Source: Sphagnum magellanicum
Lineage: Eukaryota > Streptophyta > Sphagnopsida > Sphagnales > Sphagnaceae
Direction: 5' to 3'
Assembly (NCBI GenBank): GCA_021904315.1
Contig: CM038908.1
Coordinates: forward strand, 29,626,001-29,690,000
Length of the DNA stretch: 64,000 nt
The notes beneath the pieces were generated by a model. The model was given only the letters and a program-made list of their open reading frames with translations. It ran no database searches and was not told where the DNA came from. Below, one piece after another: positions 1-64,000 of the stretch; position 1 is the stretch's first letter; every line of letters begins with the position of its first letter. Both the position numbers and the translations under genes were made by a program.

Positions 1-1003
1 ATCAACAAGTATATTCAATTGTAGGTCTTGTCGATGGTTGTAGTGTCCAAAATAATATTTAAATGATTCTTGGTGTGATTATCTAAAATTGAATGAAAAT
101 GTTTATCGGATATTGGCCACAACCATGATGGGATAACCCCACAAAACCTAGACTATGGATTTTGTAGTTCCATAATACAAGACAAACCCAATTTAGCCAA
201 TTTTAGTTGTGCAACACATTGTGCAACTTAATCAATATGCACTTGAAAACATTGCAAATGTTTCATTTTTAATTTATTTTTCAATGAGCACTAATTTATA
301 TTTAGTATTATGTTAATTTGTTTGTGTTTTACAAGACATTAAATAATGTTCATTTAGTATGTGTTGTGCTTGTAACTATAAAATCTTTGGAATTCTCATT
401 TTCTAAACATTTTATACAATATCTGAAAATGTAAATGTTACAATTTCATCGCATATGATACCTAACAACAATGTCTACTTATGCTTCAAATTTGGTGTAA
501 TTTAACATAATTTTACCACTTCTATTAAATCATGTACCATATTACATAATTATTATGATCAGTCCACTAATATTTGTCTTTCATGAATTTCAAGGACATG
601 ACCTTGTGAGTACCAAATCTAGAAATTGAACCTTCTTTCTATTAATCGCAACTTATCAAAATCAACAGTCATACTTAAGTAAAGATAATACAAAGGGAAT
701 AACATAGGACCCATAGGTGAATTTTGTGAATTAGAGTTGTTTGGAATGTGACATTCCTTTTGGATACCCTAATTGTGATTAAGGTCAAAATTATATGATG
801 TTTTTCAAGCATCTATTTGATCATTTAAAACTAGGATTATGTGCTTACCCATTTGTTGTTTAGGCATCGATAAAATTGCTTTGGATTCAACTTTGACATG
901 AATGTAGTACATGGAAAATTTTTAGATGATGGGAAATATTTTCCAATTTTAGATGATCTTGTAGTAATAATCTAATTTGATACACTTGGATGATGACATT
1001 TAG
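1..1003 (+). other. Intron or upstream region of the channel gene
   Basis: AT-rich sequence ending in the acceptor ..acatttag just before the first certain exon at 1004. Domain III S1 and everything N-terminal must be encoded upstream. A possible small exon lies at 563-605 (after ..gatcag, before gtgagt) with a compatible phase, but its 14 residues are not diagnostic. No other coding sequence is seen here. Confidence 0.5.
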
Positions 1004-2185
1004 GTTTTCCTTCTTGACATAATCATGAAATGCATAGCATATGGCTTCTTATTTGCACCGGAAGCATACCTTGGTGACCCATTCAACTTCATTGATGTGA
1101 TTAATATCATATTTCACGGATTGCGTTATATACCCTATAACTACACGGCCGCCCCGGCGATTAATATCATGAATGGAATACGAGTTACAAGATTTATACC
1201 TCGTATTTTTGGGTTAAAATTACTAGTTGGCACTTTGATTCGGACAATCCCATCTATGATATCCATATTTTCTTTCTTACTTGTTATTTTTTTCATTTTT
1301 GCGACTATTGGCGTCCAACAATTTCGATCCAAATTTGCAAGTTGTACAGACACCAATGTCACGAACCGTGCCGAATGTGTCGGTTTCTATTGGAATAATC
1401 TAGGACTTATGAGTCCTCGAGTATGGATGAATCAAACATTACTACATTTTGATAGTTTTGGTGCCGCCATGTTATCCTTGTTCGTTTGTTCCACCACCGA
1501 TAATTGGCTTAATTACTTTCTCCATACATCCATGGATATACCAACAACATTGTATGACAACCCCAAAAGGAACCACTCCCCTTGGAATGCATTGTTCTTT
1601 TGTGTTTTTATTGTTTTAGTAACATGGCTTGTAATGCGAATGTTGGTCGGCTTCTTCATAGACCAATTTGGCGTTATTTCGGGCTCCAAACTTCTAACCG
1701 AACGTCAAAGATTATGGCGAGACATGAATCGAATCATACAAAGCTTGACGCCCAAGCAAACGCCCAATGTGCCCCAAGGGTTTATTAGGGGGAAATGCTA
1801 CAAATTTGTGCATTCTCGAAGGTTTGAAAGGGCAATGGTGTTGATTGTTCTTGGGAATTTTGTGTATACTTCAACACATTCATATGATGCACCCGATACA
1901 CATGTAAAAGAGAGCATTCGAACAACATTTGTATTTATTTATCTTACAGAGGTCATTTTAAAACTTGTTGGAAATGAGGTACAAAATACCTTTTAGCCTA
2001 ATATGAATTTTCTCACTAAAAACTCAATCTAATTACATAATATCAAATTGGAACATGTGAATAATTTGTGTTAGAATGTGCAAATGAGTGGATTCTAGTT
2101 GAATTTGAAATGGATTCCAATCCATGATATGCATAACATGTCTTCATAGAAAAAATATAAAAATTAAAAATTTTAAAAATATAAA

Positions 2186-2230
<45 letters not shown>

Positions 2231-5200
2231 CATTCCTTTGACACACCCATGTATAATAAAACAAACTCCAAAATTTTGTAATAATGCAGTTTCAAGATTG
2301 GATGATTGATTGGTGGAATTGGGTGGAACTAGTTATTGCTTTGGGGTCTGCTTCATGTTTATTTCCAAGTCCCAAAGAGACTCAAAGGAGATTGGTAGGG
2401 AACTTGTTTGCCATAGTGCGTATATTTCGCATCATCCGATACCTTCCCACACTCAAAACATTAGTGAACACAATTATGGTCAGCTTGCCGTCGCTAATCT
2501 ATGTCATGGAATTGCTCGGGATGTCTATTTATGAGTTTTCCATCATCTTTTGGAATTCCTTTGAAAACATGGCACCTGGTAATGGCATCGGCAATGACAT
2601 AAACTTCCAAACTTTTCTTTATTCATTTGTGACAATCTTTCAGGTAAATTATATATGGAAAATTTATGATATTGAATATTGTTTCCCATTGTGTTTTTTT
2701 TTTAAAATAAATTTTTTAATTGCAAATTTGAATGGTTTAGAGCTTACTTAATTTCAAGAAGGTCCCTCTTTGCGCACACACACACACACACACATATATA
2801 TAAAAGATCACATGAAGGAGTATGTTTTAGTTTGCTATGAAATAATATTCAAATATTGAAATAATATTTTATTAAATTATTAAATATTTTAAAATTTATT
2901 TTAAAATTTAATTTTAGGCACATGATCTATATTTAAATAAATTATACTTTTAGCCTCTTAATCAATTAGTTGCACCCAATAATTTTTTTGCACACCAATT
3001 GGGAAAAAAAAAAAGAAAAAAAAAGTGACTTCTTCCACTATTAAGAGATTACAATTATCAACTTGAAACACATCCTCGTAAATTAATTAGAATTTTTGTG
3101 TGTTTAATCTTATGTCTATGAAATAACCATTGCATTCATGTTACGTAGATTAGTACAGCCGACAATTGGTCAGTTATAATGACGGATTCGATGCTTGTGC
3201 AACCATTTTGTGTTTTATTTGGAGGGAATCCAAATGATCGAACTTGTGGGTATCCAACTGCAGTTACCGTTTACTATATCATGATCATCTTTCTCAACAC
3301 TCACATTATTACCAACATTTTTATTGCTCAAATCATTGACAAAATCACTTTTGGATTGTTAAATGAAAATGCTATGGTCACACCCAAAAACTTGCACCAT
3401 TACCAAAATTTATGGGCCCAAAAAGAATATGACCCAAGGTAACATAACATGGTTGTAGATTCTAAGATTTTCATATGTAGATGTAGGAACCACCCCCAAC
3501 ATGTCAAATTTTTGTAAAACAAGTTGAATGTAATGTGTACAAAAGATATTGTGTGATTCTTGATTGAAAAATATGTTCCATTCTTAATAATAAACCATCC
3601 AATAAAAATGGTTGCAAATTATGTACATTCTCCAAACTTGTATTATATTTGCCGAATTCATTTCACAAAACACAAGTTTGGGCCAAACTTTTTTTTTTTT
3701 TTTAATCATTAAGATTTGGGTATCAAAATTATAATCTATTTTGTGGTGATCACTCAATTACATGTTCACAAATAAAATTTTCATGTGAATTTTTAAATTA
3801 AATTAAATTAAATTTAAGGTGGGTAATTTGTATTATGAATGTTTGAACATTGCTAAACATTAAAACAATTTGATGGCCAATTTGCCATGGACTATATTCA
3901 CAATGAATGTACGTATTGCTTTTGGACTTGACAGGTGTAAAGGGTTCATTGGATTACACAAATTGCGAAGTTTCATAAATGCTTTGGGGGTTCCTTTAGG
4001 TCATCGTCATAATGATCGTGAGAAATGGTAAAACAAAATTTATTGGACTTGTTTGTTTAATATTTTTGAGGATGAAAACATAAATCAAATAACATGAATG
4101 CTTGGGGGGGTATTACAACCATCATATACATGAAAAAATCAACTTTATAATAAACTAGTCAAGTGAAAAACTAATTTGCAAAAAACTTTACATGCATTAT
4201 TATTTAAGGTCTAATTTGGTATTGTTGTTGTAAGCCATTTTAAAACTCTTTTAGTGACTAAAATAGGTCAATAATTAACCTTTATTTTGACCCAAGGTGA
4301 CCACTACATTTTCTGGTTGAGTTGTCTCACAACATCAATAGCCAGATTAAATAATTTAAAACTTGTTTAAGATATATTAAATGAAATAAGAACCTCTAAT
4401 ACTGAAGTATTATTAAAAATCTTTAAATCATTTGAGACATGTTAACATGCAATAATAAGCCCCTAACTAAAGCATTATCAAAAGTCTTTCATACTTAAAT
4501 TAGGGAGGCCCAAGGGAAGAAAACTAATCCTTTCAAATAGGTAGATCTTTTCACTTCAGATACTAATCAATTTCTCTCCTAATGATTATTGGAAACTAAT
4601 GCACTATAAGCACAATGTCCACATCTTTTAGTTTCTTCAAGTTGGGGACAAGATTGTAATTGCTCAAAGGCTTGATCTTCAAAACTTTACAAGTTCCATC
4701 CATCTTTTGCCCTTTCCCATAGTTTCCTGGGCATAAAAGGTGTTTGTAATAATTTATTTTCAAACATCATCATGTGCCTTTCTTGTTTGCAATGCCAAGC
4801 TTGCCAACACCCTTGTTCCTTCTTTGCTTATGGGCTTCGTGAAGTATTCCTAACTTTCAATAGGTCTATGGTCACCCCAAAATCAATGAATAATAATTTT
4901 CATCATAGCAATAGGTAACACATAAACAATAACTATCCTAGTTACACCTACAAAGCATGTCCCCTAACTTCCCAAATAACCTTCATGTTTTAGTCCTCGA
5001 CAACCTTCAACTATATGATAGACAATTTTGACATGTGTCAACCAAATCATTCAAAGTTCAATGACTCAATATTATTTGTATAATCATCATGTAATAACAC
5101 AAGCTTCAACTACACCATATGTTTTATCTTCAATTTCAAAAGATTGCACAGTTGTGTGAAAAATGATGAAAATTTTCATTATCAATAATATGTCTCCATC

Positions 5201-6895
5201 TTCAAAATCCTTTCAAGAATCTAATTTTTTTTTATAAAAAAGTAATTTATGAACTATTTATTAACATGAATCTTAGAATTCAAAATATATTCTTTTGTCC
5301 TAACTTGAACCTTTCCAAAATCATGTTGATGCATATCTAGGTTTTCCTATATTTAGCATTTGGGGAGATTTTTATGATATCCTTTGTTAATATACTTTAT
5401 AAGTTGATTGTTCAATCTCTTCACATGTCCTCTTTGTGGATAGGTCACATTAGCCAATCGCTTCATTATCACCATGGATGATGTGGACTAAATTAAATAT
5501 ACATCATTCCATGTCTTCCTCATCATTTCCACCTTTACTTTCATCTTGACAATCTAGAAATGATATTTCTCTTTAAATTGCTAACAAATGACATTACAAA
5601 AACTTTTGCCTTTACTCTCATGTTGAATCTTAAAGTATATAGAAACCAATTGTACATCAAAGCAACAAATTTAAACAAAATTGCTTGAACTCAAAAGCTA
5701 AATTAACAAATCTATTTTCACAATTAAGTCATAATCTTCTTTTCTTAAGCGCAACAACATGCATTGATGTTGTTAACCTCATTAGGTTGTTTCTTTTTAG
5801 TCATTTCTTGGAAACTTTATAGAAAGTAACATAAATCATTATGTTCCAATGTCCCCACCTTCTTACATATTTGTAATGCACCCCAAGATGAAATTTTGGA
5901 ATGGAAAATTTGTTCATGATAATGGACCAACATTTTAATTCTTGGAACGCATAAACACTCTAAGTAAAAATATAATTCACAATTCAAATATATTTGGTTT
6001 TTCATGTCATAAAGTCAAAAATTAATGCCCTTGATTTAAAGGTCTCTCTTTAACCTTTTCATCATACCCGAACTCAGTCCTTGTCATAATGTCCAAAAAA
6101 ATAGCCTTCATTGCTTTGGGATGCATGTTAATTCTATAGTTTATCAATGTGTTGATGAACAAGAAATAAATTTCAAACATTGAAAAGACCATTATAAATG
6201 CACTTATTATCTTAGATATGAAGGGGATATTTGAAAGTAGAAGGCTCATTAGCACCAAGCATATTGACAAAGTAAGACTAGATAAACATGTCGAAATAGT
6301 TGGCATTATTGATCCATTAACCTTTCTAGACAATTGTGAAGATAATATGTTACTTGAAAATAACACTTAAATTGCTAAAATAAAAATAAAAGGTCCTTTT
6401 ATGGTGTGTAGGTATAGGATGATTGAATATGAAGTATATAGCTTTCATATGTATGGAGAGGGAGTCCCATTTCGAAATTTGTTAGAAACCCTTGTTTTAT
6501 ACAAAATTGGACCACAAGTAATGGTTTCTTTCTTCTTTGCATATTGACTTAATTTTCATATTCATGTTTACAAGATTGATCACATGAGGAAATTCATTTG
6601 AAACTAGTAACAAATGGACACAAAAATTGTGCATGAAATTAAATCTAAACCTTATTTGATATGTGAATGAAAAAATGGTTTTTAGTATTAAATATTCAAT
6701 TTGTGATGTATCTTTAAACATCTTGTCAATTGCAACTCAATTGTGACACATTAGGGACTTGAACTTTCATTGCGCATTGCAAGAGAAAAACAAGTGAAAG
6801 AAATATCTAGAATTGGAGCGGCGATCAAAATCCAAGCGGCAATGAGAATGTATTTGGTTAGAAGGAGCTTCAAATCAAATTTGGCAATTGGATAG
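1004..6895 (+). CDS. Four-domain voltage-gated cation channel, NALCN/CCH1 type (3' half, six exons)
   Basis: Exons read as 1004-1978, 2290-2643, 3149-3438, 3935-4027, 6412-6517 and 6755-6895. All introns are GT-AG, all phases join, and the 652 codons carry no stop before TAG at 6893. Numbering starts at the first visible residue. It contains domain III S2-S6 (S2 VFLLDIIMKCIAYGF; S4 with R/K every three to five residues), a pore with CSTTDNW (Asp166), and a ~60-residue III-IV linker with LLTERQRLW. Domain IV follows with S4 RIFRIIRYLP and pore STADNW (Asp448). The C-terminus has an EF-hand-like segment (YDPRCKGFIGLHKL, ~535-548) and an IQ motif (IQAAMRMYLVRR, 632-643). The linker, the SPRVW stretch before pore III and VQPFC after pore IV resemble animal NALCN and fungal CCH1 more than CaV or NaV. 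It should be a plasma-membrane cation channel with calmodulin control. Domains I-II must lie left of the window. TPC1 is excluded because TPC has two domains separated by EF-hands, not this linker. Confidence 0.88.
2193..2228. repeat. (AT)n microsatellite in channel intron
   Basis: An uninterrupted TA dinucleotide run within the intron between the channel exons ending at 1978 and starting at 2290. A shorter (CA)n run lies at 2774-2803 in the next intron. Confidence 0.9.
4028..6411 (+). other. Large channel intron
   Basis: A 2.4-kb AT-rich intron between the exon ending at 4027 (phase 2) and the exon starting at 6412, which supplies the G that completes a Trp codon. The minus strand between about 4.6 and 5.6 kb gives short coding-like stretches interrupted by stops, possibly old transposon sequence; I could not assign it. 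Nothing else recognisable. Confidence 0.55.
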
Positions 6896-7716
6896 AAAAA
6901 TATTTTTTTTTTCACTAAGGAGATGGAGAAACATCAAATTTCAATCAAAAAGGTCATCTTAAATTGAAACAAGAACATTGTATTAAAAATAAAATAATAC
7001 TCCCATCCCTTGAAACATGTAAGCTTTTGTTCACAAATCAAGAATATGCCCTTTCAAAAGTTGATAACAATTCAAATTTCAAATTAACATTGTTGCCCAA
7101 CTTTGCTAAAAATGATTTCACTAAATGTTAACATGTGTTTCTATGTCAACATTCTTGAACAATATCAACAATTTGTCAATCCTTTTATTTTGAGCTAATG
7201 TTTTATTTCAAAATACATTGATGACAAACTACTACCACATTACAATTTCTTCAACATTTTTTTGTAATGCCCATTCATATTTTGGTTGTTATGGATATTT
7301 ATTCCATTATATGATATTATGACTATTATATTATCAATCAATAATTAAATTTGTGTTTTAACCAATTTTTGGAAACTTGAAGACCATTGCACAAACAAGT
7401 TGACATACTACATGGATCAAACCTTAGCCATCTCACTAAAACCTTTTCAAATATATTTTGTGTTGTTCTATGAAAGTTTGCTTCATGTAGTCAAAACTAA
7501 TTAAAAAAATTAAAATCACACCTTTTGAATTTCAATTCATATGGTTTGAACACATATGAACTCCACTAAAAACTCCATATGAACACCTATTACATGAACC
7601 TTGTATTATTAATTTGTTCTTGATCATATCAAACCCTATCACCTTTTGAAACTTTGCATCCCTTTTAGTTAATACCAAGGCACTTCATCTGACCTCACCA
7701 ACCATTTCATTAAAAA

Positions 7717-8445
7717 GGTGAATGCACACTAAGGTGGACCAAAAGTGGCAGATGAAAAAGTCCACAGTTTTCCTTTTTAGGTTTTTAAAATTGAATGTTT
7801 GGTGTTTTGGGAATGTAAAATTGTCCATTTGAAAGTATGAGGCAAATGGAATACCTAAACCTTAAACTTATAAGTTTATAAACTGCAACACATGTTTCAA
7901 TTTAATCAACTAAGGGAAAAGTCAAAAACAAAAACATGGATTTTTTAAAAATTTATAATTGGCAGATGTTATGTAGGGTAGTAATGTCATTTTTTATAAA
8001 ATAACAATCAATTTTCAATTTTTCCATTTCAATAAATCATGGACTTTATGGACTATTGGTAATCTTATGAAAACTTGATAAATTAAAATATTAAACTTGC
8101 TTGTAAGCCTTTATTTTAACATTACAATAATTTCATAGTCATACTAAGGGAAACAAATCAACATTTCACACATGTTTATTATGCAATAAAATTCCATAAA
8201 GTTTTTTATGGACTATGACAAAAGATTTTACATTACTTTAAAAGTTCACCTTGTAATGAAATGATGCCATTTCATTTTTAAAATTTAAAATTAGATTTTA
8301 CAAATGTTGTGGATTAATTAGATGAGTCCATTCCATAATTTTCAATCATATCCCAACACATATTATACCAAACTTAGGGATACCCCCCCTAAAACTACCC
8401 CTTTGACACCAAAAAGTGGACTATTTAGTTTGTAACTACTCAACA
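7717..8445 (-). mobile_element. Non-autonomous TIR element, copy A (uninterrupted)
   Basis: About 0.7 kb. Read in reverse complement it aligns with 28448-29790 through most of its length, apart from one insertion there. The outer end carries GCACACTAAGGTGGACC, matching the inverted end motif GGCACATTAAGGTGGTATC of the other copy; the second end is more degraded. No transposase frame is present. At about 7.9 kb it preserves the empty site corresponding to the insertion in copy B. The exact left end and target duplication are uncertain. Confidence 0.6.
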
Positions 8446-8639
8446 AATCAAGCAAATAACTCTCATTGATTGCCCTTGCGATAAAATATTTTAACCAACA
8501 TATTCAAGTATTCAAAAGTAAAATACATACATGTTCCATGGCACATGCTTAGAATAAAGCCCCACTAGGCATCTTATATGCCCTAAAAATAGATAATAGA
8601 AAAATTATGTTATACCATTAACTTGAAATTTTCAATTAA

Positions 8640-8835
8640 GGTTGCAGGATTACAATCTTTGCTTAGGGCCATAACCATGTGGGTGATTTGGATAGAGAGA
8701 AATGATGTTGTTTTTAACAAGAGATCTAGCATACCCATAAGGTTCTTTTCATTTGGATTATTTTGTTAAATTATGGCAAGGTTACTTGGGATAGATGTTT
8801 AAGTTTGATTGATAAGTTCCCCTATGAATCGAAAA
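8640..8835 (+). pseudogene. LINE ORF2 C-terminal remnant (zf-RVT region)
   Basis: Plus-strand translation gives ITMWVIWIERNDVVFNKRSS and, after a shift of frame, NYGKVTWDRCLSLI. This is the W-x-x-W-x-x-RN-x-x-x-F pattern followed by a W-D segment that is common downstream of the reverse transcriptase of plant LINEs and LINE-derived genes. The frame is broken by a stop and a shift, so it is a dead fragment. No 5' part of a LINE is recognisable nearby. Confidence 0.5.
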
Positions 8836-11800
8836 GTTGTGCATATTGAGTATTTTGAAAAGATATGGGGTAAAAATAGGTAATTTGTTCTAGACAAGGT
8901 AGGTACATCTAATTGTATCATGGTGGACCTCATAGACCTTTTATTACATGATGATTGGGTTGAGGGTTGCATGCACTCCCCTTTGTGGCCCTTGTTTTTC
9001 CTCTTCAACTTGTTCATTTGTGCTAGAAAAAAAGAAAAAAAAGAAAGTAGTGAACAATTAACAACTCTTCTTGTGTATATGTTTTGTTTTTATGTTTCTC
9101 ATACTTTTTGTTTTTCACTTGCAACATGTTTTTCTATGAAATCAAAATGTTCTCTTTTAAATTGTCAAAACTAAAATGTTGGATTCATGGCACATGGGCA
9201 TTTTAATTTGTTCCTTCTTAATATTTGATTGCAAATACAATTGAACATCATGAGTTTTATGGAATTGGAATTTTGAAGCTCAAGACCCTTATGTTGCTAC
9301 AAAGAGTCATTTCAAGTACCATTCAATGTTCTATTTGTTATAAATTACATAAAGCAAATGATGCAAGACTTAATAGCTAAACTTTTCATATACATATAGT
9401 TATCCCCTAAAATTTTTAATGCAATTATGACAATTTATAATTACATAAATGATAGGGAGGTTGGTAGTGGGTATGGAAGATAAATAACATGTAGGTGTAG
9501 GAGTTCATGTGAATGTATGATTTGTAGTTAGTGGGTTGTGGACAGGTGCAAAAAGAGAGGGAAAAAAATGATGATATATGAGGTTGAGAGGAGTGTGACC
9601 ATAAAAAAGAGTCAATCTTAACCCCTTGCTTTATAATCCTTGTTAGCTTAATCATCAATGATCACATAGGTGTTCATAGGGTGGTGGATGGAAAGTTTTG
9701 TAGGCATGAAAAGTATCATGTGACCAAAGTGATTTCTAGTGCACACATGGTCTATCACAAACTACACTAAATAGGTCTCAACTAATGTTGGCAAGTTCTA
9801 GGAATTAAACAAGTTTAGATGTGGGTTAAAGAAAGCATTGTGACAAAGAGGATCATGGTGACCATTGTTAGGAAAAGGAACAAGAGGATGGACAAAATAA
9901 GACAAGGATCACAATGACCATTACTAGGAATAAGAATAAGATGACTAAAAGAAAATGATGATGATGACCATCATCACAAATAGGAAAAAGGGGATGATCA
10001 TCATGAAGAAGGATCATAGTGAAAAATGAAAAAAACTTGGGAGAAGAAGGTGCATCATGCAAGGAAGACACAAGGATGTTTTTTCAAAAAACCACCAATG
10101 CAAGGAAGATGAAGAAAATGTCATGTAAGAAAAACTTGAACCGAAGACCATAAGCATGAACACAAGAACACAAATAGAAACCCAAAAGCTTTGCAAGAAG
10201 AACAATTGAGCTTTAGGAAAAACATGAAAAAGAAAATCTAAGTTCTAAACTCTAAACTACTATCAACCTTTAAACTCTAAAATGGAACCAAAACATAATT
10301 TAAAAAAAAACCTTGGCATGGTTTTAGGTTCTAGCATACTTTAAAACTAAAACCTTGGGTTTAGTTCTAGTTAGAATTCATATATGGAGTCGGGGGGATA
10401 ATTTTAGTTATGGTTCTATAGCTTGGGTCTAATTTCAATTTTGCTTCCAAAACTTATGGTGATTTCAATTAGTTTCCTTTGAATCATAACCATAACCAAC
10501 CATTTGGAATCATGGAAGCAAGTACCCATGCAACAAATTGGTTGAATGTGTATGAAGGCAAATGGAAAAATATTTCTTTCTTTTATGTCAAAGGGTGAGA
10601 GGTAGGCAATGAAAACACTTGAAACCTAAATCAAAAGAAACAATTGAAACCTAAAAAAAAAACCATGATTGAAACCAAAATTACAAAAGACAAGAGGAAT
10701 AAAGTTTGCAAATGGTCACTTTCTTTAGCCCTTCATTGTCACTTGCACAATCCATATCATATCTAAAGAGACTTGGTTCGAGTATATGATCTTGCACAAT
10801 GATGTGCCACAAAAAAATGGCACAACTTTTTTTTTAGTTCCAATGTCACATTTAGGGAAGGGAATGAATCTTTATTGTATCAAGTGGAAACAAAAGTGGA
10901 ATCCTCAAAGAGTGGCCCATATGGTTATTGGAGATATGATAAAACTTAGTGTAAGTCAAGCATTGACAATTGTGTGGGAGGTTATGAATTAGGTTTTAAG
11001 TCAATAACCAAAACTATATTTTATGGCAATCATGTTTGATTATTATTAGATTTTTTTATTTTTTAATTTTTGGTTGTGGTGGAAGTGGGCATTTCCATAC
11101 CTCACCTCCACATGCCTATATGTGTCATCAAATTAAATCCCCACCACAAGTTTGTTTGAAAATTAAAAAACCACAAACCTTGACACCAACCCCCTGTTTG
11201 CCCACCCCTTTTCCCATATTTCCATTGTTAGAACAATAATACATTTATAAAAAATGCACCATAACATTCCTCATCACCCCAACACAACCTTTGTTTCACT
11301 AGTGATATCTTGCCTCAAAAAGAAAAAACTCAAAAATTTGAAATTGAAATGATTTTTTACTATTTCAATAATCAAAAGTGAGAATGTTTTTGTAAATAAT
11401 ACCAAATTTCCATACTCAATTTTCATTATGTAGCAAATATATATATATAAACTATTAATTTTTTTTGCAAGTCATATGTGGTCTATAGCTAGATTTGGTT
11501 AAATCTTGCTTTGGATGATTGTTATTTTGGCTACATTAAAAAATTCCTACAAACAAAAAACATTGCACAAGTTTAATAACAAACCATTATATAGGTCATA
11601 GGTGCATGCAAGGAATTGGAGATCGCAAGTAGCAACTTTTTATTTGCAAAATTTTGCTAGGAAGAGAAATTAAAAATTAAAATTCAATAAAAATTAAGTG
11701 ATTTTGGAAGGTTTCAATTGCCAAAAGTGAGGAAAAAAATTGTATAAATTGCAAGATTTTTATATTTGGATTTCAATGTGCCATAAACATAGAAGGTTGA

Positions 11801-12215
11801 TTTAAAATTTATATTTCATATCTAATTTATGGTTAGATTTGGTTAAATATTTCTATGTATGATTGCCATTTTTTGTACATCTTCTTATGGTGATTGGCAT
11901 CTAAGCTACATAAAAATACTCTTAAAAGAAACACTAATCCCTAGTGGGTGCATACTAGTGTTGGGTAGTTTTTTTACTTTATGAACCTCTAGTTCTAGAT
12001 TTTTAAAAAAATAGTTCGAATTTTTGGTTCTTAGAGGTTCAATTCTTCAAAAACAATTCTAGTTTTAATTACAGTTCAAAAAAATAGATTTGACTTTGCT
12101 TTTGGTTTCAACTAACCTAGAATGGAATCAAATATGAATTATTGATTAACCTTTGGTTATTTAGTCTTTTAATTTTCTTGACAATTTTATTTTAATTTGA
12201 CACAAATAAATGTGG

Positions 12216-12236
12216 ACCCCGTGCCTAATGCACAGG
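12216..12236 (-). repeat. Possible Helitron 3' subterminal hairpin
   Basis: The reverse complement reads cctgtgcattaggcacgggg: a GC-rich short stem with a loop of about five bases, 45 bp past the end of the helicase frame. Helitrons usually carry such a hairpin close to the 3' end before a terminal CTRR. No clear CTRR follows at the expected distance, so the true end is not fixed. Confidence 0.45.
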
Positions 12237-12281
12237 TTTGTGTGCATTTGACGGTACATATTACGAAATTATGATTACAAA

Positions 12282-13642
12282 CTACAGTTCCAAAACCTCT
12301 TTATATACGACATTTCGCATGTATCTAGTGGGACCCTGGCCGTTGAAAATCTTGATGTTTGCACTACTTGTGACCCGTGAAATAGCAACATATAGCTAAC
12401 CATGCGAATAGACTGGAGATGGCAAATATACCCCAATGTTGTCAAATGTCTGACCTTGACTCTTGTTGATTGTGATCACAAATGCCACTCGAATTGGAAA
12501 TTGACGACGACGCAAAACAAATGGCCAATCAATCTCGGAGGGGGACATGATGATGCGAGGTATGAACACACGTTTATCGACATTGTTCCCTGTGATGATT
12601 TCCGCTTCAACGACACGCTGACCCAATCTTTTGACAATCAACCTCGTACCATTGCACAATCCTATTGATTGATTGAGATTGCGCAACAAAAGGATTAGCA
12701 CACCCACTTTGAATTGCAGCTCATGATTTGCGATACTGCTGAATCGCAAAGTGTTTAGAAATTCCACCGGATACAATGAATCCATTGAAACTCATGCAGC
12801 AACGCTTGAACCTTCTTCTGTTGGAGCCAAAGAATTTGCGCTCAAGTACGTGTGCGATTTTTCAAATAGCGATTCTAAAATTGCATTGTTGACTTCATCA
12901 ACGTCAGTATTTTTGGGGGCTAGAATGTTACGTTGCATAAAATACATGGCATCCCCAGAGTGGTAGCGGTGATCCGGATAGATGGTTCGAATTAATTTTT
13001 TTAAATTGCAATCTTCTGCTGGCAGCCTCATATGGGATGGAATCTTGATCCAATCTGGATCGACACCTTCTTCTCCTGCAATGGCGGGAAGACTACCGTC
13101 TCCAACATTCAACACCCATTTGGCAGACTCTTGCTGCTCTTCAGAATTGGTTGCCATGACTTGCATGTTGATATGAAGACGAAGAATTGTAACATGCTGC
13201 CAAAGATGCGATCGAGGCAAGGAAGCACTGACAATGTCTTTTCGTCCCACCTTGGGAACGATAGGCAAGATCTGTCGAAAATCCCCACCAAAGACCATGG
13301 TTTTCCCATTGAAGATTTTCCCGGTTGCCTGTGCGTCATCCAATTGCATCAAATCACGCAGGGTGTGATCAACAGTTTCGAAAACTCGGCGATGCATCAT
13401 CAGTGCCTCATCCCAAATGATTAGATCAGCTTTACGCACCAACTCGGCCACTTTCATCTGTTGTGTGATGTTGCAAGTTGACTCATCGTGTAGATCAATC
13501 GGAATCTTGAATGGGCGGTTCTGCCGCCCAGAAGCAACATAGATGCAATTCCTGATGAGGCAACTGCAAGCACGATTTTGCCTTGCCCTCGTAGACGGGA
13601 TAGAAGTGTTGTCCAAACAAATGTTTTACCGGTTCCACCACT
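12282..13642 (-). pseudogene. Decayed Helitron helicase (PIF1-like domain)
   Basis: Helicase part of a Rep-Hel Helitron protein. The reverse complement contains a Walker A motif SGGTGKT (near 13640), the motif II region IIWDEALMMHRR, motif III GGDFRQILP, then NGTRLIVKRLG, ITINKSQGQTFDNIGVYLP and LYVAISRVTS at the C-terminus. The frame is broken by a shift between the Walker A segment and [10 protein letters not shown], by an in-frame TGA at 12792-12794, and by a TAG where family members have Gln just before LYVAISRV. The Rep nuclease half was not found. It is more GC-rich than its surroundings, consistent with later arrival than the AT-rich spacer. Confidence 0.85.
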
Positions 13643-14286
13643 TCCCCAAGTTTTTTAACAACACCTCTTGCATTATAAGGTCATTAGTGTCAATATTAAA
13701 TGGGGCCTCTTGTTGTAGTTTGTTCACAATGTTGTTATTGTTACACCTTGCCACACACCCAACATCAATGCAAAGGTCATTATGTTCAACTTTCACGTTA
13801 ATGCAAATATTTGGAGTTGAAGATTCCATGATAACTATAGCAAAGAAATTGAGGGGGGAGAGTAATGAAAGTGAATCATGAGTAGTGATGATTTGAAAGG
13901 GTTGACAAACGGCAAATGTGTGGGTGATGGCAACGGAAGCAAATTATAAAGCACTTGTAGTTGCATAGTACACCTTGAACTTGTTAACAAAACTTTAGAA
14001 GAAAAACACACACAATATGTTGGAAGGGGTTTTTATTTTCTTACTTTCATATGATGCCTTTAATGTACCCACCATTGCCATACTTTAGTAAAACATGAGT
14101 AAATGGATAAATATGAAGGGAAAAGTAGTTCCTCTTGTCGTTCCAAGGTTGCATTCAAGGTGTTAAAGAAAAATTGTAGCGTCAAGTGTTGAATGTTCAA
14201 TGAACTTGCTTTCACCATCACAAGAAATAGGAAACCTAAAACCAAAATCTCGAGAAGCTTAGACAAAAACACAAAACCGAATCGAG

Positions 14287-14550
14287 TGTTTTTGAAAGAA
14301 CCTTAGAAAACTAAGTGAATTTCATGTTTTGCAACAATCAAATTTCTTTGAAAAAACCTTTGACAAAATGTAAGTAGTTTTTATATTTTGCAAAGTCAGG
14401 TTTCTTTGAAAAAACCTTGGAAAAAATGCAAGTGGTTATCATATTTTGCAAAGTTGGGTTTCTTTGCACAAAAAACTTGGAAAAAGTCATGGTGGTTTTC
14501 AAACTTGTTGCACATCGAGTTTTTCAAAAAGAACCTTAGGCATTTTTGGG
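14287..14550. repeat. ~58-bp tandem array (about 4.5 units)
   Basis: The phrase ttctttgaaaaaaccttgga recurs with variation at about 14292, 14348, 14405, 14463 and 14522, each followed by a gcaagt/gtaagt-gttttcatattttgcaaa segment. Units diverge by substitutions and small indels. No coding frame runs through the array. Confidence 0.7.
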
Positions 14551-15669
14551 TGTGAGAGAGAAATCAAGGTTAGATTTTAGAAAAGTGAGGTTGCCAATTC
14601 AGAACAAGAGGTGAGTATAGATAGGGTTTCCAAAAAGTGCCGGGTTGGAGGTGGGGGCAAGGGTTTAGCCAAAATCGGAACTTTTGGATATTATATATGC
14701 CTATATATCTGGTCTAAAAACCTGCAAATAACTCCGCCAGATTAAAAAACCACCCAACTCTGGTTTAAAATTCAACACCACTAGTGTGAAGAAGGTAAAA
14801 TCCCTGCCTGCCCTATGCCATTGAGCTTGACTGGGGGTGCTAATAGCTTGGGTCTGCTGGTGTGCTACAAAATAAGAAGAAGAAGCAAACATCAATAGAC
14901 CTCAGGAACCCTACCTCTCTTCATTTGCTGCATGCAAACCTTAAAGAAACCTCATTTGACATTTCAATTAGTGTGACATAGCTGCTTGCATGTGGAGCTG
15001 ACATTGTTGACTGGCTACCTCCACACACACACACACACAAACAAACAAAAGAAAGAATTACAAACCAAAATACAAAACAATATCATCACTACACATGTTG
15101 CATTCATTATTTCAAACTGATAATCACAACAGCTGATCATCATGAGCCACACTGACACTAAATTATATCATGTTCAGCCCTGCATCTTCTACAGTATTAT
15201 GCAAATCCCAGTAGTGTGTTAATTAGCTCCACAAACCAACAGACAAACTACGGTACTAGCTTCTCATGGAATGTCAGCTTCAAGCAGATAGATAGATGGC
15301 AACATAACACACACTCTCCCCAGTTTTGATGACCTGCATTCTATCATTTACAATCAGCGCGCATCACGGAAGACGTAATGCGCACAGAGTGTGGCAGCTG
15401 CAGCAGCCACCACTGTACTGGTGACAGTAATACAAATGATACCTCTGTTTGCTGCAACTTGTTGCCGCCATGCAACCTACTTCACTTTTAAACTCAGGCA
15501 ATTTCTGACAGTATCTGTGCACTCAGTCTTCTTGTTTCCTTGCAGAGACTATGCTTAACTTACTCTGGTTCAGATGCAACTTGCTGCTTGAATGAGGAGA
15601 GTGCCTAATAGTATGTACCTTTTGTGGTGGATAAACTTGAGAACCAGGTAGGTTTTTATTTGTGTAGGG

Positions 15670-15775
15670 TAAAAGTCCTAGGATGTGGGGGCATTCTCAA
15701 AATAAGGGGCCTAGGAGGAGGTGATAGCTGAGTCCAGCCCCGTATTTTGGGAATGTCCCTCACCCATGGAGTTTA
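15670..15775. repeat. Fold-back element family H2, copy 1
   Basis: Inverted arms of about 40 bp: the left arm includes gggggcattctcaaaataag and the right arm, in reverse complement, gggacattcccaaaatacgg. The core contains gaggaggtgatagctgagtc. The same architecture and a related core occur at 53681-53783 and 60216-60317. There is no coding capacity; it is MITE-like. Confidence 0.7.
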
Positions 15776-15789
15776 CCTATTGTAAAACA

Positions 15790-16015
15790 CAAGGCAAATT
15801 TTGTCATGAACCAAACCTGTGTAGGTAGATCGCGAGGTATAGGGGTGGGAGGGATATTATGCCTACTCAATAGTGGGAGGGAAATCATGGCTACTTATAG
15901 GTGTAAGAACCCTCCCACTACTGAGGAATAGGCATAATATCCCTCCCATGTTTTTCTACGAGGGCAATTGATGGATATAATAATGTGCCCTCCAAACACA
16001 CTTCAGATTTTTCAC
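15790..16015. repeat. Fold-back element family H1, copy 1
   Basis: Contains a near-perfect hairpin at 15846-15948. The left arm begins tgggagggatattatgccta; the right arm is its reverse complement with a 2-3 base difference; the loop is about 28 nt. Both arms also contain the block agtgggaggg. A second copy with the same flanks lies at 18610-18835. No coding capacity. Confidence 0.8.
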
Positions 16016-16372
16016 CGAGTGCTTTATGCACATGTTTAGATGTATACTATCGGTAGGGTTTAGGGCCTTGGGAGATGGTTTTGGCTTGTTGGGGATTAGC
16101 ATGGGGTTCTCGTTGGAGTGAGGTCATTCTTGATTGATTGTTAAGTGAGCAGGGGTTCTCTGGTTCTTCAAAAAGTTCAGAATCAAAGAACTACTGGTAC
16201 AGGTTTTTGTGAGGAAAAATCAGAATTACGGAATCACTGGTTCTGGTTATTTCAGAAACATGCATGAAAGAACCAGCCAAGAATCGATGATTAGAAAGGA
16301 ATTTTTTTTGAAAATTTCAATTTTTTTTGAGAACCACTGATGTATACCGACGCTGAATTTTTCTTTTTTTCT

Positions 16373-16394
16373 CCCCCCCCCCCCCCGCCCCCCC
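16373..16394. repeat. Poly-C tract
   Basis: A run of C interrupted by a single G. No function is visible. Confidence 0.85.
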
Positions 16395-18609
16395 TCTCCC
16401 TTGGGTAAGTGGGTATATATACCGGTTGATAATTGGCAGGTGCCTGTAGCAGATTCTAATAACCTTGATCCCGACATGTGGACAGGATATTCCTAAAGTA
16501 GCGTGCACACTCTCCAAACTAGCATAGTTGGTTCAGGGACAGATCTGTTGAAGAACACAAGTGAATACTGATAATACTGCTGCTGACAGAACCCATGTCT
16601 GCAGAAGACTCCAAGCTTAATAAGGTGCTTCCGCTTGTCAAGTGAGGAGGAGGAGGGCCCATGCATGTAGCTCGAGAAAAGCAAGCAGTCCAACAATAAT
16701 GTATTGATTGGGTAGACGGAGGGAGATGGGGAGTGCATAACTTGCTTTGGAAATGTTCTCCTACCAGATTGATTTTGGTGCTTCTTTAAAATCTGTAATT
16801 TGGCACCCAACTGATCATTTAGGCCGACTGAAAGGAAAACACCTAAACTGTTATGAATCATCATGTACACAACTATGACTTTAATTTGGAAAGGTCTTCT
16901 CAAGAATGTGATGAATATTCTTCACAAAACCCTTGGCCCTCTATGTTGTAATGGGTTATGAACAGGGTATTTCCAATGTTGGCCAAGTTCTTGTTTGTAA
17001 GAACTGAACGAGAAAACCAGACATGGAATCGGGTTCCTGGTCCTGTTCCCATGTGCAACAACTGGAACTAGAACTGAAATACATTTATGAGAAAAAAATG
17101 GTAACTAGAGTGAGTTTAGTCAACAATTAACTGCCAATTCTGGTCCAGGTTAGTACAATCCGAACTGGAACAGGGTCTAATTTTCAGAGTTGAACCGGAA
17201 CTGAAACCAGATTTATGTATAAAAGTAAAGAACCACCCAACATTGGAAATTCCCATACAACTATTGTTACAGTATCTTCACCGATAGCAGTAAAATGGCC
17301 TGTTTTGGATGAAATGTAGAAGTTGTGTAATGTGAAAGTGAGTTTGGGCCTGTAAATAAATATAGTATACGGTGCCCTCCAACGCACTAGCCTAGGTGGT
17401 GACATTTAAATGGTCTCTCAGTTTATTTTGTCAACTTTTCATGTTTATTGGTGGTGACAAGGGAATAATTGACATTGTTTGTTGGGTGTGCTAACCAACA
17501 ATGAGGCCCAAATAAGGGGTGTGGGTGAAGATGCTCTAATAACAATGAGAGGCGGTTGCCTTGAGTTGTTTCTCAAACTACCTCAAATGATTTGTTGTCA
17601 AGTTCGGGATTACAAGCATCAACTATGAAGGTTGCATATGCCATTCAGTCATGTACCATGTAAGTAATCCTCCTCAGGCTAAGCCAAGTGGCAAAGAGCT
17701 ATGAGACTAACGGGTAGGGTTCAAGCTGAGTGGCAGGAGTTTTGAGCTTGTTTAATCAAACACTACCACTTGACAATTTCTATGGAACTGAGACTGCAAA
17801 TCCCAATGGTAATCTTCATATCATACAGATGAATTCCCCAAATAATTTATGTATATGTGGAGTTTGCCATTCCCTTGAACCAAGGTGATTATGGAAAATT
17901 GCCATAATGGAAGAATTTAGGAACTCAAACATATTTTCTCAACTAGTAAAGAAAAACATGTAGTTCTTGTCAAAGGTTGCCCCATTGTCACACACTATAC
18001 ATTGCTGTCAACTAGGAGTCTGTGTGTCCATTATGCAAAAAAACACAAAAAGGTTTTTCATCATGATACTAATGTATGTGGGACATTATGGCACCGTTTG
18101 ATCATTAAATTTTCTGCCAATACCACAATGAACTCCAAGTGATTGAAAGTTCTTGTAAAACCATGTAAGAGTTGATGAAGCTACAAGTGGGTTTTGTAGA
18201 AATCTACACCATTTGAAGTTTGAAGTGGATAATCCTATCTTTGTACCTTGCAATAATACAAAACTTTAATCCTAGGATAAAGAAAGGGGCTTGTTGTTAT
18301 GGACAACAAGTCTACATCAATGTAATTGTCCCTCGTCAACATGCATGCCATGTGTGTATCACAATGTATATGATACCCAAGTTTTTTGTTCCTTGGCCAA
18401 ATTCTGCAACTTTCCTCTTGAATTCAGTTGCCATTTCTTCTCCACATGCATCATCCCAATATCAGAAGTGTCAAGCTTGTGATACAAATCCTGAAAACAC
18501 ACTAGCATGATTTCAATTTCCTAATATAATGACAATCTTTAATTATCCAATTGTACAATCATAATCTGCACTACTTAATTTGGTAAGCCATTTGGTTGGT
18601 TCGAAAAAA

Positions 18610-18835
18610 GCAGAAGGCAAAATTTATCATGAACCAAACCTAAGTAGATCATGAGGGGTAGGAATGTGAGGGATATTATGCCTACTCCTGGATAGAGGGA
18701 GGAAAATTATGCCTGCTTATAGGTGTAAGAACCCTCCCACTATTGAGGAGTAGGCATAATATCCCTCCCATTTTCTAGGAGGGAAATTGATAGACATAAG
18801 GTGCCCTTCAAATATACTACAGATTTTCTCCAATT
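18610..18835. repeat. Fold-back element family H1, copy 2
   Basis: Direct-orientation copy of the element at 15790-16015, starting at the shared aaggcaaaattt and ending near cagattttctcc. The hairpin arms are at about 18667-18703 and 18731-18770; the right arm retains aggcataatatccctccca. The left arm carries several mismatches, so this copy looks a little more decayed. Confidence 0.78.
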
Positions 18836-19691
18836 GCTTTACAAATAAGGGGTGATTAAGGCAATGAAAGAATGTGATTGAATTTCTCCAACGGTTGAAT
18901 CCAACCTCTTGGAGCCAATTTCCATACAAACAACTCAAAACGATTTTGTTTCTTTAACTCATAACATACCAGCAATTAACTCAAAATGTAGTAATGGAAA
19001 TCACCTGAGGTGTCATCAATGGCATGTCTCAACATAGATCATTGGGTAGGCATAGAATGACGTTTCTTTGAGCTCTGATTGCTGGTGGGCCTCTCAAGTT
19101 CTCTTGTTTGTTTGTTAGTGAAAGGACATAAGTTCATTATGTTCTGAATACAGTTCCAACAACTAAAGTATTGCTGAGACTGACTGCCTCTAAAGGACAA
19201 AAAATTCAGAAATCCAAAAGTTGCTTTGTTTGCTTGCTCTTCCCTTTGTATACTGGATGTTATGGGTATGTTGTATGATCGGTATGAATTAGTTGGGGTG
19301 TTAGTGAAGACATTTTTTTTCTTTGGGTAATGGGCATATTGTGATTGGTCCAACCCAAAAAAAACCCACAGTTGGTGCTCTCCTAAAATGGAACCTGTAC
19401 ACATGGCCTAGCCATGGAAATGTGATGAGCAAACTTATGCTGCTCTCACAATAGACATCATGTAGTCTTCTCTTTTCGGTTAGCTACGATATATAGTTTA
19501 CAATAGGACTTTGGCTAAAACATATGGGAAAAAGTGAGCTGCTATTGAGAACTTATTGGGAACCTCAAGAACAAATTGAAAACATAATACATAATCATTG
19601 GGCACTTGGTGAGAATCAAAGGAATCATTTGGTAAACATTTGGGACCACCAAATTCCCAAAGAAAATCCCATTCCTCTCTCTCCACTCTCC

Positions 19692-19722
19692 ACCCACCCA
19701 TCCATCCATCCATCCATCCACC
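19692..19722. repeat. (CATC)n microsatellite
   Basis: Tetranucleotide run ccatccatccatccatcca with flanking variants. Confidence 0.85.
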
Positions 19723-19942
19723 AAAAGGAAAAAGATTGGCCTCTTAGGTGCATGTTGTCTCACCTCATTGGTTGGGAAGGATTTTTATTCTTAATTGTGC
19801 TGGCCAACATGTGTGGCCTAGGCTTATAATATATCAGGGGGATGATGAATTGTGGAGACATAGTTACATATAAAAACCACTTTTGAAGCCTAGGACCTGT
19901 TGCAGAGAACCCTCCTGAAGCTTTGGACTGCAGATTCTTTCC

Positions 19943-20137
19943 TTTGAGAATGTCCCAGAGTGTGAATAATATTATGTTGTGATGGGCCAATCAAAGAGGA
20001 TGTCCTTTGTCCATTTTCGCACTCTTGTAACCTATATAGGTAGGCCAAATGGTGGAAAAGGTATAGATCTATTTTGTTTTGAGAGCATCCCAAGTGTGAA
20101 TAATTTTTTCGGTGATGGGCGAATCAAAGATATTGCC
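19943..20137. repeat. Pair of ~60-bp direct repeats, spacing ~136 bp
   Basis: The segment at 19943 (tttgagaatgtcccagagtg) and that at 20078 (tttgagagcatcccaagtgt) align over about 60 bases, including gtgaataat and gatgggc-aatcaaaga. Possibly an old tandem duplication inside a transposon remnant; no protein family recognised. Confidence 0.55.
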
Positions 20138-22294
20138 ATGTATATGTGGTCAAATCTGAACTAAATTTGATCCCAAATATTCTCAACATTCGGCAAGCTG
20201 AAAGAAATCGAATCACATTGTGTGGGCTACGAATCCTCTTGTTCAATCAGTTGGGAATAGCCAAAACTTTTGTGAACCTGACACTTCTTGTTAGGAGGTA
20301 TTTAGCGTCTTCCCTTTGGAGTTGTTCCTAGGAGGTTTTTAAAAAAATTCCCTTTGGAGTTGTTCACAGAACTTTAGTAGCTTGGATTCGGACAAGCAAT
20401 TATCAACTTGGCCTCAAATGCACAAGGCATCATGTCACTAACTTATCTATTTGTTCTTGCTAATTTCTAACCTCTTGGAAAAGAAAATTGCAGAACTTAT
20501 TTGTTTTGTTTTTGCTAACCTCTCCAAAGAATCGAGAGATGAAAAATTGTTGACTTGTCGTATTTCCCCCCCCCACTCTACTACCAAAAGGATGATTTGG
20601 GTTTTAAGAAAGAGACAAAAAAAACAAGGGGTGTGTCACACTCTAGCCTTGCCATTTACATTGAAAAGTATCTTAATGCAAAAGAAGAATTATGAAAATT
20701 CAAGTATATTGTCACAATGCAGAAATATAATCTTTTTTTTAAAAAAATCCTCTAAAAGAAAACCAAATCCTTCAAGATATCATAACCCTATAACTAATAT
20801 CAAGTTTCAACAAAAGCCAAAATATCATCTTTTCAAAAATCCTCATAAAAATAAACCTACTACCTAAGGGCCAAAATCCCGTAAGCTACTACTATAATAC
20901 TCTTATAATGAATGTAAACACAATATCCTTGCCTTGGTAGGCAAGGCCAACAAAAGCACAGAGTGGGTCTGATTGTGGAATCCCTCACATGTCTTGTGTG
21001 TGCATAGATATGAGGAAGTTCTGATTTTATTCACTGGAAGTGAGGACAATGGGGACAGACCATGTCTGTTGCTCAAGGAACCACAACCACAAATTCCACT
21101 GACTGCAAGTTGCAATATATGGAGGCAGTGAAATCAAGTGTTGGGGACACACACACACACACACACACATGAGCAACACCCCAAACACATGAGCCAAGCC
21201 AATTTGATTCCTAAAGCAGAGAACAGCCCAATTTGGTTATTTTTTTTGGAGGTGAGCTGATTTGAATGAAACCAGGGTTCACCTGAAAAGTTGCAAAGTT
21301 CCTTAGAATTGTAAAATCTGGGCAGATTGTAGGCAGCTTTTCCAGTCCTTTTTCAGTCTTTTTTGCAGTTACCTGAAAATGAATGAATGCCAGTGAATGA
21401 TGCCCCCCACACCCCCCTGAACCTACACCCCATAATGGTGGGTGGATTGCCTATTTTGAGTGAGGGTTTTTAGTGGTTAAATTTTAGCCTGAAAAGTGTA
21501 GAAAGTGAAAACTCACACCCATGCCAACACTCAAACAAAATAAAATATTTTGGAGGGGGGCCAAGCGTAAGTACATCACCCCAGTTTTTTTTCCAATTTT
21601 GTGATGTAGCCACATTGGCAAAGTTCACAAGAGGAATTAACCAAATTTGGCTACAAGTCAGACTCGAGGAAAGTAGAATTAAAATAAAGAATCTTGCTAT
21701 ATATTTCAACTACCAACTCCAGAGTCCAATTATTGTCTAAATATTGCCATTTCAGGGTTTTTTTTTCTTCCAAAGAAATTTAGTTCCTTTGGCTAATTCA
21801 TTTGTTCAAAAACAAAGTTCCTTTGTATGAGTAGCACTGGAATATTTTTTGGGTGGGTCCCTAAGTAGCAAAATTTTGCAGAACCAAAAAAAACGCTGAA
21901 GTCTGTGATATTGTTGTCAAGAACCTCCCCCCCAAAAAAAGAGGGAGGCGGTGGGGGAGTCTGACAGAAATTATGATTTTGTCAGGCGTTTTGTGTCCGG
22001 CGTTTTGTTTCTTCTAGTTGTTGTGGAGGCAGCATCCACTAGTGGTTGCCTTGAAACGGTAGCTGAAGAATCAAAGACACACACAATAAAGAGGCGCACA
22101 GAGGGTGAAGTGTAAACTCCAGCATTGGTTGCTCGTCACTAGGCTACTGCCCACTGCCTCTACGTGCCTGCCTGTCTTCATAACTGAGACTCCGCGTTTT
22201 GCGTGCAGCAACTGCGCCAGCTGCAAGAAAGAATCTCCAGCCGTGTGCCAGCCAGTGCAACAACACCCACAGCAGAAGAAGAAGAAGAAGAATT

Positions 22295-23891
22295 ATGGCT
22301 ACTTCCACCACCTCTCAGTACCATTTTGCGCTAGTACGGCAACTCTTGCTGCTTGCATTTGCAGCTGCATTGCTTAACGCGGGATCAGTTCAATGCGGAG
22401 GTTACACAGGAACTAGCTGGGGATCCGCACATGCAACTTTCTATGGTGGCGCTGATGCATCCGGAACTCAAGGTACAAAGATCTAAAACAACCCACCATG
22501 TAGATCAAGTCCTCCGAACTTTCTCATCGACCTTCTTCTTCTTCTTCTTTCTCAGCTGCTGAACTTCTTCACCATTTTGATTGAAATTCTGGAACCAGCC
22601 CATGCAGAGTGGGGGTTTTTTATTTTTCCAAAGGCCGGCTGAGCATGAGCTGGAGGTTCTGACTTTACAGTATGTGCGTATATGTGTGTGTGCGCATGGG
22701 TCTGGATTTGCAGGTGGAGCTTGTGGGTATGGCAACACCTACAGCACAGGCTACGGAGTGGACACCGCGGCGCTCAGTTCGGCTCTCTTCAACAGTGGTC
22801 TCAGCTGTGGAGCTTGCTATCAGCTCATTTGCGTAAATTCCCCGTGGTGCCTAGGAGGAAATCCTGGAGGGATTACAGTTACAGGTACTACTTAGTCTCA
22901 GTAATGTATACTTCGATGGAACAATAGATCTGCCAAATCTGATCAATCTCTTGAGCAAACTTTTTATATTCATGCCTATATTGGACTCTTCATCTGAGCA
23001 CTGAACTAATTTTGTGTACGACTTTTTGTTTTGTTTTTGCAGCCACAAACTTCTGTCCCGACGGTTCTAATGGGGGCTGGTGTAACCCTCCCCTGGCGCA
23101 CTTCGACCTTGCGGAGCCCATGTTTTTGCGACTCGCACAGGAGCAGGGAGGAGTCGTACCTGTGAGCTACAGAAGGTCCGTTCCACTAGAAACTTTGCAT
23201 TTTTCATCAATATTAATATAATGCAGCTCCACCCATGCTAATTACGTGCTCCTGTAACAGTATTTCTCACACCCAAGATGAGTTCTTTACTTGTTCCCAA
23301 CCTCACCCATAAAACTGAAACTGGGATTGCAAAAGGTGGGAGATTACTAGTAGCAACTCACCTAGACCAATCAGACCATCTAGCCAATCAACATCAGATG
23401 AACGTTAAGCTTTGTTGTTGTGCCTTTTGCCAACCTGAGCATGCTGTGCAAAAATGCTGGGCCAAACTGGCATGTTTTGACTTTTCTTCATTCAAAATTT
23501 GCTATAGAGTGCACCAGTGGAGTTGCTGCTCCAAGTTCTCAGTGGGGTTTTTTTTTTCCTTGGATGGATTTGCAGAGTAGCCTGCATAAAATCTGGGGGA
23601 ATACGCTTCACCATCAACGGAAACCCCTTCTTCATGCTGGTTCTCATCACCAACGTAGGAGGCGCAGGAGACATCCAGCAAGTGTCCGTCAAAGGAGCTT
23701 ACACGGGAAGCTGGTACCCATTGAGCAGGAACTGGGGTCAAAACTGGCAGTACAGCGGCAATAGCCTGCAGTCACAGCCACTTTCGTTCAGCGTCACCAC
23801 TAGCGACGGCGAGACCGTGATTTCCAACGATGTAGCACCAGCGTACTGGCAACTGGGATCTACATACGAGGGAGCCCAATTCCCTGAATGA
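22295..23891 (+). CDS. EXPA: Alpha-expansin
   Basis: Secreted non-hydrolytic wall-loosening protein. Exons 22295-22472, 22714-22884, 23043-23175 and 23576-23891, all with GT-AG introns and matching phases, give 265 residues, normal for alpha-expansins. The start ATG gives an N-terminal signal peptide (hydrophobic ~12-29, likely cleaved near residues 30-34). The GH45-like domain follows with GGACGYG (60-66), Cys pairs around [26 protein letters not shown] (118-133) and the catalytic-like HFD (136-138). The C-terminal CBM63-like domain includes [10 protein letters not shown] and VTTSDG. The TNFCP...GGWCNPP block and HFD place it in EXPA, not EXPB or EXLA. Intron 1 carries a (CTT)n stretch. No break or odd residue is seen; the gene appears functional. 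Which EXPA member it is cannot be told by eye. Confidence 0.96.
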
Positions 23892-26800
23892 GGAATATCA
23901 CCCCCTTACAAATGCCGCCCCGTTATGGAGTATATGTAACAATTCTCAAACCAGCAGCAATTAAGTGATGACAGTAACATAACTACTTTCGCATCGATTT
24001 GGCACTTGTTCTGCAATGGAGTGGAGCCCAGTGCAGCCACATTGAATTCGTTGCTCCTGTTTAGTGGTTCTGCTGCTATTCCGGAAGCAGCAGTAGCAGC
24101 AGCAGCTTACAAGTAGCATCACCCATTGCATGAGAAGGGAGCATGCATGTATTATAGAAATTATGTTGTTCTAGAGTATCATTATACCGTCGTGAGCTCG
24201 ATCCATGTGAGAGAATCATGTTACGGTTTCCTCGACTAGTAGTAGTAGTAGCTAGGGAACCACTCATGTAGTTAGTTACAGTGTATTTTCAACGGTTCTC
24301 GGCGTCATCTGAGATTTATACACGGAGCTGCGAAACTCTTCCTCAATAAGGCGGCTTTCAAAGAGGGTCACAAGTCAGAAGCTGAAAGGGTAGGGTACTT
24401 TCAGTGCTTTTTAGTTGTGCTATGGATGGATTGAACAATACCCATAAATGTGATTTTTTGTAAGGAGACCAGAGGTGCGACATTGCGCCCGCTCTTCATC
24501 AATCTAACTGCATAATATTCATGTTGAGCACATACATTTGTGTGAACATTTCTAATAGGTGTAAGATCCCTCCGGCTCCTAAGTAGTAGGCTTAAGATCA
24601 CGTCCTAATTCTACCAGTTCCTCCTCCTGCCTTGTGCGTCAGGATATATATAGGTACCTATGTTTAGGCTTATGATAAGGTTTGCCTATGGCATGTGGCC
24701 AGAGTGACATCCTCCAAAATGACATACCCATGTGGAATAAGACTGTACTCCACATGACATGAGGTGTGTAAACTTTTGATTGTGGTCCAGAAATCTGTGA
24801 ATGAGCGTCCATGGAATGCCAATGTGCAACTTGAAGCATGGTGAAAAGTATGAAAATGAGTTACATGATGACACAATACAGCTTGTGAAAATAGTAGTAA
24901 TTTGAGATCACAAGGTTGGTGATAAAATGGCCTTGCTATGAGAGCCATGGATGGTGAAAGGTCTCAAAGATGAAGGGGCCAAGATCATTGTGATCTAAAT
25001 TATGTTTTCATATCATAACCACATGAGGTCCTTTTGTGGCTATTGTATTAAAACTTTTGGGTGGTAAAGACATCACAGGCAGAAGTAACAATGGAGCTTG
25101 AATAGGATCTAAAGATCTGACATGAAGAGCTTTTGAACACAACTCCTAGGACTATATGTATCACGGAAGGCATGCTCTCAAGGGCCTAGGACCTATCCTA
25201 ATTATAGGGTCATAGCCCTAAGGGTAGTAGCCTGAGGCTGTAGGCCCCAACATTAGGGAGAGGACTATGGGAGTAGGCCTTCCCCTGTCATTGAGGTCAA
25301 TAACTTTGCTTGCTAATCTCCTCCATGCTCATCACATTGGAAGGCCTTACTATCTCTTTTGTTTGCTCCAACTTGATTACCATCATCCAAGTTCCATCAC
25401 AATCCATGAAGCTCTTGTTCTTGTCCTAAGTTATTGCATTTTTCATCCTACTCTTATTCATCCATTGTTTGTCCAAGTTTGCCCTCCTCAACCATCATGT
25501 GCCATTAAATTCACATCAATTGGAGCACAACAACCAACATGATGCAGCTGCCACAAACTGACTTGGTTATGTTTTATGTGTCGTTTGTATGGTTAACCAC
25601 ACTATTGGTCCTTTGAGTTAACTTCTCATTTAAATTGATTTTCTCTTAAAGTTAATTCCAATATTGCTAGGACAAAGAGAAAGGTTCAAAGTGGTTTGAG
25701 AACACTAACTAATCTGCACAAGTGAAGAAAATTATTAAACTAGTTGAGTGGATGGGAGGGTTGGGTGTGAGGGGATTAGGCCATGATAAATGTAGAAACA
25801 TGACAAAGTAGTAGCTTGCTAGCTATCAAGGAGTACATGTTTCATCCACACATTTGTGAAACACATGTTTTGAGGATTTGTACCTTTTTGTTTTGGTGAT
25901 GGAAGTACTTATGAACATTTTTCTGGCACAATTCATTCATTTCTTATTTCAAGAATTCTTGCATGTTGTAAGTATTGGAATTGGATATCATTAAGCTATT
26001 TCCATGTAGTTAAATCTACATATTATGCATGACGTAAAATAACTAACTAAATCAAAATCTGTTTATTTTAATGGGCTCATTCACGGCTAGGGTTCCAAAA
26101 AGGAATCTCTAATTGAAAAAGGATTGCAAAAAATAATTATAGATTTTCACATTGTTTAGTATCCCACAATTATGATGTATTCTTGGGTTCCTATGAGTAA
26201 GGAATTGGGACTTTTTTTTTAAATTCAATAATTATGGGATGTTGTGTGCAAAGTTTTTTTGAGTTGTTTATTGATTTATGATCAATTGTTCATATTATAA
26301 TTTTTTATAAAGGAATGCATAAAATAATGTATTTGATTTCAGATTTTTTTAGAAGAAAAAGATGTTTCCATTGACACAACTACATGTTCATTAGTTTAAC
26401 TTGATGAAAAAATATATCATATGAAAATTTCAAAGTCTTGAAATTTTAAAGTAAATGGCTACAAGGGAAATGATTTATTTTAAAAATAATTTGGCTAATT
26501 GTTTATATTCATTACATTAAAAAAGCTAGCTCTAAATGCAAGTCAAACATGTAAGAAATAATCATGCAAAAAAACATGTTTAGTTGATCATTAATATTTA
26601 TTTTATTTTTTTCTTGTAAACCAAAATATTAGTGAAAAATTATGTATGCATGTGAAAAATCACCACTACCACATGAATTATCTTGTTTTGGACTATTCAA
26701 ATTTTTTCACTTAAATTTGTTCCTTGTAAATGTTGTTTGTAAAAACTAGCCTTAAAAAAAGTCCCTTGGAATCTTTTTTTTTGGGAACCCTAATGATAAA
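23892..26800. other. Intergenic region downstream of expansin
   Basis: Starts with the expansin 3' UTR. At 24553-24600 there is a degraded half of fold-back family H1 (aggtgtaagatccctcc.. gtaggcttaagatcac). The rest is AT-rich with no recognisable coding sequence. Confidence 0.5.
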
Positions 26801-26804
26801 TGGG

Positions 26805-27000
26805 TCCTTAAATGATAAGATTATTGATCTTCCATTTAGTTTTTCTCTTATCTTAATTAACATATATAGTTGTTGACATTAGAAAGTTTTATTGCACACT
26901 AGTCTATAGGTGGGAAAAGATGCATTTTGAACTTCTATATCTTGTTTTTTAGTCAAGAATACACATGAATTTCCTTGATTCTTTTCATGGTATTTGAACT
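26805..27000 (+). repeat. Solo LTR-like fragment
   Basis: Aligns in direct orientation with 36105-36295: both carry atcttccatttag..tttctcttatctt, a cacactagtct/cacaatagtct segment and gaatttccttgattctttt. The second copy lies immediately after a copia RNase H remnant, so the shared sequence is most simply LTR-derived. The LTR termini TG..CA could not be placed. Confidence 0.5.
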
Positions 27001-27559
27001 TTATCGTACCTATAATGGTAGTTCACAAGTTTGGTGAATACCACGTACCATATAGTTGAATCCAATGAAGGATTATTGTCTAGGATGTATAGTTGCTTGT
27101 AGAACTTGGCTTTAATTTGTTAATCTTTGTTAACAATCTGATTTTACTAGGTTAATTAAATTCCATTAATATATTTTGTATTGATGTTAGGTTCTTCTCC
27201 TACCCTATTACCATGAATTGTAATAAACATACTAATTAAAACATGTTTATAATCTATTGTCTACTTGAAAAGAAAAAATAGACTTGAAACAACCAATAAA
27301 AATCTAAGGCACAATTCCTATGATACATTCCTTTTTTCTTCCTTACATTTTGCTCTCAGTGTAAAAATCCTACTCTTCCTTATTTTATGAAGTCAATTCT
27401 TGCAGTAGACCTCTTCACATACTTGCACACACATTCCATTGTTCACTTCATGCATAAACAACAACCTTTTACTTCTTCCAATTCTATTTTAAATAGCATA
27501 TAAGATGGTTGTAATCATCTAACTACTTTCTAGCATAACTATTCTAGTGCTTGTCATCT

Positions 27560-28440
27560 TGACTAATTGATTTTCATAACTAACTATTGTTTCGTCCTTT
27601 TGTTCTATCTCTGTAAATCAATTTTCCCTCTTCAATCAACTTGTCTATTATTATGTTAGTAACCTAGTGGGTTTGTTGCCTTCTCTTATTTCTTTTCATT
27701 ACATTATCTCCCTCTTAACCGATGTAGTGTTTCCACACATCAAATAAATCTTCTACATTTGAAGTTTGAATTAACATGACGAACTCAACAATTTTGCCAT
27801 CAAGAGATTCTACAGGGCCTTCTTTTGTCATAACAATAGGTCTGCTTTGCATGTATTTTTTTACTTCGATAATTTTTAATAGATGTGGCAAGCATTACTA
27901 ATAATGTTGGATCTTACCAATCCAAAGTCATTTCATTTTTTCACCAAGTGTTGTGTTCATGCAATGGTGGTTTGCAATAGTAGAGGATAAGACCCAAGAT
28001 GTGAATCTTCAACCCACATTTTGGTGTAACCATCATTTGTCCTCCAATGTATGCATTCCATAGCATTCATTCCCATATCATGGAGTTGTGCCAACTCCTA
28101 GCAATGTTCAATGGTTTTTTTCCAATTGATATTTTGATTTGTCATATGTTTTGTTAATGACATGGCCTAGAATCTTGTCCATTGGAATCATGGCGAAAGT
28201 TGGTCTTCTAGTGCATACCATTTGATGGCAATGGTAAGAGTTTCTATACTCAATTTTTAACCTATAATAGTAACGTAAGGCATATGCACGTAAACACCCC
28301 ATAATGAATTCCATTATTCCACAGCCATGGGGTTTGTAATATTGGATATAATAACAAATAATGTTATATGCCAAATATTCTCTCTAGTCTAAGTCATCGA
28401 TGTTCCACATAGCTAATAACTATTTTTTAGCTCCAATCAT
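27560..28440 (-). pseudogene. Decayed coding region, unknown family (downstream part)
   Basis: The minus strand reads in a largely constant frame through sequences such as REYLAYNIICYYIQYYKPHG, GCLRAYALRYYYRLKIEYRN and CTRRPTFAMIPMDKILGHV, broken by stops. The longest uninterrupted part is 28108-28374 (88 codons). I recognise no domain. Given orientation and position it could be the 3' part of the decayed region at 29800-33900, separated from it by the TIR element at 28448-29790. It is probably transposon-derived or a multicopy gene; no function is assigned. Confidence 0.4.
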
Positions 28441-28447
28441 CAAGGTC

Positions 28448-29790
28448 TTGGCATACTAAGGTGTCCATTTTTTAATGTCACAAAGGCACTTTTGGGGTGG
28501 GTAGCTTTAAATTTAGTATAATATGTGTTGGGATATGATTGAAAATTATAGAAAGGACTCATTTTAATAATCTATAACATTTGTAAAATCAAATTGAAAA
28601 TTTGAAAATAAAATGCCATCATTTCATTACAAGCTTGACTTTTAAAGTGATGTAACATTTTCTATCACAGTCCATAAAAAACATTTATGGACTTCTATTA
28701 CATAATAAACAAATGTAAAATGTTTTTTTTTTCCTAGTATGATTGTGAAGGTATTGTAATGTTAAAATAATGGCTTACGAGTAAGTTTAATAGTTTAATT
28801 TATCAAGATTTCATAAGATTTCCAATATTCTATAAAGTCCATGATTTATTAAAATGGACAAATTGAGGTTTGTTGTTTTGTAGAAAATGACATTATTACC
28901 TTACATAAAAATGGCCAATTTTAAAAATTGAAAAAACCCATTTTTTGGTTCTAACTTTTCCTTTAGCTGATCAAGGGTGAAAACACACTAAAGTGGTTAA
29001 ATTTTGGTGGATCAAAGTCCCTTTTCAAAGTCCTTTTCTAATGTAATTGAAAATTGGTTTAAAATATGAATATTTAGATTATATTGAAAGTATTTTTTTT
29101 TTCCATTTATAATTTCAATTCATGATGTTATAAGACATATAAAAAATATCACAAAAGTTTAAATAATTATTTTAAATGTTTAAAAAGGCTTTTAAAATAA
29201 TTAAAAATTTTGGGATTTTGAAAAGTCCATAACATAATAAATTAAAATCACATTCCATTCATTCAATGGATCTTTAGTTTCTTAAATATAATCCATCTAA
29301 TATCCCAAAGTTTCAAACAAATGAAACGAACACATTATAAGATAAAAGTCCATATCCATGAATTTTATAGGGTGTGACAAGACTTGTTGCCAAGATTCAA
29401 AAGTTCATTACTTATTAAATATTTAGGATTTTGATGTGTTTCTTTGCATTTTTAAAATGCCAACTCCATTAGCATTACATATGTGAGTCCCTTTCTTGAT
29501 ATTTCAATGAAAATATTATTGTTTTATATTTAAGTTTCAAAGAGATGCAAGAAAAACTACAAGTGTGACACCTAAAAAAGGACTACATAGTGTGCTTTCA
29601 CCTTTAAATCGAAACATGTGTCACAATTTAAAAACTTGTAAGTTTAAGTTTTAGGTGTTCCATTCACTTCCTACTTTCAAATGGACAATTTTATGTTGCC
29701 AAAACATTAAACATTTGAATTCAATTTTTTTAAAGAAACAAAACTATGGACTCCATATGTGCCACTTTTGATACCACCTTAATGTGCCAA
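28448..29790 (+). mobile_element. Non-autonomous TIR element, copy B (interrupted)
   Basis: Inverted ends cttggcatactaaggtg (28447 on) and, reverse-complemented at the right end, cttggcacattaaggtgg. Its two halves (28448-28973 and 29604-29790) align continuously with the reverse complement of 7717-8445. The ~630-bp segment between them is a second TIR element absent from the other copy. No transposase frame. Confidence 0.65.
28974..29603 (+). mobile_element. TIR element nested inside copy B
   Basis: About 630 bp bounded by gggtgaaaacacactaaagt at the left and, in reverse complement at the right, aggtgaaagcacactatgta: imperfect terminal inverted repeats of about 20 bp. Immediate flanks are ..gatcaa and ttaaatcg.., against an empty site ..gattaaattg.. 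near 7.9 kb. This suggests a 3-4 bp TAA/TTAA-like target duplication (PIF/Harbinger-like). A relative lies at 31168-31777. No coding capacity. Confidence 0.65.
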
Positions 29791-29799
29791 GACCCATCG

Positions 29800-32700
29800 G
29801 TGGCCCACATCGACTTTAAAACAAATTTGAAGCCAATGTATCAAGTAATACACTTCTAGATTTGGCAATAAGGGATGAAAATATTCCATTTCTATCATGA
29901 CATGGACACTACATGTTCACAAACATGGCTTAATACCAACTTCCTATTTCTTGTTTCAATCCAATCCACCTCCATTCAAGTGGGTATATCTTGTGATCAC
30001 ATTCCAACATTCTCTCCACCAACTCCTACCATTACTTCCTTCCTATTAAATATTTTGCCAAATAGGGTCACTTCATCCTTATTAGACATTGTCATCCCCT
30101 CTTTTCCTTTGGTCTAAACATCTTAGACCTTTGCTATAGTCCTTCTTCTACATCATGTTCATCTTTTGTATCTTCATCTTCTCCTTCTAGCTTTTATATG
30201 CGAACATGAACTACATCAAGCGTATTGATGTACTCCTTGGTATGATTGAAATGTCATTTCTTCATTTTTGCCTATGCTTTTTAAAAACTGAAATGAAATT
30301 TGTTGGAAATTAAACAACTAATTAGTCATAAGAATTATTTTTGCTTAACTTTCTATGGTAGTGCTCTTCCACTCTGTGATGTTTAATAACACCTTAAAAT
30401 TCTTCTTTATGTTTTTATTTTGGCTTTTTTATTCCTTAGCTCCTTGTGCAACATTTTTTCCTTTGCCATTATCTTCTTATAATCATCATTATATGCATGA
30501 TGACTATGCTTTAATCCTTCTTTTGGTTTTTTTATTATAATATCATGATCATGATCTTGCAATTTATATCTTCAAATCCCTTTAGCTCTTCATAAAACAA
30601 CTTTTTTTCCTCCTTCAACATTTTGATTTCATGATTTTAGAATGAAATTTCAATATCTGCCTTTGCAATAAACTCTAATTGATTCTCTTGCATCTTTTGT
30701 TTCTCCATGTCCATTTGACCTTGTCAATATTTACCTAATTTTGTAGCTTTTCATAATGCTTCTCCCACTTTGAAATATTATGTTGAAATTTTAAAACCTT
30801 CTTTTCTATAGCCTTGAGTGTAATTTCTACCTTTTGGTGATTGAATTCACTTTGATCTAGGCTAGCCTTTGCTTGTGAGTATCAAATTTCCAATTTTGTT
30901 ACAACCTTTTTTTTTTAATCTCCTCTTGCTTCTACTTCAAGGAACAAACTAATGTAGCAAATTGTGAGGTTTTCCATTCCAATTCTCCCCAATGAGTACT
31001 TTGTTATACCTCATCTACTAAATATTTTTTTCTTGTTGCTAATATTCCTATACACAAGTTCTCATTATTGGTACCAAAAATTATGTTGTAATTTCTTTTA
31101 GTTCATCTTCCAAATTTTTTCCTTTCATTGAAGTAGGCAAAAAAATTTGTTCATCACCTCTTCGGTTGGATGAAAGCATATTAAAGTGGACCAAAACTAG
31201 CAAATCAAAGTCCCTTTTGAAAGTCCATTTCTAGTGTATTCAAAATTGGTTTAAAATTGACCATGTAACTTTCATTCGAAAAATTCAGATTTTTCCAATT
31301 TTTTTTCATGGCCACCATGTTGAAAACCATTTAAAAGGTTTTTCTTAAAACAAAATCAAGAAAATCAACATTTTTTATGCCTTCATGGACTTTGTGAAAT
31401 ATTTCAAGGGCTACATATTTGATGTTATGGAACACAAAAGTTAAGACAATGTTTCATCCATTAAATGAGCCTTTAATGTCATAAACTTCAAATATTTTAT
31501 ATTTCAAAAATTCACATACATTGTAAAAACACATTGTGAAATAAAAGTCCATATCCAAGATTTTATAGTTTGTGACACTTTGTTTCGCCAAGATTGTAAA
31601 GTCCATAATTAATTGAACATTCATGATTTTGATGTGTTTTTTTCGATGTTTATATACTTCATGTGTTAGCTTCACATAAATGAGTCCCTTTTTGTTATGA
31701 TTTTATGTAGGAACATTCAAATCCAAGAAAAATTGCCACTGTGATTCCCATAATGGTCCATTGTAGTATGCAACCACTTGGTTCTGCAAGACTATGTCCG
31801 CAATTTGATTATGTGTTGCTTCTACAAGTTCCTCCCAAATTGGACTTGGCATTGGTATGACCTTGTCTCAATGTTTTATTAAAAACTCTTCCATCTCCTT
31901 TCCTCTTCCTTTAGGCAACTTCACTAAAGCCTTTTCTATTGGCATTTCAACTTGTATTTTGTCTTTTCTTCCTTCTTGTTCCTCTTTGTCATTGATTTTA
32001 ATGATCTTTTCTTCAAAAACCACTTGTTCAATTTTGGCATTAGTTGGCTTAAGCTCAACCTCATTGCCAATTACTTGTGTTGATTCTAATGTTGATTCCT
32101 AATTCTAGTATCTTCATCAACATTGGTATCCCCCTCTTGGATTTGAGATAAGTCTGTGTTTTTGTCCGCCAAATTGGATGTTGTTTCCTTTCCCTTATTC
32201 TTCTTTTGGTTCACTAGCATTACCACATGGACATCCACCACAATGCACCTTTTTTTATATCATGGAATTCCTATTCCCTCCTTAACAAACTTCTTTAGAT
32301 AATACTTGCCTACTATGGTTAAAGTTAGTGTTATCAAAGTGTTTTTCAATTTTCAAGCCTTTTTTTGGATAACTAGAATTTTGTTTTGCAATTTTTGAAC
32401 ATACCAAACAACCCAATTAATTGGCCCTTCCTATATTGCTTGGATTGTTGTTACAAGGACTCCATGTGCAAAGTTGGGCTCCAAGTGCAAACTTGTTGCC
32501 TTGTCTCAAAATGAAGGTTTCGATTAATGCTTATAACCTCATAATCTTTAATAGTCTGTTTGCTTTGATTATTATGTAACCAGATTGAGGAACGTAATGG
32601 TCTCTCTCTTCTCCTATGAAATAACTAGCTATAGAAGTTTTGTAACCCTCCCTTCTTCCTAGTACTAATCCACTACAAAGAAGTTTAAAAACTTCAACAA

Positions 32701-33900
32701 CACCTTCTATTCCCATGTTGATTTGCCTACCTTGTAGTTTAATGTACTAATTGACTATGTGAGTATTGCATATTAGTTTTTTGGTGAATTTTGAATCAAT
32801 TTGTGCCCAATCGACCTTTTTAATGTGAGCAAGACCTACTTTCTCCACCCAATGTACTTTTCATTTTTCCAAAGCCTAGATCAACCCATGCATGCGTGTA
32901 GCAAAGTTGGTCATGTTCAAATCTTCTAGTATGACAAGATTCTCCAACTCCATATGTTTGTGCTTGGGAACAAAGGTAACAAGTTACTACTACTTTCCAA
33001 GGTGTGCTTCATTTTAATAATTTGCACCTTGCACAAGTTGAATTCTCGATTCCATAGAACTATAATGAAATGTTGGTATGAAGGCTATAAAGGTTCTCAA
33101 TATAGACCAACAAAAATTTAAACCAACTTGAATTACAATACTTGAGCCTCCAAACATTGATGCTTTGCTTCTTGAAAGGCTAAAATTTTTTCTTCCTTTG
33201 CATTCAAGAATTTCTACACTTGTAAATGGTTCTTTTATAGTTCGTGATGACACTACATGCATTTTTCCGTTTTAAATATCCTAAAACCACTTCTTGGTAT
33301 GGATATTTCTTGACATTGAAGTTTCTTTTTTAGATCCTTCACACTCAAGCAAAGGTGGTAGAAACTCACAAAGTTGTCTTTGTTTAAGCTTTTTACACTA
33401 CTCTCTTTTCAACTTTTCTTTCCTTTTGTCAAATCTACACGTGGCTTCTAATTATTTACTATAGTGGAATGCAACATGTGCCTTCCTCTTCAAAAGCCTA
33501 TGAATTCTTCTCCACTAAGATTTCCTCTCCACATCATTTCTTATTTTGCCACCATTTTTTCCTTCTCACCTCTCTCTCACAATCTTCTTTTGCTTTTAAA
33601 TTCCACTTAACAATGCAATTGTAAAAAAATCCTTCCAAATGTGGTATTTGTGTTTAATAGCCCACAATTCTTCCTTTCTCTAAGGATTACTTACATTAAT
33701 GGCCATAAAAGCAACTCTTCATTCAATGGTATAGAAAATAGGTTGCCTTTTGGCATAAGCCCTTGGCTTCCTACATCATAAACTTACCTAGCTTCATAGG
33801 TTTGTACAAATTTTGTGCAAAATTCAGTTTTCATAAATTCATACAAAAATCACATGAATTTCATGTTATGGTTAATATGAATGATATTTTTATGTATTCA
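29800..33900 (-). pseudogene. Long decayed coding region, unknown family
   Basis: Minus-strand translation gives long coding-like stretches with occasional stops and shifts. From the 5' side they include EELWAIKHKYHIWKDFF, KVDWAQIDSKFTKKLICNTH, MGIEGVVEVFKLLCSGLVLG, ERDHYVPQSGYIIIKANRLL, SPIWEELVEATHNQIADIVL, then a charged coiled-coil-like stretch ending KAIEKKVLKFQHNISKWEKH. A TIR element at 31168-31777 interrupts it, and the reading resumes beyond it. I recognise no named domain, and no reverse transcriptase or transposase signature. It may be the body of an uncharacterised autonomous element or a decayed multicopy gene. Confidence 0.4.
31168..31777 (+). mobile_element. TIR element, relative of the nested element
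   Basis: About 610 bp, aligning in direct orientation with 28974-29603 through blocks such as atcaaagtccctttt, ataaaagtccatatcca and gattttgatgtgttt. Ends are ggatgaaagcatattaaagt and, reverse-complemented, gtggttgcatactacaatgg. It interrupts the minus-strand decayed coding region: codons for ..DIVLQNQ end at its right edge and NRRGDEQ.. resumes at its left edge. Confidence 0.6.
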
Positions 33901-34632
33901 ATATTTTAAATATTCAAACAAATGAGATTTTTTTTTGAATGACATATGAAAATGTAAATGTTTAATACACAAAAGTAGCATTGTTTTATGCAAAATTACA
34001 CCATGATAAATGCAAAAATTTAATTATAATGTAAATCATATGTACTTTCACATCAAAACATCATAAATAGAAAAGAAACATCATTTATATTTAAATAACA
34101 TATATATATTTTATCCCATTTCTACATTTTGAAGCTTGTGAACTTGTGTGAAAAAAAGAATGTAAAACATCAAAATTCACAAGAAGGTCAAAAAATTGAA
34201 AGTAAAGTTCATGAAGGATTTTGTGACAGGCACACAAAACAACACATAATTTTTTTGAACTCGATGTTGCATTGACACACAATGTGCCATTTACATGTCC
34301 TTTCCACAATCTTGTTTCATGTATTGGGCTAACAAGGGATTCTAGCCCCATATTTAAAAACTTTTATAGATATTTTTTTTTGTGTTTTGTTACACCTTAT
34401 GTCAAGTTTCTATTTGGTATATTTTCATTTGGAAATGCAAAAATTCATTATTAGTCATGTGTAATTGGGATTAATTATTTTTGTCACTTGTTTTGATTAT
34501 ATTGGGCACAACAACACATCTTTAGGTTTTGTAACTTTTCTTTTTATGTGAAGTCTAAGTCTATTATTCGATATTAATGACCTAAAGTTGTAATGTTCAT
34601 TTAATAATTGCATGTATTATGTTCTATTGCAT
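33900..34632. other. AT-rich spacer
   Basis: Between the decayed coding region and the 148-bp array. Open frames of 60-86 codons on both strands overlap each other and show no motif. Nothing identifiable. Confidence 0.45.
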
Positions 34633-35030
34633 TCATAAATCATGATGTTGATTATAGGCACAACACCTTGTCGTCACATAGCATGCCATGTCACATCATG
34701 AGAGATTAAATCATTGTTAGTAATAAAAGTTAATGGTAATTTTGACTAATTAATAAATGAGATTTCATAAAACTTTAGTATCATGAGTCATGATGTTGAT
34801 TATAGTCACAACACCTTATTACCACATGATATGTCATGTCATCATCATGGGAAATTGAGTTGTTATTAATTGCAAAGGTCAATGGTATTTTCAATTAACT
34901 AATTTCACAAATATATATATTAAAAATTGAAAAAAATGGGATATTTTACCCCCAAAATCAACAAGTTGTCATATTGATTATAGTTGCAAAACCATGATGC
35001 CACATGGCATGTTGTTGTATTTTGCCACTA
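34633..35030. repeat. Tandem array, ~150-180 bp unit, three copies
   Basis: Units begin near 34645, 34795 and 34966 at the shared phrase catgatgttgattatag (diverged in the third), followed by a cacaacacctt/gcaaaaccatg block and a catgtca segment. AT-rich, non-coding; spacing grows from about 150 to about 175 bp. Confidence 0.6.
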
Positions 35031-35103
35031 CTTAATGATTTATATGATTAAGTAGTTATAAATGTAGTCGAAAAAGATAATAGTTGTCTCAAGTTTGATT
35101 GAA

Positions 35104-36040
35104 AAGGACACAATGTGTTGTAGTGAACCAAACATTCACAAAGCACACTTCGTTACAAGAGGATTTGAACAAGTGAATAGATGTGATTACACAAAACCTT
35201 TGCTCATGTTGTCAAGTGGAAGATGTTACAAATTTGCATGGCTCTAGCAACACAGAACAATTGGCCAATGTTCCCCCATATATCAAGATGGCCCTTTTCA
35301 ATGGTGGTTTATGTGAAGAAGTTTTTATGACCCAACCATGAGGTTTCATTATATTGAAACATGAAGACAAAGTTTTTAGGTTGAATTTTTTTTTGTACAA
35401 TTTGTGTTAGGCACCTTGTGTTTGGTATGAAAAAATTGATTCCTATGTCAAGTCCCAAAAAAACTTCAACAATAATTATCACAATAATTTATACTATGCT
35501 TTAGAAGAAAGAAAGATAGTAATACTTGTTGTTTACATTGATGATCTTTTGATAACATGAAATGTTATTAGTAAGATCTATAAGTTAAAAGGGTGTAGTC
35601 ACAATCAAACAAACCAAAAACCATGTTGGACGATCACGAAAACTCTTTCAAAACTATAGCTTTGTTAGATTTTTTTTTGCGGTGCCACTTCAATACCATG
35701 TTAATAACTAGAAATTGTGCTAAATGACTAATATGAGTGTTGAGGAACTCAAAATAATTTTTAAAATAAATAAATTTGGGTTATAGTTTTAATAAAGGCC
35801 CTTTGAACTTGAACAACAATTGCATCAAAGTCGTCAATTTTACAATTTCTAGTTTTATTAATTTAGATTGGGCCAAAGACCAAGAAACATTGATCAACTT
35901 TTGGATATGTTTTTCAACTTGACAAGTCGCCCATAATGTGGAGCAATTAGAGACAACCTATGGCTCCACCAAAGGTGAATATCAGTCCTTAGTTGAAGGC
36001 ATTAAAAAATCCATTCCAGTACTCAATATTCTATCCCTAA
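35104..36040 (+). pseudogene. Ty1/copia polyprotein remnant (RT and RNase H)
   Basis: The plus strand encodes HKAHFVTRGFEQVNRCDYTK (start of reverse transcriptase; copia consensus KARLVAKGF..GIDY), then APCVWYEKIDSY and, after shifts, ALEERKIVILVVYIDDLLIT with the YxDD active-site motif as YIDD. Near 35970 TTYGSTKGEYQSLVEGIKKS matches the copia RNase H STxAEY segment. Multiple stops and shifts show it is dead. Gag and integrase were not found. Confidence 0.75.
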
Positions 36041-36104
36041 TTCTGATTATGCATGTTGTAGAATAACTAATTATGGTCTGGATCTAAACTTGTTTATTCT
36101 AGAT

Positions 36105-36295
36105 AATAAGATCATTGGTCTTCCATTTAGATTTTCTCTTATCTTGATTAGCCTAGTTGTCAGCATAGAAAGCTCTGCTACACAATAGTCTAGTCAAGAA
36201 GAGATGTATCTCTCGTATCTTGTTTTTCAGTTGAATACACAGGAATTTCCTTGATTCCTTTCTATAAGCATAAACCTCATAACACAAGAATTTGC
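36105..36295 (+). repeat. LTR-like segment after copia remnant
   Basis: Shares its sequence with 26805-27000, 9.3 kb upstream, in the same orientation. Position after the RNase H remnant makes a 3' LTR the simplest reading. Boundaries not resolved. Confidence 0.5.
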
Positions 36296-36299
36296 TTCC

Positions 36300-37666
36300 T
36301 CATAATTCGACCTTGTCTTTGTAACAATGTTGCATACACTTCATCACCATGTGGGTTCAGTTGTTTCACACATTTGGTTCTGTCCTTGATATGGGTTTTC
36401 CTTCACAACGCCATGAATTGTTAGTCACTATTAACTTCAGGTAAATACTATCTAGACATTTGTTTTTCTCTCAAAACACATATACAGGGTTGTACAAGAT
36501 ATACATTCTTTGGAATAAAATGGAGTTGACAAGCCAATTTAGTTAGAAAGCAAAAGGAAAATGTCACATAATGGGCACCAACAAGTCAGTGGATGTGCAA
36601 GAGGGATGATGAGCTTAAGTAGAATCACAAAGGATTCAGAATATGCTAAAGAATGTTTGCTCCAACTCCACAAAAAATGTTCCTCATGGTTACTTTGCAG
36701 ATTTCTTGTAATTTTCAAGAGTCCAGACAATAGTGCAAACTTTTTTACATGTGCAGATTTTATTCCTCACCAAGACTGGGCTAAACACCCTACATTTCCC
36801 TTTTTGTAAAAATGCGGTGGTCACTTCAGCCCTACTTGAGACATACATTGATTCACTGTTCAAATGTGAAAATAGACTGATGTAGCAAACCAACTACATA
36901 CATATGTCATTGTGGGACTCCTTTGCACAAGGTAACCAGCAACATTACGTTTTGGTCATTCCCTTCAAAATGGGAGATAAGAAACAAACTATACACACCT
37001 AGGTACATATTTGCCAACAAAAACCATTCCTTGAACAAGGCCACTACTCCTTTGATGCTATGGTCAGAACAATCACATTCCTCAGCTATAAAGAAGATTG
37101 ACCTCCTCCCCTGAAAACAGAAAAACAGCTCTAGACTGTCCTACAATAGACCAAGTTACTGTCCTGAGTCATTTTGTAAAAATAGATGTTGGAAGTTGCA
37201 TAACTGAGAGCAACAGAGAGTTGTGTGAAGTTAAGCACTTCCAATTCAATTCTGATTTTTAGAACAAAAAAGATTAAAAAAGGTTACTAAGAACCTTGGG
37301 CGAAGGCTTGGTAAGGCATAGTGCGCCTGAAGTTCCATATTTGATATTAAATAAGAAAAACCAATGAAAGAAGATCACTTTCAACCTTTAAACTATATGC
37401 TGGTTGAGCCATCATGATGACGCATAGATCCCTGTGAATCCACTAACCACTCTACATGCATGAGAAAGCGTCACATTCTCCTCCATCCGGCCAATTAGCT
37501 GACATAACACCCAGCATATTCACAACATTGCTTGCCATCTTCTTCCAAAAAGATAACCACTTAAGTCCACAAAAGAGAGACAGCTGAGGCTTGAGGTCTT
37601 GTTTGTGAGAAGACTATTTTGTGTCAAGTTGAAATGGTTTCCAATACTGATGCTCAGGAGTCAGAT
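36300..37666. other. 3' flank of PP2C copy 1
   Basis: The part from about 37380 aligns in pieces with the 3' flank of the second PP2C: ggttgagccat at 37401 against 51812, ccaattagctg at 37490 against 51902, and ttgccatcttctt against ttgccatctatga. The rest is probably 3' UTR and spacer; no gene is seen. Confidence 0.5.
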
Positions 37667-38590
37667 TCAACTGTCCACCTCTTTGAATGGTCCATCAACC
37701 TCCTCATGTGCAGATGGATGGCTCAATGGACATTTCACTTCAATGGACAATTCTTGGTCATGACTGAAACGGACAATTAAACAGGTGATGTTATCACAAC
37801 TTCCTCTGCGATAGGCTTCATCAGTGAGCCTGTTGGCAGCCTCCTCAGCATTTGTGATGGACTCTATCATTGACACCGCTTCCTGGTTTGACACCACATC
37901 CCACAGTCCGTCACTTGCCAGAATCAAGAAATCAACTCCCTCAATCGTATCCTCCTGAATCTCAGGCTCTGCCACAACATATTGCTTTAACAGTCGGTCA
38001 CCAAATGCACGGGATACAGCAAGAACACCACCTACTCGCCAAGTGCCAACCCACATCACAACCCCTCCTGCATCCTCAATGCGTTGTCGTTCATCAGTTC
38101 GGTTGGGTTTGTGATCATCTGACAGAGCGAATGCCTTGCCACCTCTGCAAATCACAGCCCTGGAATCACCTACATTGGCAACAAGCAAACGATCCCCCAC
38201 CAAGACAGCCGTGGAAGCAGTTGACCCTGCATCCCTCTGCTGATTGTTCTCTTCTTTCAAATAGTCTTCGTCTGTCTGCTTGTAGGACTCCACTATAGCT
38301 AACCTAGTGTTGTCTAAAAAATTAGGATGATTCATCAAGTTCTCAAAGAGGTTTTCCTTCACATATTCTGCAGCCCGGGAACCACCATGTCCATCAAAAA
38401 CTCCAAATAACCCAATCACCTGATTGCCAAACGTTTTGCTCTTGGCATCATGGAAATCCTCCATGGAAGACCTTTTCCCGCACAAGCTTGAATATCCAAA
38501 GCTGAACTTCCGATTTTCACTGTCCCCATGTCCAGTACTGTCATGGATGCTCCTCTCTGGGGGAGATGAGGGGTCGTTCATGGAAATCAT
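37667..38590 (-). CDS. Protein phosphatase 2C, WIN2-like (group F1), copy 1
   Basis: Mn2+/Mg2+-dependent Ser/Thr phosphatase, 307 residues. Motifs: RSSMED (40-45), FDGHGG (65-70), DAGSTAS (120-126), NVGDSRAV (139-146), [28 protein letters not shown] (186-198), [11 protein letters not shown] (225-235) and CDNITC (265-270). All metal-binding aspartates (66, 227, 266) are present. The family resembles Arabidopsis WIN2 and relatives, soluble signalling phosphatases. I start at ATG 38590 rather than six codons upstream because the aligned ATG is conserved in the second copy (..ctggaaccatga). The whole frame is uninterrupted by introns, whereas I recall multi-exon genes in Arabidopsis, so a retrogene origin is possible. 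The second copy lies 14 kb away in the same orientation. Confidence 0.94.
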
Positions 38591-40420
38591 GGTTCCAGCA
38601 CAGAACAATAAATATACACAATGTCTTGAGAGATGCTTTCACGTTGTGTCTCCGGTTTAGACTCCACACCTAACTCCAACAGAGCAATGATCACAACCCT
38701 TCTGCTAGTGTGCCGGAGCAATGGCTACCTCTGTCTGTTTGTGGAGCTTGCTGTGGTAGGTATCAGAGGACTGTAACTGGATCAGTTGCATGAATTGACT
38801 ACCTACTCACCTCTCCCTTCCCTTGCTCTTCGTAGCGAGTTGATGCCTTCTTAGTGGTTAGGGCTTTGCTTTCTCCTTAAGCTGCTCATGAGAAAATAAA
38901 CAAATCATTCGCTTTACTGCAACAACAAAAAACATACAAACTTTAAGAAGACCATCATCATTTCTGCACTGATCAAGTTTCACATAGGCTATGGCCCTAC
39001 CAAAATTGAATTGACTTCTCACCACCATTTTCTATTCTAGCACAAAGCTGGTCACACTGAGATTATGAACTGGTAAGTAAGCAAAAACAAGACAAACGAA
39101 AATCTCCAAAAATCTCCAGAAGTCATTATGTGACACATTATTCTGCTTCAAGGGCTTCACAGTATTCCTTGCATTATTAGCTCAGCAATGCCTCTCTTTA
39201 CAAAATAGAGAAGATGGAAACATGCTCTCACATCACCTGCAGTTGAGCAAGTATGATTTCAAATATTGCAGGGAAATTTTTTCTGCATTGATCCCAGCAA
39301 TTAACATGACTTAAGAGCCTATTGAACTTAAGAAACGAAGCTGCCTCATTTCATCCTACGAACTTTGTGTCGGAAGGGTAAGAATGCGTGTAGCTTGGAA
39401 GGCACACTTTAGAAAGGAACTTGGAAAGAATAGAATGTTCTTCACCTTCTTGTGGCTTTTAAACTACAGAAGCAGGTAATGGAAGAGCACGCCTTCTCTC
39501 GTGCACATACATCCTCATCAACAAAGGAAGCTAGCTATACATACATCAGCACACTCTTAAAACCAAACCTCAAAACACGTCTAAAACACATCTGCAACAC
39601 ATTTGAGTAGTAACATGAGAAGCACAAGAGTTGATCAAAACTACTCGGATACGAGAGAAAGAGAGAGACAGAGACAGAGAGAGACATAATCTACCCTACC
39701 TTGCTGGCCAGTAGATTGCGCGCCTGTCTATGAAAACCAGTGACTATTCCTTTCTCCGCTCCTCTCAAGAACTATATGTACAAACGAAGCCAAGACTTGG
39801 AAGGCGCGTGATCAATAAGATAAGAAGGCCAGTCAGTCTCCCAGCAACTTCCAAAACGACTGCATATACACTGAAACAAGCAACCAAACGGAAACTACTC
39901 ACTCCTTACTCCTCGTCTTCCGAGTGTCGGTCCCGCAGAACAAATTGATCACTGTCTCTGACGCAGCTCTCTCCCCGGTGACGCGCGCAAGCGCGGAGCG
40001 TATCAGCGTTGCCGCTTTGCAAACGGCGGGATGCGTTGCTCAGGGCTTGCGCTACTAGGGTTTCTGTTGGGTTCCTTTTTCTTTCGAAGAAACAGCAACG
40101 AATAAAGCCTATCCACATTTTCTGAGAAGTTTCGAGCACGCGCCTTGTTTGTAATTGGTCAGTTTCGTGCTGTTTCCGACACGGGAAATCTACCGCCTCT
40201 TTCTTTTTCTCTCTCTCTCTCTCTTGCGCTGTCTTTTTTTTCTCTCTCTCTCTCTCTTGCGCTCTCTTTCTCTTCTCTCTCTCTCTCTTGCGCTCTCTCT
40301 TTCTTTTCTCTTTCTCTCTCTCTCTCTTCTCTCTCTCTTTTAGGATCTTTGATTCTCTTTTGTTTTGGCTTTGTGGAAATAGAGTAACTGTTTCTCGGAT
40401 CCTTCCTGGTGTTTTCAATA
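38591..40420 (-). promoter_or_regulatory. Putative leader and promoter of PP2C copy 1
   Basis: The first ~300 bp upstream align in part with the 5' flank of copy 2. Farther up, a GC-richer stretch (39900-40100) contains cgctactagggtttctgttg with a telo-box-like core, then a long CT tract. This arrangement fits a transcription start near 40.0-40.2 kb and a long leader, perhaps with an intron. No start site can be fixed from sequence alone. Confidence 0.4.
40195..40345. repeat. (CT)n pyrimidine tract
   Basis: Four blocks of (CT)5-8 separated by tcttgcgctct-like interruptions. Translating the other strand gives an Arg/Glu/Lys-rich pseudo-protein that is only the microsatellite. Its position upstream of the PP2C leader is typical of plant promoter pyrimidine patches. 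Confidence 0.8.
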
Positions 40421-40482
40421 GCTACCGGGTCGCCACCCGACAAAATTTGTGTGAAATTAATTTGGGAAATTTTTAAATCCAC

Positions 40483-40516
40483 ACTAGCCTAGCCTAGCCT
40501 AGCCTAGCCTACTAGT
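40483..40516. repeat. (GCCTA)5 pentanucleotide repeat
   Basis: Five direct copies of gccta bounded by actag and ctagt, so the block has palindromic ends. Confidence 0.9.
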
Positions 40517-43500
40517 GTCAGTCAAAGATGTGTTGATAGTTGAACTAAGTAGTACTAGTACCTAATCAAAGATGCCTCTCAAGCCAAGGAAGGTGGATCA
40601 CTTGTATCTTGTGACAAAAGAAGGACTTGTAAGCTTCAGACTAGGGTCCAAGGTCCAGGAACCAATGAATTCAAGCAATCTTATTGGTCTAAAGCTTTAA
40701 ATTGGTACCCAGGCCTTTAGTTGAGGGTCCAAGACCAAAAAAGTGGCAAATTGCGGCTAAACCTTACATGGCACCTGTTTTGGAGGGAAAATCAATTGGC
40801 TCCGACCAAAAAACAGTGCTAAAAGGAGAACTCCTGATTTGGAGAACCAAGAATCAGGCTAGGGACCAAGGTACAGTCCTACTCAAGGATTCCATTTGCT
40901 TCAAATCAGTCCAAATTGGTTCCTAGGAAATTGGACCCTGGAACCTCTTCTAAAATGGGCCTTAGTACCATGGTTAAAAAACCATGAATTTTCTTAGGTT
41001 GCTTCCAACTAACCATGGTAAAGGTCTTGTCATCATAAGATTAAATCGAGGTCTTTGAGTCCAAAATCTAACAATTTCTAGGTTAAACCACTAGATGGCC
41101 TCACTCACACAGATGAAGGTACCCCACCATTGTAAGTGTCGGTTCACCCTGGCCCACCCTAGGGGTTTCTAATGAGGTTCTTAGTTCTTTCTTACTCTCT
41201 TTTAAGTGCCTTCTCCTATTTCCACTTTAGTACTTTTTTTTGTGTTTACAAATTCCATGATATGTTCCGTTTTACAATGTAAATTAAAAACTTATGTAAT
41301 ATGCCGACATTTATTATATGCAATATTTTTCAAGTATGGTGGGGTTTATTGTGCAATATATTATGCCAGCCCAATAAATGTTTGACCAGTTTAAAATGGT
41401 GATGGACGCGTTCAATAATTGAAAATTGATATTTAAAATCTAATTATACATTCTATTTGTTTGAAAACGCTTATACATGTACAAACCCAAGTCATGAAGT
41501 TTGTTAAACATTTTCCTTTTGTGTGAAACTATTTAACTCTTGAACTTTACACCACACATGTGGTTAAAGATGCACAAATTCAAAGTTCCATAGTTGGCTT
41601 CCCATACCATCAATTTGTTGTTGCTAAAAGTACAATAGAAAATAAAAACCCTTATTTGGTGGCAGATCCATATTTATAGGCTTGAAACCACATATCATTT
41701 GTAAATAGTTAGATACAATTCAATTTTGTTTTTAAAAATTGCACAACATGATTGTTCAAAATAATGAATCGTTTGCACCTCAATTGAGGTGGACATTGAA
41801 TAGTTGAAAATCACTTGGTTTGACCAGATCGGCCACAAAATCGTTGATCCAACATTACAAACATGTCTAGGAAACAACTCAAAAGTTGCAAGCAGTCAGA
41901 CACACGGAAAAGTTCAGTTAACAGGATTTTTGACGAATCAAAAATCACCCAAAAAGGAGTAACGCATCATCCATCCTGCATGGCACACTCAGGTGCTGAG
42001 GCGCACACTCGACTCAACTCCTGCCTAATGCTGCTGGGCCCTCATTCCCAGAACTGGTGCAAGGTCATTCTGCCCACTTCCAGAGCTTGCCAGTGCATTT
42101 TCCAGAGCACCATTCAGGACTTGGTACATTGTTATTATTAAGCTAACCGATTTTTCAGGCACTGATTGACAACCCACTCAGAAACTAAAGGCAATAAGCA
42201 GTAGAGTTTTGAAAGTGTGGAAGTCTGCACACACCTGTTCAGGGTAAACAAATTATTGTGACTCAAAAGAATTTGCCGTAGTCTCCAACAGACAAGTTTG
42301 TTCAATGACTCTTTTTTGTGCGTTATTTTTACAGGTTTAAATTTTTCTGGCTGATTGCAAATTCACTATGCAAACCATTAGTAGACCAGCTTGCCTTGAC
42401 CCAATATAACATGTAAGTGATAGGCACTCCTCCCCCCTGTGATTCAGGATCATGTTAAACTGATGTTGAAATGTTGGTATGCACTTAAATGGGCCAGAGC
42501 AAGAAGAATTGAGCAGAGATTTCAGTTTGCACCTTCCAAGCTGATGTTCCATCCAAACCATTCCAAGGTGGAAGAAGACAAGCTACAGACATTTAGTGAC
42601 AAACATGGCACTGTCTCAAAGCTATGGACCCACTCTCATTAATGATCTGTGTTTTTTGTTTTGGCCAATTTTTACACTATAGTGAGAAAAAACTTGAAGC
42701 TCTTTGGGGGAAAAAATTAATGCAAATTCAAATAAAATTGCTAAAAGTTTGGAAATTTTGACAAAAGTTTGAAACCGCAGAAAATAATAATTCAAATAAT
42801 AATGATGTAAACCTGGTCATGATAATTAGTAGTATGTTTAGTCTCTTAAATAAATGGAATCAAGTACCAATATGAATGTAGAATATTTTATGGACTTATC
42901 TAAACCCCCAAGTTCATGGAGACTACCCATTTCTTGGGTTAATCCCTATTCAGTTTTCTTGAAGCACAGAAAACAAATAATTTGACATTGTGGGAACTGT
43001 CTGTTGGGCTGTAAGATCTTAGTACATTCGGTGGCATTGCCAGTGGTCCACTTATCCCCAGACTATTTCAGCTTCCGGAGACCAAAGTCAGAGTTAATAT
43101 GGGATCCAATGTGTCCACCAAAGCTAGCTTGCACATTTATGAAACATTTCAGTAAAATTTAAGATTAAATTGAAATTTTAAAAATTGCACACCCAATGCT
43201 AGAACTTTGGTTTGTCAGATTTTACTTCTTTTTTCACAAACTAGTTACCTAATAGTTCCTCACACTAGTAAGAACCTATTCACATGCTGTCGGTTGCAAG
43301 CAACAGATTGCTCGTGGTGCCCAAATCTGTATTCAGTTACGAAACTTTTTCTTTAATAGTGTTAAGAATCTAGAAATGATCAATCCGTGTTGTCTTAAGG
43401 GTAAGTAAGGAAGCCTGAAAAATACATTCAAGTAGACATCTGGACAACAACACTAAACCAGCAAGCAACAACTTGAACCATATTTGTGTTTACCTGCAGT

Positions 43501-44099
43501 CTTTGGCAAGACTGGATGGGGTAGGTGTTATGTTGCAGTGAACAGAGATTTCATGCACCACACAGTTGGTGTCAGAAGGAAGTCAAACTCAGCCACATTG
43601 TGTGACTGAGTCCAAGTCACAGGTTTCATAAGAGGACTTCCCAGTCCCCCATCAGCTAGGCAATTGTCAGGGTGACAGTACAACAGAAAAAGCTCTCATC
43701 CATAGAAGCTTGCAGTCACCACCATGTTCACCATCTGTAGCTTTTCCAAATTGCAGACTGGAGGTTTGTGGTAGTGTTGGGTGGGTTCTTTGATTTTGCA
43801 ATGAAACTTCTTCCTCTGGGTTTCAAAATCAAAGAACATGTAACTTGATAATAAAGCTATCTGTATAATAATCCTTAGTTTGATCCTCAATTTGATCCCA
43901 ACTGTACTGTTAATCATCCTCCCATTTCAAGCTATCCTTAAGGTCTAGCAAGTCTCTTTGGAGACATCTGATAAAATTAAGGTCTAGCAAAGTGAGGATC
44001 AATCCTCAAAACTAAAGATGCAAAACTAAAGATGAAGTTTTAAAAAGTGATTATCATCATAATCACTTTTCTAATCACACTATGATCTACTTACATTAA

Positions 44100-45240
44100 C
44101 CGAAGGGAACTACCTAGGAGAGGCTTAATTAAATTAGGCCTACTTACCTACATGTGCTAGCTACCTACCCATAGCCCACCTAGCTACTATTCAAAAGCTA
44201 TCTATTTATGGGCTACCTACCTATTTATCCATGAGTTAATTACTTAGGGGCTATCAAAAGCCTAAATGGGGGGGTTGTCTAGAGTCATTTTAAGGGTTCT
44301 CTAGGGGTTATTTAAGAGGTTTCATAGGGTCTACTTAGGGGTTGTAAAGGACTTCCTACGTGAAAGTTAGAGGTTAGCTAGGTGCTATTCATGGAATTAC
44401 ATAAGAGACTATTTAGTGGATACCTAAGGACTATTTAAGGGTTACCTAGGGGGTTGGCTAGGAAAGTATTTAAGAACTATCTAAGGGCCTACCTTTGTTA
44501 AAAGATATCTAAGGATTTTTTAAAGGTTACATAGAGTTTATTTGAGAGACTACCTAGAAATTTTATAAATTAAGGGATATTTAGGGGGCTACTTTTAGAG
44601 CTATTTAAGAAGGACTTAGGGGCTATTTAAAAGATTATCTAAAAACTTCCCAAGTTAGTTGATATTTAAGGGCCTACTTATGGGACTACATAAGGATTAT
44701 TTAGGAGCTACCTAAGGGAATACTTTAAAATTATGTAGAGGTTTTATGTAACCCCCTATCTTTAGGTATCCCATAACCTAGGTAGGTCTCTAGGTGTTTC
44801 CCTAGATAGGCCCCAAATTGGTCCTAAGTAATCCTTTAAGTAGCTTTTAAATATCCCATAAACTAAATAAGCCCCTAAGTGTCTTTATATATAGCCTTCT
44901 AGGTAGGCCTTCTGTAGTCCCCTAGGTAGGCTTTCAGTAGCCCTTAGGTATCCATAACTTAGGCAAGACTTCAATTGTCTCATTGAACTCCCTAAATAAA
45001 ACCTTAAATAGTTCCATAAATAGTCTTTATGTATCTCGTAACCTAGGTACACTCTTAAATTTATCATTAAATAGTTTTTAAATAGACCTTTAAGTAACCC
45101 CTAAATAATTCTTAAGTATTTGTTAATTTGAAAAATCCTTAGCTAACCCCCTAAATAGGTTTTGTGTAATTTCCCCTTTATATACAATAACATAATAAAT
45201 AGGCCTTTAAATAAACACATAGGTGCAAACAAAACACAAG
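44100..45240. repeat. Inverted array of short degenerate repeats (foldback-like)
   Basis: The left half (to about 44740) repeats variants of ctatttaaggggctaccta roughly every 15-25 bases. The right half (from about 44745) repeats the reverse-complement theme, such as ctaaataggcccctaagtag and ctaggtaggctttcagtagc. Strand composition therefore flips from G-rich to C-rich near 44740. No coding frame and no transposase. Long terminal inverted repeats built of short subrepeats are the hallmark of foldback elements, but class membership is inference. Confidence 0.6.
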
Positions 45241-46335
45241 AGATCATAGGAAAGTCAAATCATCCTAGGTTAAGGAGGAAATTTAAGTGTCCTTCTTAGT
45301 TATATTCCTTTAGCACTATCTCATCCTACATTTTGATTGTCATTCTCAATTTCGGGGAATTCACGGTTGTGTTCCTAGATTTAGATTTAGTTTCTTTAAA
45401 AGTTGGAATTTAAAACATTTGTTTATTAAAGTGGGTGTCTCCTAAGATTAAAATAATGATTCATGATGGCTATGAATCATTGAATAGAAATAGGTAGGGT
45501 AAGGCATTAGAAAGGTGTGTGACAAACTTTTTATTGATTAGTATCTATGAGGACATACTTTGCGCTTGTGTGAATATATAATATTTTAAATGATGTGTTT
45601 GCCATTGAATTTAATTTCAAGCTTTGTTTATCATATTTTGAAGTTTTAATTGGTGTGATCTTTGGAATTTCCATCCTTGGGCCATGGTGACATGATGCAC
45701 AATTGTGATGTAATTGGATTTTTTAATATGAATTTTAGCAATGAGGAATTTTGAAAAACTAGTACATGGGTGATGTTTTGGAATTTATCATATTGTTATC
45801 TTTGAACAATTTCCTATTGTATGATTGTCCTGAGACAATTCCAAAAACAATTCATACCACTTTATTTTCAAGCCTACCTATTTCACTCCTTTCTTAATAA
45901 TTATCTCTTATCCTAATAATGACTTCATTCTCCCACCCCCAACCCACCAAGTTACCAACATGGATATGAAAAAGCAAATTAACATGTGTATTTTCATTGT
46001 CCATGGTATTTATATTAATTCAAATCAAATTAAATTTGAAATTAGCATAATGATGAACCATTGGAACCGTACATGAAAACATAAAAAAAGGAAAAAAATA
46101 ATGGATTGTCATTAGTAATGCGAAACAATGCAAAACCCAAATATGTTATTGTGTTTAGTGTGATAAATGATATACTTCACAAACAATTGTTTTATTGTTA
46201 TAGAACATAACATTTCATAACTAAATAACAAACTAGTTAGTTTCCACCCCATAAACCTAGTATATCACAACCTTAGTTTTGAGTTCATGATCAAAAGTTG
46301 TGACATGACAAGGGAAATTGGCCAAAAGTGAAAAT

Positions 46336-46405
46336 AAAGCTTCCATTGCCTCGAACGCACTACTCCAAGTAAAGCTTCCATTGCCTCGAACGCACTACTG
46401 CAAGT
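46336..46405. repeat. 35-bp tandem duplication
   Basis: Units 46336-46370 and 46371-46405 differ at one base (..actactccaagt against ..actactgcaagt). The unit is richer in GC than its AT-rich surroundings. A recent duplication. Confidence 0.92.
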
Positions 46406-49400
46406 ATGAAAGAGTGCAAGGGATCTAACATTCTTGGAAGTAGATCCACTTGGTAAGTAGGAGTCCTCATGTTTCCCAAATTTTTAAATCAAGGCTTGGG
46501 GGACCTCAACCTTGTCAAAATTGGGTACTTTTATAAAATTATTTTTGTTTGTGAGTTTTTGAAATTTTCTAAAAACATTAATAGGTTTTTTTTTTTATCA
46601 AACTACAAATAACCATGGATTTGAAATAGGTTCATTGACCATTTCTTTGATTTTTTGTAAATTGAAGTTCCAAGTCAAATCAAATTCTTTTATTTTTGAG
46701 AACCATCAATCAAGGTCCATATATCCAACCCCTACTTTGCAATTCTTTCTTTGAAAAAAAAAAATCACACCACACAAATTTCATGGCATAAAATGTGTCA
46801 ATTGACTAAAGAACTATAATGATAAACATGGAAACTAGTCTTGGGGGCATTAAAATTACATATAACCCACCAACATAATAACTTGTTTTCTTACCAAAAC
46901 TTGGTTTGATTCAAAATCAAGCCATAATTTCAATATATATATGCTTCATCATATATGCTTAAGATTACTTAAAACACTTTAAGTTATCCCTCCTTTCTTT
47001 ATTCCAATTTGTTACAAAACAAAACATACATGATTTGTTATTTCAAAAAAAATCAAAGTGTAAGTTTCTTAACCTCTAGATTCTAATTTTATGAACAAAG
47101 TGTACTAACATCATATGCCCTTCCTATACCACTCTAACAATGGTCATTGACACAATCTTTCTTTATTCCAATGTTGGCAAGTTCCCTAGTTTGAAGTGTT
47201 AAACTTGGGGGTTCAAGTTCTTCTGACTTGGACATGACCCAACACCCTTTTGGTTGAACCGTCACAAGGATTGAACCATGAAACTAGCCAATTGTTCAAA
47301 TTGAAATCAAATGCTCAAAAATAAACTTTTGAAAACAAATTCAAGTTCTAAGAGGAAACACATGTTCAAGTTTTTTTTTAAGTCAACAATTAGGTTAAAT
47401 TTTATAGGTGAGTGATTAGTATTATTTATTGTACCTTCACAATTTTCAATTTTAACTTGTTTTGAAACTCCATACTTATAATTTTTTCAACATTAGGAAA
47501 TGTTATTGTGCATGTGGAACTAAACCCTATTTTTTAATCGAGCCCAAAGGTTTTTGAATTTCAAAGAAAATTCCAAAATTGAAACCATTGGTTTAAAATT
47601 TTGAAAAACCAAGCTCAAACCTACACCCAAAGAACCTACCAAAAATTATTTTAATGTCAAAATTGGGATTGAAGGTTCTTTTAAATTTTAAAAAGGAAGA
47701 ATTTATCAACATTGGTCTACTTCTTTTGCATTCATGCCATTGGCAATTATAATTACTCTTTTTGCCTTTAAATTATTTATCGATCACAATGAACTAACAT
47801 CCACATACACATCATCAATTGAAAGCCTATTATATTTCCATTTATGAATGAACTTCAACTACATTGACATTAGGTTCCACTTGATTAACTTATCTTAGTA
47901 AACATAGGTCAAGTGGGTAGGTAGGCAAGAAGATAGGCAACTACCATGTAAGTAGATGCATGTAGATGCTAAGTACTAGCATTGGTCATTTTTGATAAAA
48001 TCATTGGCAATCAACAAGGGTCCATCAAAGCATAGGTTATTCATACTCAACATGTAGGACTAAAATTGGTTGAAAACCAAATAGAATCCTTACATGTTTG
48101 ATATATATTATGTAAAGATTCAAGGAAACCTTTATGAACCAAACATTGTTTTGTTGAAAAAATTAACTCATACCTTTTCATATTTTGTCCCAAAAGGTTT
48201 TAGAATCTTTAAACATTAAAATTTTCAAACTCACTCTTCATTTGGTTGCATTTTTTCAATTTTAGTTTCCTTATTATCTTTGTTTTAACTTGAATTTGAT
48301 TTATGTGGGTTGGCAATTATGAAAAGTGCAAAGGGAATAAATGATTTTATTATTTTGGGGGATCATTCATACCTACAAAAACTTACCTTGACATTATACT
48401 GAATGGTGATTAGATTAAGTGTTAGCTCAAATGTTTCAAAACTAACATTTATGCATAACATGTGAATATTATGAAAAAAATAACAAAAAAATCACCTAGT
48501 AATTAGGGTGTGTAACCAAAAAGGATGGTTATAGAAAACAAGAAATGCAATGACAAATTTTGCTTAAACACTACAACATCATTGAATTTCATCAAATATA
48601 TAATGCCTTTTATTTCATGGTACAAATGAACACACCAAAGTTCATATTTAAAGATGTTCTAAAAACAACAATTTTATAGCTCGTGTTCACAAACACATAT
48701 CAAACTACCATTAGGTCCATGGTTTTTTAATCAACAAGTTAGATCAAATTCTCAAACTCTTTTATCCCAACCTCTAAACTTTTGTGGTTTAGGATATTGT
48801 CTTGACAATCTATCCCCCACACAATTTTTTCACCTCCACTCCAAAATCTTAACATTGCATTTTTTTTGGTCTAAACATAATTCCCACTATTTCCTTAAAC
48901 ATAAGACCTCATATTTAGATGCACCTAATATGAGTTATCTTCTTTGCTTCCCTCAACCCTTTACCCCCCACAAACACACATCCTTAACCTTCAATTCTCA
49001 TGCAAACCTATTGCTTTTCACTAGCATTGATAATGTAACCCTAAATGAACTTTTTTCTCACCATGATAACAAATCAACTACATTTTTGTGCCTTCATCAA
49101 TTCTTAGGCTTCTATTTCCAAACCTACTTCCCATCATATTTGAAACATGCTAACGACAATATTGACAAAAGAGATTATTGGTAGCAGCAATTGCACCCTT
49201 TAACCTCACGCTTGACAATATTTCAATTTGCAAAAGCTTTCTTCACCAACTCTGTAAACATTAGGTCCTTATTTTGTCAATCTTATGTTAAAGAACATCA
49301 TAATAAAACCTGACTACTTACATTTTGTTAAAAATGAGAGATTTCAATCCTCGGCCATTGGAAGGAAAACAATATCATCAACTCATTTTACAAAGTAGTC

Positions 49401-50428
49401 AAGAAAACTAGAATCACCACTTCCATCACCATTAAACCAACAACAAGATAATAATACGATACTTAGCTTCTCTATTGCAAAAAGAACCCTCCTTCCCTTC
49501 CATAGCCAACAACTTATCTCCACCAATTTCACACCTCTACTTTTGAGTTCACCAAGCATCATGAATACAAACAACAAAATAATTTTTTAAAATAAAAAAA
49601 TAAACTCCAAAAAAATAGCAAAGACAAGTGCGCACATTTCCTTCTCATCACCATGCACTCCCATGAATTGGATCGCCATTGCTATCCCTTATTCATTCAT
49701 GAGTAAAATGACAAATCCTTTTTCTTTCTGCCACCATCGCTGGAAGCTCCTTCAGAATTCAAATCTCAAATCCTTAAAGTGTCCATCAATCAATTGGTAG
49801 GAATTAATTTTAAGCCACAGGAGCATTTTTTAAACAAAAAAATTGATAATATGCAGGTTTCAGTAACAAATTTAAATCCAGTTATCTTTTATACATTATT
49901 ATGTGAGACAAAAAATAATAATTTCTCAAAAACCCTGCCCCACTTACATACATGACATATTGCCATAGCAGAGATCTGGAACACATTTGCCTGCCATATG
50001 TCATTTATTTCCAACTTCGCACGAATTGTTGATAACAAAAATAAAGGAGTTGGTCAGAAAAGTTGATGTCATCTGATACTCTCAGTACCTCAGACAAGGG
50101 GACTGCAAAACTTTGTCTCCACAAAAATTTGTTTTTGACCTTTAGAGAGGTTAGAACTTCAAACCCAACAAGCAAAAATCAAAGAAGAATATACATACCA
50201 TGTAGATGATACTTATCCCCATTTTGAACCAAGAGAGTAAAATCAGTAATGAAATAGCTTGCATCCTTGTCCAAATATTTGGAGATTTAACTCTGCAAGA
50301 AGCAATGACTAGTCTTGTCTGGGTATTAGATCTGGCATCAAACCTCCACTGGCAATGACATACTAATGAGCATCATTTGTGATAGTTTAGGAAAACTCAA
50401 CCAGTAGGTGTTTTTGCTTACCTTAGGT

Positions 50429-50456
50429 CATTCATTCATTCATTCATTCATTCATT
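50429..50456. repeat. (CATT)7 microsatellite
   Basis: Seven uninterrupted cattcatt-type units. Confidence 0.9.
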
Positions 50457-51529
50457 ATTGAAGACTCAAGAGGTGCCAAGAAATTTGAATTTTCTTACAC
50501 TCTGTGAAATTAAAGGACAAGGTCTACACTGAGGACATATCAGTGCACAGGCTCAAACAGTGAGACAAACTAATTCGACATCACAATCAGTCAACAAAGT
50601 CTTTGAAAAAGTCTTTAGAGCACTTCCATATCCAAGACTTTGTCATAACAAGGAATTTAAATACCATTAAGAAACAAACGTCTTCAACATAATATCTCTC
50701 TTGATTACTGCTAATCTCACCAACTTTTGCCCAGTAATCTGATATTTGTAAGACTAACTGAGCTTACCACTAGGTCAGCTCACATAGGAAAAGAAAATCA
50801 ACTTATTGTTTCCAATGTTGATATAATGGAATGGGATAAAAGAAATAGAAGTGGGCTGGTAAACTGATCTTGGCTTGGTTTTTGAATTGGGGAAGCTTCA
50901 TGCTTGCGAACCACACAATCTGTAGAAGCCAAATTTCTTAGTCACATATTTCTCCTATTCAACTTTGTTGTCTAAATTTTCTGCCCAATGTCAACCAACC
51001 CAACTTTCCACATACAAATTACAACCTGTGTTGATGCTGAGACCATCTTTGTACAGATCCTTTGTTGCCAAATCAGAACCTTCAATCAACAGCAAATTTG
51101 CCCTTGAAGATAACATTGAACCAAAACACATACCCTGAAATATCTCTGTAGCCCTGCGCATTTTTGTTCCTTTCTGTACCTCATTGTTCAACTTGATTTG
51201 ATTCGTCCCTACCTATTTCATCACATTGACAACAAGCAGCCAAAAAACTTGCTTTTCCTCCTGCAAAATTCCCACCAGTGTTGGGATGATCAACTTAGAG
51301 GCTTAGTGCATTGTTGCAAAAAGTTTATAGACACTTCAATAAGGTCCAAACATTCCAATTGCTGAATAGGCAGCTTCCACAGTGTAGATGATCATAGATC
51401 CAAGACTTCACAGCTCATCAGTTTACTAATTCAGACAAACCAAAAACTTGCCAACCCAGAACATATCACAGTAAAAAAAAGAGTGGGACTTCAAAACAAC
51501 TGATTTGTGTTTAGTCACACACAAAAATA

Positions 51530-51820
51530 TTACTGCTCCATGTTACACGTTAAACCCAAAGTCACAGACCTGGACAAATAGCAGGCCCAAGCCATTTGCC
51601 CAAAACAGCTTTGATGTTTCCTTACAGAAAGCATCATGTACCTAAAAAATCCCATTATGAACATCCCGAAGAAGAAAAGGGGAAAGGAGATCACTTGAAA
51701 CCCATTAGAGTCAGTGCTTCTTAAGGCATCTTGCTGCTCAAGCACTACATTTAACATAAAGAAAAAGAAAAGGGAAAACAAGATCCCTCCAAGTCTTCTA
51801 ACTATTGTTGGTTGAGCCAT
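51530..51820 (-). CDS. Small hydrophobic reading frame next to PP2C copy 2 (uncertain)
   Basis: A 96-codon frame starting MAQPTIVRRLGG, with two hydrophobic stretches (about residues 13-25, FSLFFFFMLNVVL, and 46-62, FPLFFFGMFIMGFFRYM). It lies 280 bp downstream of the PP2C stop on the same strand. The opening atggctcaacca is shared with the flank of copy 1 (near 37410), where the frame closes after 18 codons without the hydrophobic part. It may be a separate small membrane protein, an alternative C-terminal exon of the phosphatase, or chance open 3' UTR. I recognise no family. Confidence 0.25.
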   Translation of the reverse strand: MAQPTIVRRLGGILFSLFFFFMLNVVLEQQDALRSTDSNGFQVISFPLFFFGMFIMGFFRYMMLSVRKHQSCFGQMAWACYLSRSVTLGLTCNMEQ

Positions 51821-52100
51821 TTCTGATGCAGGATGGACATAAATTCATGTGAAACCACACTGTAATGTCTTAAATCCGGTTTCAAGTTCTCCTCATTCCT
51901 GCCAATTAGCTGGAAGGATACCTGGCATAATTCACAATGTTGCCCTTTGCCATCTATGATAATCTTCTTTGTAAGGCGACATGTTTGTCTCTAGTTTGAA
52001 AAGGTTCCCAAAACACATGTTTAGGAGCCTTTTTAAACTTTCCATCTCTTAGACTGCTCATCAACCTGCTCATGTGCAGATTGATGGAAGAGTGCAAACA

Positions 52101-52949
52101 TCAAAGGTCATGATTGAAACGGACAATTATACAGGTGATGTTGTCACAACTTCCTCTCCGATATGCTTCATCAGTGAGCCTGTTGGCAGCCTCCTCAGCA
52201 TCTGTGATGGACTCTATTATTGACACTGCTTCCTGATTTGACACCACATCCCACAGTCCATCACTTGCCAGAATCAGGAAATCGACTCCCTCCTCAATTG
52301 TATCCTCCTGAATCTCAGGCTCTGCCACAACATACCGCTTCAACAGCCGGTTACCAAATGCACGGGATACAGCAAGAACACCTCCCACTCGCCAAGTGCC
52401 ATCCCACATCACAACCCCTCCTGCATCCTCAATGCGTCGTCGTTCATCAATCCGGTTGGGTTTGTGATCATTTGACAGAGCAAATGCCTTGCCACCTCTG
52501 CAAATCACAGCCCTAGAATCGCCAACATTGGCAACAAGCAAACAGTCCCCCACCAGGACAGCTGTGGAAGCTGTTGACCCTGCATCCCTCTGCTGATTGC
52601 TCTCTGCTCTCAAATAATCTTGGTCTGTCTGCTTGTAGGACTCAGCTATGGCTAACTTGGTGTCATCAATAAATTTAGGATGCTTCAACAAGTTATCAAA
52701 GAGGTTTTTCTTCACATATTCTGCAGCCCGGGAACCACCATGTCCATCAAAAACTCCAAATAACCCAATCACCTGATCACCAACTTTTGAGCTCTTGGCA
52801 TCATGGAAATCCTCCATGGAAGTCCTTCTTCCACGCAAGCTTGAATATCCATAGCTGAATTTCATATTTTCACTCAGGCCCCCACCACTAGCAGGAGTAT
52901 TCCCATGGATGTTGTTACCTTTGGATAAAGGTTTGGTTTTAAAATTCAT
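52101..52949 (-). CDS. Protein phosphatase 2C, WIN2-like (group F1), copy 2
   Basis: Paralogue of the gene at 37667-38590, 282 residues. All catalytic motifs are kept: [42 protein letters not shown] and CDNITC. The start is the ATG aligned with copy 1. The protein ends at RFNHDL, about 28 residues before the end of copy 1. The DNA beyond the stop still resembles the missing tail (catctgcacatgagga in copy 1 against aatctgcacatgagca here), so a small indel made an early stop. The catalytic core should be active. Alignable 5' and 3' flanks show DNA-level duplication, not independent retrocopies. The frame is intronless in both copies. Confidence 0.93.
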
Positions 52950-55267
52950 GGTTCCAGTACTGACAGATGTGATGCCTAGAATGATCCTTGTGCAATGAAG
53001 CTCACACTCGCCTCCAGTTTCTCTATACCTGACTCCAGAAGAGCATTGAACACAACCTTATGCTTGGCATGCTGGAGCAACAGTTGTCTCTGTGGATCTT
53101 ATTGCAGGAGGTCTCACATTGGCACACTTGGCGAACCCTTACACTCTTTGCTGTTTGTTGCATAAGAACACTCTCCTAGCTTGTAGGGCTAGCTCCATGA
53201 GCTGCTCACAAAGAAACAATAGATCATTCGATTGCAGATTATATGCTGAGACTTGTGAAAGTGAAAACACATAACATTCTTGGCATTTGGATTTCAGATC
53301 TTGAAGTGGCCCTATTGGTATGGAATGACTGACACTTATAAGCATTGATTCTACAATAGTGCTGCTTTATTTGCGATCACTGTTGCTAGTGAATACTCAA
53401 CCAGAGTTGTCTGACTTGTTGTCTACAGCTGTGTTTGTTCAGTAGTCAGACATATCTATGAGATTGTAGAGAAAATTCCACAATAACACTTTGAAGTAAC
53501 TGTGATGTCAGTTCCACCGAACCAAAAGAGATACAACAAAAAGGAGTGCAGCTGTGACCTTGTAAGTATCATTCACAAAGTATCCAACCATCACCTTCCT
53601 CACAAATGGCAGAGACAAGCTGCCATCAGTCCCCACTGACTTCATCAGCTTCCGACAGCAGATGTAGATAAGAGGTAGGAATAAGGCCCACAGACAGGGG
53701 CATTACCAGAATAAGGTGACTGCCCGAGGTGGCAGCCAAGGACAGCATCAAATTCTGATAATGCCCCCATCTGAGGGCCTTACTGTGCATAATGACCTGT
53801 CATGACAAGATCTGATGGCCAAGATCTTTTCATCATGCCAAGAAAAAATGGCAGGTCCTTACCAAATGTGTAAGAGCCCAGCCCACCCAGATACATAAGA
53901 TGACCTTCCTATGTCAGGAGGAATCTTACAGATTTAAGGCTCCCTCCCAATACACTGGGAAGTCTGTAACATGTCATTACATATTTATAATCTGGTCAAA
54001 ATTTTGGGCAAAAAACTAAACAAAAGTTTGCATCCTCAGTTTTGTCACATCTCTGGATGCAAAACGTAAGATTCAGTCATGACTTCAGCTAGCACTCGAG
54101 AGACATATCTAATAGTGTACCCATTCAAGCTGCAACAAGCTTGTGAAGCTTTGTTTCATTTTAGCTTGCCCCTGTGTACAAGCATGCAAGCATACAGCAT
54201 AGAGCGCTCTACATTGAAGATAGTGGTCAGGGCCTCCTGTACCCTGAACATATCCTTTCAAGCTCTAATGGTTGTAGTCTCCAGAGGGGCCTAATTGTTC
54301 TACCATTACACAGATGCGTTGACTGAATTCATGAAAACACGTGGAAGTAAAACGGACCTCTGGAAAATCTCCAGATTAAAGTGGCAAATTCAGGGTCCGA
54401 TTGCAGCGTTCCTTGAGCTGCTACACACACCATACCTCTGTATTTGCTGACGGTTTTGTGCGGTAGAAAGCTCAGGAAAATATAGTCATATAACGTGCAA
54501 TCGGGGACAATCAATTTGGAACATTGTCTAGAAGAAATTTATGGTTTGGTCTCAGCAATGAACACGAGCACGAACTAGCACCATTTTAAACTTTTATATT
54601 GCAAGCAGGTTGTGCAATCTCTGAAGCAAGACTACTTATGCTACGGACTAGTATTCCATATGTCAGATATGCTTGGATCTTGATACAGGAAAAGATCGTC
54701 TACGATAGAAGCCTTATTTTCCAGCTTCTTCAATTGTTTCACTACTTCGACACTGAAGCACGCAAGGCGCAGTACAACAGGCTCTCTCAACTCTCAACCT
54801 ATATATCTTAACAAGAAGCTAGTCTAATCAGGACGATCTCGTTGAAAACCTCAAACATACCTGGCCGTTATGAGAAAAACCTTAGCCAAGAAAGTTGCCG
54901 AAACCTGCGATTGTAGCGAAGAAAGCACACTTTCTCGATCAACGAATCGCGGCTTTGAGAAAGCATTCCTAAACAAAAGGCTCTGAGAGTTTCTGAAACG
55001 AAGCCCTGGAATCGAAGCCCCGAGAATTTTGCAGTTGGAGCACCTTCTTCAGCACGACGAAAAATCTGTGTCACAAATCTTCGTCACTGCTTAGAGACAA
55101 CAAAGGTACAAAACGCAAACTCCTGCCCGCAACTCCTGCTCACTCCTCCCGTCCGGCTCGCAGCCGGCGAGCTCTCATCCCGCCCGCGATGGTGAGAAAA
55201 ACGAAAGAAAGGGAGAGAGAGTGTGTATGTGTGTGTGTATAGGAAGTGTGGCATTAGGGTTTCGACA
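52950..55267 (-). promoter_or_regulatory. Leader and promoter region of PP2C copy 2
   Basis: The first ~300 bp align in pieces with the 5' flank of copy 1, for example gagctgctcacaaagaaacaa against aagctgctcatgagaaaataa. Near 55.05-55.26 kb the sequence becomes GC-richer with (GT)n and ggcattagggtttcgac, a telo-box-like core. A start of transcription near 55.2 kb is likely, giving a 2.2-kb 5' region that probably contains an intron. Confidence 0.4.
53681..53783. repeat. Fold-back element family H2, copy 2
   Basis: Arms of about 38 bp: left taaggcccacagacaggggc, right (reverse complement) taaggccctcagatgggggc, followed by attaccagaataagg against attatcagaatttg. The core is gaggtggcagccaaggacag. 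Sits inside the putative leader region of the second PP2C. Confidence 0.72.
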
Positions 55268-55505
55268 TTGCGTTTCACACTGCACTTGATCTCACTGGCC
55301 ATTGACGTGACGCCCGGGCCACGAAAGTCTCCGGCATTTTATCCTCAAGGGTCTCTAAATTGCGTTCACACTGCGTTTAATTTCATTGGCCATTGACCTG
55401 ACGCCCGGGCCACGAAACTCTCCGGCATTTTATCCTAAAGGGTCTCTACATGCGTTCACACCGCGCTTAATTTCATTGGCCATTGACCTGATGCCCGGGC
55501 CACGA
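55268..55505 (-). promoter_or_regulatory. ~91-bp tandem repeats upstream of PP2C copy 2
   Basis: About 2.6 units with a 90-91 bp period; the palindromic gcccgggc recurs near 55313, 55403 and 55493. Each unit also holds actggccattgac/attggccattgac (a CCAAT box on the gene strand in units 2 and 3), a TGACG-like motif in at least the first two, and a gcgtt-cacac-gcg segment. They lie just upstream of the inferred start region, so they may be reiterated promoter modules. A regulatory role is inference. Confidence 0.55.
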
Positions 55506-55509
55506 AACT

Positions 55510-58500
55510 AAATGGCCGTTAGCCTAGACCACTCCTTTTATTGGTCAGCTATAAAGAGTCGTCATATGAGGGTATTTTGTAACCGAGCGTATATACGTAC
55601 CGTATGTGAACTGAGGAAATATAGGGCATGCAATTCACATACTGGCTCTATATATGCTCAATTTCAAAGTACCTTCAAAATTACAACTGATTCTGTAGAC
55701 TGGTCGGTGATCGAACACTTAAGCGCTCAGGGCAGGCCAGATCCAAAAGGAGGTCTCCGTTGTTTCTGGTGTCAAAACAAAATTTGAACCCCTCCTCTTG
55801 ACGCATCTGACACACTAACAATTGTTAAAAGCGGATTAGAAATGAGAAAGTTATGGCCCCCCAAACTAAACGACGCCATAAACTCAAAAAAAACAAACCA
55901 CCCAACACTATCAAAGCCGCTTTCCAAACACCCAAAATATTCCTTACATGTTGCTCTGTTGCTATTAGAGTTCAAAGATGATTCGGAGAACTTCACATAT
56001 CACAAGAAAAAATGAAAAACAAAAGGTTGGAAAAATTGTATACCGTGTAACACCCTTAGTTGTGGAATTGCTGGATGCCTCGGCTTCACCTTGCTCAAGC
56101 CCTTATTGTGGTAATGCCCACAACTTCAATCGTTACCCTACACATAAGTTTTTTCCGCTAACATAGGTTTTTTTCTCAATGGACATTACACTTGTAATTT
56201 TTGGGGTATAATGAAATTAAAATTGTATAGAGCTTGGGTAGAGGATTTAAGTAAAGTAAATAAATTCTAATTCTAAGAAAAGAATTTCAAATTAGAAAAA
56301 TTGAAGTTCGATTATAAAATTAGGTGTTTATCAATGAAGATAAAATGCGGATCAGCTGAATGCTTGTAATTAATTATTAGTCATCTTTTTTAAAAAAACA
56401 AACAAAATTTTAGTAACAAATAGCTACTTCAAAGCCAAAGTGATGCATTTGAGTAAAATGTCTTTTTGATATTGACAATTAACACTTATTTATTACTAGA
56501 AACATGGCATCTATAGTGACATGTGAATAAATATGTTAAATATTTAATCACATTAGTAACATATTACACTACCAAAAGTGTCGTTGGAAACTTTAAGCAT
56601 TAACAAAGTCACACAAAACAACCAAGCCTAATCCATTTCATCCTATATGTAAAGTGTTACGATACTACGTCCACTATGAAAAAACCTACATGAAAAACAA
56701 CCATTTTCATTAAAAATTAGGTTTTTGACATTTTTTTCAATTTAGGTTTTTCCTTAGTGAACCACTTAGAATTTTGGGGATATTTTGAAGTTGAGCAAGT
56801 ATAGGGCTATTATGTGAAGTGCTGCCTCAATTGAGAAAAGATTATATTCTCATTGTCTGGGTTCTTTTGAATTTGTTGCAACACATGTTGTCCTTCAAGC
56901 TTTCTAGAGTCACTCAGCCTTTCTCACATGACTTTTGGAAGCTTGGCCTCCTACCACCTCAAAGTCAAATCCTTTCTTTAATTCCAAATGGTCCGCATAA
57001 TGACTCCTCTAAATAAGGTTCATAAGGAGCTTAATTTTTTAACCCTAGAAAGTAGACATTTGTTGAACAAACATTGTTCAAGCTTCAAAGCATTTTCGAA
57101 CTTGATAGTGTTTAAAAGTAGTTGAAGCTAAAAGAGGAATGAGAGTTTGTTGGAATGAGATTTATAAGGATTCCTATTATTCAAAATGACATAGAGGTTT
57201 ATGAACGTTATTATGCTTTAGGAGATCTCGAACAAAATATTCCAACTCTAAACAAATTTTTTAATGGCTTTATCCCTACTCACATATTGATACCATACAA
57301 TGTGGGATTGTTGAATTCCAAACCTTTAGTAATACATTATGCCTACCACTGCCTTCTCTTATGTAGATACCACTTTGGAGAAGGAGAATATATGAATCAC
57401 ATTATGAAATGATGGCCAACAATTCTTATTAATAAGAGTAACATTTTTCCACACCATCATATGCCACAAATAAACATTGGATGTTGAGAACATAAGAACA
57501 TTTCATTCATCGTATTTCTAGGATGTTTTGAATCAAATAATTTTTTTTTACACCATCATATGCCAAGAGTAAGCATTGCATCATGAGAAGAAAAGATTGG
57601 CATTGTATTCATAGTGACATAAATCCTTGTGCAAATGTGCTCCCAATGAAGAAACAAGTTTTAGAGTTTTGATAAAACCAACAACGATGAACAAGGCAAA
57701 ATATATATTTCCAAAGTTATAGTGAGACACTACACAATTTACAAGTTCTAGATCTCCACATTATTGGAGTTTTGGATGTTTTTTAGTGTTATCACAATCA
57801 TGTTTTTGTGCACAAAGTGAAAATTTATGAGAAGAATTGGCACATCCTCACAAATCTATGCATGAATATCTCAATGTGTTGTTGCAAGTTTGTGCATGAA
57901 CCTCTCAATGTGTCATTGTAGATTTGTGCATGACCATACCAACAAAACCTCACCTATACTAGTTGCCATGATATTATAAGGAAAATAATGAGCTTGCGTT
58001 GGAGGATTTTTTTTTCAATTTTTAATAATTAAAAAAAGGGATATTTGACCCAAAAAATTTTGCCAACTGAAAAAAAATCGTGATAGACCGAAAAAAAACT
58101 TTGCCCACATCCTTCTTCTTCTTGTTCTCTTTCTTTCTTCATTCATTTTTCTATCTTCTTCATTTTTTTCCTTTTTTCTTATCATTACTTTTTTCTTTTT
58201 CTTCCAAACAAGATGTATTTTACTTTTCCCTCCTTCTTCCTTTTTTTTTTTTCCTTTTCCCTCTTTTTTTTTTCCTTCCTTTTTCTCTTTCTTTTTCAGT
58301 GGATGATGTGGTCAATCCTCCCAAAAATGTCTTTCCTTTTTTTTCCCCCCCTTTTTCCCCTTGTTTTTTCTTATTGTTTTTCTTCTTGTCTCAATTTGCA
58401 AGGAGCATGAGATCACCCTCCTTTCATCTTATGAACTTGTTGATTACCAAGTTGTTTTGTATTTTCTTAAGTTAAAAATTTAATCAAGGTTCTGGTCATG

Positions 58501-59640
58501 GTATTATGAATTAAAACTGGAACCAATATTTCTTATTCACCAAAGTGGGCACCCACCCAACATTGGAATAGGCAATAGACCCAACAATTATGAGGCTTGG
58601 TCCTAGGACTCATGACCATGATTCTGTTAACCAAATCAAAGCACCAACTTTTGAAGCCCTAAACCCTAAACTAAACCCTAAACCTTGTGGTTCTCAATTT
58701 ATTTTTAGTTGCAGAATTGCCTTTTGAATGTGTGTTCTGTCCATTTTCAAACACAATAGTGGGGTTGATCAATGTTCTGTTGTAGTTTGGGAAAATCCTT
58801 TTGAGAATTGGGGTTAAAAACATCATTGAAAAATGTCACATTTTGGGAATGTCTCGAGGAAAGGGAATTTGGTGTGAAGTTATATCTGATTTTTGGTTTC
58901 TATGTGAGGAAATATTATTTAAAAAATTGGGGTATTAGGATGTTGTGCTTACAAAGCCTGGGGACTCCAAGAAGTTCAAAGAGAGAATTCAAAGAAGAAA
59001 TTCGATCCATCACCACCCATGTTTTTTATTAATTTAAATATCACATGTTTAGAAGCATTCAATCAATTTTTTTCAATATTTGAATCATCATAATTTGAGA
59101 AAAAAAAGTTGGTCAAAAGAAAAGAAAAACACTGATCATGATCTTTCTTGGTTTTGCATTGTGTTTTCTTTTGTTACACTTATTCCTTTGTTTTTTTTTT
59201 TTTTTCTTAAAGCCATATGGAGTTAGGGTTACGTCGATCGAGGACATTGCATGCAAGTCTTTTTTGTTTACTGTTTTTAAATTTAAATTAAAAATTTTAA
59301 AGAACATACAAAGAAGAAAGAGATGAAACACATTAATTAAAATTTTATTTTAATTATCTTTTTACATTGTAAAAAAATAGTAAATAACATAATTATATGT
59401 CTTGGTATAATTTGGGTTTAAGCAGTTAGCTTAAAATTTAAGTTAAAAATTTATCATTTTGTTTGTTAAATTTTAGATTGTTTAGAGTATATATGTTGAT
59501 TAATGAATTAACCCAAAAAAAAATATGGACCAGTGTTTTTTTGGGTGCGAAATTTCGCATTGTTGCTTCTTTTTTCTAAAGAAGAAGAAAGGGAATTGTT
59601 TTCACAAGATTTCTATTTTCGAAAAAAAGGGGGGGAACAA
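55510..59640. other. AT-rich intergenic region
   Basis: It holds a ~107-bp-spaced direct repeat (acaccatcatatgcca near 57452 and 57551) and a ~39-bp tandem motif (tgtgcatgaacctctcaatg and variants, 57872-57945). A polypyrimidine block lies at 58090-58420, and a short telomere-like run at 58657-58685. No credible gene; open frames are AT- or T-driven. Confidence 0.5.
58090..58420. repeat. T/C-rich polypyrimidine block
   Basis: About 330 bases almost entirely of T and C on the plus strand, interrupted only briefly. The long Phe/Leu/Ser frame across it (58080-58475) is an artefact of composition. Confidence 0.8.
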
Positions 59641-59649
59641 AAAAAAAGG

Positions 59650-60100
59650 GGGGGCAATAAATGAGCAGTTTTGGGGTTCGTGTTATCACTAAGCTGGAAA
59701 TCTTTATCCAGAGCGCTTCTAGACTCCCATCACGCCCTCTTACATTGGCTGCTCTTTTTCCATACTCGACAGCAATTGTGTCTGTGACCCAAATCGCGCA
59801 CTTGCTGACTTGCATTGAATATAATTTCACCTGGCAGATGGAACTGTTGCCATGCGGGATTGCTAATGCCGGCGAGATTTGCGAACATTGCTTGATTTAG
59901 GCTAGTGCGGTTTCTGTTTTCACGTGACTGGATCGCAACAGAGGTGAAATCTCTGGGCCTATTTTCGTGTGACTGGATAGCAACAGCCGTGTGTATTGTC
60001 GAGCAGTTTTGACGAGGTGTTGAGGTGCATTGCGATTTCACTGCTAAACTCTGAGACCAGGAATCTCGCACATTTCTATATTCTAATTTTGAAAGCACAA
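59650..60100. other. GC-richer island with repeated G-box-like segment
   Basis: Stands out from the AT-rich flanks. Contains two direct copies about 50 bp apart of ttttcacgtgactggatcgc / ttttcgtgtgactggatagc followed by aacag; the first has a CACGTG G-box core. Overlapping frames on both strands (59661-59900 +, 59730-60098 -) show no family. It could be a promoter or first exon of an unassigned transcript. Confidence 0.3.
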
Positions 60101-60215
60101 GGTTATGCCCTAAAATTGTGATTGCCTGATTTTAAATGTACATTGATTCTGGAATTTTCTGAATTGTGCCTTCCTTACGGCTGCCTGGTAGAATTTGTTC
60201 AGCTGAATGTGTAGG

Positions 60216-60317
60216 CTAAAGGACCCTCAGCCGTGGACTTTACCAGAATAAGGACCTGTGTGAGGTGGAGCTGAGTGCAGGCCCAGTTTCGGTAAAACCC
60301 ATGGCCAAGGCCTTTAC
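60216..60317. repeat. Fold-back element family H2, copy 3
   Basis: Left arm taaaggaccctcagccgtgg and right arm in reverse complement taaaggccttggccatgggt, continuing actttaccagaataaggacc against ttttaccgaaactgggcc. The core gaggtggagctgagtgcagg matches the core of the other two copies. Confidence 0.7.
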
Positions 60318-61740
60318 AAAGCAATAAGACCTGCACCAATTTATTTATTTATTTATTTTCTTATGATACATGATACTCATACCCAGCAATTGTGACAGGA
60401 AAAAATGAAAGTAAATTGAAGGACATTTCAAAAACCAGAACACCCACCATAGGAAACATTCTGTTTTTTAAAATGACCAGGAACAGCAAAAGAAAAAAAA
60501 CACTCTGTAAGGTGCTCTCTGATCACACTAGAAAAATCAGCATAGGTCTTTAGTCTTTGCGCATGCAAACAACATTCCTGATCTTTCTCGGTTGGAGTGG
60601 CATTGGTGCAAAATCAAATCTCTTGAAATTGCATGAAATCTAGTCTCCTTAGTATTTGTGCAAAATGAATTCCCTTGATTCTTGCATGTGGTCAGTAAGA
60701 TCCACTATAATCGAGAGATAATCCTCTCAAAGAAAATAAGATGATCATTATTCTGTTTTGCAAGTTGGGTCTGTCATTTGGAAAGGGGGAAAGACAATTC
60801 TTGTAATTTGTGCTTCCCCACTGATGCTGATTAAAATAATCTTCGAGGATAAAAATCCAGACATTTTACAAACTCAGACAATGCATATATATGTATGCTA
60901 GGAAGTAGTAACAATAAGTCAGACTATTAGTATACTATATACAAGATCATTGTCATTGCAATGTTTAGTCCTTAGTTGCCAATTTTGATTTATGGATTGG
61001 TAGTTTTGCTGGCAAGAACATCTGTTTCAGCGTATGACCAAATTATGTCACACTGAGGAGTGAATGCAAAAGCATTTTATGTGTTTCCTGATGCTGCTGC
61101 AGTGACAAATTACAGTGGTCATTGAAATGTTGCAGATTCTTTGTGACTGAATTGTTCAAACTTCAACACTAGGCCAAAAAAAACCATCTGGTAGCAGAAT
61201 TCTTTTCAAGCTTTAGGCATTTAGTGGTATGCAGTGATTGGCACTAACTAAGTAAATGCATCTGCAAAAAGGATCACAGTACTCTGAGCAAAATGCATTG
61301 GTAATGTTTAAAGGGCTATAGCCAAGTGTGACTTGGCTATAAAGACAGGATTCACTATTACCAAAATTGTCAAGCTTGGACTGGACCAAGCAGAATGATG
61401 AACTCTGGCAATGCATGGACTCTTCACGCATCTGCAACTAACAGGGATCCTGGGAGAGATATCTGTAGTCACATTAAGACCAACAAGCAAATGAGTACAA
61501 CAGCACTGTAGTTATCTGAAGAGCAGACCATTAAATATAGTTTCATTCAGCAAATCAGACAGACTATGAGTTGCATCCTGTTGATTGCATTGCATGGATG
61601 AAATGTTAAGTCCATCAGTATATGATATTTGTGAAAATGACAGCATCAGAACATACCAAAACATGCTGATATGACAAAATTACTATTTTTGGACTCAGCA
61701 TCTTCATCACAGCAATAAACAGCAACAGAAATTGAAGTAC
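60318..61740 (-). other. Region expected to hold the last DRE2 exon
   Basis: Downstream of the DRE2 exon ending in ..FKLGEK with donor gtactt at 61740. About a dozen residues (family ending resembling V-x-L-S-x-N-F-L) plus a stop should follow, but I found no convincing short exon here. Otherwise only intron or 3' UTR-like sequence. Confidence 0.4.
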
Positions 61741-64000
61741 CTTCTCTCCAAGCTTAAAAGCAGGTAATCCTCGATAGGGGCATCCACCACATCGGAAAGC
61801 ATCACCTAGTCCACACTGCAGCCACCGAACAGAGATTGACATAAACCTAATTGGGTGTAGATTGGCAAGCAGCATCCAGAATGCTGTATAGGCATCAATT
61901 GCATGGAACTCATTTCATTTAAATAAGTCAATGTCAGAAGTAGATCATTGATCAACAGGCCAAAAGAAAGCATTTTGGACAACCAGAATTCCCACTTGAA
62001 GAAATAGGATGAACAAGACACAACTTTCACGCTCAACTGATCAGACTAATTACTGAGGAAAGCTGATATTGAGTGAACAGAGAATGTAGTTGTTCTTTCC
62101 CATGATGCAGGACCTGCACTTGTCGTCAACAGCAGTCTTGGTCACGATAGCAGACAACTTTCAGGCTCATGTAGGCTTAGGGAGTACCTCTTGCCAAAAG
62201 ACTCATGGACCAAGACAGTGAAAAAATCAGGAAACTCACATTTCCACATGCAGATTGTGGGTTGTTGAGTTGAGCAGCCGTAAGTGGGGTCTTTTCCTCA
62301 AGTTCTGCACGGCCGCATGTGCAGTTTTTGCATGCTTTCTTTCCTGCTTTCTCTACTTCACAATCATCTGCACCTGCACCCCAGCTTTACATCATATCAC
62401 AGTTGTTGGTGAATGGGCACCATCAAATTTCTTCCTTCAAACCATGTACCCAAACATGGCATTTCATAGATCACCTTTCTCAGCAGACTTACAGTGACAT
62501 TTCTGCATAGTGCCCAGTCATGACCACAAACTTTTAGTTTACATTAATATCATTAACCACATATTTGTAGTAGCACAAAAAGGAAACAAAAAACCCACCA
62601 GGTAGTACAGGTCGCTTGAGATCATCTTCATCTAGCAAGGCATCCTCATCCACAAACTCATCTCCATCATCAACAACAGAGGTTGCCTTCCAGGTGTTTG
62701 CAAGGGGCAAAGATGTGTCATTGACATCCTCTGATGACAAACGGAGAGTATTTCCAAGGGACACCAGTGTGGATTCTGCCTCAACACCAACAAGCAAGAC
62801 ACTGATATTGATACTACAGCCCAAGAAAAATGTAAGCATTTAAATTTGAAATCCAGGCACCTTGAAGTGCAAGAAAAGACCAACTTTCCTAGAATTATAC
62901 CACAACATGTTCTTCAAAGAAAATTTTGGAGTTAGTATCCAGATGCAGGGGTGGGTCAAAAGAAACAAGACATTGCTTAATATGACCAAACAGGAACAAC
63001 ATCTAGTCCAGCCAAGGCTTGCAACCAAGAAAAGATTGTTGGGGAGATTGACAGTCAATCATTGGTAAGACTCCAATCACTTGTGCACAATCCATCTATG
63101 GTCTTTGGATAAAGTTAATCCAGATTACTTCAAGTTTTGGAGCAGGCAAAACTGTGAAAGTTCTAACACACAGTATGAGGACAAGCTAATTTGGAGACTG
63201 ACCTTGTTCCAAAGTTGCTTTCTTCTTTATCCCAAATGATGATCCTGTCTCCCAAGTGGGCTTCAGCACTCTCACCTACACGAGGACCATGGAAGTGCTA
63301 TCAGTTTCAAAGCTGCAGCTGCACATGAGGACGTTAGCTATTGTTCTTGCAAGTCTTGGCTCTATCATTTGTTGCATCCATATCACACCTTCAGTAGACT
63401 CTGGTGGACAATAGATGAAGATATTCAAATTGCCAAGTGAATATAGAGAACACATTGTCCCCAAATATGTGCTACTATGAAACTCTGAGCTTGCAAGAAA
63501 TGAGGTAGTCAGCAGTTATGAACCGTACAGCAACAGGCTTGAGGAGTGGGCCATGCTCCGACCCTGTGGCACTTGTCGAATATGACTCCGCTAGGCCAAC
63601 ACCACTCACACACTCTGCCGTTTGGACATCCACAAAGCCTGCCAGCAACAGATTGCGTTCCAGTACTGCTTGTGTCTGCACTGGAGCATCGCCTAACCTC
63701 TGTGGACATACATAAATCACCCACAGAAAATCAACCACAAGACACAATGCTGAAAGACTTCGGCTCGAAGTCTTCATTGAACACAAAATAGCCTCCTCAT
63801 CTTTGCAAAGGATCTGAGTTCGTGGAAAATCAATACTTTGTGACTCAAAAGCATCATGGAAAACATTTTACTGACTTGCTGGTCTGCTTCGGCCACATCT
63901 TGGCAAGCGAAAGGCTCCTGCAGCCAAAGAACACCACCTGGCCTAAGCACATGCACTATCTCAGACAACCACGCTTTCGTATGATGACCGGGGTTCTCCA
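61741..64000 (-). CDS. DRE2: Anamorsin / DRE2, cytosolic Fe-S cluster assembly factor (partial)
   Basis: Electron-transfer protein of the cytosolic Fe-S assembly machinery, acting with the diflavin reductase TAH18/ATR3. Exons in reading order: 64000-63876 (runs off the edge), 63699-63610, 63275-63203, 62775-62599, 62373-62240 and 61815-61741; phases agree across all GT-AG introns. The methyltransferase-like domain gives [14 protein letters not shown] and [18 protein letters not shown]; then [16 protein letters not shown]; then the acidic linker [20 protein letters not shown]. The [2Fe-2S] motif is [14 protein letters not shown], and the twin CX2C motif spans an exon junction: [22 protein letters not shown]. 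All eight cluster cysteines are present. The segment between FVDVQ and KPTW is shorter than in Arabidopsis, so a small exon may be missed there. At 62373 two alternative AG acceptors lie six bases apart. Confidence 0.93.

What the first reader, a model, noticed from the sequence alone, without database searches (positions are those of the whole stretch)
1004..6895. An intact NALCN/CCH1-type four-domain channel in a plant genome
Six exons join in phase over 652 codons with every landmark of the C-terminal half of a four-domain voltage-gated channel. Seen: domain III pore, the LLTERQRLW linker, domain IV with VQPFC after the pore, and an IQ tail. Known: four-domain CaV/NaV/NALCN-class channels are generally reported missing from land plants but present in green algae; plants instead have TPC1, CNGC, GLR, OSCA and MCA. 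The same window carries a typical alpha-expansin and WIN2-like PP2Cs, so the DNA is from a streptophyte. This may be a retained ancestral excitability gene, perhaps linked to motile sperm (inference).
Basis: partly seen in the sequence, partly recalled or inferred. Interest (0 to 1): 0.92.

Follow-up and report, generated by a model that had tools for sequence, protein, structure and literature searches.

The report
Intact four-domain calcium-type channels in moss
A plant genome, probably that of a peat moss, carries two intact copies of the large four-part ion channel family that drives animal nerve and muscle signals and that land plants are reported to have lost.

Summary
The window holds the last six exons (most of domain III, domain IV, IQ tail) of a four-domain cation channel. 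In the parent genome the missing exons lie 6-18 kb left of the window: 23 in-phase exons, 1,822 residues, plus a predicted N-terminal exon. An inverted second copy, about 12 kb further left, has 23 intact exons and is 70% identical. Omega between copies is 0.27 (membrane domains 0.17-0.25, two linkers 0.46-0.50), so the protein is under purifying selection. Contamination is not tenable: the gene sits in a 36-Mb contig and its introns show the plant-type CG+CHG decay of the AT-rich blocks around it. The 438,994,042-bp assembly matches Sphagnum divinum's published 439 Mb. Papers whose passages I read say land plants lack such channels. "NALCN/CCH1-type" is not supported: the filter is E/E/D/D, calcium channels score higher, trees are unresolved. 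I expect a voltage-responsive, Ca2+-permeable, calmodulin-regulated channel. Both copies lie in CHG-decayed DNA, unlike the neighbouring genes tested, suggesting narrow expression; a sperm role is untested.

The parts
1004..1978 (+). Copy A exon 18: DIII S2-S6 and pore, III-IV linker, start of DIV
   Evidence: Ion_trans 3.1e-32; splice phases; 70% identical to copy B over 330 aligned positions
1175..1219 (+). DIII S4: three Arg plus a Lys
1343..1378 (+). DIII turret with the two conserved cysteines
1493..1507 (+). DIII selectivity filter TTDNW (Asp, with Trp two places on)
1688..1717 (+). III-IV linker motif KLLTERQRLW
2290..2643 (+). Copy A exon 19: DIV S2-S5 and start of the pore loop
   Evidence: Ion_trans 1.3e-17
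2413..2457 (+). DIV S4: three Arg plus a Lys
3149..3438 (+). Copy A exon 20: DIV filter TADNW (3155-3169), VQPFC (3197-3211) and TCG turret cysteines, S6
   Evidence: no Pfam match for this exon alone
3935..4027 (+). Copy A exon 21: proximal C-terminal domain
6412..6517 (+). Copy A exon 22: C-terminal domain
   Evidence: acceptor and donor shared with copy B
6755..6895 (+). Copy A exon 23: IQ motif (core 6824-6847) and stop codon
   Evidence: Pfam IQ 7.5e-6

Best explanation
The locus encodes a genuine four-domain voltage-gated-type cation channel (FVCC, 4x6TM) in a land plant, most likely the peat moss Sphagnum divinum, present as two intact, divergently oriented copies kept by purifying selection (shown, except the species name). 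From its four acidic filter residues (E/E/D/D), three Arg in three of the four S4 helices, and a C-terminal IQ motif, it most likely opens on depolarisation, admits Ca2+ (perhaps with other cations) across the plasma membrane, and is tuned by calmodulin (inferred). The most economical history is descent from green-algal FVCCs, with loss in the land plants examined earlier rather than in all (inferred; ancient transfer not excluded). Both gene bodies carry old CHG as well as CG decay, whereas the neighbouring genes tested show little or no CHG decay, so the channel is probably silent in most tissue and used in a narrow stage such as the biflagellate sperm (inferred, weak).
For: Four Ion_trans stretches in copy A, 3e-136, and Ion_trans plus IQ in both copies. 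23 GT-AG exons in phase in both. 69.8% identity over 1,817 aligned residues, omega 0.27, domains 0.17-0.25, I-II and II-III linkers 0.46-0.50. Filter E/E/D/D and turret cysteines 4-0-2-2 in both. All 12 genome matches returned fall in copies A (6) and B (6). Intron decay in CG and CHG like the AT-rich blocks around. Decay spares codon positions 1-2 relative to 3 in both copies (CWG p 5e-5 and 4e-5; CHH p 0.42 and 0.52). Assembly size equals S. divinum.
Against: No expression, electrophysiology or localisation data. Copy A's N-terminal repeat region shows an apparent frame change, so its start codon is uncertain. The host name rests on assembly and contig sizes only. No algal, fungal or other plant channel could be put in a tree. 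The CHG decay could also mean the genes are largely silent. The codon-position contrast does not control for amino-acid composition.
Confidence: 0.85

Rival explanations
1. Contamination or a chimeric contig: the channel belongs to an alga, fungus, oomycete or animal.
For: No plant or algal relative could be searched. The first 7 kb share only one weak 45-bp match with the rest of the window.
Against: It lies inside a 36.27-Mb contig, with a DUF1997 gene between the copies, a CIPK beyond copy B and expansin, PP2C and anamorsin genes on the other side. Introns of A and B have 4% C in CG and 5% in CWG against 35% in CHH, as in the AT-rich blocks around. A repeat starting 829 bp past the stop recurs beyond the expansin gene at 78-82% identity.
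Confidence: 0.02
2. A pseudogene or dying gene in silent chromatin.
For: Both copies sit in CG- and CHG-decayed DNA, unlike the neighbouring genes tested. Apparent frame change in copy A's N-terminal repeats.
Against: No stop in 1,822 and 1,830 codons and omega 0.27, lowest in membrane domains. CG and CWG sites are spared at codon positions 1-2 in both copies.
Confidence: 0.08
3. A NALCN/CCH1-type leak channel.
For: The NALCN alignment runs into the C-terminal tail (query 4-620) while the CaV1.2 and CaV1.3 alignments stop at 562. The best tree joins it to NALCN, support 56/61. Shared LLTxxQRxW and VQP(P)FC motifs.
Against: The filter lacks the DIII lysine. CaV1.2 scores higher as a single stretch (151 against 133 bits) and as a profile (386 against 243). 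The AU test rejects none of three topologies, and LG+C20 ranks the CaV grouping first. The linker motif type is widespread (PMC5824947).
Confidence: 0.2
4. Ancient horizontal gain by the moss lineage rather than inheritance from green algae.
For: Papers whose passages I read report none in land plants.
Against: Synonymous CWG sites are decayed nearly to intron level and the copies differ by dS 0.67, so residence is long. This argues against recent, not ancient, gain.
Confidence: 0.15

Closest known systems
Animal high-voltage-activated CaV channels (CaV1.2, PDB 8fd7)
   Same: Four 6TM domains, all-acidic filter ring, turret cysteine layout, short III-IV linker, IQ tail; best PDB profile match, 386 bits
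   Different: E/E/D/D instead of E/E/E/E; Ser, not Asp, after the DII filter residue; about 24-28% identical over DIII-DIV
NALCN and fungal Cch1
   Same: III-IV linker LLTxxQRxW, VQP(P)FC after the DIV pore, alignment through the C-terminal tail
   Different: No filter lysine; lower scores than CaV; Cch1 itself not compared
Green-algal four-domain channels (for example Chlamydomonas CAV2)
   Same: Same overall kind in the green lineage; CAV2 is flagellar and needed for the photophobic response (PMC11085791, passages)
Plant TPC1
   Same: Ion_trans superfamily; TPC1 is also in this genome (L019 matches solved plant-type TPC1 chains at 1.2e-40)
   Different: Two domains, vacuolar (recalled); the new genes have four

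Membership tests
[quoted passage not shown]
   Four Ion_trans stretches in copy A, 3e-136; copy B also matches. Splicing is predicted, not observed
[quoted passage not shown]
   L5I 4 and L5II 0 in both; L5III 2 and L6IV 2
[quoted passage not shown]
   LEGW, TESW, TDNW, ADNW in A; IEGW, SESW, TDNW, ADNW in B
[quoted passage not shown]
   51 residues by my approximate boundaries
NALCN/Cch | Lysine in the DIII filter (E/E/K/E), for NALCN | tested here: not met
   Asp in both copies
NALCN/Cch | Clusters with NALCN/Cch in a tree | tested here: inconclusive
   No topology rejected; Cch not included
NALCN/Cch | Mid1-type partner in the genome | tested here: inconclusive
   PF12929 gave no match, but no control genome rang either
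NALCN/Cch | Notable absence of S4 charges (PMC6259924) | tested here: inconclusive
   Three Arg in DI, DIII and DIV S4, two in DII; no threshold to apply
HVA CaV | E/E/E/E filter | tested here: not met
   E/E/D/D
HVA CaV | CaV-beta binding site in the I-II linker | not tested
   -
NaV | D/E/K/A filter | tested here: not met
   E/E/D/D
TPC1 | Two domains only | tested here: not met
   Four domains
Working Ca2+ channel | Conducts Ca2+ on depolarisation | not testable with these tools
   -

The most novel reading that the evidence does not exclude
A land plant has kept an animal-style four-domain Ca2+ channel since the algal ancestors, now as a divergent inverted pair, in gene bodies that are methylated and silent in ordinary tissue and switched on only for a brief stage such as the swimming sperm, where it would steer the flagella as algal and animal channels do.
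Probability: 0.3. Interest if true: 0.95.

Novelty: new member of a known kind. Interest (0 to 1): 0.86.

Why it matters
Three papers whose passages I read (PMC5824947, PMC6259924, PMC11085791) state that embryophytes lack four-domain channels, and that absence is part of the accepted picture of plant excitability and calcium entry. PMC5406480 (section 6) asks for more plant species to be checked and notes that the Ca2+ channels of plant sperm chemotaxis are still to be found. Two intact, selected genes in a sequenced plant make that question directly testable and, if inherited, would move the loss from before land plants to within them.

Tried and rejected
Relatives: the largest window exon, the window-NALCN alignment and the two-copy alignment found none in viral contigs; the window-NALCN alignment found none in genome contigs. 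These collections are viral and prokaryotic, so this says nothing on distribution in plants.

Subfamily: trees with 6 or 7 taxa left the position open. The LG+C20 run had branch lengths at the limit and should not be trusted. Several reference rows were partial, and CaV1.3 had a stretch of X.

Methylation decay as a sign of selection: on the window exons alone the CWG contrast between codon positions was not significant (p 0.17); it was significant over the two full genes. In window exon 1004-1978 CWG is depleted at all codon positions while CG is nearly normal, which I cannot explain.

Shared repeats between the first 7 kb and the rest of the window: one weak 45-bp match. Tetranucleotide profiles were uninformative. 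Rfam and tRNA scans gave nothing. The Mid1 search had no working control. Of the 28 Ion_trans rows, six lie in copies A and B; I looked at C14, C3 and C13 loci (K+-channel-type), four TPC1-like loci, and fetched C4 and C11 loci without identifying them; the rest were not examined.

Some listings were parts of the hits (20 of 84, 3 of 4, 20 of 612, 20 of 81, 12 of 15). No title or abstract start shown reported a four-domain channel in a land plant. bioRxiv and most subscription papers are not held, so prior publication cannot be excluded. Papers seen: PMC5824947 passages, section 5 and part 2 of 5; PMC5406480 passages and section 6; PMC6259924, PMC11085791, PMC4844392, PMC11894410, PMC5410703, PMC9477723 and PMC9946827 passages only.
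Full report
What is in the window. Six exons at 1004-1978, 2290-2643, 3149-3438, 3935-4027, 6412-6517 and 6755-6895 join in phase into 652 codons plus stop, with introns of 311, 505, 496, 2,384 and 237 bases. Pfam gives Ion_trans 7.1e-60 in two stretches and IQ 7.5e-6. In PDB the best matches are CaV, NaV and NALCN chains; the first half of the query aligns to CaV1.1 domain III at 104 bits and to its domain I at 26 bits. The coding signal is far beyond chance.

The rest of the gene. When the parent genome could be searched, the window proved to be C2:29626001-29690000 of a 438,994,042-base assembly in 31 contigs; C2 is 36,273,875 bases. I fetched the 70 kb to the left. Comparing that DNA with an inverted homologous stretch showed conserved exons throughout. 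Splice sites shared by both copies gave a phase-consistent chain; two exons and the last six of copy B were completed by inspection. Copy A: C2:29608031-29632895, plus strand, 23 exons, 1,822 residues, plus a predicted upstream exon at about C2:29605711-29607032. Copy B: C2:29570299-29595833, minus strand, 23 exons, 1,830 residues, plus a similar upstream stretch (36% identical). There is no internal stop in either, and all introns modelled are GT-AG. Copy A has four Ion_trans stretches (3e-136); both copies match Ion_trans and IQ. A genome-wide search with the window protein returned 12 matches, six in A and six in B, so I count two copies at that sensitivity.

Selection. A and B are 69.8% identical over 1,817 aligned residues, dS 0.67, dN 0.18, omega 0.27. 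By region: stretch before DI 0.27, DI 0.25, DII 0.23, DIII 0.17, III-IV linker 0.18, DIV 0.21, C-terminal domain 0.21, but I-II linker 0.50 and II-III linker 0.46. This is the pattern of a working channel.

Is it plant DNA? In AT-rich parts of the window the share of C among C+T is 1.6-5.7% in CG and 3.6-5.5% in CHG context against 35-40% in CHH (three stretches); in the gene-bearing blocks CHG is largely intact. Introns of A and B show CG 4.0 and 3.9%, CWG 4.5 and 5.3%, CHH 35%. CHG methylation by chromomethylases belongs to green plants (PMC5410703, passages). A dispersed repeat starting 829 bases past the stop (7724-8432) recurs inverted at 28452-29787, beyond the expansin gene, at 78-82% identity. 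The contig carries expansin and two PP2Cs, anamorsin just under Pfam's cut-off (25.9 against 27.1 bits), and near the channel copies a CIPK (NAF domain 41 bits) and a DUF1997 gene. Contamination and chimerism are not tenable.

Which plant? The published Sphagnum divinum assembly is 439 Mb, ordered into 20 chromosomes (PMC9946827, passages). The total here and the seven contig lengths seen (17.5-36.3 Mb) fit. The main text of the Sphagnum paper has no word beginning with "channel".

Decay and selection. In both copies third codon positions are decayed nearly to intron level in CWG (5.3 and 7.6% C), while positions 1-2 keep 18 and 22% (p 5e-5 and 4e-5); CG likewise (p 6e-7 and 1e-5); CHH shows no difference (p 0.42 and 0.52). 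So the genes have long lain in methylated DNA while their protein was protected. On the window exons alone the CWG contrast was not significant. Neighbours differ: PP2Ca, PP2Cb, the expansin gene, the anamorsin region and the PIF1 stretch have CAG/CTG observed/expected of 0.98, 1.03, 1.14, 0.83 and 0.87, against 0.27 in the window's channel exons and 0.15 in its introns; CG decay is present in several of them too. The channel pair lies in two long CWG-poor blocks separated by the CWG-normal DUF1997 gene, and the CIPK block is CWG-normal. I read this as gene bodies that are usually silent, an inference from sequence alone.

How it should work. Filter residues are Glu, Glu, Asp, Asp, with Trp two places on, in all four domains of both copies. 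An all-acidic ring is the usual mark of Ca2+-permeable members; NALCN has E/E/K/E and NaV D/E/K/A (PMC5824947). S4 segments of copy A carry three Arg in DI, DIII and DIV (plus a Lys in DIII and DIV) and two Arg in DII, so a voltage response is likely but may be weak. The IQ tail should bind calmodulin. Conduction, gating and location are not shown.

Which subfamily? The aligned NaV1.7 linker reads IFMTEEQKKYY, and PMC5824947 reports the hydrophobic-triplet-T(S) motif in many clades, so the motif is not diagnostic. A profile of the two copies scores CaV1.2 386, NaV1.8 304 and NALCN 243 bits. For NALCN speak a tail alignment reaching residue 620 and one weakly supported tree; six- and seven-taxon trees reject no arrangement. 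PMC5824947 found deep nodes unresolved even with 277 sequences. I call it a four-domain channel of unassigned subfamily.

Context. The genome also has ordinary plant relatives: loci with the K+-channel motif TTVGYGD and four loci resembling TPC1 by eye, one of which was tested and matches solved TPC1 chains at 1.2e-40. The new genes are additional to these.

Literature. PMC5824947, PMC6259924 and PMC11085791 state that embryophytes lack four-domain channels. [quoted passage not shown] The listings of my ten searches showed no contrary report, within the limits told under Tried and rejected.

Noticed in passing
window 1-64000; C2:29556001-29638000: The DNA falls into sharply bounded blocks: AT-rich blocks with CG and CHG almost erased, and gene blocks where CHG is largely intact. 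The map reads like fossil chromatin domains.
   Followed up: partly
37667-38638 and 52101-53057, minus: Two PP2C genes on one strand, 86% identical, domain in a single open frame. CG is erased at synonymous sites but CHG is not, a gene-body-methylation-like mark worth checking in a moss.
   Followed up: partly
1004-1978: In the largest channel exon CAG/CTG is depleted at all codon positions while CG is nearly normal (o/e 0.95). Unexplained.
   Followed up: partly
12396-13625, minus: PIF1-like helicase in two adjoining open frames with CG and CHG little decayed: perhaps a young Helitron-type insertion.
   Followed up: no
7724-8432 and 28452-29787: Dispersed inverted repeat, 78-82% identical; part of it recurs at 31168-31698 at 67%.
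   Followed up: partly
L011, C2:29605200-29606000: Copy A's N-terminal region has acidic repeats of about 60 residues and an apparent frame change near a run of A; either an assembly slip or a later start codon.
   Followed up: partly
L014-L015, C2:29563086-29566979: A CIPK (kinase and NAF domains) lies about 3 kb beyond the 3' end of copy B; a calcium-signalling kinase beside a calcium-type channel, possibly chance.
   Followed up: partly
L016, L017, L018, L019: Four TPC1-like loci in the same genome; only L019 was compared with PDB.
   Followed up: partly
63777-63998, minus: Probable anamorsin (DRE2) gene cut by the right end of the window, 25.9 bits against a cut-off of 27.1.
   Followed up: no
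55256-55509 and 40197-40350: Tandem arrays of 91 bases and of CT-rich 33-39 bases.
   Followed up: no
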